Source: Oculatellaceae cyanobacterium Prado106
Lineage (GTDB): Bacteria; Cyanobacteriota; Cyanobacteriia; Elainellales; Elainellaceae
DNA: 37,932 bases
Direction: 5' to 3'
NCBI GenBank assembly: GCA_025454315.1
Contig: JALOOP010000054.1
Location: 1 to 37,932, forward strand
Shown here: piece by piece, positions 1 through 37,932 of the stretch
Layout of the letters: every line of letters begins with the position of its first letter
How positions within the stretch are numbered: the first letter of the stretch is position 1
The notes under the pieces: model-generated
Told to the model about the DNA's origin: nothing
The model's database searches: none
Seen by the model: the letters and a program-made list of their open reading frames with translations, nothing else
Program-made: the position numbers and the translations under genes

Positions 1-28
1 CTTCGATTTTGGCTTTCATGGCACTCAT
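1..28 (-). CDS. Possible start of a minus-strand gene cut by the window edge
   Basis: Reading the minus strand from position 28, an ATG opens a frame (M S A M K A K I E) that runs off the left edge. A second in-frame ATG lies at 19. There is no strong ribosome-binding site. It is too short to recognise and is recorded only because the frame stays open to the edge. Confidence 0.25.
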
Positions 29-180
29 CTCGATAAGATTTGCTTGAATTCCACTACTTTAGCCTATCAATGGAAAATTTACAGGAGGAAAAAATGTGCC
101 CCTTTTAATTGCCGAAGCAATAGACCAAAAGCAACCTATCTCCAAAGCAAACGTATATCCAAAGGTTTGTTTCCCCGTTT

Positions 181-2124
181 CTAAGGTTGGGGTTGAGGTT
201 GAAAAATTTGTTGCATAATTTCTTCCTGTTGGCGTTGCTGTTGTTCTAGCAATTGCTGTTGCTGTTGAACGAGCAATTCCTGTTGCTTTTTAATCACCAA
301 TTCTAAGGCACTCTGTGCCAAAGGTTGCGCTGAATTCAGTGCCAGCGATGCTTCTAGAGTGGCTTTTGCATCGTCATAGCGCTGTAAATGAGCTAGCGTA
401 ATCCCCTGTCCAGTCAAGGCATTGACATTTTTAGGATCAAGCTCCACGACACGTTGATAGGAAGTCAACGCAGCCCCATATTCCTGGAGCGCATAGAGGG
501 CAGAACCCCGGTTATACCAGGCTTGAATCGAATCTGGATTGAGCCGAATAGAGCGATCGGCAGCCACGATCGCCTCCTCATACCGCTCCAAAGACCAGAG
601 CGTGACGCTCCGATTCGCCCACATTTCTGAGTTTTGGGGATCAATCCGAATCGCCTGATCGTAAGAGGTCAGGGCAGAATCGTAGAGTCCCATGGTGCGA
701 AGTACAGTAGCCCGATTCACCCAGGCTTGAGCATAGGTGGGGTTGAGGTCGATCGCCTTTTGAATGGCCACCAGCGCACCCGGATAGTCTTGCAAATACC
801 AGGCGATCGCCCCCTTATAGTTCCAAGCTTCGACATAGTCAGGATTAATGCCCACCGCCCGATTTGCAGAAGCCATGGCATCTTCGTATTTGCCCTGTCC
901 GGTGAGGGCGATCGCGCGTTGTGTCCAGGCTTCGGCAACACCATTTTCCCGCCAGGTGCCGTCTCCTTGAATCGCTTGTTCACAGGCGGCAAAAGCGGGT
1001 TCATACTGCTTGGTTTTATTCATCATGGTGCATTGTCCGACTAATGCCAGGGAATAATCAGCTTTGATTTGCACCGCCCGAGTATAGGAGGTCAACGCTT
1101 CTTCGTAACGCCGCAGTTTTTCCAGAACTTCACCCTGACCTGTCCAGGTGATGGCATCGTTGGGATCAATGGCGATCGCTTTGTCATAGGCGGCGATCGC
1201 ATCGGTAAACTGTCCCAGGCGCGTCAACACTTTACCCTGATTCGACCAGGCAAAAGCAGGCGATTTCTCGCCCCAGTTGCCATTTCCGGCGATCGCATCC
1301 AAACAATTGCCCGCCGCTTCATCGTACTGCACCAGTTCCGTCAACGCAGCACAGCGATGGGCCAGGGTAATCGAGTCTTCGGGTTCTAATAGGAGAACGC
1401 GATCGTAGGCAATCACGGCCTGCTCATAGCGAGTCATCTGCGCCAAAATGGTCCCGCGATGCAACCAGGCCAAGGCAGGCGATCGCCGTCCCCAAGATCC
1501 GCCCACTCTGAGGGCTTCCGTGCATTGATCCAAGGCTTTTTCGGTATCATTCAGCGCTTCGTAGGCCATGCATTTGTAAGTCAAGGCCAGGGAATTTTCT
1601 GGGTCAAACAACAAGGCTTGATCTGCGGAGGCGATCGCATCAGGATAGTTCTTGAGCTTCAGTAAAATTTCACTGCGATCGGCCCAAGTCGCGGAGTCCT
1701 CGGGTTCAAGGGCAAGGGCTTGCTCACAGGCTTCTAGGGCTTTGTCATAGATGCCCGCATCGGTTTGCAGGTGACAAAGATTCGACCAATAGGTAAAGTC
1801 TTCGAGCGTCTCGAAGGTTTCGCTCCTAGCGAGGAGGGGGGAAGGGGAAGGGGAAAGGGGGAAGGGGGAAAGGGAGGTCTTTGACTGAATTCTTGAAAAA
1901 ATCGAAGAAGTTTCTCCCGTTCTCTCGTTTGCACCTGTTTCATTCCTTCCATCGATGAATCCAAGATGCCACTGTTCTCCCCACTCCCCACTCCCCACTC
2001 CCCCCACCCCAAGCCCCACGACCCCCGCCCCCCACCCCCCACCCCCCACCCCTAGAAGGTCGAGGAGAATTTGAGGACATGGTGGCGATCGCAGCACTAG
2101 GAAAAGCAAGGGCAACCACCACAA
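181..2124 (-). CDS. TPR-repeat protein with a repeat-disrupted N-terminus
   Basis: This is a protein of tandem tetratricopeptide repeats, about a dozen units from roughly residue 115 to 615, with the usual W/Y..G/A..A....A and NP motifs (for example DPENSLAL, NPDYVEAW). TPRs form helical scaffolds for protein-protein contacts, and the partner is unknown. The C-terminus is Gln-rich (residues about 617-647). The frame opens with a TTG at 2124, and residues 25-100 are low complexity: Gly-rich, then Ser/Pro-rich. Those residues are encoded by GGGGAGT-type and GGGGAAA-type heptamer arrays. A much better signal peptide lies just upstream in another frame (see 1940-2269). I infer that the native secreted protein was broken or made switchable by the arrays. 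The TPR core is certain, the start is not. Confidence 0.8.
   Translation of the reverse strand: MWWLPLLFLVLRSPPCPQILLDLLGVGGGGWGAGVVGLGVGGVGSGEWGEQWHLGFIDGRNETGANERTGETSSIFSRIQSKTSLSPFPLSPSPSPLLARSETFETLEDFTYWSNLCHLQTDAGIYDKALEACEQALALEPEDSATWADRSEILLKLKNYPDAIASADQALLFDPENSLALTYKCMAYEALNDTEKALDQCTEALRVGGSWGRRSPALAWLHRGTILAQMTRYEQAVIAYDRVLLLEPEDSITLAHRCAALTELVQYDEAAGNCLDAIAGNGNWGEKSPAFAWSNQGKVLTRLGQFTDAIAAYDKAIAIDPNDAITWTGQGEVLEKLRRYEEALTSYTRAVQIKADYSLALVGQCTMMNKTKQYEPAFAACEQAIQGDGTWRENGVAEAWTQRAIALTGQGKYEDAMASANRAVGINPDYVEAWNYKGAIAWYLQDYPGALVAIQKAIDLNPTYAQAWVNRATVLRTMGLYDSALTSYDQAIRIDPQNSEMWANRSVTLWSLERYEEAIVAADRSIRLNPDSIQAWYNRGSALYALQEYGAALTSYQRVVELDPKNVNALTGQGITLAHLQRYDDAKATLEASLALNSAQPLAQSALELVIKKQQELLVQQQQQLLEQQQRQQEEIMQQIFQPQPQP
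1833..2055. repeat. Foldback heptamer element A, inside the TPR gene 5' region
   Basis: A G-rich arm (GGGGAAG/GGGGAAA units, 1836-1887) is followed by a spacer of about 90 bp and a C-rich arm of CCCCACT units (1977-2055). The two arms have different units here, so pairing is imperfect. The element overlaps the N-terminal coding part of the TPR gene. Confidence 0.7.
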
Positions 2125-2269
2125 TCAGCCCCTGGCCAAGCCAAAGTACCCGCCCTAGAGCCTCCCCCTTTCCCCTTTTCCCTTTTCCCTTTCCCCTTTC
2201 GCCCATTTCCTCCGCTCCCTTCCGATAACTCATGGGACTAACCCTAGACCTTAAGACGATGGACACCAA
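1940..2269 (-). pseudogene. Out-of-frame signal-peptide segment of the TPR gene
   Basis: This frame contains a convincing signal peptide, LIVVVALAFPSAAIA followed by T, with an AXA cleavage site near 2070. It then enters the GGGGAGT/GGGGTGG-rich tract and ends at a stop before reaching the TPR domain. The TPR frame differs from it by one base. The simplest reading is that this was the native N-terminus of the downstream TPR protein and that repeat expansion shifted the frame. A sequencing or assembly error in the homopolymer-like tract is the main alternative. Confidence 0.5.
2161..2215. repeat. C-rich heptamer array (CCCCTTT type)
   Basis: Tandem CCCCTTT/CCCTTTT units lie upstream of the TPR gene, between it and the divergent pentapeptide-repeat gene. 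No G-rich partner arm is adjacent other than the one in element A. Confidence 0.7.
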
Positions 2270-2322
2270 AATTTAGACTCGATAAGCTCTGAAGTCTATC
2301 GGCTAAAGGTCTGAAACCCGTC

Positions 2323-3678
2323 ATGCAATTTCTAAGACTCCTTCCATTGCTGCTGCTGTTGCCCTTGCCTGCACTGGCGCTTAATCCCAACGATTTGCTG
2401 AAACTCCAGGAGAGCCGTCAGTGTGCCCGTTGTAATCTGCGCGAGGCCGATCTCTCGGGGGCTTTTCTCCGGCAGGCCAATCTCCAGCGAGCCAACCTGC
2501 GCGATGCCAATCTCAACGGTGCGGATCTGCGAGGAGCCTATCTGCGGGATGCGGATCTGCGCGGGGCGGATCTGCGAAATGCCAATCTAGAAGGCGCGAA
2601 TTTGCTGAATGCTCAGTTGGATGGGGCGCGGTTGGATAATATCCAGACTGATATCCTGACCGTGCTGGAGGAGCGGTGGCTGTTGGTGAGCGATTTGGTG
2701 ACGGAGGGGGGGCGCGATCGCGATCTCCAGGAAGCGGATCTGCGGGGAGCCAACCTAGAAGGAGCCGATCTCCGTCGCGCCAATCTTCAGGGTGCAAATC
2801 TAGAAAATGCCAGCTTAGAAGGGGCTTCCCTCAGTGGTACCAATTTCAATCAAGCGAACCTGGCTGAGGCCAGCCTCTTCATTGCCGATGCCCGCAACGC
2901 CCAGTTCAGCTCAGTCAACCTCGAACGGGGCAGCCTGCGCGCCACCGACCTGCGCCGCGCCAACCTCAACCAGTCCAACCTGACTCGCACCGATCTTCAT
3001 GCGGCCTATCTGGAAAACGCCGACCTCAGCAATAGCAATCTGAGACGCGCAGATTTGTCCGGGGCTTATCTCACCGGAGCCAATCTCAACGGCACCCAGT
3101 TGCGAAATGTCGATCTGTTTGTCGCCGATTTGCACAATGTTGATCTCAGCGGCAGTACGCTGCGTGGGAGTGATCTAGAGGGCGCAAATCTCCAGGGTGT
3201 TAACCTCCAGGGCACCGATCTGCGAAATCTCAACCTCAGCAACGCCAACCTCAGCGGCAATAACCTCAGCAATGCCAATCTCAGCGGCATGAACCTGAGC
3301 GGTGTCAATCTCTCGGGCGCAAATCTGGAAGGCGCAAACCTCACCAACGCCAACCTGCAAGATGCCAACCTGCAAAACGCCAACCTCCGCAACACCAGCC
3401 TGCCCCGCGCCGACCTCCGCCGCACCAACCTCCGTCAAGCCGATCTCAGCCACAGCAACCTCAGCCACGCCAACCTCCGAGAAGCGGATCTCGAAGAAGC
3501 CAACCTCAGCGAAACCAACCTCACCTCCGTCACCTTCCGAGACGCCAACCTCACCCGCACCAACTTCAGCAACGTCCACCTCGACGCCACCAACTTCTGC
3601 GGCGCAATCATGCCCAACGGCGAAGTCAAAGTTTGCCAAACCCTCAACCTATCCGTTCCGACTGGGGTAGCTCCTTAA
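2323..3678 (+). CDS. Secreted pentapeptide-repeat protein
   Basis: Residues 1-20 form a clear signal peptide (Leu-rich, ending ALA). After a short region with two Cys (CARCN), nearly the whole remaining chain is pentapeptide repeats of the A(D/N)LXX type (ANLRDANLNGADLRGAYLRD and so on). They are interrupted once at about residues 104-135 by a non-repeat insert. Such repeats fold into a right-handed square beta helix. In cyanobacteria many are periplasmic or thylakoid-lumenal, with mostly unknown roles. The tail holds a Cys pair (NFCGAIMPNGEVKVC), as in many family members. The ATG is preceded by AAGGTCTGAAACCCGTC, without a strong ribosome-binding site. Transcription is divergent from the TPR gene. 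Confidence 0.92.
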   Translation: MQFLRLLPLLLLLPLPALALNPNDLLKLQESRQCARCNLREADLSGAFLRQANLQRANLRDANLNGADLRGAYLRDADLRGADLRNANLEGANLLNAQLDGARLDNIQTDILTVLEERWLLVSDLVTEGGRDRDLQEADLRGANLEGADLRRANLQGANLENASLEGASLSGTNFNQANLAEASLFIADARNAQFSSVNLERGSLRATDLRRANLNQSNLTRTDLHAAYLENADLSNSNLRRADLSGAYLTGANLNGTQLRNVDLFVADLHNVDLSGSTLRGSDLEGANLQGVNLQGTDLRNLNLSNANLSGNNLSNANLSGMNLSGVNLSGANLEGANLTNANLQDANLQNANLRNTSLPRADLRRTNLRQADLSHSNLSHANLREADLEEANLSETNLTSVTFRDANLTRTNFSNVHLDATNFCGAIMPNGEVKVCQTLNLSVPTGVAP

Positions 3679-3708
3679 TCCTGAACCCTATCCCAAACAG
3701 AGGCGATG

Positions 3709-3912
3709 TCACGGTTGTTCGATTGCATAAACCACTTGATGAGTGCTTAGAATTTCATGGCGTCGATAAGGATTTTTCAGATATTTCTTACTTACTAAGT
3801 CAACTTCTCGCCCAAATAGGGTTTCAATTTCCTTTTGCATTTCCAGGCGGTCATTCCAGTTCAAAGCAGAATCAGGAGCGAAGGTGACTAGAACGTCAAT
3901 GTCGCTATCGGG
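3709..3912 (-). pseudogene. C-terminal remnant of a MNT-type nucleotidyltransferase, fused to the PIN gene remnant
   Basis: One base out of the PIN frame, the minus strand reads PDSDIDVLVTF, then a segment containing LFGREVDLV, and ends YAIEQP and TGA. The DSDIDVLV stretch is the second part of the nucleotidyltransferase active site (GSxARGxxxxDSDIDLLV) of minimal nucleotidyltransferases of the HEPN/MNT toxin-antitoxin class. The G-S motif and the whole N-terminal half are missing, as is any start codon. I infer that a deletion joined this tail to the PIN gene at 3905-3920. Confidence 0.75.
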
Positions 3913-4208
3913 GCGTAAGTATATTCATAACGGGCATTAATCTTTACCGCTTCTATGACCTGAATGGCAGTAATTTCAGAGATATCAAATCCAGCGACAA
4001 GCTCAGAAATGATTTCTTGAGCCTGTACCTGAGTCCGAAATTTTTTCTTAAGCAAGACGTTATATAACTCACCCAAAATTTGAGTGCTGATGATTAGAGA
4101 TTCAATATGGTCTAAAAGAAGCGAATTAACCTTTTCACATTTGTCTATTGGGTCTTTGCTGTAAAGATACACCCAAAGATTTGTATCAAGAAGAACCTTA
4201 TCGCTCAT
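3888..4208 (-). CDS. Truncated PIN-domain toxin (VapC-like)
   Basis: The start matches PIN ribonucleases: VLLDTNLWVYLY carries the first acidic residue (D8), and ILGELYNVL carries the second conserved acid (E47). The protein ends at 106 residues, right after ARYEYTY. Complete relatives continue there with a WDxLIIAxA motif holding the later acidic residues, plus about 30 more residues. That part is absent, replaced by an out-of-frame nucleotidyltransferase tail. The toxin is therefore probably inactive. It overlaps the upstream antitoxin gene by 11 bp, the usual translational coupling of toxin-antitoxin pairs. I infer that the locus is decaying. Confidence 0.75.
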   Translation of the reverse strand: MSDKVLLDTNLWVYLYSKDPIDKCEKVNSLLLDHIESLIISTQILGELYNVLLKKKFRTQVQAQEIISELVAGFDISEITAIQVIEAVKINARYEYTYAPIATLTF

Positions 4209-4440
4209 AAAGTTCGTCTCGATTAAAGTGGTAATCTTCAGGCAACTTGAAAGAGTGCTGTTGGAGTTGTTCTAAAAATCGCTGCTTCCTAAGTTCTACA
4301 GGTTGCCTATCCTTTCCTCTTTGTTGGTCAGCATCTTCTAATACAACAATCCGCAGTTTTTTACCTTCCAGCGACGCATCCAGTTTTTCATCTAGGACTA
4401 AACTGCCGTCATGATAGGTGGCTTGTAATACTCTATCCAT
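4198..4440 (-). CDS. Antitoxin of a PIN toxin pair (DUF104-like)
   Basis: This 80-residue protein has the N-terminal pattern RVLQATYHDGSLVLDEKL followed by KLRIVVLE, as in DUF104/AbrB-like antitoxins found next to PIN toxins. The C-terminal half is charged (RKQRFLEQLQQHSFKLPEDY), which suits a toxin-wrapping tail. A good ribosome-binding site (AGAGGG) lies about 8 bases before the ATG at 4440. The stop overlaps the toxin start. By analogy it should bind its own promoter DNA and neutralise the PIN partner. With the toxin truncated, only the antitoxin may still work. Confidence 0.75.
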   Translation of the reverse strand: MDRVLQATYHDGSLVLDEKLDASLEGKKLRIVVLEDADQQRGKDRQPVELRKQRFLEQLQQHSFKLPEDYHFNRDELYER

Positions 4441-4800
4441 GATTCATCCCTCTAAATTGCACTAAATTATGGTTTAATTCTCGTCAATTGCCGTCACACT
4501 CAAAATCATCGGCTCTACTCAAACTTTTGCGTCTGGAAACTGTGACTTCAGCTTCATTTTGGCCATGATAACAGGCAAAGGTCGAGGCACTTACATCAGC
4601 CACTCTTTTCAACAAATTTGGTTACTTCCGATAGTCTTCCAGATCATCAGCTAAGCTTCGGTATGAATTTGTGAAATTAGCAAAGGACATCCAAGCACCA
4701 AAAGAATCCTTCCATTGATTCTCTATAATGCCTCAAATCCCCCGAATCGTCCTGTTATAGACTAATCCACGAATGCTAGATCCAGGGTTGCAAGTTCAGC

Positions 4801-4847
4801 TTCCCCCCTTTCCCCCTTCCCCTTTCCCCCCTACTCCCCACTCCCTT
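4801..4847. repeat. C-rich heptamer array
   Basis: CCCCCTTT/CCCCTTT units end in CTCCCCACTCCC. They lie immediately next to the terminator hairpin, with no paired G-rich arm nearby. Confidence 0.65.
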
Positions 4848-4880
4848 TAAAAAATAAAACCCCTGGGCAGGAGCCAGGGG
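4848..4880 (-). terminator. Rho-independent terminator, minus strand
   Basis: On the minus strand the stem CCCCTGG / CCAGGGG (4874-4880 with 4860-4866) has a 7-base loop and is followed directly by TTTTATTTTTT. It would end transcripts from the minus-strand gene at 5057-5569. Confidence 0.75.
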
Positions 4881-5056
4881 TCAGAATCATCAGGGTGCAT
4901 CTACCATTCCCTTCTTCGTCGTTCTAAAGGATACATCCGGAAAGATCTGAGAAGTTTCTGATTTTACCTGAAAGTTTTTTTGACTCAGGGGATATGCGGA
5001 GAACATGAGGGCGATCGCACCCCTCTTTAACTTCCCAGCCTTCACCTCAAATTGGC

Positions 5057-5569
5057 TTATGGCAGGCGATCGCCCTCATCCGGTGGCAATTGGGGCACCC
5101 GAAGCTCCTTGTCGGGACAGGATTCAGCACCATCGACAATTCCGTAGGGATGCATCGCACAAATTAAGGGTGTCCCTCCGTAAATCATCCCGTGATAATG
5201 ACGACAACCCCGGCAGATTGGGTGCTGTCGAATCATTGGTTCGGGTAGAGAGCCAAAGGATTGAAAGGAGTCATCGCCAAAAAATGAATCCTCCAGGGAA
5301 TGGTCATCTCGAAGCGTCAGGGCATCCTGATCGGCCAGCGCGTCCAAGAATGGCTCAATCCAATCGGTAAAGTATTGTTCAAACTGTTCGCCTAGTTTAT
5401 CGAGGGAGGGGGCGATCGCCTCTTGCATTTCATGAGCCGCTTCATCCGAGATTTCCAGCAAAACCGTTGCCACTTCGCCAATCTCGCGGGTCACTTCCTG
5501 AAAGTATCGCTCAATATCCTGAGCCGTCGTCTCAACGCGCTCCATCCAATCCTGCTGCCAGTTGCTCAT
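5057..5569 (-). CDS. Conserved cyanobacterial protein with a Cys-cluster tail
   Basis: The protein has 170 residues. The N-terminal 80 residues are helical and acidic (likely coiled-coil or helical bundle, WMERVETTAQDIERYFQEV). The C-terminal part has four spaced cysteines: CRGC (119, 122), C137 in LICAMHPYG, and C151 in SCPD. The pattern HPxCxGCxxYHG...CxMHPYG...CPD recurs in a cyanobacterial family of unknown function. It could bind zinc or an iron-sulfur cluster, which is inference only. A minus-strand terminator at 4848-4880 lies downstream. The ATG start at 5569 has no strong ribosome-binding site. Confidence 0.8.
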   Translation of the reverse strand: MSNWQQDWMERVETTAQDIERYFQEVTREIGEVATVLLEISDEAAHEMQEAIAPSLDKLGEQFEQYFTDWIEPFLDALADQDALTLRDDHSLEDSFFGDDSFQSFGSLPEPMIRQHPICRGCRHYHGMIYGGTPLICAMHPYGIVDGAESCPDKELRVPQLPPDEGDRLP

Positions 5570-5735
5570 CGGGGGTATCCTTGGGTCTACTCATCGTCCA
5601 GGTGCTAGTGGGCTTGCTTCCCTGGCGTTGCCGGGGGATTGCCCACTGGAGGCTCCATTGCCTCCTCTCAGATCTCAAATCAGATTCGCACCCAGGTTTT
5701 ACCATAAACCTCAGCGCGTCTCACTTTCGCTCTTC

Positions 5736-6122
5736 CTAATCTTTCTTCAAGCGGCGCAGTTCATCCTGAAGCTTAGAAACCTGATCGCGCAGACTTTCGA
5801 CCGCCTGGGGATTTTCTTCAGGAGAGGACTCATCGTCAGACAGAATATCAATCCGGCGAGGCCCCGGAGATGGATCGGCAGATTGAGTATCGGCAGTGTT
5901 GGAGGATTTGGGAGCCTGCTGCTGAGCGCGAGTCACCATATCATCCACCATTTTTTTGGCTTCATCAGCGGTCATTTCGCCCCTTGCCACCATCTCATCG
6001 GCCAGCTTTTGGGCTTGCGATCGCAACTCCGAAAACGTACTCCCCGCCTTCTCCGACGCATAGGAAGCAATCCCCACCCCTAAATAAAACGCCTTTTGAA
6101 CCAAATCCCCAAACCCTGCCAT
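5736..6122 (-). CDS. Phasin-like small protein with C-terminal coiled coil
   Basis: The protein has 128 residues. The N-terminus MAGFGDLVQKAFYLGVGIASYASEK, the AQKLADEMVARGEMTADEAKK stretch, and a disordered acidic linker before a C-terminal coiled coil (SLRDQVSKLQDELRRL) match proteins annotated in cyanobacteria as phasin-family or PHA-granule regulators. Phasins coat polyhydroxyalkanoate granules. Whether this one does so cannot be told from the sequence, since no PHA synthase gene is in the window. It is transcribed in the same direction as the downstream Cys-motif gene (gap 166 bp), so co-transcription is possible. Confidence 0.75.
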   Translation of the reverse strand: MAGFGDLVQKAFYLGVGIASYASEKAGSTFSELRSQAQKLADEMVARGEMTADEAKKMVDDMVTRAQQQAPKSSNTADTQSADPSPGPRRIDILSDDESSPEENPQAVESLRDQVSKLQDELRRLKKD

Positions 6123-6270
6123 GATGGGTCAACTCCTTCGCTACAGTGAATTTCTTTGAGATCTTGCATCCTAATGGACTTGACAACTGCGATCGTCCAT
6201 CACAAGTTCCAGGATAGGAGCAAATTTAGAAAAATGACCACTGTTCTTTTGGGGAGGAGGGCAGTGGGCC

Positions 6271-6455
6271 AAAGGGGAAAGGGAAAAGGGGAAAGGGTTG
6301 ACCCAGAGACAACAGAGATAAAACTTCGAGGATGTTCTCAAACAAGCAGCGGCTTGTCCCTACAGGAGCGATGCTGTAACCTCAATGGCGACAGCTACAA
6401 AGAACTTCCCCTTTCCCCTTTCCCCTTTCCCCCTTCCCCCTTCCCCCTTCCACCT
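6271..6455. repeat. Foldback heptamer element C
   Basis: G-rich arm 6271-6297 (GGGGAAA, GGGAAAA), spacer of about 108 bp, C-rich arm 6406-6455 (CCCCTTT then CCCCCTT units). The arms are complementary and could form a long hairpin. The element lies between the phasin-like gene and ffs. Confidence 0.75.
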
Positions 6456-6525
6456 TCCATCAAAATTGCCGAGGAGACAGCCACAGCATCCCCTCGGCAG
6501 ATTCAGAATCGATTTAAAAACAGGA

Positions 6526-6619
6526 GACCCGGAGATCACGCCTATCGCAAGCATCCCGTATTGCTGCTACCTTCCGGTCCTGACAAGATTTGGGCGTTGT
6601 AATCGCATGAGTCCAGGTC
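6526..6619 (-). ncRNA. ffs: Signal recognition particle RNA (4.5S type)
   Basis: The minus strand contains the hallmark SRP apical domain GTCAGGACCGGAAGGTAGCAGC, split here as GTCAGGACCGGAAGG then TAGCAGC, with the GGAA tetraloop. The ends pair as expected: GACCTGGA (6612-6619) with TCCGGGTC (6526-6533), followed by TCATGC with GCGTGA. A TTTTT run (about 6514-6519) follows as a likely terminator. The RNA is about 94 nt, the short bacterial form, and works with Ffh to target membrane proteins. Exact ends are estimated from the closing helix. Confidence 0.93.
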
Positions 6620-6677
6620 AGACTTCAGCATAACATGGATGGTGTGAAAGCGTCCGCAAGTTTTTGGACAGTTCGCG

Positions 6678-8937
<2,260 letters not shown>

Positions 8938-9855
8938 TTAGCGATTTCCGGTGTTGCTCCCTCGGTTGATGATTTGCATCCGTTGAGTAACTGCCGTAAT
9001 TCCATCATCCCGCACCAGAATGGCCGAGATCCAGCGATTTTCTGGGGCAATGGGAGCGCGACCCACCTTAAACAGGCCGCCGGAGGAGAGCAGTTCTAGC
9101 TCAATGGGCACCGCGTTGAGATAGCCTTCAGCATTGATCGGTTCGGCCAGGGCTGCGCCGAGGAGGAGGCGATCGCCCAAAGGTTCCTGCACTACAGCAT
9201 CCAGGGAGAAATTGCGTCCCACATTTACCTGGGTGGGGAGGCGTAGCTCCACCGTCGGCGGCGTTGTCCCAATGGTGACTTCACTGCGCTCCGAGAGGAT
9301 TTCTTGGCTGACAATCTTGAACCCTTCAAAGCGCTGAAGAGAGGCGATCGTCGCCGTCAAATTCTGGGGTCTACCGCTGGTCTGCTGGGTGCCTCGAATG
9401 GTCGTAGTGGTTTCCACCACGATCGCATTACCATCCCGTTCCCAAGAATTTATCTGGGTTTGATAAGTCATGCCGGGGTAGCGCTGCCAGAATTTCTGCA
9501 ACGCTTCCTGATAGGAGGTGTAGTTCAACCCATCGGAGTTGGTGAACTGAGGACTATAAAAAGCCATGACCGTTTGTAGATTCCCCTGATTGGCCGCTGC
9601 ATCAATTTGGCTTAGGGTTTGCACGAGTCGCGCCGGAGCATCGGTTGCTGTAGCGGGCGCAGGGGGTGTAGCGGGCGCAGGTGCAGGGGTTGCAGCGGGT
9701 GCGGGTCGGGGAACGGTCGGCGTTTGAGCCATCGCATCACTCGTCCACCCCAGGAGTCCAACACTGAGGAAGCTAACACTGAGAAAGCTGGAGGATACCA
9801 AGGCACGAATCCAGAGCCGATGGGAACGCAGGGGATGGGTGAAGCTGTTTTGCAT
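8938..9855 (-). CDS. Secreted NTF2-like protein
   Basis: An N-terminal signal peptide (hydrophobic stretch to about residue 43, ending DAMA-Q) is followed by a Pro/Ala-rich linker (about residues 46-75). Then comes an NTF2/SnoaL-like alpha+beta domain (LSQIDAAANQGNLQTVMAFYSPQF to about residue 180), and a beta-rich C-terminal domain ending NRGSNTGNR. The FYSPDF-like motif is typical of the domain. The role is unknown and no catalytic residues can be assigned. It is likely periplasmic or lumenal. Transcription is divergent from murG across a 247-bp gap. Confidence 0.8.
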   Translation of the reverse strand: MQNSFTHPLRSHRLWIRALVSSSFLSVSFLSVGLLGWTSDAMAQTPTVPRPAPAATPAPAPATPPAPATATDAPARLVQTLSQIDAAANQGNLQTVMAFYSPQFTNSDGLNYTSYQEALQKFWQRYPGMTYQTQINSWERDGNAIVVETTTTIRGTQQTSGRPQNLTATIASLQRFEGFKIVSQEILSERSEVTIGTTPPTVELRLPTQVNVGRNFSLDAVVQEPLGDRLLLGAALAEPINAEGYLNAVPIELELLSSGGLFKVGRAPIAPENRWISAILVRDDGITAVTQRMQIINRGSNTGNR

Positions 9856-10102
9856 AGCGATTCAAAAAGGCTGCCAATTGAAGGAGAGGTCAGGAGGAAC
9901 AGTCAAGTCCATTAATCGATTCATCATAAGCCATTTCGTTGAGGGGCGATCGCTTTCTTCATCCTGCCAAAACCAGAAGGTGACCGCATGGGAAAATTCA
10001 ATGATGCAAAATCCTCAGATCACCCTAAGATAGGGGTGCCTCAAGGCAAAACCAATAGTCCTCCCCTCAAACCGGGAGCTTCAACAGTCAGGGAGAGTCG
10101 TC

Positions 10103-11287
10103 ATGGCCGTATCCAAACAGTCTCAAGTGCCCTCTGAATCATCTGCTGAATTATCTACTAGAGTATCGTCCATCCCCACTCCAGTCTCTACAGGTCGTCT
10201 CCTGGTAGCGGCCAGCGGTACGGGCGGTCATCTGTTCCCTGCGATCGCCACTGCCCAACAACTCCCCGACTTCAAAATCGAATGGCTCGGCGTACCCGAT
10301 CGCCTCGAAACCCAACTCGTCCCCAACCAATATCCCCTCCACACCATCAACGTTGGCGGCTTTCAACAAAAGCTAGGGCTAGGCACCCTCAAAACCTTCG
10401 GCAAACTGCTGCTCTCGGTTCTGGAAGTCCGCAAACTCCTCAAAGCCGGACAGTTCCAAGCCGTCTTCACCACAGGCGGCTACATCGCCGCTCCCGCCAT
10501 CCTGGCCGCAAAGTCCCTCGGATTACCCGTAGTGCTGCATGAGTCCAATGCCCTACCCGGTAAGGTGACGCGCTGGCTCAGTCCGCTTTGTACGAGAGTG
10601 GCGATCGGCTTTGACGCTGCCGCCCAATATCTGCCCAACGCCAAAACCGTCTTTGTCGGAACCCCCGTCCGCGCCCAGTTCCGCACCGAAACACCGCCGC
10701 CGCTCACCGATTTGCCCATTCCCGCTGATGTTCCTTTGATTGTCATCGTGGGCGGCAGTCAGGGAGCCGTCAGCGTCAACCAAATGGTGCGCCAATCCGC
10801 CCCCGCCTGGATCGAAGCCGGAGCCTGGATTGTCCACCAAACGGGGGAAAGCGATCCCGATCGCACCTGCTACACCCATCCCCACTATTTCGCCCTCCCC
10901 TTCTACCAGGACATGGCCGCCCTCTTCCACCGCGCCAACCTGGTCATCAGCCGCGCCGGAGCCGGAAGCCTCACCGAACTCGCCATCACCCACACGCCCT
11001 CCGTCCTGATTCCCTACCCCTACGCCGCCGAAGATCACCAAACCTTCAACGCCCGTGTCTTCGCCGATGCCGGAGCCGCCCTCCTGTTCCCACAGTCCGA
11101 ACTGACAGCAGAGTTGTTGCAAAGAAAGGTGTTGGAATTGTTGCGATCGCCCTCTACCCTCCAGGACATGGCCACCGCATCAGGACAACTCGCAGTCACC
11201 AACAGCGCTGAGTTATTAGCAACGTTGCTCAAAACCTTAATTTCGGAGAAGAGGATTAGAGAAGAGGAAGGACGATCAGGACGATAG
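10103..11287 (+). CDS. murG: MurG, lipid II synthase GlcNAc transferase
   Basis: It transfers GlcNAc from UDP-GlcNAc to lipid I, giving lipid II for peptidoglycan, at the inner face of the plasma membrane. Visible motifs are the first Gly loop SGTGGHLFPA (38-47), TTGGYIAAPAI, LHESNALPGK, the second-domain loop VGGSQGA, and the UDP-GlcNAc site SRAGAGSLTEL followed by PYPYAAEDHQ. An extension of about 30 Ser/Thr-rich residues precedes the first strand. A GGGAGAG ribosome-binding site lies 5-10 bases before the ATG. The C-terminal tail (KRIREEEGRSGR) is charged and probably disordered. Confidence 0.96.
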   Translation: MAVSKQSQVPSESSAELSTRVSSIPTPVSTGRLLVAASGTGGHLFPAIATAQQLPDFKIEWLGVPDRLETQLVPNQYPLHTINVGGFQQKLGLGTLKTFGKLLLSVLEVRKLLKAGQFQAVFTTGGYIAAPAILAAKSLGLPVVLHESNALPGKVTRWLSPLCTRVAIGFDAAAQYLPNAKTVFVGTPVRAQFRTETPPPLTDLPIPADVPLIVIVGGSQGAVSVNQMVRQSAPAWIEAGAWIVHQTGESDPDRTCYTHPHYFALPFYQDMAALFHRANLVISRAGAGSLTELAITHTPSVLIPYPYAAEDHQTFNARVFADAGAALLFPQSELTAELLQRKVLELLRSPSTLQDMATASGQLAVTNSAELLATLLKTLISEKRIREEEGRSGR

Positions 11288-11422
11288 GATGATTCGCAGT
11301 TCTTAGGTTGAGCGTTCGGGTCAGGCTGGGGGAACTCTGAGACAGGATCACCCTGTAAAGTGCATTCCACCTCACAATTGGCTACCTGCACCCCTTCTTT
11401 GCAACTCTCAACAGCACTCATC

Positions 11423-12274
11423 ATGTTTAGCGCCACCGAACTGCTCATCAACGATTTTGTTCACAAGCTCAAAGAGGGCTACCGTCGCACCTACGGCGGC
11501 TGGAAGCATGACTATGAAGACATCATTGGTTGGGTCGGATCGATGGCTTTGGAAAATATTGCCAATAGTGATGCACTGTATCACAACGTGGAACACACGA
11601 TTTTGGTGACACTGGTTGGACAGGAAATTTTACGGGGAAAACACATTCGCGAGGGTGGTGTTTCCTGTGAAGACTGGCTGCATTTTATTGTGTCGCTGGT
11701 TTGTCATGACATTGGTTATGTCAAAGGTGTTTGTCAGCAGGACAGCAACGGTTGGTATGCCACGGGGCAGGGGGATGAGCGAGTGCATTTGTCCTGTGGA
11801 TCTTCTGATGCTGGACTAACGCCTTATCATGTCGATCGGGCAAAACTGTTTGTGCAGGAACGGTTTGGCCGTCATGCATTAATTGATGCCAAGACGGTGA
11901 TTCAAAATATTGAGTTAACCCGCTTTCCCGTACCCAAAGCTGAAGATCATCAAGACACCGTTAATTTTCCGGGGCTGATTCGCGCCTCGGATTTGATTGG
12001 GCAATTGAGTGATCCTCGGTATTTGAAAAAGATTGGGGCTTTGTATTACGAGTTTGTGGAGACGGGGGTGGCTCAGGCGTTGGGTTACCGTCATCCTGGG
12101 GATTTGCGACAGAATTATCCAAAGTTTTATTGGAATGGGGTTTATCCCTATGTGAAGGATGGCTTGCGCTATTTGGAGTTAACGCAGCAAGGAAAGCAAG
12201 TGATCGCAAATTTGTACTGCAATGTGTTTGTGGTGGAGCATGAGCCTTCGGATGTGGAAGCGGTGAGTGCTTAG
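11423..12274 (+). CDS. HD-domain metal-dependent phosphohydrolase
   Basis: The protein has 283 residues from the ATG at 11423. A GTG 63 bp upstream would add 21 non-conserved residues. Metal-binding signatures are YHNVEHT (53-59, H54 and H58), the HD pair CHDIGYVKG (H95, D96) and a later RASDLIGQLSD holding a conserved Asp. The HNxxH spacing resembles cyclic-nucleotide phosphodiesterases more than ordinary HD hydrolases, so a nucleotide phosphodiesterase is possible (inference). There is no signal peptide or membrane segment. A strong terminator hairpin follows at 12309-12362. Confidence 0.82.
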   Translation: MFSATELLINDFVHKLKEGYRRTYGGWKHDYEDIIGWVGSMALENIANSDALYHNVEHTILVTLVGQEILRGKHIREGGVSCEDWLHFIVSLVCHDIGYVKGVCQQDSNGWYATGQGDERVHLSCGSSDAGLTPYHVDRAKLFVQERFGRHALIDAKTVIQNIELTRFPVPKAEDHQDTVNFPGLIRASDLIGQLSDPRYLKKIGALYYEFVETGVAQALGYRHPGDLRQNYPKFYWNGVYPYVKDGLRYLELTQQGKQVIANLYCNVFVVEHEPSDVEAVSA

Positions 12275-12308
12275 ATAGATTTGTGAATGGGGAAATTAAA
12301 TCGTAGAG

Positions 12309-12362
12309 ACGCAGAGATGCAGAGGGAAGAGAGAGACTTCTGCATCTCTGCGTTAATTTTTT
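12309..12362 (+). terminator. Terminator built from the GACGCAGAGAT repeat family
   Basis: A perfect 15-bp inverted repeat (ACGCAGAGATGCAGA at 12309-12323 with its complement at 12339-12353) is followed by TAATTTTTT. It sits 35 bp after the HD gene stop. The arm sequence belongs to the CTCTGCGT octamer repeat family seen again at 12451-12480. Confidence 0.75.
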
Positions 12363-12450
12363 GGAAGTGGAAGCGGCGGTTGCTTTAAGGGTAGTTAGGT
12401 AAAAACTGCCCCTAAAACGCTGGATCGCACAGTGAAGTAAAAATTCCTCT

Positions 12451-12480
12451 GCGTCTCTGCGTCTCTGCGTCTCCGCGCTC
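12451..12480. repeat. CTCTGCGT octamer array
   Basis: Four tandem copies of the octamer CTCTGCGT (the last degenerate, CTCCGCGC) lie directly after the proB stop. Sister copies lie at 23485-23510 and, in degenerate form, at 22753-22777. Confidence 0.75.
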
Positions 12481-12491
12481 AATCCTGAATT

Positions 12492-13604
12492 TCAAGCCAT
12501 CAGCACCATGTTGTCCCGATGAACGACAGTGTCTTCTCCGACGTAGCCCAGAATGGATTGGATGGCGTCGGATTGTGCGCCCTGGATTTTGTCGAGTTCC
12601 AGGCTGCTGTAGTTGACGATGCCTCGGGCGACTTCATGGCCGGAGAGGTCGCAGATTTGCACAGCGTCGTGGCTGTAGAATTCGCCTTCGATGCCAGTGA
12701 TACCTGCGGCTAGGAGCGATCGCCCCTTTTGAGTCAGCGCTTTGACGGCTCCGGCATCGACGAGGAGTTTGCCGGAGGGCACGAGGCCATGGGCAATCCA
12801 GCGTTTGCGGGCGTTGATGGCGGTGGGTTGGGCTTCAAACTGGGTGCCGAGGGGTTCGCCCTGGAGGATTTGGGCAATTTTTTGGGGCGATCGCCCTTCG
12901 GTAATCACCGTCCGAATCCCGGCAGTGGTGGCAATCCGGGCTGCGGCAATTTTGGTGACCATACCGCCTGTACCCCAGTTGCTGCCGCGATCGCCCACTT
13001 CCACATTCAATTCCATCAGTTCATCAATGTTGCCGACCCAGGGAATGGGTTGAGCATCGGGGTTGGATCGGGGGTCGGCGGAGTAGAGGCGATCGACATC
13101 GGTCAGCAAAAACAGCCAATCGGCTTCGACCAGGCTGGCCACCATGGCGGAGAGGGTGTCATTGTCGCCAAATTTGAGTTCTTCGATCGCCAAGGTATCG
13201 TTTTCATTGACAATCGGCACAACGCCCAGCTTGAGCAATTGGCGAAAGGTGCGGTAGGCGTTGACATAGCGGCTGCGCTGCACCAGATCGCTGCGGGTCA
13301 GCAGAACCTGGGCGATCGGCTGTTGCAGAGAGGTGAAGAAGTCATCGTAGACCCGCATGAGTCGCCCCTGTCCCACCGCTGCAACCGCCTGCTTCATGGC
13401 CATAGTGCGAGGCCGTTCCGTTAGTCCCAGTCGGGCACAGCCCACGCCCACCGCTCCGGAGGAGACGAGAATGACTTGGTGTCCCTGTTGTCGTAGGGCG
13501 CTAATGGTTTCGACCAGTTGGGCGATCGTGGAGAGTGCCAAAAATCCAGTATCGGGTTGGGTCAGGCTAGAGGTACCGATTTTGATGACGAGCGTTTGGG
13601 ACAT
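12492..13604 (-). CDS. proB: Glutamate 5-kinase with PUA domain
   Basis: This is the first enzyme of proline synthesis: ATP-dependent phosphorylation of glutamate to glutamyl 5-phosphate. The amino-acid-kinase domain (residues 1 to about 260) shows [35 protein letters not shown] and [14 protein letters not shown]-terminal PUA domain (about 275-360: [11 protein letters not shown]...ARGIVNYSS) completes the long form, 370 residues, as in E. coli. The family's feedback control by proline is known biochemistry, not visible here. A foldback heptamer element begins about 13 bp upstream of the ATG. Confidence 0.96.
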
Positions 13605-13618
13605 AGGAGCGGAGGTGG

Positions 13619-13778
13619 ACGGGGAGGGGGGAAAGGGGAAGGGGGAAGGGGGAAAGGGGATGTCTTGGAGGATCTCTTTGGGGAATGTCGATGACAGATT
13701 TCAATGTGACACCTGGTGAGTTCCAAGGTTCTATCGATGAAAGCCCTTTCGCCTTTTCCCCTTCCCCTTTCCCCTTCT
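13619..13778. repeat. Foldback heptamer element E
   Basis: G-rich arm 13619-13660, spacer 13661-13744, C-rich arm 13745-13778. It lies directly upstream of proB. The spacer is clearly related to that of element M at 37613-37690: both contain a GATCTCTT...GGGGA core, then ACAGATTTCA and TTCTATC in the same order. Confidence 0.8.
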
Positions 13779-13800
13779 TATGCTCTAAAAAAGTTGCTAC

Positions 13801-13854
13801 AAAATTGTAAAGCGCCCCGCTTCTATTGGTGAAGGGGACGCTTTACAAAATTTT
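13801..13854. repeat. Long inverted repeat, 23-24 bp arms
   Basis: The arms at 13801-13823 and 13831-13854 share TGTAAAGCG(C/T)CCC and pair around a 7-base loop. Both flanks are A/T rich. It may be a terminator or a MITE-like palindrome. It lies between proB and a candidate plus-strand small transcript. Confidence 0.65.
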
Positions 13855-13855
13855 A

Positions 13856-13884
13856 TTGGGTTTTAAAGGTTAGGGTCTTATATA
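13856..13884 (+). promoter_or_regulatory. Candidate sigma70-type promoter
   Basis: TTGGGT (13856-13861) and TATATA (13879-13884) are separated by exactly 17 bp. No large gene follows, but a hairpin with a T-rich tail appears about 210 bp downstream on the same strand, so a small transcript is likely. Confidence 0.35.
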
Positions 13885-13890
13885 AGCTGA

Positions 13891-14140
13891 CCCCAGTTGA
13901 TTGATTACTTCTCTAGAGTAGCAGCGGAATCTGATCCCGAAGATTTCCTTAATTTTTTCTTTAGAATCATGTCCGTAGTTTTAGGAATGACTCGAAGGAT
14001 TGCGGGAAAGATACGTTTCTACGTATTAGGCGCTTATCTCAACTGCCTGCTGGGCTTGCCTTTGAGTCGATTTTCTATATTTTGAACGGTGATTGACGAA
14101 GGGTAAAGAGGGGAATTACCCCTTCGTGATGTTTATTTTT
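13891..14140 (+). ncRNA. Candidate small RNA or small-protein transcript
   Basis: This is bounded by a possible promoter (13856-13884) and a terminator-like hairpin: ACGAAGGGTAA at 14096-14106 pairs with 14116-14127 and is followed by TTTATTTTT. Inside is a short frame 13969-14085 (MSVVLGMTRRIAGK...), without a clear ribosome-binding site. I do not recognise the peptide. It could equally be a non-coding RNA. Confidence 0.35.
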
Positions 14141-14204
14141 GGGGAGGTTGTAGGTTGACTTTGGCGAGGAGATATGCAGAGGTTAAGTGCAGGGTTGGTT
14201 TAAA

Positions 14205-14275
14205 AAAGGTGAACCCCCTCTTCTAGAGTGAGGGGTGCACAATAGCCTGCACTCTTCATGAGAAAGGGGGTTCTG
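14205..14275 (-). terminator. Terminator downstream of the yqeG-type gene
   Basis: On the minus strand GAACCCCCT pairs with AGGGGGTTC at the other end, with an inner TGCAC/GTGCA helix, followed by ACCTTTTTT. It starts 35 bp after the stop at 14309. Confidence 0.75.
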
Positions 14276-14308
14276 ATTTTCTGGAGATTAGAGTTCCTGG
14301 AAGTCTGT

Positions 14309-14830
14309 CTATTGGCGTGGGGTTAGGGTTGCGCCTAGGATTTGGGAGAGCCAGACTTCAAAGTTGCGGAGGAAATAGCGCTGGCTTTTTTTGGCGGGGT
14401 TGGTCATGGGTTCGACCAGGATGGTGAACATGCCCAGGCGGTTGCCGGCTAGCACGTCGGTGAAGAGGCGATCGCCCACCATGGCAATTTGATCGACGGG
14501 TAGATCCATTGCGGCGACAGCCTGTCTGAGTTTGCGGCGGGAGGGTTTGCGTGCGCCCAGGATGTAGGGCAGGTTGAGGGATTTGGCAATGCGGCTGATG
14601 CGCGCCTGACTCAGATTATTGCTGACCAACCAGAGATCGGTAGTGGGGCGAATGGCTTGCACCCACTGGCGCAGTTCTTCGGAGGTTTCCGGCATACTGA
14701 AGGGCACCAGGGTGTCGTCCACGTCTAGAACTAACCCCTTGAGGTTGTGTTGACGCAGCAATTCGGGGGTCAAGCTCAGCACTGAATGCCCCAGGTTGAG
14801 ATCAGGTTGCAGAAGTTTGCCCCAGCTCAT
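14309..14830 (-). CDS. YqeG-type HAD-superfamily phosphatase
   Basis: The protein has 173 residues from the ATG at 14830 (MSWGKLLQPDLNLG). The longer TTG-initiated frame adds 41 residues with no family match. HAD motifs are motif I LDVDDTLVPF, motif II VSNN, motif III Lys in ARKPSRRKL, and motif IV VGDRLFTDVLAGNRLGM. This fits the YqeG/HAD-IIIA family (phosphatidylglycerolphosphate phosphatase-like in some bacteria and plants), but the substrate here is not proved. It lies upstream of proB on the same strand, an order I recall as common in cyanobacteria. A terminator separates the two. Confidence 0.88.
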   Translation of the reverse strand: MSWGKLLQPDLNLGHSVLSLTPELLRQHNLKGLVLDVDDTLVPFSMPETSEELRQWVQAIRPTTDLWLVSNNLSQARISRIAKSLNLPYILGARKPSRRKLRQAVAAMDLPVDQIAMVGDRLFTDVLAGNRLGMFTILVEPMTNPAKKSQRYFLRNFEVWLSQILGATLTPRQ

Positions 14831-15767
14831 AGAAGAGGATCTAAATAAGATAAACAAAGACTTTACACCACCCAATCGTAAATCACTGTGAATGAAAGCT
14901 GTGCATGGAAGCTGTAAACGGGATCTGAGAACAGGAGCAAGGGTAAACCACAACAGAAAACGAGTGTTTTTCTGAAAAAGATGAAAATGAATCGATCGGA
15001 AGCAAAAATGCTAGAGCGCTGTTGGTCAGTTTTTGGGATGCCCTCATCCTTGAAAACGTTTAACCGCCTGCTAAACCTAAATCGATTCAACCATTCCATC
15101 ACTCCAATGCCCAATGCCCAATCTTTCCGATATGGGGGCATTCTTCTCCCTCACACCCAATCGAAATACCGTCCTCTAGCTATTCTATGTCTTTTGCTCT
15201 GAGGCTTTAGAGAATACCTGCATAGTATTCCCCAAGGGGGAGAACCGGACTACCCGAACTCTAACAGATTTCGGATTATCTCATTTCTTGCCAATCAACG
15301 GAACCTAGTTTGATTTTTGTTCATGTAGGTTTATGAAAGAGAATTTCACGTCTATTACTGAGGTTTGGTACGGGTTTCCATGAAGCTATTCCTGAAAATG
15401 ACCCACAATTAAAGTCTCTGAAGCAAGCTGAAGTCCAGCCCTGATGACCCGCATAATGACCCGCACGATGACCCGCCAAATCTCGCATGAGCGACAATCT
15501 ATGCTTGATGTGGAAGTCACGCACTTTCCCGATTACGCAATCTGCTGCTCAATTCTTCATCGGATTTACAGCAGTTCCGCAAGTTTCTCAAAAAATCACA
15601 TTTACTGAGAGAAAATTCGCAAATCCAGGGAAAACGGAAAGGTGAAAAGCGCCACGCTCCTTAAATCCTCACAGAAAATCCTCATTGAAATAAAAGAGAA
15701 CTGCCAATCGCCCTAACGACAAGTCACCCAATGAAGCCGTCCAAGATTCCCCTTCCCCCCTTGTCCC
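14831..15767. other. Long intergenic region, no convincing gene
   Basis: It contains minor tandem repeats (CAATGCC ×2 near 15105-15120, ATGACCCGC ×3 at 15442-15478) and a small inverted repeat GAATAC...GTATTC near 15210-15230. A minus-strand frame 14863-15141 of 92 codons has no family resemblance. A C-rich array starts at the right end. Confidence 0.5.
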
Positions 15768-15874
15768 TCACAGGCAAAAATTCCCGATCGCCCCAACGCT
15801 GCAATCTACAAAGCCGTCCAAGCTTCCCCTTTCCCCTTTCCCCTTTCCCCTTTTCCCTTTCCCCTTTCCCCCCA
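15738..15874. repeat. Duplicated C-rich arm unit entering the mutM 3' end
   Basis: Two tandem versions of a module of about 75 bp occur: AAGCCGTCCAAG(A/C)TTCCCC followed by a C-rich run, at 15734-15760 and 15811-15874. Each is preceded by a GATCGCCC(T/C)AACG-like stretch. The second run (CCCCTTT units) encodes the C-terminal tail of MutM. The motif CCGTCCAAGATTCCCC recurs at 27782-27797. Confidence 0.7.
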
Positions 15875-16718
15875 CTGGCTGACAATCAGGACAAAAATGC
15901 GCCGATCGCCCCGCCAGTTTCACCCGTGCGATCGGGGCACCGCAGGTTTGACAGGGTTGGCCTTCCCGGTCGTAGACCCAGGCGACATTGCCGTAGTTGC
16001 CATTGATGCCTTTGATGTCGCGGAAGTCGCTGAAGGTGGTGCCGCCTTCGCCAATACTGTCCTGGAGCACCTGGATGATGGCGGCGTGGAGGAGTTGGAT
16101 TTGCTTGGGCTTGAGGCTGGCGCAGTGGGTTTGGGGATTGATTTTGCTGAGGAAGAGGGATTCGTCGGCGTAGATGTTGCCGATTCCGGCGACGAGGGTT
16201 TGGTCGAGGAGGGCGTTTTTAATGGGACGCTGGCGATCGCGCAACCATCCCCGAAAGTACGGCACCGAAAACTCCGGCGAAAAAGGTTCAGGGCCCAGAC
16301 TGGCGAGAGTGGTGATGACTTGCTCTGGGGTTTGTTCCGGCGGCACCCACCAGATTTGGCCAAAGGTGCGCTGATCGACAAAGCGAAGCTCTTGGTTGTC
16401 GGCAAAGAAGAATCGGACGCGGCAATGTTTTTGCACGGGAGCATCCTGGGTACCCCACAGCAGTTGCCCCGTCATTCGCAGATGAACCCCCAGCCAGCCT
16501 GCGGCCTGGTTGTCTCGCACCAACTCAGCCAGGAGGTATTTGCCCCGTCGATGCCACTCCACTAGAGTCGTTCCCTGGATACCCGTAAGGAAATCGGTGG
16601 GGCGATCGGGGTGGGCGATGGTGCGATCGAGCAGGACAACACCCCCTTGAATCGTCTGATTCAAGGTCATTTGATTCAGTCCCCGGCGGACGGTTTCAAC
16701 TTCAGGTAATTCAGGCAC
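15768..16718 (-). CDS. mutM: Formamidopyrimidine-DNA glycosylase with repeat-encoded C-terminal tail
   Basis: This base-excision repair enzyme removes 8-oxoguanine and formamidopyrimidines and nicks DNA by beta,delta elimination. It has the catalytic N-terminus PELPEVE (GTG start at 16718, fixed by the required N-terminal Pro), HRRGKYLL with the conserved Lys60, and DQTLVAGIGNIYADE (H2TH). It also has the four-Cys zinc finger CQTC...CPDC (C256, C259, C276, C279). Family members normally end just after the last Cys. Here 36 extra residues (281-316) rich in Gly, Lys and Arg come from a CCCCTTT array. The core is intact, so activity is expected. Confidence 0.95.
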   Translation of the reverse strand: MPELPEVETVRRGLNQMTLNQTIQGGVVLLDRTIAHPDRPTDFLTGIQGTTLVEWHRRGKYLLAELVRDNQAAGWLGVHLRMTGQLLWGTQDAPVQKHCRVRFFFADNQELRFVDQRTFGQIWWVPPEQTPEQVITTLASLGPEPFSPEFSVPYFRGWLRDRQRPIKNALLDQTLVAGIGNIYADESLFLSKINPQTHCASLKPKQIQLLHAAIIQVLQDSIGEGGTTFSDFRDIKGINGNYGNVAWVYDREGQPCQTCGAPIARVKLAGRSAHFCPDCQPVGGKGKGKRGKGKGERGSLDGFVDCSVGAIGNFCL

Positions 16719-17095
16719 AGAGGATTTTAGAGTTTAGTTGAGCAGGTTGATTAGGATAAAAGTTCAATAGGATATACAGCCACTCGTGTGAAATAAGCAA
16801 GATGAAATTCGATCAATTAATCCAGGAATCATTCTTTGAAATTACCGGGTTTTGCCAAGTTCTAATTCAACAACGCTTGCAGTGGTAAGGACTAAAGTCC
16901 TTACTACAAACAGGCTTGTAGTAAGGACTTCAGTCCTTACAAACCAGCATCTAGACCCATAAATCCAGGAACCAAAACCTGGCTAATTGATCAACCTTCA
17001 TGATACCTATCCTGGAGTGCGGACAGACGGAACGACCATCCCACCAGCATTGAGGCGATGTTGTCCATCATTGAATTTTTGTAATTTATCTGAGG
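16719..17095. other. mutM-menA spacer with a palindromic element
   Basis: Apart from the inverted-repeat element at 16885-16940, nothing recognisable is seen. Confidence 0.5.
16885..16940. repeat. REP-like palindrome pair (GTAAGGACT...AGTCCTTAC)
   Basis: Two near-perfect 20-bp palindromes, 16885-16904 and 16921-16940, are joined by a 16-bp linker that is itself partly complementary (TACAAAC / GCTTGTA). The whole can fold as two hairpins or one 56-bp cruciform. From memory, similar units are widely dispersed in cyanobacterial genomes. Confidence 0.8.
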
Positions 17096-18190
17096 TTAGA
17101 GCAAAAAGCCTAGACACAGTAGCAAGCCGCTCCAGAAGTGAAAGTGAATGGCGATGAATTTGCTATTGCTGACCCGGTTGGGCTGGTCGTGGTAGGCGTT
17201 GACATGGCGGCAAAGTTTGAGCGCGAAGGGGAGGCTGAGGCCGATTAACAGAGTCCAAATGGGAAGCTGGTGCAGGCTAACCAGGAGCAGAGTTAGGGCA
17301 AAAACGCTGAGGGTGGCAAGGGTGAGAATCTTTGCGCCTTTCTGGGTGCCGAGACGGACAATGGGCGATCGCTTCCCCGCTGCCAGATCATCTTCAACCT
17401 GGTGAAAGTGAGAGCAAAACAAAACCAGTGAGGTGGTGATGCCCAGCAGCACAGAGGCGGCCAAACTGGTATTGCTCCAGGTTTGGGTCTGGCTGTAGTA
17501 GGCGGCGGACACGGCTAGAGGCCCGAAGCAGAAGAAGCACAAAATTTCGCCCAAGCCCTGATAGCCCAAGCGGAAAGGCGGCCCCTGGTAGGCGTAGCCC
17601 AGTAAACAGCAGACTAGGATAATTCCGAGAATGGTGGGGTCTTGTTGGAGGAGTGCGATCGCCAATATCCCCGCAATGCCCAGCGCCAGCAGCAGCGAAC
17701 TGAGGAGGAAAATTAGCGATCGATTCCCCGTCAGATTGACCAGAGAATGGGCTTTGTTGCGGTCAATACCCGTATCAGAATCAAAGACATCATTGCTCAG
17801 ATTCTCCCAGGCTAAAATCAGCACCGCAGACACCAGGAACGTGACAAAGATGGGAACCTGGAGAACCTGGGTGTGGGCATAGGCGATCGCCGTCCCCAAC
17901 AAAATCGGCAAAATCGCCACGCTATACATCGGTGGCTTAATCGCCGCTAACCAAAGTTTCTTCTGAGTGGAGGTCTGAGTAGAGGTCTGGGCAGAAGTCT
18001 GGGTGGGCTTTTGGAGAGCAGTGTGGGAGGCAGTCTGGGAGATAGCTTGAGGAGGAGCTTGAGTCACTGCTTGGGCAACAGGTTGAGCGATCGATGGGGC
18101 AACAGATGGGGAGACAGATGGGGAGACAGTCGGCGAAATCGCCGGAGTCGAGCGCGGAGTAAGGGAATCTTGCAGGGGATTCGGCAACAT
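17096..18190 (-). CDS. menA: 1,4-dihydroxy-2-naphthoate phytyltransferase
   Basis: It attaches the phytyl chain to dihydroxynaphthoate, a late step of phylloquinone (photosystem I quinone) synthesis, in the membrane. The UbiA-type core (about residues 76-364) has many transmembrane helices. Both Asp motifs are recognisable: NLSNDVFDSDTGIDRNK and the second, SHFHQVEDDLAAGKRSP. The ATG at 18190 is chosen over a TTG at 18271. Residues about 9-75 are an unusual Ser/Pro/Gln/Thr/Ala-rich extension of short repeats (SPTVSPSVSPSVAP, TQTSTQTSTQ). It is divergent from menF-menD. Confidence 0.93.
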   Translation of the reverse strand: MLPNPLQDSLTPRSTPAISPTVSPSVSPSVAPSIAQPVAQAVTQAPPQAISQTASHTALQKPTQTSAQTSTQTSTQKKLWLAAIKPPMYSVAILPILLGTAIAYAHTQVLQVPIFVTFLVSAVLILAWENLSNDVFDSDTGIDRNKAHSLVNLTGNRSLIFLLSSLLLALGIAGILAIALLQQDPTILGIILVCCLLGYAYQGPPFRLGYQGLGEILCFFCFGPLAVSAAYYSQTQTWSNTSLAASVLLGITTSLVLFCSHFHQVEDDLAAGKRSPIVRLGTQKGAKILTLATLSVFALTLLLVSLHQLPIWTLLIGLSLPFALKLCRHVNAYHDQPNRVSNSKFIAIHFHFWSGLLLCLGFLL

Positions 18191-18731
18191 GGGCAGAATA
18201 CTATCGAATGTTTGAATGTTGAAGTTCAATAAAAACGGGTCAAAATTTACCCTGTCGAATTTTAAGCGCAAATTTCAACGCAAAGACGCGACAAACCTAT
18301 CCCAAGGATGAGCCATTCGCTTCCCTAGTATCTCACTTTCAGCCCTCAAGGGGATGTAAGAAGGGGAAAGGGGAAGGGGGAAGGGGGAAAGGGCGATCAG
18401 TGCGCTGAGTCATGGAAGGTCATGGAAAAGGTTATAGAATCTGTCCCAAGCTGCGGCAGTCGTAGAATTTCCTAGAAAAACTAGGACACTGCACCGAGAC
18501 ACCCCCTTCCCCTTTTCCCTTTCCCCTTTCCCCCTCCCCCCTCGCCTGCCGATCGTCCATCAAATGTGCTACTTGTATTCATATTGTGTTGGGAGTGTAT
18601 CCCTTTTTGGATGCCGATTTGAGGCTGAAATGCTGCATTTCTTGGACTGCTTGAAACGCGGCTGATGGCTCTACAATCCGCTCACGACGCGCTTCCGATG
18701 ACCTCGCACTTTAGGCCAGTGTTTTAATTCG
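18191..18731. other. menA-menF divergent intergenic region
   Basis: Promoters for both directions must lie here, but no clear -35/-10 pair was assigned. It contains foldback heptamer element G. Confidence 0.5.
18361..18543. repeat. Foldback heptamer element G
   Basis: G-rich arm 18361-18393, spacer of about 110 bp (including the direct repeat TCATGGAA ×2), C-rich arm 18502-18543. It lies between the divergent menA and menF genes. Confidence 0.75.
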
Positions 18732-20204
18732 ATGCTATGTCAGCCTTCGATTTCCGCCCTCAGTTCCCCTCGGGATTGTAAACAGCTTTATCAATTTCTT
18801 GATTTTTGTAAACAACAATCTCTTCAGGATCGGCATTCTAAAATTGCCAGCATTGCGCTGGAAGTGCCCTGCCTAGATCCGCTGGTGGTCTTGCAGCAAT
18901 GGAGTCGATCGGATCAGGTTCATTTCTATTTTGAAAATCAGGATGCGGAGAAGGCGATCGCCGCCATAGACGCTGTTTCCCTGCATCAAGCTGACGGATC
19001 TCAGCGATTTGTTGCTGCCCAACAGTTCACCCAGGACTGTATGCAACATTTCATTACCAACAGTCATCCTTCGCCTTGGTCAACGCCTCGCTTTTTTTGT
19101 AGCTTCACGTTTTCTGACCAATCGGATAGCAGGGCGGATGCGATATCCCATGATTCCCGTTCCTTTGCGAGGTCGGGTGGATTTGCGGCGGGGACGGTTT
19201 TTTTGCCCAAGTGGCAGGTGATGCGATCGCACAACCAGAGTATGGCGATCGCCAATCTCAGCATCCATCGACAATCCAACATTGAGCAATTAACCCAAAA
19301 GATTTGGCAGCAGTTTCAGCAACTCTGTGCGCCCCAGTATTCGCTGCTGCATTTCCCTCAGGGAATGCCTCCATCCCTGGAACCGCGTCAACCCTGGCAG
19401 ATGGGCAATGTGGACAATTTTCGGACAGCGGTGGTGGGTGCGCTGCGATCGATTCAAGCCCAGCAGCTTCACAAGTTGGTGTTGGCTCATGCCGTTGATG
19501 TCACCTCGTCGCTGCCGTTTCAGGCGGTGCCTTCGCTGCATAATCTGCGACAGCGGCATCCGGACTGTACAGTGTTTTCGGTGGGCAATGGTCAGGGACA
19601 AAGCTTCATTGGAGCTAGCCCGGAACGGTTGTTGAGTCTGCATCAGGGACGATTGGTTACCGATGCGCTGGCAGGTTCGGCTCCCCGAGGAAAAACCATG
19701 GCCGAGGATGATGCCTTTGCCCAACGGCTGATGCAGACCGACAAGGAAAGACGTGAACATCAAGTCGTGGTGGATTTTATCGCTCAGCGGCTGGTACAAC
19801 TGGGGTTGCAGCCCAAATACGCCTCCAGCCCCAAGATTCTGCCGCTCTCCAACATTCAGCATCTCCATACGCCGATTCGCACCCTGGTTTCCAACCCCAT
19901 CCATCCGTTTAAGATTTTGGCTGAACTGCATCCTACGCCTGCCGTTGCCGGAATGCCCCGCGATATTGCCTGCCAGCATATCCAGCACTATGAAAAGTTT
20001 GGGCGATCGCTCTATGCTGCTCCCCTCGGCTGGCTCGACACCCAAGGCAACGCCGAATTCGTGGTTGGCATCCGGTCAGCCCTCCTCGACGGTCACCGTG
20101 CCCGCCTCTATGCCGGAGCCGGAATCGTCGCCGGGTCAGACCCCGATCGGGAGTTGGCCGAAATCAAGCTCAAGTTTCAAGCCCTGTTGCAGGCACTGGT
20201 CTAA
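18732..20204 (+). CDS. menF: Isochorismate synthase
   Basis: It converts chorismate to isochorismate, the first committed step toward phylloquinone. The C-terminal chorismate-binding domain (about residues 235-490) has GASPERLLSL, TDALAGSAPRGKT, the HLHTPI segment, ELHPTPAVAGMPRD, YAAPLGWLD and AGAGIVAGSDPDREL with the Mg-binding Glu. The N-terminal half is variable, as usual. The length of 490 is typical for cyanobacteria. menD follows 71 bp later in the same direction, so an operon is likely. Confidence 0.95.
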   Translation: MLCQPSISALSSPRDCKQLYQFLDFCKQQSLQDRHSKIASIALEVPCLDPLVVLQQWSRSDQVHFYFENQDAEKAIAAIDAVSLHQADGSQRFVAAQQFTQDCMQHFITNSHPSPWSTPRFFCSFTFSDQSDSRADAISHDSRSFARSGGFAAGTVFLPKWQVMRSHNQSMAIANLSIHRQSNIEQLTQKIWQQFQQLCAPQYSLLHFPQGMPPSLEPRQPWQMGNVDNFRTAVVGALRSIQAQQLHKLVLAHAVDVTSSLPFQAVPSLHNLRQRHPDCTVFSVGNGQGQSFIGASPERLLSLHQGRLVTDALAGSAPRGKTMAEDDAFAQRLMQTDKERREHQVVVDFIAQRLVQLGLQPKYASSPKILPLSNIQHLHTPIRTLVSNPIHPFKILAELHPTPAVAGMPRDIACQHIQHYEKFGRSLYAAPLGWLDTQGNAEFVVGIRSALLDGHRARLYAGAGIVAGSDPDRELAEIKLKFQALLQALV

Positions 20205-20275
20205 CTCGGTTCCCTCTAGCTTTCGTCTAGCCTTCCTCTACTCTTTCTTTGGTCTTGTTGCTTTAGCCTTATTGA

Positions 20276-22108
20276 ATGTCGATTGATTTTCGCAATTCCA
20301 ATACTCTCTGGGCTTCGGTTCTAGCCGAAACGCTGCATCGCTTAGGCTTGACCACAGCGGTGATTTGTCCTGGCTCCCGCTCGGCTTCTCTGGCGATCGC
20401 CTTTGCCCAACATCCCGCGATCGAAGCCATCCCCATTTTGGACGAGCGATCGGCGGCTTTTTTTGCCCTGGGAATCGCCCGTCGTTCTGGCGTTGCGCCC
20501 GTCCTGGTCTGCACTTCGGGCACTGCCGGAGCTAATTTCTATCCAGCCATCATCGAAGCGAGAGAGAGCCGTCTGCCGCTGTTGGTATTGACCAGCGATC
20601 GCCCCCCTGAACTGCGCGACTGCAACGCCGGACAAACCATCGATCAACAAAAACTCTTCGGCACCTTCCCCAACTGGTACAGCGAACTCAGCCTCCCTAG
20701 CCCGGATTTGCAGCAACTCGCCTATCTCCGTCAAACAATCCTGTACGCCTGGGAGCGATCGCACTATCCCGTCCCCGGTGTCGTCCACCTCAACCTTCCC
20801 CTACGCGACCCGTTGGCTCCTATTCCCCAGGCTGAAGTGGGGGCGATCGCCGATCGGTTTCCGAGTCATTTCTTCGACCACATTCAGGGAAGGGAAAAGG
20901 CGAAAGGGGAAAGGGAAAAGGCGAAAGGGGAAAGGCGAAAGGCGAAAGGGGAAAGGGAAAATCCTTTACTCATTTACCCATCCACCTATCCACCCATCCA
21001 CCCATCCACCTCCCGCACGCTTCTGATCGCGGGGATTGATCAGCCGATTCATCCTGAAGAATACTGTGATGCGATCGCCCATCTCTCCAAGACACTCAAC
21101 GCGCCTGTCTTGGCGGAAGCATTGTCCCCAATAAGGAACTATGCCAGCCTGAATCCCCAGTTAGTTACCACCTATGATTGGATACTTCGTGATCCGCAAT
21201 GGGCTGAACAGTTTGCTCCAGACTGGGTGATTCGGGTGGGGGAAATGCCGACGAGTAAGACGTTGCGGCGTTGGTTGGAGGAAACACAGCCGCTGCAATG
21301 GGTGATTGATCCGGGCGATCGCAACCTTGACCCGCTCCACGGCAGAACGGTGATGATTCGGCGATCGCTCCCTGAAGTTGCCGCCAGTTTTTCTATTGAG
21401 AACGACGGTGGGAATGACGGGGACAATTCTCAGGAGCAGCGGCAGTATTTGCAGGCATGGGGTGAGGCGGAGCGGCGGGTGAGGCGATCGCTGGATTCTA
21501 CTTTGAGCCAGACCGAGACTTTCTTTGAAGGGAAGGTGGCTTGGATGTTGTCGCGATCGCTGCCCCCTGACACGCTCCTGTTTGTCGCCAACAGCACGCC
21601 GATTCGGGATATGGACTGGTTCTGGTGTCCGGGCGATCTTCGCATTCGGCCTTTTTGCAATCGGGGAGCCAATGGCATTGATGGCAATCTTTCCACGGCG
21701 CTGGGGATTGGCTATCGACAGGTGGAGTCGGCGGTGTTGCTGACGGGCGATTTGGCGCTGTTGCACGACACGAATGGGTTTTTGATCCATCCTCGATTTG
21801 GGGGGCATTTGACGATCGTGCTAATCAACAATAATGGGGGCGGCATTTTTGAACATTTGCCGATCGCCCAGTTTGATCCGCCCTTTGAGGAATTCTTTGC
21901 AACGCCTCAGAATGTGGATTTTGCTCAGCTATGTGCAACTTATAACGTTAAGCATGAGCGGATTGAATCCTGGAGGCAATTGGAGGAGCGGGTTAGCCAG
22001 TTATCCGGTGAGGGGATTCGGGTTTTGGAGGTGGGGTGCGATCGCAAAGCCGATGCCCAATGGATCAAGACCCATCTCGCCGCAATTTTGCATCCTCATC
22101 AGGAATAA
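20276..22108 (+). CDS. menD: SEPHCHC synthase (MenD) with an in-frame heptamer insertion
   Basis: This thiamine-diphosphate enzyme condenses isochorismate with the succinic-semialdehyde unit from 2-oxoglutarate. Visible features are ICPGSRSASLA, DERSAAFFALG with the cofactor-activating Glu57, TSGTAGANFYP, DRPPELRDCNAGQTIDQ, and the C-terminal ThDP site LTGDLALLHDTNG then INNNGGGIFE. Residues about 205-246 (GREKAKGEREKAKGERRKAK and a Pro/Ser-rich stretch PSTYPPIHPST) are encoded by GGCGAAA/GGGGAAA heptamers and a CCACCCAT array. They sit between the first and central domains, where a loop could be tolerated. At 610 residues it is longer than usual for that reason. Confidence 0.95.
   Translation: MSIDFRNSNTLWASVLAETLHRLGLTTAVICPGSRSASLAIAFAQHPAIEAIPILDERSAAFFALGIARRSGVAPVLVCTSGTAGANFYPAIIEARESRLPLLVLTSDRPPELRDCNAGQTIDQQKLFGTFPNWYSELSLPSPDLQQLAYLRQTILYAWERSHYPVPGVVHLNLPLRDPLAPIPQAEVGAIADRFPSHFFDHIQGREKAKGEREKAKGERRKAKGERENPLLIYPSTYPPIHPSTSRTLLIAGIDQPIHPEEYCDAIAHLSKTLNAPVLAEALSPIRNYASLNPQLVTTYDWILRDPQWAEQFAPDWVIRVGEMPTSKTLRRWLEETQPLQWVIDPGDRNLDPLHGRTVMIRRSLPEVAASFSIENDGGNDGDNSQEQRQYLQAWGEAERRVRRSLDSTLSQTETFFEGKVAWMLSRSLPPDTLLFVANSTPIRDMDWFWCPGDLRIRPFCNRGANGIDGNLSTALGIGYRQVESAVLLTGDLALLHDTNGFLIHPRFGGHLTIVLINNNGGGIFEHLPIAQFDPPFEEFFATPQNVDFAQLCATYNVKHERIESWRQLEERVSQLSGEGIRVLEVGCDRKADAQWIKTHLAAILHPHQE
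20887..21013. repeat. Foldback heptamer element H inside menD
   Basis: The G-rich arm 20887-20960 consists of GGGGAAA/GGCGAAA/GGGAAAA heptamers. The short spacer is followed by a C-rich run of CCACCCAT-type units (20975-21013). Three heptamers make 21 bp, so it encodes a charged 7-residue peptide repeat and keeps the menD frame. Confidence 0.8.
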
Positions 22109-22150
22109 AAAACTAGGGATGCTATCCGTTGGACAGCATCCCTAGTTTTT
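22107..22150. terminator. Bidirectional terminator between menD and psb27
   Basis: A stem of about 20 bp (ACTAGGGATGCT(A/G)TCC with its complement) has a 3-base loop, preceded by A6 and followed by T5. It overlaps the menD stop codon and lies 32 bp after the psb27 stop, so it serves both convergent genes. Confidence 0.9.
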
Positions 22151-22181
22151 CAGGATTCAATTCAGGATCAATTTGCTGGAA

Positions 22182-22598
22182 TTAAGCTTCGCGGCGAAGG
22201 GCGGCCTCGATTTGTTTGAATTCCAACTCCAGACGATCCTTGAGTTTTTGGGGGACGGGACGGTTGGGGTAGGAGCTATAGTGGCCAGCGAGAGAATTGA
22301 GCGCCGTCCGCATGGTGGTAAACGAACTCAGTTTGATGAGGGAACCATCGCGGCGGTAGCGGGCTGAGAAATCGTTGATTTTTTGACGCGCTTCCGACTG
22401 GGCTTCTGTGCGATCGGGCGCATCTTTGGGCAAGTTGATGGTCGTTCTTAAAAGCTCAACGAGTTCCAGCGTGTCTTGTCGATAATTACCCGTCAAACTG
22501 TCGGCGGCGGCGGGTGATGCCGCAACTCCAACCAGACCGATAAAACTGATAAAGCAGACGAGCGTCAGAGCCACAAGGCGCGACAGAATTTTCTTCAT
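22182..22598 (-). CDS. psb27: Photosystem II assembly/repair protein Psb27
   Basis: Psb27 is a lumenal four-helix protein that binds CP43 in PSII complexes still lacking the manganese cluster. The mature part matches strongly: SLTGNYRQDTLELVELLRTT, the APDRTEAQSEARQKINDF segment, RYRRDGSL, SSFTTMRTALNSLAGHYSSY, PNRPVPQKLKDRLELEF. The signal peptide is residues 1-32, ending SPAAA before DSLTG. Unlike the lipoprotein form known from Synechocystis there is no lipobox Cys at the mature N-terminus. A good ribosome-binding site (TGAGG) precedes the ATG. Confidence 0.95.
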   Translation of the reverse strand: MKKILSRLVALTLVCFISFIGLVGVAASPAAADSLTGNYRQDTLELVELLRTTINLPKDAPDRTEAQSEARQKINDFSARYRRDGSLIKLSSFTTMRTALNSLAGHYSSYPNRPVPQKLKDRLELEFKQIEAALRREA

Positions 22599-22752
22599 AA
22601 AACCTCAGAATTCAAGCAAACCTCACCCCATTCAATGGCCATCCCATGGGCGTTAGACCAGATGAAAGTGGGGATCATCCTTGATTATCTTATCTTGATT
22701 GGGGAACGAGCATAGACGAACTTCTCGGAATCCCCTTCTGGATTATGCGAAC

Positions 22753-22777
22753 CGCAGAGATGCAGGGGCGCAGAGGG
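22753..22777. repeat. Degenerate CGCAGAGA-type octamer repeat
   Basis: Short copies of the family seen at 12309-12480 (CGCAGAGATGCAGGGGCGCAGA) lie between psb27 and the small unknown gene. Confidence 0.5.
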
Positions 22778-22815
22778 ATTTTAACCTGCTAGCTGCCCCT
22801 GATTGGACGATAGGT

Positions 22816-23217
22816 CTATTGAAGTTGGACAGCGGCTTTCTGAATGGGCAGCACTTCTGCAAGGCTCAACTCATGGTCTGTTGTAATGTGGCCAGAGCAG
22901 CATACGGTGCTGAAGTAGATTTTTTGACCCACGACCTGAGAAAAATGCTGTTCCAGAAGCAATCGAGACGTAATATCGCCCAACAGTTCAGCGATGTCTT
23001 GGGTTAGTTGATCCGTGTCGTCTCGATGGGTCACTCGAAACTGAAACGGGGTGGCACCCACCAAACCCTTCACTGCCGTATCAAAGGCATCGGCCTGGTG
23101 TTGTACAAAAGCCCAAGCTTGGGTTTCCAGGAACTTCCAGGCTTCAGGAAAGAGCGATCGAATCTGGGCGATCGGATTCTCAGCCTGATAAACGAGCGTC
23201 GCTGTTTTGCAATCCAT
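22816..23217 (-). CDS. Small protein of unknown function
   Basis: This soluble protein has 133 residues and starts MDCKTATLVYQAENPIAQI. A GGAGATG ribosome-binding site lies 8-12 bases before the ATG at 23217. The composition is normal (not repeat-derived), with a helical middle and a CC pair (STVCCSGHITT). There are no membrane segments and no motif I recognise. It is flanked by psb27 and the symporter on the same strand, each separated by more than 200 bp, so it is probably its own unit. Confidence 0.6.
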   Translation of the reverse strand: MDCKTATLVYQAENPIAQIRSLFPEAWKFLETQAWAFVQHQADAFDTAVKGLVGATPFQFRVTHRDDTDQLTQDIAELLGDITSRLLLEQHFSQVVGQKIYFSTVCCSGHITTDHELSLAEVLPIQKAAVQLQ

Positions 23218-23530
23218 AGATGCATCTCCGAATGGGAAACGTTGATTAGCTTATCGCAAGTTTGGGGAGTGGGGTGTGGGGAGTGGGGAGTGGGGAGTGG
23301 GGAAATGGGGAAGGGGAAAAGGGGAAAGGGATTACATTGAGTAAGTTTTTGAATGAATTTTTGAAGGAATCTTTGAATGGATCTTTGAAGGAGCCTTAGA
23401 GAATTCTCATTTTTGCCTTCATGGATCAATTCCAAGCAGCCACCCCAAATCCCCCTTTACCCATTCCCCATTACCCCTTCCCCTCTCTGCGTCTCTGCGT
23501 CTCTGCGCTCACAAAGGATCGGCATAGACG
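23218..23530. other. Intergenic gap filled by a foldback element and octamer array
   Basis: This gap lies between the unknown gene and the symporter. Element I (23263-23484) and a CTCTGCGT octamer array (23485-23510) occupy nearly all of it. Part of the spacer is a loose TTTTGAA(T/G)GA(A/T) direct repeat, four copies at about 23345-23396. Confidence 0.65.
23263..23484. repeat. Foldback heptamer element I
   Basis: The G-rich arm 23263-23330 changes from GGGGAGT units to GGGGAAA units within one array. The spacer is about 108 bp, and the C-rich arm 23441-23484 is degenerate (CCCCATT, CCCCTT). The two unit types side by side show they belong to one element family. Confidence 0.75.
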
Positions 23531-24982
23531 CTATGAATTCTCCGCCTGCTGTTGCTTACGCTCCTGGAGTTTGAGGAGGATTTCGGCATGGACTTCGCGG
23601 GTGATGGGGTAGAAGTAGGCCAACGCAAGGCCGCAGATGAGAGCCAACGTGGGAATTGGGCCGATCGCCAGCCGAATCGCAAAGAGCGCAGACTCGGGCT
23701 GTACCGGGGGCGCTCCTCCCGTGCTTTCGATATAACCCGCAGCATCTAGCGCTTGGCCGACCAGGAAAAGACCGATCGCCAACCCCACCTTCTGCAACAG
23801 CACCATAAACCCGTAGAAAATGCCCTCACGCCGCTGCCCCGTATTCAGTTCATCTAGCTCAATTACATCCGGGATCATCGACCAGGGAATGAGATAGGCG
23901 GTTGAGACCCCGAATCCAGCCATAATGGCTAGCGGCCACATCAGCAGCGATTGACTGGGTTGCAGAAAAAATAGCCCCGCCTGGGCAATAATCCATAGCA
24001 CCATACCCATGAAATAAACCGCCTTCTTGCCGTAGCGGGCGCTTACCCGACTCCAAACAAACAGCATCGGCAGCGCCGTCCCCTGAACCGCCAGCGCCAC
24101 ATAGGTGAAAACTGAGGCATCTTGCCGCATCCAGTCCACAACAAAGTAGGGCAAAATCGCCGAGGTCACCTGTACCCCCAGCCAGGAGCAAAGATAAATG
24201 CCAATGACAAACAAAAAAGGACGATTGGTAAAGACAATCTTGAGTTGTTCCAGGTAGGGCAGAGATTCTTCCACATCGCCCACAAACTGGGGATTGTGCA
24301 ACGCCACCTCATGGGAGCGATCGCGCGTCCCAAACACACACCAATACAGCGGCACCGTCGAAAGAATTGCACAAACCGCACCCAAAATCAGATAGCGTTC
24401 GCTGGGCTGGGGAACCACGGCAAAAATCACCTGCGCCAAAATCAGCGACAGAATGCTGCCCCCAATGGAAAACGTGAAGCGAAAGCTATTGAGACTGGTG
24501 CGCTCGTTGTAGTCCTGAGTCAGTTCAGGGGTCAAGGCCGTGTAGGGCAGATTGACCATGGTGTAGAAGGTGTTGAACAGGATCGCAATGATGATGTAGT
24601 ACCACAGCAACCCGGTTTGGTTCACCGCCGGATCATCGCTAAACTTAGGGACAATCCACTGCAAAAAGAAGGTCAAACCAAAGGGGATCGCCCCCAGCAG
24701 CATCCAGGGATAGCGCCGACCCCAGCGGTGGGAACGAGTGCGATCGCTCATCACGCCCACAATCGGGTCATTGATCGCATCCCAAATCTTGCCCACCATC
24801 AAAATGCTGCCTGCCACCGCCGCATTCATCCCGGCCACGCTCGTAAAAAAGAATAATAAAAAGAAAGCCAAAATATTGGCCGTAATCGCAGGCCCCAAAT
24901 CCCCCGCCCCATAGGCCAGCTTCGTGCTGAAGTTCATGGGTTTGAGGGCTGGCTGAGGGGTTTTTGACAAGGAATCACTCAT
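23531..24982 (-). CDS. GPH-family sugar:cation symporter (MFS, MelB-like)
   Basis: The protein has 483 residues and about 12 transmembrane helices. Signatures of glycoside-pentoside-hexuronide:cation symporters are YGAGDLGPAI, the WDAINDPIVGVMSDRTRSHRWGRRYPWML loop (given here by its key parts: DAINDP, GRRYPWM), NLPYTALTPELTQDYNERTSLNSFR (the PYTAL..E and ERT motifs), and SMIPDVIELDELNTGQRREG in the second half. Such carriers import sugars with H+ or Na+. The substrate is unknown. It sits in the plasma membrane. There are no adjacent sugar-metabolism genes. Confidence 0.9.
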   Translation of the reverse strand: MSDSLSKTPQPALKPMNFSTKLAYGAGDLGPAITANILAFFLLFFFTSVAGMNAAVAGSILMVGKIWDAINDPIVGVMSDRTRSHRWGRRYPWMLLGAIPFGLTFFLQWIVPKFSDDPAVNQTGLLWYYIIIAILFNTFYTMVNLPYTALTPELTQDYNERTSLNSFRFTFSIGGSILSLILAQVIFAVVPQPSERYLILGAVCAILSTVPLYWCVFGTRDRSHEVALHNPQFVGDVEESLPYLEQLKIVFTNRPFLFVIGIYLCSWLGVQVTSAILPYFVVDWMRQDASVFTYVALAVQGTALPMLFVWSRVSARYGKKAVYFMGMVLWIIAQAGLFFLQPSQSLLMWPLAIMAGFGVSTAYLIPWSMIPDVIELDELNTGQRREGIFYGFMVLLQKVGLAIGLFLVGQALDAAGYIESTGGAPPVQPESALFAIRLAIGPIPTLALICGLALAYFYPITREVHAEILLKLQERKQQQAENS

Positions 24983-25376
24983 AGGAGAACAAAAGAGAAG
25001 TTTTTGAAATCTGGGAAAAGAGGTAGAGGAAGCAAAAAACTCCCCCGCAAGCAGGATGACTCTTAATCTTGCCTTGTGATGCCTCTTCTGGAATCAAAGG
25101 TTAAGAAATCTCTACCCAGGGGAGCGGGAGGAGGGATAGGGAGATGGGGGGATGGGGAGATGGGGAGCAGTTCTGGTCAACTCGACTCAGGGATGGTGTT
25201 CTAGAAGTCGGGGTGTTTAGCGATCGCACTGGCATTGGTCTAATGGATCTTTGGCATCAGCCAATAGACTTTAGTTAAAACTCTGACTTCTGGTTAGCTG
25301 AGTGTCCTAGAAGTGCGATCGCCCCACTCCAACCCAGACCTACTTTGCTGCGATCGAGACTAACCTCCCTTGCACC

Positions 25377-25628
25377 GAAGCTGTCCTCAATCCCAACGAC
25401 AATAACCTCGTTCTAGTCAAGGTCATCCTCCCTCCCAACGACGATAAACCCATTTCAATCAAGGTCATCCTCCCTCTCAATGACGAGGATCTTGTTTCAA
25501 TCAGAGTTATCCTCGCTTCCAATGACGATAACCTCGTTTCAATCAGGGTTAACCTCCTTCCCAGCGACGATAACTTGGTTTCAATCAGAGTCATCCTCAC
25601 TAAAATTCTGGATAACCTCCCTCCAAAC
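25377..25628. repeat. 42-bp tandem repeat, about six copies
   Basis: Four clear units start at 25419, 25461, 25503 and 25545, with diverged units before and after. Each has the pattern (A)GGTCATCCTCCCTCCCAA then CGACGATAACCTCGTTTCAATC. The period is a multiple of three and both strands stay open: minus reads 14-residue units like MTLIETRLSSLGGR, plus reads SIRVILxxNDDNLV. Confidence 0.9.
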
Positions 25629-25631
25629 TAG

Positions 25632-25750
25632 AATCACCCCACTCCCCACTCCCCACTCCCCACTCCCCACTCCCCACTCCCCACTCCCCACTCCTCCCCA
25701 CTCCCCACTCCCCACTCCCCACTCCCCACTCCCCACTCCCCACTCCCTCC
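25632..25750. repeat. CCCCACT heptamer array (STRR1-like)
   Basis: Nearly perfect CCCCACT units run for about 118 bp, with one TCCCCACTCCT interruption. The unit resembles the short tandemly repeated repetitive (STRR) heptamers described in filamentous cyanobacteria. The minus strand is a run of GGGG blocks separated by 3 bases, a canonical G-quadruplex pattern. Confidence 0.9.
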
Positions 25751-25903
25751 CCAAGAATTCCAGTTAAAAAAACACGCACTCTGGACTGGATGCTAGATAA
25801 TGGAGAAGTTTTCTTTCTGGCGATCTGATCCGAAAGCGCTAGAAGCAGAAGCAATTTCTCAATCTCTCAACCCTCTAGTCATTCTTAGTCATCTTTCAGA
25901 GCC

Positions 25904-27691
25904 ATGCGAACTCATTACTGCGGTCAACTCCGAGCCGAACAGGTTGGTAAAACGGTAACCCTCTTTGGTTGGGTAGACCGACGGCGGGATCATGGCGGCG
26001 TGATTTTTCTGGACTTGCGCGATCGCACAGGGATCAGCCAAATTGTCAGTGACCCTGAGCGAACGCCAGACTCCTGCGAGATCGCAGGCGATCTCCGCAA
26101 CGAGTATGTCGTCAAAGTCACAGGACGGGTGACCAAACGTCCCGACGAATCCCTCAATCCGCGCATTCCCACCGGGGAAGTGGAAATCTACGCCGATCAG
26201 ATTGAACTGCTCAACGCGGTTCGCAAACAGTTGCCCTTCCAAGTTTCCACCTCAGAAACCGAGTCTGTGCGCGAAGACTTGCGCCTCAAGTATCGCTATC
26301 TGGATTTGCGGCGGGAACGCATGGCCAAAAATCTTCAGTTGCGCCACCAGGTGATTCAGTCGATTCGGCGATTCCTCGAAGATCAGGAAGGCTTCATTGA
26401 GGTCGAAACCCCGATGCTGACTCGCTCCACGCCAGAAGGGGCGCGGGACTACCTGGTACCCAGCCGCGTTAACCCTGGTGAATTTTACGCGCTGCCCCAG
26501 TCGCCCCAGTTGTTCAAGCAACTGCTGATGGTGTCGGGAGTCGATCGCTACTACCAAATCGCTCGCTGCTTCCGCGATGAAGACCTGAGAGCCGATCGCC
26601 AACCCGAGTTCACCCAACTCGACATGGAAATGAGCTTCATGAACCAGGCCGAAATCCTGGAACTCAACGAATCCCTCGTTTGCCACATCTTCAAACAAAT
26701 TAAAGGCATCGATCTGCCCCGTCCCTTTCCCCGATTAACCTATGCCGAGGCCATGGATCGCTACGGCAGCGACAAACCCGACACCCGCTATGACCTGGAA
26801 TTGGTGGATGTCTCAGATCTAATGCAGGATTCCGGCTTCAAGGTGTTTTCAGGGGCGATCGCCAGCGGTGGCATTGTCAAAGTCCTGCCCATTCCCGGCG
26901 GCAACGACGCGATTTCCAATGTGCGAATCAAGCCCGGTGGCGATTTATTCAAAGAAGCTAGCGATGTCGGAGCCAAAGGCTTGGCCTACATCCGAGTCCG
27001 CGAAGACGGCGAAATTGACACCATCGGAGCCATCAAAGACAACCTCAGCGAAGCCCAAAAGCAAGAACTCTTGCAGCGCACCGGGGCACAGGCCGGATCG
27101 CTGCTGCTCTTTGGCGCAGGCGACACCCCAACGGTCAACAAAACTCTCGATCGCCTCCGCCAAGTCATCGCCCGAGAACTGGGACTGATCGACTCGGAAA
27201 AGATCAATCTCCTCTGGGTCACCGAATTTCCCATGTTTGAGTGGAACGCCGACGAAAAACGCCTGGAAGCCCTCCACCATCCCTTCACCGCCCCCTACCC
27301 CGAAGATGCCCATGACCTGAAAAACGCCCGCGCCGAAGCCTATGACCTGGTGTTCAATGGCTTTGAAGTGGGCGGTGGCAGTCGGCGGATCTATCAGCCC
27401 GACCTCCAGCAGCAGGTCTTTGAAGCGATCGGCCTCTCCACCGAAGAAGCCCACAACAAATTCGGCTTCCTCTTAGAAGCCTTCGAGTACGGCACCCCGC
27501 CCCACGGCGGCATCGCCTATGGACTCGATCGCCTGGTGATGCTCCTGGCCGGAGAAGAGTCAATCCGAGATGCGATCGCCTTCCCCAAAACCCAACAAGC
27601 CCGCTGCCTCCTCACCAACGCTCCCTCCGAGGTCGATACCAAGCAGCTCAAAGAGTTGCATATTGCCAAGATCGAGAAGCCTGGGAAGTAG
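25904..27691 (+). CDS. aspS: Aspartyl-tRNA synthetase
   Basis: It charges tRNA-Asp (possibly also tRNA-Asn, see below) in the cytosol. The N-terminal OB-fold anticodon-binding domain is MRTHYCGQL...[20 protein letters not shown]. Class II motifs are motif 2 ([24 protein letters not shown]) given by its key parts [14 protein letters not shown], and motif 3 GLDRLVMLL. The bacterial GAD insert lies at about residues 285-420. The length of 595 residues is normal for bacteria. The TAG stop overlaps the first unit of a heptamer array, with no room for a conventional terminator before it. Confidence 0.97.
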
Positions 27692-27840
27692 GGGAAAGAA
27701 GGGGAAAGGGGTGCATTGCAAGAATCATTGAAAGAGTTCCAGATGAAGTTCCAAAAGGAATCCAAGAGATCTTCCCTGAACCCGTCCAAGATTCCCCTTT
27801 CCCCTTTCCCCTTTCCCCTTTCCCCCCTCCCCCACTCCCT
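27691..27840. repeat. Foldback heptamer element J filling the aspS/sulfotransferase gap
   Basis: G-rich arm 27691-27711, spacer of about 82 bp, C-rich arm 27793-27840. The arms begin in the aspS stop codon and end at the stop of the convergent sulfotransferase gene. The whole 147-bp gap is this one element, which could act as a bidirectional transcription stop. Confidence 0.85.
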
Positions 27841-28981
27841 ATTTCAGATGCAAATTATCCACCTGATTTAACTGAATCTGCAAATGCTTCTGCCAGGACT
27901 CTAGACCTAGGTTGCGTGCTAGCCAATCGGAGGCCAGCAGGCCAAAGCCGTAGCGGCGCAGGCGAAAAGAACGCCTCATAAGCCAATCTTCTAGGGTGAG
28001 GAAGGGTTGCCAGGGTTGGGGGTTGGGGGTGGAGAGATTGCTGAGGGGATAGCCGCGTTCGACGAGCATGGAGGCGGTGCGCGATTCAATCAGTTGGATT
28101 TCCCAGGGGGAGAGTTTTTGCCGCCACTGGCTGATGTGCTGGGGGTCGGGGAAGCTGTAGGTGGTGGAGGTGGGGTACTGGAGCATGGCATCGTCGTAGG
28201 GGATGCCGATAAAATCGCAGATGCGGGTGAGTTGGGCGATCGGGTCTTGAATCAGCGCTTCGTAGGTGACTTCTAGGCGACGGTCAGCCGGGATCTGGGG
28301 ACGCAGATTTGCCCAGAGATTTTCGGCTTCGATCCAGCGCTCAACACCGCGCCAGACATTGCCAGCCCAGCCCATGCCGACACAGGAACGGGCAACATCA
28401 CGAGCATCGCGCAGCAGGTGAATGTAGCGGGCATTCGGCCAGAGAAATCTTAGGCGGTTGAAATGATGGTGAACCGTTGCGCCAATGAGGGGTTTTTGGG
28501 TGCGATCGCGCTGTTGTGAGAGAAAGCTTTTGACCAGTTCAGCATAGGTCAGGTCACGGTCAACCTGGAACTGGCAAAGTTGAAAAATCCGATTCACCTC
28601 TAACCAGGCGTAGTAATCTTCCAGGGCAGGCAGTGTTCCCTCATCGGACATTTGACTGACGATGAAATCAGACTCCACACCCCAGGAAAGCTGGGGATGT
28701 TGGTTGAGCATTAGCCGGAGCATGGTGCTGCCCGATCGCTCTGCTCCAACTAGAAAAAACGGGTGTTCGATCGCATCTTGAGCGACGGTTGGAGCTAGGT
28801 TCTGACTAGAATGAGGCCGATCGAAAGGGGTGGGTTGATGGGTGTTCTGAGATTGGGCGGCTGAATCCGCAGATTGGGACGACTGAGCGGATGAAGGATT
28901 CCGTAATGAGCTCTGACGGGGCAGTTGGCAAGACAGATCACTTGTGCCAACGACTTTAGAAGCGTGGTTCGGTTGAAACAT
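27839..28981 (-). CDS. PAPS-dependent sulfotransferase family protein
   Basis: It has a sulfotransferase fold with the 5'-phosphosulfate loop GAERSGSTML (79-88 from the ATG at 28981; 91-100 from a TTG at 29017) and the 3'-phosphate-binding segment LLRDARDVARSCVGMGW. It also has RLEVTYEALIQDPIAQLTRICDFIGIPYDD and a WRQKLSPWEIQLIE tail typical of family members. These transfer sulfate from PAPS to an acceptor such as a polysaccharide, lipid or small molecule, and the acceptor cannot be read here. About 65 N-terminal residues are Ser/Gln-rich and probably disordered. There is no signal peptide. Confidence 0.88.
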   Translation of the reverse strand: MFQPNHASKVVGTSDLSCQLPRQSSLRNPSSAQSSQSADSAAQSQNTHQPTPFDRPHSSQNLAPTVAQDAIEHPFFLVGAERSGSTMLRLMLNQHPQLSWGVESDFIVSQMSDEGTLPALEDYYAWLEVNRIFQLCQFQVDRDLTYAELVKSFLSQQRDRTQKPLIGATVHHHFNRLRFLWPNARYIHLLRDARDVARSCVGMGWAGNVWRGVERWIEAENLWANLRPQIPADRRLEVTYEALIQDPIAQLTRICDFIGIPYDDAMLQYPTSTTYSFPDPQHISQWRQKLSPWEIQLIESRTASMLVERGYPLSNLSTPNPQPWQPFLTLEDWLMRRSFRLRRYGFGLLASDWLARNLGLESWQKHLQIQLNQVDNLHLK

Positions 28982-29540
28982 TTTTATTTTACTCACCCTG
29001 ATTGAAAGACACTCCAAAGTTGAATCCTAGAGGTTCTGTTTTACTCCTGATTAATTGCATAAACACTAAAAAATGAGCCTTGAGCAGAAGACTCCGCCCA
29101 GTGCATTCGCGGGTGTAGAAGTGAAAGGCAGTAATACAAACGCAAAAAACAAGCCAGACCCAAAAAAGCAAGACAGACCCAAAAAATAGGCTCTACGTAC
29201 ACAGAGAATTATGATGTAAACATAGCTACCTGTAAATACGCGAATTCGTAAAATTTAAGACGGAATGTTTGTCCCTGAAAGTAGTCCGGCTGTTTAGTGG
29301 GTGTAATTAGTTTGGCTCATTCTGTGGAAGCATCTTGTTAAATGAGATGCATTTTGAACCCTAAATTTGCGACACCTAATGATTATTTGAGCCTCACGCG
29401 AGGAATGAAATTGATGATGTCTCAGTGCACTGTTAGGTTACGATATCAAGTGTGATTTTGCAAACGCTGAAGAAGAATAATGGGAATGGCGATCGCAATC
29501 ATCTCCCACAGCAATCTTCAAAAGATGAGTTACACCCTAA

Positions 29541-29562
29541 AACTATTTATATAAATAGTTTC
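29541..29562. promoter_or_regulatory. Perfect 22-bp AT-rich palindrome (possible operator)
   Basis: AAACTATTTAT followed by its exact reverse complement. It is too AT-rich and short-looped for a terminator and fits a dimeric regulator site, but no target gene is obvious. Confidence 0.35.
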
Positions 29563-29801
29563 AAGCATAAGGTGAACCCTCCTGTAGACCAAGGAACAGG
29601 CTCAGAAATAGACCTAAAAGATAGGCCTAAAAGACAGGCCTAAAAGACAGGAGGGGAGACAACTTGCAGGAACGGCAATGGTCTGATGTCAGGATTAGTA
29701 ATCAAGCGATGAATCAGCAAGGACAAGACCTTGACTCGACTCAAAACAACCCCAAGGGCATGTGCTGTCGCAATATCTTGAATGCCTCCAGAACGTCATA
29801 G

Positions 29802-29876
29802 GATGCTATTGAAGGGGATGCTATTGAAGGGGATGCTATCGAAGGGGATGCTATCGAAGGGGATGCTATTGAGGAT
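29802..29876. repeat. 15-bp tandem repeat, five copies
   Basis: Units GATGCTAT(T/C)GAAGGG begin at 29802, 29817, 29832, 29847 and 29862. The period is a multiple of three. Confidence 0.9.
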
Positions 29877-29945
29877 GCTGCTGCTTTGGCAGCGGCTATT
29901 GTGGATCGATCGGGGGGATCGATCGGTCATATTGAACTCTTCAGC

Positions 29946-29987
29946 GATCGCATATATGAGTTGGAGGATCGCATATATGAGTTGGAG
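29946..29987. repeat. 21-bp exact tandem duplication
   Basis: GATCGCATATATGAGTTGGAG (21 bases, written as GATCGCATATAT + GAGTTGGAG) occurs twice in direct succession. It begins with part of a HIP1 site, and a full GCGATCGC follows. Confidence 0.85.
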
Positions 29988-30205
29988 TGGGGCGATCGCT
30001 TGATCCCTAACGCAGCGAAATGCACTCCCTTTACCGATAGGTTTGGGGAGCATAGTTTGCGAGAAGCAAGCTAACGCTATACTCCACGCACGCTACAAGC
30101 ATCGTAGAAATTCTCAGAATTGGTGAGCAAAGGGATGAATTATGTAGGGTGGTCGCGTCGCCATCCACACATTCATCCCCAGATTCAGCAAGGCCGACGA
30201 TGCTT

Positions 30206-30874
30206 CTAAAGTGGGAAATTCTGATCAAAAGCTTGACGGGTCATCGGCTGATCGATTTCTAGCCCTTCGCCTCCCAGCAGTTCCAGCGGTTGACCGTCCA
30301 CTGAAATCCAGACTTGGGCATTGGGGTCAAGGGTAGTGGCGGTGTAAATCACCTGCCCCAAGCGACCCATCATGGAGGCGCTGCCGCCCCCCATTGTAAA
30401 ATCGGCGGACAAATTAACGTGAATGCCGTCTGGTTTAACTTCCAGGCTTTGGAGCTTTGTCTCGGTGGGAATGGTGGTCGTCAAGGCTGGGTCGGGAGAG
30501 CCTTGCAGGACTTGGTCAAAGGCGGCTTTGAGCACCAAACTGGGTTCGGTTTCGGTCAGGGGCACGGCACTGGGAGCTAGTTGCAGGTGATCGCCCTCAG
30601 TTTTGAGCCAATAGACCTGCACCGATTGTTCCACGGGTGCTTTAGCGTCTGGTTTAAGCGGTTGCACCGTATTTGAAGTGATCGGTGCGACCGGGGGCGC
30701 GGGGGATTGGGCGGGTTTTAGCGTCCACCAGGCGAGGCCACCGCCCGCTGCAATGGCGATCGCCGAAATCCCAACCACAAAAGACAGGGGCACCCAACGA
30801 ACGGAATGGCGCTCGGTCGCGGGAGGGGTTGCGGGTAAGGATGACGGATCTTGGGCGGGTTGTTGGTCTTGCAT
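30206..30874 (-). CDS. GerMN-domain membrane-anchored protein
   Basis: The protein has 222 residues. A cytosolic N-terminus of about 24 residues is followed by one transmembrane helix (about 28-50, VPLSFVVGISAIAIAAGG) and a Pro-rich linker. The extracytoplasmic GerMN domain follows (about 85-205: VYWLKTEGDHLQL, ALTTTIPTETKLQSLEV, GIHVNLSADFT, GRLGQVIYTATTL, VWISVDGQPLELL). GerMN was first described in spore-germination proteins; cyanobacteria carry it without spores, probably in envelope functions. A strong ribosome-binding site, AGGAGGAA, precedes the ATG. Confidence 0.88.
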   Translation of the reverse strand: MQDQQPAQDPSSLPATPPATERHSVRWVPLSFVVGISAIAIAAGGGLAWWTLKPAQSPAPPVAPITSNTVQPLKPDAKAPVEQSVQVYWLKTEGDHLQLAPSAVPLTETEPSLVLKAAFDQVLQGSPDPALTTTIPTETKLQSLEVKPDGIHVNLSADFTMGGGSASMMGRLGQVIYTATTLDPNAQVWISVDGQPLELLGGEGLEIDQPMTRQAFDQNFPL

Positions 30875-31074
30875 AACAAATTCCTCCTAATGTCCTCTCT
30901 GATCTCTCCTCTCCGATGTCTCCTCTCCGATATCTGCTCTCTGATGTCTGTTCTTGCGTGATCCCATTCTAATAGAGAGGCATGGAGGCGGAGTCTCAGT
31001 ACCCGATGGCAACTGATTAGAAAGATAACTACAAAAGTACGGAGGCGCTTTCCAGAAAGGAATGAGGCGAATTC

Positions 31075-31195
31075 TGGGAGGGTTAATGCTGAGAGGGGTA
31101 ATTCTGGGAGGGTTAATTCTGCGGGGGTAAGTTCTGCGAGGGCTGATTCTGCGAAGGCGGGTTCTGCGAAGGCGGGTTCTGCGAAGGCTGAGGCT
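31075..31195. repeat. 15-bp tandem array spanning the DUF2993 gene stop codon
   Basis: Units of the form GG(T/C)TCTGCGAAGGCG / GGTTAATTCTGGGAG run from 31075 to about 31195. The right half encodes PSQNP repeats; the left half lies beyond the stop at 31113. Confidence 0.8.
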
Positions 31196-31976
31196 GGAGA
31201 AATCTCGGTTCTACCTGAACAAATGCCGCCAGATCGAGGCGATCCGCTTGAATCTCAAGATTCAGGACTCTCGCGGTTAGTCCAGAAGTATCTAGAGTCT
31301 TCAGATCAAGCCGCTGTTGAAAGCCTGCGGTCAAGAACAGGGTAATCTCGGGGGGAACCAGGGTTCCACCCAGGGTCAATTGGGGGGCAACCAGTTGTAG
31401 CTGCCGCCCTTGAGCGATCGCCAACCCCGACTCTGCCACAATCCTCGTCTCCGTCCCCGACTGCTGCCCTTTCAAAGTCGCTCTCAGTTGCAGCCGATTA
31501 TTCTCTAAAAAGTCGGCCTCCACTTGGGTAATCCCATAGGCTTCAGGGACGCGATCGCCACTCCCCGGCAAATTGAAGCTGAGAGTTTTGAGGCGATCGC
31601 TCACCAACGGCGACTGCAGAAATCGATTCACATCTTCTTCGGTCAGTTCCAAGCGAACCCCCGCCTGCAACGGTTCTGCCAATCGGGGTTGCCCCTGTTG
31701 TAAGCTGCCGGGTTGGAGGGCGATCGCATCCGTCTCCAACTCAAGCACCGCAATCCGCAGCCCTGGCCTCGGTTCAACCCCTCGCCCCGCCAACCGCACC
31801 CGCTGCAACCGCCCCCGCACCAACTGATAGTTTGGCGCATTATCAATCCGAATCGCCAAGGTTTCGGCTACTGCTAACCGCTGCCGAATCGCCCGCTCAG
31901 CCACCGTTTCACTAATCAACCCAATGGGCGCGAGAACACTGAGAAGGGCGGTGAGGAGGATGGTGAAGAAGGACAT
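31113..31976 (-). CDS. DUF2993 (LmeA-type) protein with repeat tail
   Basis: The protein has 287 residues. The N-terminus is hydrophobic (FFTILLTALLSVLAPIGLIS), a signal or anchor. The DUF2993 domain follows (about 25-250: ERAIRQRLAVAETLAIRIDNAPNYQL, VRLELTEEDVNRFL, VEADFLENNRLQLRATL). Related actinobacterial LmeA binds phospholipid in the periplasm; a similar lipid role here is inference. The last 25 residues are (P/N)SQNP repeats from a 15-bp array that continues past the stop. A G-rich heptamer arm starts directly upstream of the ATG. Confidence 0.85.
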   Translation of the reverse strand: MSFFTILLTALLSVLAPIGLISETVAERAIRQRLAVAETLAIRIDNAPNYQLVRGRLQRVRLAGRGVEPRPGLRIAVLELETDAIALQPGSLQQGQPRLAEPLQAGVRLELTEEDVNRFLQSPLVSDRLKTLSFNLPGSGDRVPEAYGITQVEADFLENNRLQLRATLKGQQSGTETRIVAESGLAIAQGRQLQLVAPQLTLGGTLVPPEITLFLTAGFQQRLDLKTLDTSGLTARVLNLEIQADRLDLAAFVQVEPRFLQPQPSQNPPSQNPPSQNQPSQNLPPQN

Positions 31977-31977
31977 G

Positions 31978-32181
<204 letters not shown>

Positions 32182-32188
<7 letters not shown>

Positions 32189-33747
32189 CGAATTAGCTGC
32201 CGCACCAACTGCGATCGCTCCTTGCTCAACCGACTCAGATCGGGGCTGGCTCTGCCGATAATGTGGCCTTGCACATAGCGAATGCCTAGGCGGTACAGTT
32301 GGCCGAGGGAGATGGGGCTGTCTTGGTCGAAGCCTTCGACGACGACTTTGGGGGCACGGAGGCGGGTGCTGCTGGCCAAATCGACGACAAAGCGGAGGGT
32401 GATTTCGCTGGCTTCGCGGCCTTGGTAGAGGAGATCGCGATCGATTTTGACATGGGAGGGGTTGAGTCCGGTGAGACGGGAGACGGAGGCATGACCAGCG
32501 CCAAAGTCATCGACGGAAAAGCCGATCTTTAAATCTCGGACATATTGACCCAGGTGTTTTTTGAAGCTTTCGATGGTGACCTCTTGACCATTGGGCATGT
32601 AGCTAGGTAAGGGAAGTTTTTCGGAGATTTCTAGAATCAGCTTTTCGGGCTGGATCAGTTTGTCCGTAATCACCTGCTGCAATGCCTCAAAGTACCGCTC
32701 CTGGGTCAGGGATGGGGGATAGACATTGACCGAGAGATCGCGCAGGTCTTCTTGGCGACGGCCAAAGGGAAACTGGCAGGCATTACGGTAGCTGCGAACG
32801 GCTTGTCGGACAAAGAAGGCATCGAGTTCGACCATGAAGCGATCGCCCCACAGTTCCGCTGCCGAAAACAGATCGATCGGCGCACAGTCTTGAATGGGAT
32901 CGCGCGCTAAAGCCTCCCAACTGTCAATGTAGGGATAGTCGGGATCAAGCCGCAGCACGGGTTCAAAGTAGACCAGCATCTGGGAGAGGCGATCGCAAAA
33001 TAGCTCAAATCGACGTTGATAGAGCGCCGCAGGCACCCAGCCATAAACCCGGCAAAGGTCATCAAGAATCGTCGCTTCAATCAACGCGGGGGAGATCTGG
33101 GTCAGTTCCTCGGTTGCCCAATACAGCGAGAGAATCATCCGGCTAAACACCTGGCTTAGCGCCAGCGAGTTGGGCGGTAACCCCCAAATCGCCATAAACC
33201 CATAGCTGGGATGGGTAGGCAACGGCAACAGCACCATTTGCTTGGCAACCCCAGCCACTTCGTAGCTGCGATAGCCGCCTTGTTGCAGCGGTTCCCCCTG
33301 ATCGTCTCGGTTAGGATGGCTAGGGTGAAAGGGGTTGAAACGCGCCGCTTCGGTATGCTGGGGGGGAGTCAGCAGTTGAGACGAGAGCAGTTGGGCGGAA
33401 AGATGGCTGATCATTTCGGCCAGAATGCCATCTGGTAAGGGCTGGTCGGTCTGAACGGGGCTTTCGGCATACTTGAGCCAGTGGTGGCGATCGGCTCTAA
33501 AGACCGCCACTCCGTCGGCCTGGAGCGATCGCCGCACCCCCTCCAAAATCTGCCCGGACACGACAGCGGTTGCCCCCTGGGACAAGGTCTGTTCGGGGGA
33601 AGCTATTGCCGCCGAATTTGTTGCCGATGAATTTGTCCCCAGCAAACCCACCATCGCTTGAATTAGGGGAGTGTAGGGTTCTAAAGGGTGATTCAGCGGC
33701 GTTACATTGAATGCTGGTTGAGGAGCGGTCACAAGAGGATCAGTCAC
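32182..33747 (-). CDS. EAL-domain protein with N-terminal GAF-like region
   Basis: The protein has 521 residues and a GTG start. The N-terminal half (about 25-215) looks like a GAF-type sensor (SLQADGVAVFRADRHHWLKY, QMVLLPLPTHPSYGFMAIWG). The C-terminal EAL domain (about 250-505) keeps the key residues: EAL at 278-280, N341 in LSVNVYPPSL, E373/E376 in LEISE, the metal-binding D413-D414 in DDFGAG, K434 in VKIDRDLL, E471 and Q493 in VQGHIIG. Cyclic-di-GMP phosphodiesterase activity is therefore plausible, although the EAL surroundings are diverged. There are no membrane segments. Confidence 0.87.
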
Positions 33748-34650
33748 AATTGCAATTCCATATCACCCGAAATTTATCAAGTCGCGATACCAGCGACCTT
33801 TAGGGAAATCACCCTAGAGAAAATGCCTTTGGGAAAAATTAACCTAAAAAGTCGTCTGTCGGACCTTCGATCGCAATAACCTGAATTTGGAGAAGGGGGA
33901 ACTTCAAGCTCTAGAAATTTCTGGCTTTAGGAGTTAATCAGAGGCATGAATCAGAGGCGTTAATCAGCTTTGTTCTATTGAGTATCCGTTCTATTGAGTA
34001 TCCGTTCTATTTAGTATCCATCGTAGCGGCGAAATAAACTCACCCTCATTTTCATGTCAGTTGACCCATACCCATCCGCTCATACCCGTTCACTCAGGCG
34101 AGTTGACTCGTTCGAGTTAACCTTTGCAGACTGCTATTTTTTGATGTGTTACCGAACTTACTCAGTGTGACACTAATTACTCATGGTGAGCGCACCGTAG
34201 AGCATTTCTTTGCAATTTCCCCATTTTTCACACCAATCCAACTTAAAGAACGGAATCTCGCAATATTACTTGACAGTACGATTATTACCTGAATGAACAG
34301 AATCGGTCGCTCCACGCTCTAGATTCGGTGAACAGGGCGCAATTGAGTTTTGCACAGATGGATGGATGCCTATCCGGCGATCGAAAACGATCCAAAATTT
34401 CCCACCTGGGAATCACTCAAAAGTAGGTAATTGCACGGGTTCGTGGAATCTTAGATCGTCAATTTTAAGCAACGAATTTAATCCCTCTCGTTGTAGAGTG
34501 AAGGGCGATCGGTAAAATGGTCAGGATGCTTATCACATCGCATCGGTGATCTCCATCACTGCGACTCGATCCGTTTCGATTCGCCTATGCGATTTATCTA
34601 TGCGATTCGCCTATGCGATTCACTTGGACGATTCACTTGGAACAGTCATC
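33748..34650. other. Long intergenic region with short tandem repeats
   Basis: Three 16-bp units GTTCTATTGAGTATCC lie at 33972-34019, and short GATTCGCCTATGC / GATTCACTTGG repeats at 34570-34642. The latter are directly upstream of the PhzF-like gene. There is no gene, tRNA or convincing promoter. Confidence 0.6.
33972..34019. repeat. 16-bp tandem repeat, three copies
   Basis: GTTCTATTGAGTATCC twice exactly, then once with TTAG in place of TGAG. Confidence 0.9.
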
Positions 34651-35463
34651 ATGAATCTCAACATCTTCCAAGTTGATGCCTTCACCGACCAGCCTTTTGC
34701 GGGCAATCCGGCGGCGGTCTGTTTCCTTACCGAGGCTCAACCCGATGGGTGGATGCAAAATGTAGCGCGCGAAATGAACCTTTCCGAGACAGCTTTTTTG
34801 CTGCCTGAGCAGGAGGGCTTTCGTCTGCGCTGGTTCACCCCAATCCGCGAAGTAGATCTCTGTGGTCATGCCACGCTTGCCAGTGCCCATATTCTCTGGA
34901 CTGAAGGCTACCTGCCACCGGAAACGCCAGCCCGGTTTTACACCCGCAGTGGTTCACTCACCGCCACCTATCAAACCACCTGTCAAAACGCCTGGATTGA
35001 ACTCAGCTTTCCGGCGATCGCCCCCACCAAAGCGATCCCACCCATCTTCCTGGCTCAAGCCCTAGGCATTCCCATCCAGCAGGTCTATGAAAGCAGCCTG
35101 GGCTACCTCGTCGAGTTAGACTCCGAAATCACCCTGCGCCAACTCCAGCCCGACTTTACTCTTCTACGACTCGTCCATTTTCATAGTGTCACGGTCACCA
35201 GTCGCGCCCATGATGACGAGCGTGACTACGATTTTGTCTCCCGCTATTTTGCGCCCAACTTTGGCGTGGACGAAGATCCCGTCACGGGCAGCGCCCACTG
35301 TTGTCTGGCGATTTATTGGCGCGATCGCCTCAGCAAAACCGAATTTACCGCTTACCAAGCCTCAGCTCGGGGCGGCACCCTGAAGGTGCGTTGTGAGGGC
35401 GATCGGGTTTTCCTGGGGGGGCAGGCAGTGACGGTGTGGAAAGGGATATGGCTAGTGGGCTGA
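34651..35463 (+). CDS. PhzF-family isomerase/epimerase-like protein
   Basis: The protein has 270 residues from the ATG at 34651 (MNLNIFQVDAF). The GTG-initiated longer frame runs through short repeats and is unlikely. Conserved PhzF features are FTDQPFAGNPAAV, the catalytic Glu46 in NLSETAFL, the RWFTPIREVDLCGHATLASAH segment (key parts FTP and DLCGHAT), and the second-half DEDPVTGSAHCCLAIYW. The fold is two diaminopimelate-epimerase-like halves. Most members outside phenazine producers have unknown substrates, and no phenazine genes are nearby. Confidence 0.9.
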   Translation: MNLNIFQVDAFTDQPFAGNPAAVCFLTEAQPDGWMQNVAREMNLSETAFLLPEQEGFRLRWFTPIREVDLCGHATLASAHILWTEGYLPPETPARFYTRSGSLTATYQTTCQNAWIELSFPAIAPTKAIPPIFLAQALGIPIQQVYESSLGYLVELDSEITLRQLQPDFTLLRLVHFHSVTVTSRAHDDERDYDFVSRYFAPNFGVDEDPVTGSAHCCLAIYWRDRLSKTEFTAYQASARGGTLKVRCEGDRVFLGGQAVTVWKGIWLVG

Positions 35464-35812
35464 GCGAACGAGGGGGAAAGGGGAAAGGGAAAAGGGGAAA
35501 GGGGAAAGGGGAAAGGGGAAAGGGGGGCTTTCTGGAACCTCCTCGATTTTGGACGGGTGGAAATAAACGTGGAAATAAAGGGGACAGCATAGAGGCTTGG
35601 AACAATGAGCCTGTGGGTCTTGTCCTTGACCTAAGAAAGCATCAGGACGCGATCGCCACATTGCCCTAAAGCTCCCCAAAGATTCCAAGAAATTGTCATG
35701 CCCTCTCTGCCCTTTCCACTTTGCCCTTCCTCTTATCATGATGGGTAAGATATCAAAGTTTCTGCTCTCTCAACTCGTCTCTGCTTGGCGTTCACGACTA
35801 TCCCTTAGACCC
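35464..35812. other. PhzF-lipoprotein gap
   Basis: It contains heptamer arm L and, after it, CTCGATTTTGGACGGG, which resembles spacer sequence of other elements (complement of CCGTCCAAGATTCCCC). No gene is seen. Alternative starts of the next gene (35738, 35741) fall inside. Confidence 0.5.
35472..35527. repeat. G-rich heptamer arm L
   Basis: GGGGAAA units start 9 bp after the PhzF-like stop. No complementary C-rich arm follows before the next gene, so this is a half-element. Confidence 0.75.
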
Positions 35813-37558
35813 ATGCGAATGCGTCGTTCTCTCAGCTTTACCCTCACCTTCTGTGCAGTCCTATTTCTGCTGCTGGCTTGCTTCAGTCCGACTCCGACCC
35901 AAGCTAACCGCTCCACCTCAACGGCTGCTGCGCTAGAAAGTCCAACACCGCTCTCATCGCCCACTTCAATGCAAATAGCCCAAGCCACAGCCCCTGTTTC
36001 TTTAGGCACCAACCTGGCGGGCATTGCGGATTGGTCTACACAGCAGCCTTTTCTAGATGTGTTTAAGTCCGGACGCGGCTGGCTAACCCAATGTGCGGGG
36101 GATGAACCGGGATGCAGCGGGTCTTGGGTCACGGAAGAGAGCGACAAGCTAGATTTGGATGCATCAGGCTGGGTTAAGTCCTTGCCTGCTCCGGCTGATC
36201 CCCCAGAATATACGCGAGTTGCTACCCTGCTCCAACGAGACTTGGGTGTACCCTACCCTGGCGGCAAATATATAGTGCTGTACGACGGTGAAGGCACGAT
36301 CGAATATCGCTTTGATGCCCAAAAAGATGACGCCGCTTCTCGACCCGGACGGGATGTGATCAATGTCACCCCATCCGATGCGGGGATTTACATGATCATT
36401 ACCGCCACCGATCCGCGTCAACAGGGCAACTATATTCGCAATATTCGTGTGGTTCAGGAGCGCTACGAATCGACCTTTAGCCAGGAGGTGTTCAATCCTG
36501 TTTTTCTCGATCGCATTCGCCAATTCAAGACCCTCCGGTTCATGGACTGGATGCGGACGAATGGATCAAACCAGAGCAGTTGGGCAAATCGTCCCCAGGT
36601 CACCGATGCCTTTTACTCCAGCGACAAGGGCGCACCCCTGGAAGTGATGATCGATCTGGCCAATCGGCTCAATGCCGATGCCTGGTTTAACATGCCGCAC
36701 AAGGCCACCGACGAATACATGAGTAACTTTGCCAAGATGGTGCAAACCCGCCTCAAGCCCAATCTCAAGGCTTACGTGGAGTTGTCTAATGAGGTGTGGA
36801 ACTGGCAGTTTCCCCAGGCCCACTATGCCTTGGAGCAGGGGCGATCGCGCTGGAACCAGGAGGGCGATGCCTTCATGCAGTGGTACGGGATGCGAACGGC
36901 TCAAATGGCAACAATCTGGAAACAAGTCTTTGGAGCACAGCGCGATCGCCTCATTACCGTCATGGGTACCCAAACCGCTTGGCGAGGATTAGAAGACCCG
37001 GCCTTGAACTGTCCCCTCTGGGTCAAAGAAGGCAATCGTCCTTGTTATCAAAATGAGGTTGATGCATTGGCGATCGCCGGATACTTTGGCAACAGCTTCG
37101 GCTCCGGCCAAAACCAGGCCACCGTAGAATCCTGGCTCAAAGATTCAGACGGCGGCTTTGCCAAAGCCTTTACCCAACTGGAACAAGGCAGCCTCATCCC
37201 CCACGATGGCTACGACGACAGCCTCCAGGGCATTGCCGATTCCTTCCGCTATTACAAACAGGTGACCCAGGCCAAAGGCTTACAGATGATCGCCTACGAA
37301 GGCGGACAGCATCTCGTCAATGCCGAAAACGAACCGCTCACCAACTTCTTTTTGGCCATCAACCGCCGCCCCGAAATGAAAGCCCTCTACAGTCAACTCC
37401 TCGACTCCTGGAAACAAGCCGGAGGCTCCCTCTTCATGAACTTCTCCGACATCGGCAGACCCGGCAAATGGGGTAGTTGGGGCGTCCTAGAAGATGTGGC
37501 TCAGGAGCGATCGCCCAAATACGATGCGCTGGTGGAGTTTATTGAGCGAAATTCTTAG
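35813..37558 (+). CDS. Lipoprotein with a glycoside-hydrolase-like barrel
   Basis: From the ATG at 35813 the product has 581 residues. The signal ends in lipobox LLAC (Cys23), so it is likely a lipoprotein. Upstream ATGs at 35738 and 35741 would only lengthen the n-region. The mature part starts with VSLGTNLAGIADWS, and a beta-rich segment follows (about 55-215). A barrel region then contains YVELSNEVWNWQF (Asn-Glu, E327) and MIAYEGGQHL (E496), spaced like the acid/base and nucleophile of clan GH-A hydrolases. No family or substrate can be named. It is likely exposed in the periplasm and could trim polysaccharide. Confidence 0.8.
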   Translation: MRMRRSLSFTLTFCAVLFLLLACFSPTPTQANRSTSTAAALESPTPLSSPTSMQIAQATAPVSLGTNLAGIADWSTQQPFLDVFKSGRGWLTQCAGDEPGCSGSWVTEESDKLDLDASGWVKSLPAPADPPEYTRVATLLQRDLGVPYPGGKYIVLYDGEGTIEYRFDAQKDDAASRPGRDVINVTPSDAGIYMIITATDPRQQGNYIRNIRVVQERYESTFSQEVFNPVFLDRIRQFKTLRFMDWMRTNGSNQSSWANRPQVTDAFYSSDKGAPLEVMIDLANRLNADAWFNMPHKATDEYMSNFAKMVQTRLKPNLKAYVELSNEVWNWQFPQAHYALEQGRSRWNQEGDAFMQWYGMRTAQMATIWKQVFGAQRDRLITVMGTQTAWRGLEDPALNCPLWVKEGNRPCYQNEVDALAIAGYFGNSFGSGQNQATVESWLKDSDGGFAKAFTQLEQGSLIPHDGYDDSLQGIADSFRYYKQVTQAKGLQMIAYEGGQHLVNAENEPLTNFFLAINRRPEMKALYSQLLDSWKQAGGSLFMNFSDIGRPGKWGSWGVLEDVAQERSPKYDALVEFIERNS

Positions 37559-37560
37559 CG

Positions 37561-37730
37561 GAGTGGGGAGTGGGCGAAGGGCGAAAGGGGAAAGGGAAAA
37601 GGGGAAAGGGGATATCTCAGAAGATCTCTTAGGGGATGTCTATTACAGATTTCACTGTGATACTCAGTCAACCCCAAGATTCTATCCAAGTCCCCCCTTT
37701 CGCCTTTCCCCTTTCCCCTTTTCGCTTCTT
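37561..37730. repeat. Foldback heptamer element M
   Basis: The G-rich arm 37561-37611 mixes GGGGAGT, GGCGAAA and GGGGAAA units. The spacer 37612-37690 is related to that of element E, and the C-rich arm 37691-37730 has CGCCTTT/CCCCTTT units. It fills the gap between the lipoprotein gene stop and the stop of the last minus-strand frame. Confidence 0.85.
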
Positions 37731-37932
37731 CTAAACCACCCGACAAGTCTTCGTATAAGCCGCTTCCTGCCATTTCCGTTTGGTTCTCAATGCTTTAGCC
37801 AGCGTGCGAGAGGGCCAGGGAGCGGGATTGTGGAGTGGGCCTTGGGGGGCAAGCCATTGAGCCACTTCTGGGTGAGTGTCCTTGAGGCAGCCGATAAATT
37901 CATCCCAGAACCAGGGCCACATGCAATCGTGA
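37731..37932 (-). CDS. C-terminal part of an unidentified gene, cut by the window edge
   Basis: The minus frame is open from the right edge and ends at 37731. An internal ATG at 37922 gives MWPWFWDEFIGCLKDTHPEV..., but the frame continues upstream (H D C M W P W), so it may be the tail of a longer protein. It is Trp/Pro-rich at the start and basic at the end (TLAKALRTKRKWQEAAYTKTC). It is unrecognised, but the composition looks protein-like rather than repeat-derived. Confidence 0.5.
   Translation of the reverse strand, partial: HDCMWPWFWDEFIGCLKDTHPEVAQWLAPQGPLHNPAPWPSRTLAKALRTKRKWQEAAYTKTCRVV

Follow-up and report, generated by a model that had tools for sequence, protein, structure and literature searches.

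Heptanucleotide STRR (short tandemly repeated repetitive) sequences are known from cyanobacteria as degenerate, G/C-rich arrays that are scattered in the genomes and have been described as single arrays. Heptamers of the type GGGAATC occur in Xanthomonas as paired, convergent arrays with 70-75 pairs per genome, and the same report gives only few heptamer pairs for Nostoc (Rehm et al. 2015, PMC4692102). REPINs are doublets of REP sequences that form hairpins around a spacer of 71 or 110 bp (PMC3116915), and BrickBuilt of Porphyromonas gingivalis is an intergenic MITE with an internal tandem repeat of 23 nt (PMC4596501).

Here we describe a repeat family that is new as a variant of the paired heptamer repeats known from Xanthomonas, and one copy of which lies between the signal peptide and the TPR domain of a gene in the window, a stretch of 37,932 nucleotides from the filamentous-type Oculatellaceae cyanobacterium Prado106. 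Its members consist of a G-rich heptamer array, an imperfectly palindromic core of ~80 bp and a C-rich heptamer array. The arrays are degenerate like those of the STRRs, with the difference that they form the arms of a two-armed element. Common to this element and the Xanthomonas pairs are inverted heptamer pairs with the G-rich array first on either strand, a mostly intergenic position and the potential to form stem-loops or G-quadruplexes (PMC4692102). The present family differs in its unit, GGGGAAA, and in that its spacer is a conserved core found in more than 100 copies in this genome; in the accessible part of that report, no conserved core is mentioned for the Xanthomonas pairs (PMC4692102). 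REPINs likewise combine a short inverted pair with a spacer (80-110 bp in our case), high copy number, extragenic position and restriction to single genomes (PMC3116915), but the arms are heptamer arrays here instead of REP sequences, and at the two Y1 transposase loci (REP-associated, RAYT-like, PF01797) examined in its own genome no element was found beside the transposase. BrickBuilt resembles it as a miniature inverted-repeat element that carries a tandem repeat and is intergenic, whereas the heptamers are terminal here and the 23-nt repeat is internal in BrickBuilt (PMC4596501).

The host gene encodes an ordinary cyanobacterial TPR-repeat protein that is predicted to be exported (Table 1). 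Its predicted signal peptide, from the ATG at 2233 on the minus strand, reads ...LIVVVALAFPSAAIA. A first-pass annotation of this DNA had placed the signal peptide one frame away from the TPR domain, with two heptamer arrays between them. The open reading frame and repeat maps bear this out with an offset of one base on the minus strand, and they add a third array in the n-region of the signal peptide that had been overlooked. The annotation had also expected that the current state yields a TPR protein without a signal peptide, or none, and this agrees with the translation from ATG 2233 as assembled, which gives a signal-peptide fragment of 97 residues followed by a stop. As assembled, the TPR part can be made only from an internal start and without the ancestral signal peptide. 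Its 550 codons contain neither a stop nor a frameshift.

Table 1 Features of the TPR gene, of the repeat element in its linker and of the divergent neighbour. Positions refer to the window.
Feature	Position	Strand	Evidence or remark
TPR frame	181-2124	minus	ORF
TPR-repeat domain, ~550 aa	181-1833	minus	Pfam TPR_1, 5e-82; orthologues with 73-74% to ~40% identity
Whole repeat element in the signal peptide-TPR linker	1833-2052		absent from orthologues
G-rich array of GGGGAAA-type heptamers, an arm of the element	1833-1877 (1833-1874 in the repeat map)	+	tandem-repeat search
Core of the element, imperfect palindrome	1867-1968	+	model R1: 32.9 bits, E 1.3e-9; E 2.9e-7 genome-wide
C-rich array of CCCCACT/CCCCACC-type heptamers, second arm	1975-2052 (1979-2052 in the repeat map)	+	tandem-repeat search
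Signal-peptide frame	1940-2269	minus	ORF
Hydrophobic core of the signal peptide, cleavage motif VLWLGQGLIVVVALAFPSAAIA and start of the linker	2053-2164	minus	matches signal peptides of orthologues
TTG, earliest possible start of the TPR frame as assembled	2122-2124	minus	yields MWWLPLLFLVL..., not the ancestral signal peptide
Third heptamer array, in the n-region of the signal peptide	2165-2210	minus	in frame, upstream of the hydrophobic core
Most likely start codon, ATG	2231-2233	minus	lies immediately after DNA conserved in L002 and L031, the two closest orthologues
Pentapeptide-repeat protein with its own signal peptide, divergent neighbour	2323-3678	+	same neighbour in G018

Matches to the TPR protein were present in 40 of 40 genomes in the first search, and a long match at a stricter cut-off was found in 40 of 390 cyanobacterial genomes. 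In 27 of 32 TPR relatives, including the two closest, a hydrophobic leader stands directly before the TPR domain in one uninterrupted frame. The five relatives left uncounted are L039 and L044, which lie at contig ends (a partial leader is still visible in L039), the distant L006, L049, which starts within the TPR domain, and L052. The two closest orthologues, L002 (genome G018) and L031 (genome G050), are 73-74% identical to the TPR gene and both read MERLQWLGLVAAMNLFGQVPAMA...; in this stretch, L031 is identical to L032 from the metagenome-assembled genome Leptolyngbyaceae cyanobacterium CSU_1_4. The assumption that signal peptide and TPR domain belong to one gene is therefore well founded in the resolved relatives. 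The same broken frame in all relatives, which had been named in advance as speaking against a contingency locus, was not encountered, as every readable relative is unbroken. It follows that the ancestral state was one continuous gene and that the arrays in the window are an addition; judged from these sequence comparisons, the gene is split by an insertion. The linker is poorly conserved among the relatives, and its DNA has diverged too strongly for an alignment with orthologues that lack the element to give clean borders or show a target duplication. The genus was represented in the searched set by this genome alone. In the distant relative L036 (genome G304), ATTCAAC and CCCCACT heptamer arrays are located in frame in the same linker. 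Upstream of the start, the DNA at 2230-2330, between the divergent TPR and pentapeptide-repeat genes, is strongly conserved with L002 and L031, and the pentapeptide-repeat neighbour is also present beside L002. This stretch is probably a regulatory region common to both genes.

The copy in the TPR gene shows the order of G-rich array, core and C-rich array that characterises the family, and its core is recognised by model R1, which was built from 20 other copies with the copy of this locus left out. The core matches both strands of the same copies and thus is an imperfect palindrome. Sister copies on contigs C438 and C593 are 84% identical over 88 bp and 69% identical over 169 bp, respectively. 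Genome-wide, the pattern GGGGAAAGGG-N75-105-CCCTTTCCCC has 77 matches, compared to none in the reverse order, and neighbouring array pairs in 245 kb were G-then-C in 14 cases and C-then-G in none, which rules out chance pairing of the arrays. C-rich arrays also recur ~80-110 bp after G-rich arrays within the window, and the spacers of different copies are related to each other. At least about 149-151 matches to R1, some of them partial, were found in its own genome, and none in 28 other genomes (24 plus G018, G050, G304 and G207). On the basis of these searches, the family is apparently private to this genome. The paired pattern was detected in only three of 389 other cyanobacterial genomes, with 3, 1 and 1 matches, and the spacers shown for G207 and G285 are of another type than the core described here. 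Paired arrays in G207, with the G-rich heptamers first and the C-rich ones second, surround a different core (AAAAACCTCGCC...), which suggests that the paired-array topology is independent of any single core. Nearly all of 45 copies in the loci examined are intergenic, often less than 50 bp from a stop codon, and few of the 185 arrays counted in 414 kb from this genome lie deep inside open frames of at least 150 codons. The TPR gene is an exception to this placement. The arrays and spacer at the locus go beyond chance, but a repeat element that occurs throughout the genome accounts for them.

The tandem-repeat map of the window comprises 128 overlapping rows, many of them heptamers, and its tracts of ~8 perfect units sit outside genes. 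At 25384-25747, upstream of an aspartyl-tRNA-synthetase-like gene, a 42-bp tandem repeat precedes ~15 CCCCACT units that include perfect runs of 8.3 and 7.7 units; this CCCCACT tract is the most slippage-prone of the window. Several element matches are clustered within a few hundred bases on contigs C121, C263 and C400 of genome G000. Further candidate frames that bear arrays are L080, L106, L108 and L148. Within menD (20276-22108), heptamer and octamer arrays at 20890-21010 keep the reading frame and occupy a loop that varies among relatives. This indicates that arrays are tolerated in linkers and that the frame is kept where the gene is needed.

Taken together, it is probable that a copy of a dispersed, hairpin-like repeat landed in the linker of this export gene and shifted signal peptide and TPR domain by one base relative to each other. 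In the genome as sequenced, export may consequently be switched off or circumvented. One unit lost from the arms, which are tandem repeats, would undo the lesion, so that switching could arise as an occasional by-product of the element and not as an evolved contingency device. The frames rejoin by the loss of one 7-base unit, or the gain of two, in the C-rich array, and they stay apart when one unit is gained; the earlier expectation that one unit gained or lost could join them thus holds for the loss only. Reversible switching of export is a possible outcome, and the data are fitted equally well by an inactivation in the recent past, by an error in the sequence or by another start of translation. 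The layout had originally been taken for that of a contingency locus, in which heptamer slippage toggles the signal peptide and selection maintains the switch. The locus resembles coding-repeat contingency loci in that the repeat is coding and near the gene start and has a unit length not divisible by three, so that its length sets the frame. The frames would be joined by a one-unit loss and are almost open across the arrays, and the gene is otherwise intact. Unlike the long, near-perfect and hypermutable tracts of such loci, however, the three arrays are degenerate and reach at most 3.9, 3.6 and 2.9 units in an unbroken period-7 run, compared to the ~8 units of the non-genic tracts in the window, and they belong to a dispersed family. 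Furthermore, no relative shows the arrangement, and no second allele of the locus was found within the genome assembly. Because the arrays are short, imperfect arms of a mostly intergenic repeat, they do not represent a dedicated contingency tract, and a selected switch appears improbable.

Simple inactivation, by which the element broke the gene and left a young pseudogene or an unexported TPR protein, is conceivable, if somewhat doubtful. A random insertion breaks the frame in two thirds of cases, and the insert is the sole lesion of the gene. On the other hand, no decay is apparent in the TPR part: its 550 codons are intact and its rate equals that of the closest relative (5 versus 6 lineage-specific departures, no acceleration), so the event must be recent or the product is used. 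In simulations of 8% neutral divergence, ~6 stops were expected and only 0.6% of the runs were free of stops, compared to 47% of the runs at 1% divergence. An intact TPR frame after an old insertion would therefore be unexpected for a dead gene and would favour continued use in some form. More generally, the lack of stops and of acceleration implies that the insertion or loss of frame is recent, that the protein is still made, or that the tract length is misassembled. The last of these, in which the arrays contain an error of sequence or consensus and the gene is truly in frame with a long repeat-encoded linker, seems rather unlikely to us. The in-frame arrays in the same linker of L036 and in menD point in this direction, as does the draft state of the genome, a metagenome-type assembly with 609 contigs, but arrays of 42-74 bp should be shorter than the usual short read, and menD was assembled in frame with a similar array. 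We attach little probability to initiation at TTG 2124, with an AGGGG-like ribosome site before it, or to ribosome or polymerase slippage on the G runs, the latter being speculation. The TPR frame is open from 2124 and its initial residues are hydrophobic; the stretch WWLPLLFLVL, the old hydrophobic core read out of frame, might then act as a makeshift signal or anchor. Against this stand the TTG codon, the lack of a basic n-region and the conservation of the upstream DNA in L002 and L031, which favours ATG 2233.

With regard to the proposed insertion, it may be speculated, as a quite unlikely generalisation, that lineage-private mobile hairpins with heptamer-satellite ends insert into linkers and seed reversible switches of export or frame. 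If so, mobile repeats would seed new contingency switches, in this case for protein export. This touches on the general questions of whether elements of this kind move and, once in a protein linker, can create frame switches, and of why heptamer satellites in cyanobacteria and Xanthomonas form convergent, G-first pairs around a core.

A structured-RNA family was also considered as an explanation of the element and rejected, as RNAalifold revealed no consensus base pairs, and thus no covariation, in the element cores, and Rfam gave no match at the locus. Compared to shuffled sequences, the copy in the TPR gene did not fold better (z -0.43), while another copy did (z -2.58). Elsewhere in the window, Rfam detected NsiR1 (nitrogen stress-induced RNA 1) on the minus strand at 4852-4906, adjoining a heptamer array, and a bacterial small SRP RNA lies at 6523-6619, near a paired-array region at 6251-6458. 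The region 3709-4440 appears, by reading of the open frames, to contain a small toxin-antitoxin-like pair (a PIN-like protein and a short partner) that leads into a nucleotidyltransferase-like gene fragment.

Follow-up and report, generated by a model that had tools for sequence, protein, structure and literature searches.

Arrays of tandem heptamers in cyanobacterial genomes, some of them inside genes, are already known from work on the STRR sequences, whose units are GGGGA(C/T)T in Nostoc and GGGAATC in Xanthomonas; in Nostoc PCC 7120, 68% of these repeats are intergenic (PMC4692102). The published repeats have a preferred orientation: on the sense strand they tend to lie no farther than 50 bp from stop codons, and on the antisense strand in the 50 bp that precede an ORF. 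They are under-represented on the coding strand (PMC4692102). As cited in PMC2858038, Vioque (1997) placed STRR sequences inside the cyanobacterial RNase P RNA gene. TAACTGA heptamers are also dispersed and shared by cyanobacteria, and tolerance between the parts of modular proteins has been suggested (PMC4679880). In-frame repeats are likewise known from Rickettsia, where palindromic elements (RPEs, or protein-coding MITEs) lie both between genes and in frame in conserved proteins, and where the gmk enzyme that was tested stayed active (PMC2229807, PMC10969869).

The DNA that we analyzed, here called the window, is a 37,932-nucleotide stretch of the Oculatellaceae cyanobacterium Prado106 (contig JALOOP010000054.1). 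On its forward strand, menD (20276-22108), a gene of the vitamin K pathway, encodes 2-succinyl-5-enolpyruvyl-6-hydroxy-3-cyclohexene-1-carboxylate synthase as a single open frame of 610 aa, preceded on the same strand by isochorismate synthase (menF, 18732-20204; TIGR00543, 326 bits), which belongs to the same pathway. The menD product belongs to TIGR00173, with 453 bits against a curated cut-off of 244, and Pfam finds the three expected domains in order: the first (pyrimidine-binding) domain TPP_enzyme_N (20312-20653, residues 13-126), the central domain TPP_enzyme_M_2 (21056-21586, residues 261-437), and the C-terminal domain TPP_enzyme_C (21689-22024, residues 472-583). In a 52-sequence alignment that includes the window's MenD, every family-invariant residue is kept, among them E57, R109, Q120, R444, G491-D492, and N518-N519, and the top PDB match of the AlphaFold model is MenD 2x7j (TM 0.84). 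We searched the genome (7.5 Mb in 609 contigs) for a backup copy, and found one full-length MenD match and no second.

Between the first and central domains, 42 in-frame residues (205-246; GREKAKGEREKAKGERRKAKGEREN-PLLIYPSTYPPIHPSTS) are encoded by a repeat tract at 20888-21013, the first codon of which starts at 20888. The tract begins with a purine arm (20888-20961, forward strand) of degenerate heptamers, (GGSGAAA)n, in which GGGGAAA, GGCGAAA, and GGGAAAA units are read as (KAKGERE)n; continues through a T-rich junction of 14 bases, TCCTTTACTCATTT (20962-20975, forward strand); and ends in a pyrimidine arm (20976-21013, forward strand) of ACCCATCC and ACCTATCC octamers, (ACCCATCC)n, read as IYPSTYPPIHPSTS. 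TRF reports period 21/7 at 20890-20961 (score 130) and period 8 at 20976-21010. This periodicity is far beyond chance: in the best stretch of 65 positions, 55 match at period 7, where 1000 dinucleotide shuffles of menD reached no more than 35, and none of 1000 shuffles equalled the octamer part.

The original prediction had described a heptamer element of about 42 residues lying in frame at this place, and TRF, Pfam, and the codon layout bear out both its coordinates and its description. The Pro/Ser stretch that it noted beside the heptamers exists, yet is not mere flanking sequence, being itself the octamer array read as HPSTHPPI. Because of this second array, the proposed rule that only changes of three heptamers keep the frame is incomplete; the menD frame is kept whenever the change in heptamers equals the change in octamers modulo 3, as when one of each is gained (+15 bp). 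We think that the tract is probably a tolerated copy of the genome's own composite repeat, lodged in a disordered, length-tolerant loop between two domains of the enzyme.

In most respects the arrays of this genome resemble STRR sequences (PMC4692102): they are G-rich tandem units of 7 bp, dispersed and mostly intergenic, and genome-wide they show the preferences of that class for non-coding DNA and for a G-rich strand that points away from genes. They differ in their units (GGGGAAA, GGCGAAA, and GGGGAGT), and the menD copy differs further in being a composite, with a period-8 array and a junction, that can be traced as far as the protein sequence of a named enzyme, in having its G-rich strand as the coding strand, and in lacking the at least four quadruplex-forming G-tracts that are a preference, rather than a strict criterion, of the class. 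The STRR sequences of RNase P RNA, insofar as they are described in the citing paper, are likewise heptamers tolerated in an essential gene, but one that specifies a structural RNA and not a protein frame. The menD-type composite is like the RPEs in occurring both between genes and in frame in conserved proteins. RPEs, however, are palindromes of about 100-150 bp with a defined sequence, whereas the menD tract is a pair of simple, variable-length arrays whose arms differ in unit and length, with neither terminal inverted repeats nor a stable palindrome. Finally, the TAACTGA unit contains a stop in the forward direction (PMC4679880), whereas the units described here are stop-free in all six frames. 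We rejected the idea of a special stop-free design, as roughly one heptamer in two has this property, and among heptamers containing 4-5 G/C the share is 70%. Within the open-licence literature, where older work may be missed, three features appear to be new: a composite of two arrays that is read in a protein frame, the recurrent occupation of a single MenD loop by repeats unrelated to one another, and a near-absolute order of paired arrays.

The repeat family is abundant in this genome. A 21-mer of the mixed heptamer type, AAAGGGGAAAGGCGAAAGGGG, has 214 exact sites, and a 19-mer of the octamer, ATCCACCCATCCACCCATC, has 433, counting overlapping sites within one array. A GA-type 23-mer, GGGGAAAGGSGAAAGGSGAAAGG, occurs 807 times, and we found no copy in 59 relatives, all of other genera, 35 of them of the same family and none congeneric. 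Because the 23-mer is absent from these relatives, the burst of GA heptamers is probably younger than the split of the genera, the alternative being loss in all of the others. In 80 contigs picked by number (875 kb) we found 194 period-7 arrays, chiefly of the GGGGAAA and GGGGAGT types; with genes predicted by a simple hexamer model rather than a published gene finder, 152 of them lie outside genes, 29 across a gene end, and 13 fully inside a gene. Their density is 608/Mb in non-coding and 21/Mb in coding DNA, about 29-fold rarer in the latter, and the G-rich strand reads away from genes in 146 arrays against 16 (genome-wide, the menD copy apart). A quadruplex motif is present in 181 of 239 intergenic arrays as opposed to 6 of 13 in-gene arrays (p 0.04), the latter being a small sample that was partly picked by likeness to the menD tract.

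These figures bear on the idea that the tract is a slippage switch, in which menD would lose and regain its frame as units come and go, and the supply of phylloquinone would vary from cell to cell (phase variation). As neither 7 nor 8 bp is divisible by three, most single-unit changes would shift the frame, and the arrays are near-perfect in places. The menD heptamers, on the other hand, are degenerate, with three variants interleaved. Degenerate units normally stabilise a repeat array. Because of this degeneracy and the strong depletion of arrays from coding DNA, we regard a switch as very unlikely; moreover, the published survey found heptamer-associated genes to be random over functional classes and did not identify a regulatory role (PMC4692102).

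The composite is not peculiar to menD. In a sample chosen partly by likeness to the menD peptide, four or more other genes of this genome carry the same composite (GEKAKGE... followed by HPSTHPPI...) in frame, and in-gene copies are found chiefly in linkers, loops, or tails. In one histidine kinase (L111) it separates the response-regulator domain (650-762) from the Hpt domain (868-950); in a ligase (L113) it lies between the adenylation (enzyme) and carrier domains; in a second histidine kinase (L114) it occupies a loop inside HATPase_c, which Pfam splits into two stretches; and in a STAND/WD40 protein (L193) it lies in the N-terminal part. The C-terminal tail of an endonuclease III (L125) consists of heptamers without octamers. 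In the window, the C-terminal tail of a formamidopyrimidine-DNA glycosylase (15768-16718, reverse strand) is comparably encoded by a heptamer array (15824-15871). We also note a TPR protein (181-2049, reverse strand) whose predicted N-terminus is encoded by heptamer arrays (1837-2052) and whose true start is probably downstream.

The same in-frame composites speak to a possible error of assembly or sequencing, for which one could point to a draft genome of 609 contigs with many repeats. An imperfect repeat of about 126 bp is below the usual read length, the open frame is unbroken with conserved domains on both sides, and equivalent composites stand in frame in several other genes; an artefact is therefore extremely improbable.

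By sequence and by junction, the menD tract belongs to the genomic family. Compact composites have two junction types, and the menD copy carries one of them (TTTA..CTCAT), the type TTTATACTCAT of the intergenic copies L118, L130, and L116. This shared type argues that the two menD arrays may have arrived as a unit, or at least by a process common to the intergenic copies. We rejected a transposable element with a fixed core: the paired arrays often enclose unrelated spacers of about 100 bp, and it is only the compact composites, not the longer G-to-C pairs, that share junctions.

Paired arrays follow a strict order. Among pairs no more than 400 bp apart in the window and the sampled contigs (L115-L210), the G-rich array precedes the C-rich array in 91 and follows it in 1; for the contigs picked by number alone, the counts are 53 and 0. 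Shuffled array labels never gave more than 41 G-then-C pairs. In 400 kb of Nostoc sequence (L251-L270), where the units are different, we counted 21 pairs in this order and none in the reverse. Since strand reversal preserves a G-then-C order, the order is a property of the pair and not of gene direction, and the compact composite of menD represents such a pair in shortened form. Unstranded intergenic pairs in the window, all G-rich and then C-rich, lie at 6267-6461, at 8625-8881 (including the longest array of the window, 8748-8881), at 13621-13776, at 18361-18546 (by TRF, G-rich arm 18361-18396 and C-rich arm 18502-18546), and at 37572-37729, and further pairs of the same order lie at 23263-23483 and 31977-32191. 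The window holds other repeats as well. Upstream of a class II tRNA synthetase gene (25904-27691), five copies of a 42-bp unit (25384-25598) are followed by a 110-bp CCCCACT array (25637-25747), and tandem arrays of 15-16 bp units, unrelated to the heptamers, lie at 29801-29872, 31070-31188, and 33972-34019.

The order of the arrays agrees with the published orientation bias and is sharper than it (PMC4692102). It is a constraint on the spread of repeats that is cheap to test, and any model of their origin must account for it. One speculative model, which we consider a long shot, is that the arrays are scars of an unrecognised form of end-healing, in which the 3' ends at a break would be extended with G-rich repeats and then joined, much like fused telomere ends. 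Two observations suggest it: the strict G-then-C order, which holds in cyanobacteria that are unrelated, and the replacement of the older menD linker, described below. If it were true, the menD tract would be one such scar, in which the frame was kept by chance.

Comparison with relatives shows how tolerant the MenD loop is. Between fixed anchors, the inter-domain linker has 72 residues in the window's MenD against a median of 54 in 109 relatives, 8 of which have a linker as long or longer. The entropy and gap profile of MenD peaks at residues 201-240. In 81-94% of relatives there is no counterpart of residues 211-230, and for the other half of the tract the positions exist in relatives with unrelated sequence. 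In the sister taxa L083 and L084 (support 0.987), the conserved flanks are about 74% and 62-63% identical to those of the window's MenD and the linker 17-20%; there, 50 and 54 residues stand where the window has 70, and the tandem tract is absent. The tract thus distinguishes the window's MenD from these relatives as predicted, and the relatives do not share a homologous linker of the same length, which would have counted against the prediction; their linkers differ in both length and sequence. The expectation of a clean insertion at an empty site, however, has to be given up, as the linker is hypervariable in all relatives and largely overwritten here. As judged from the alignments, the repeat appears to have replaced most of an older linker rather than split it, and for this reason would have lengthened MenD by only about 18-20 residues. 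We saw no target-site duplication at the menD tract, where the sister-taxon linkers are too divergent to define an empty site.

The AlphaFold model shows the MenD fold with confidence (mean pLDDT 86.5), and its lowest values, 47-52, fall exactly in the tract, at residues 211-240. A helix is predicted with low confidence at residues 206-222, which would leave room for a structural role. This helix, and a charged (K/E/R) fraction of 0.71 against 0.15 in the rest, might suggest that KAKGERE/HPSTHPPI is kept as a functional extension, be it for oligomer contact, for binding to membrane or protein, or for translation pausing on a G-rich mRNA. The peptide, however, is dictated by the DNA repeat and recurs in unrelated genes, and the peptides found there in other species are unrelated. 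As for the mRNA, the menD copy contains no canonical G-quadruplex motif (G3+N1-7), by which we set aside a quadruplex, and its RNA folds no better than shuffles (z 0.69), by which we rejected a hairpin. A functional extension is, in our judgment, highly improbable.

Repeats of other kinds have settled in the same loop elsewhere. Period-7/8 tracts occur in the linker segment of 14 of the 109 relatives, as opposed to 4 hits in total in 11 other gene segments, and correspond to about 9 changes on the tree. Linkers of Nostoc and Calothrix carry (CCCCATT)n, which has 26-62 exact tandem-unit sites in those genomes. The linker of L053 carries (GGGAATC)n, which at no more than one mismatch is confined to a single genomic place, presumably menD itself, with two hits that overlap on one contig. 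In L082, of the same family as the window's organism, the menD linker (about 71200-71330 of G007:C82) has GGAATCA and then CCCCCTT arrays, again G-rich and then C-rich, and both units are nearly private to menD in that genome, so that a genome-wide repeat is not supported as their source. In Microcoleus, the MenD linker holds a palindrome, CCCCCCTTGTTAAGGGGGG, read as PPSPPLLRGGVG, which at up to two mismatches has tens to hundreds of copies per Microcoleus genome and about 27-28 in unrelated genomes, counts in which some sites of this near-palindromic sequence are scored on both strands. In a second MenD loop, near residue 377 of the window's MenD, the reverse palindrome is read in frame as VPPLSKGGLGGV in Microcoleus and Tychonema (L019, L022, L025, L026, L027, L051, and L079), in up to several copies. 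At least two loops of MenD, therefore, are open to repeats.

The near-confinement of the L082 heptamers to menD shows that such tracts also grow locally, with no need for a genome-wide burst. The tract in the window's menD might accordingly have begun as a chance seed that slippage expanded in place, the linker being fast-evolving; its likeness to the genomic repeats would then reflect a shared mutational bias rather than transfer, and the repeated rise of period-7/8 tracts with different units in this linker fits such an origin. It is hard, however, to obtain both repeat families, in fixed order and with a junction of the intergenic type, from independent local growth. Mainly on account of L082 we give local growth some weight, while considering it unlikely for this tract.

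A tolerated copy of the composite repeat remains our preferred explanation. A composite of the kind that fills the intergenic spaces would have come to lie in the MenD linker, replacing most of it, and, being stop-free, would have settled at a total length that keeps the menD frame. It would be translated into a charged and largely disordered segment that leads into a Pro/Ser/His stretch. It would have no active part to play, and would persist because the loop tolerates almost any sequence. We infer that the protein is made and active and that the tract probably arrived by copying or recombination from elsewhere rather than by local growth; its recency and neutrality are likewise inferred, from comparison at the level of the family. 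Because unrelated repeats have settled at the same spot of menD in other cyanobacteria, it looks more like a place where repeats can land and be tolerated than like a switch. Unrelated genome repeats have entered this one loop of a conserved enzyme on several occasions among cyanobacteria, and MenD is thereby an experiment of nature in which the passage of simple DNA repeats into protein can be followed.
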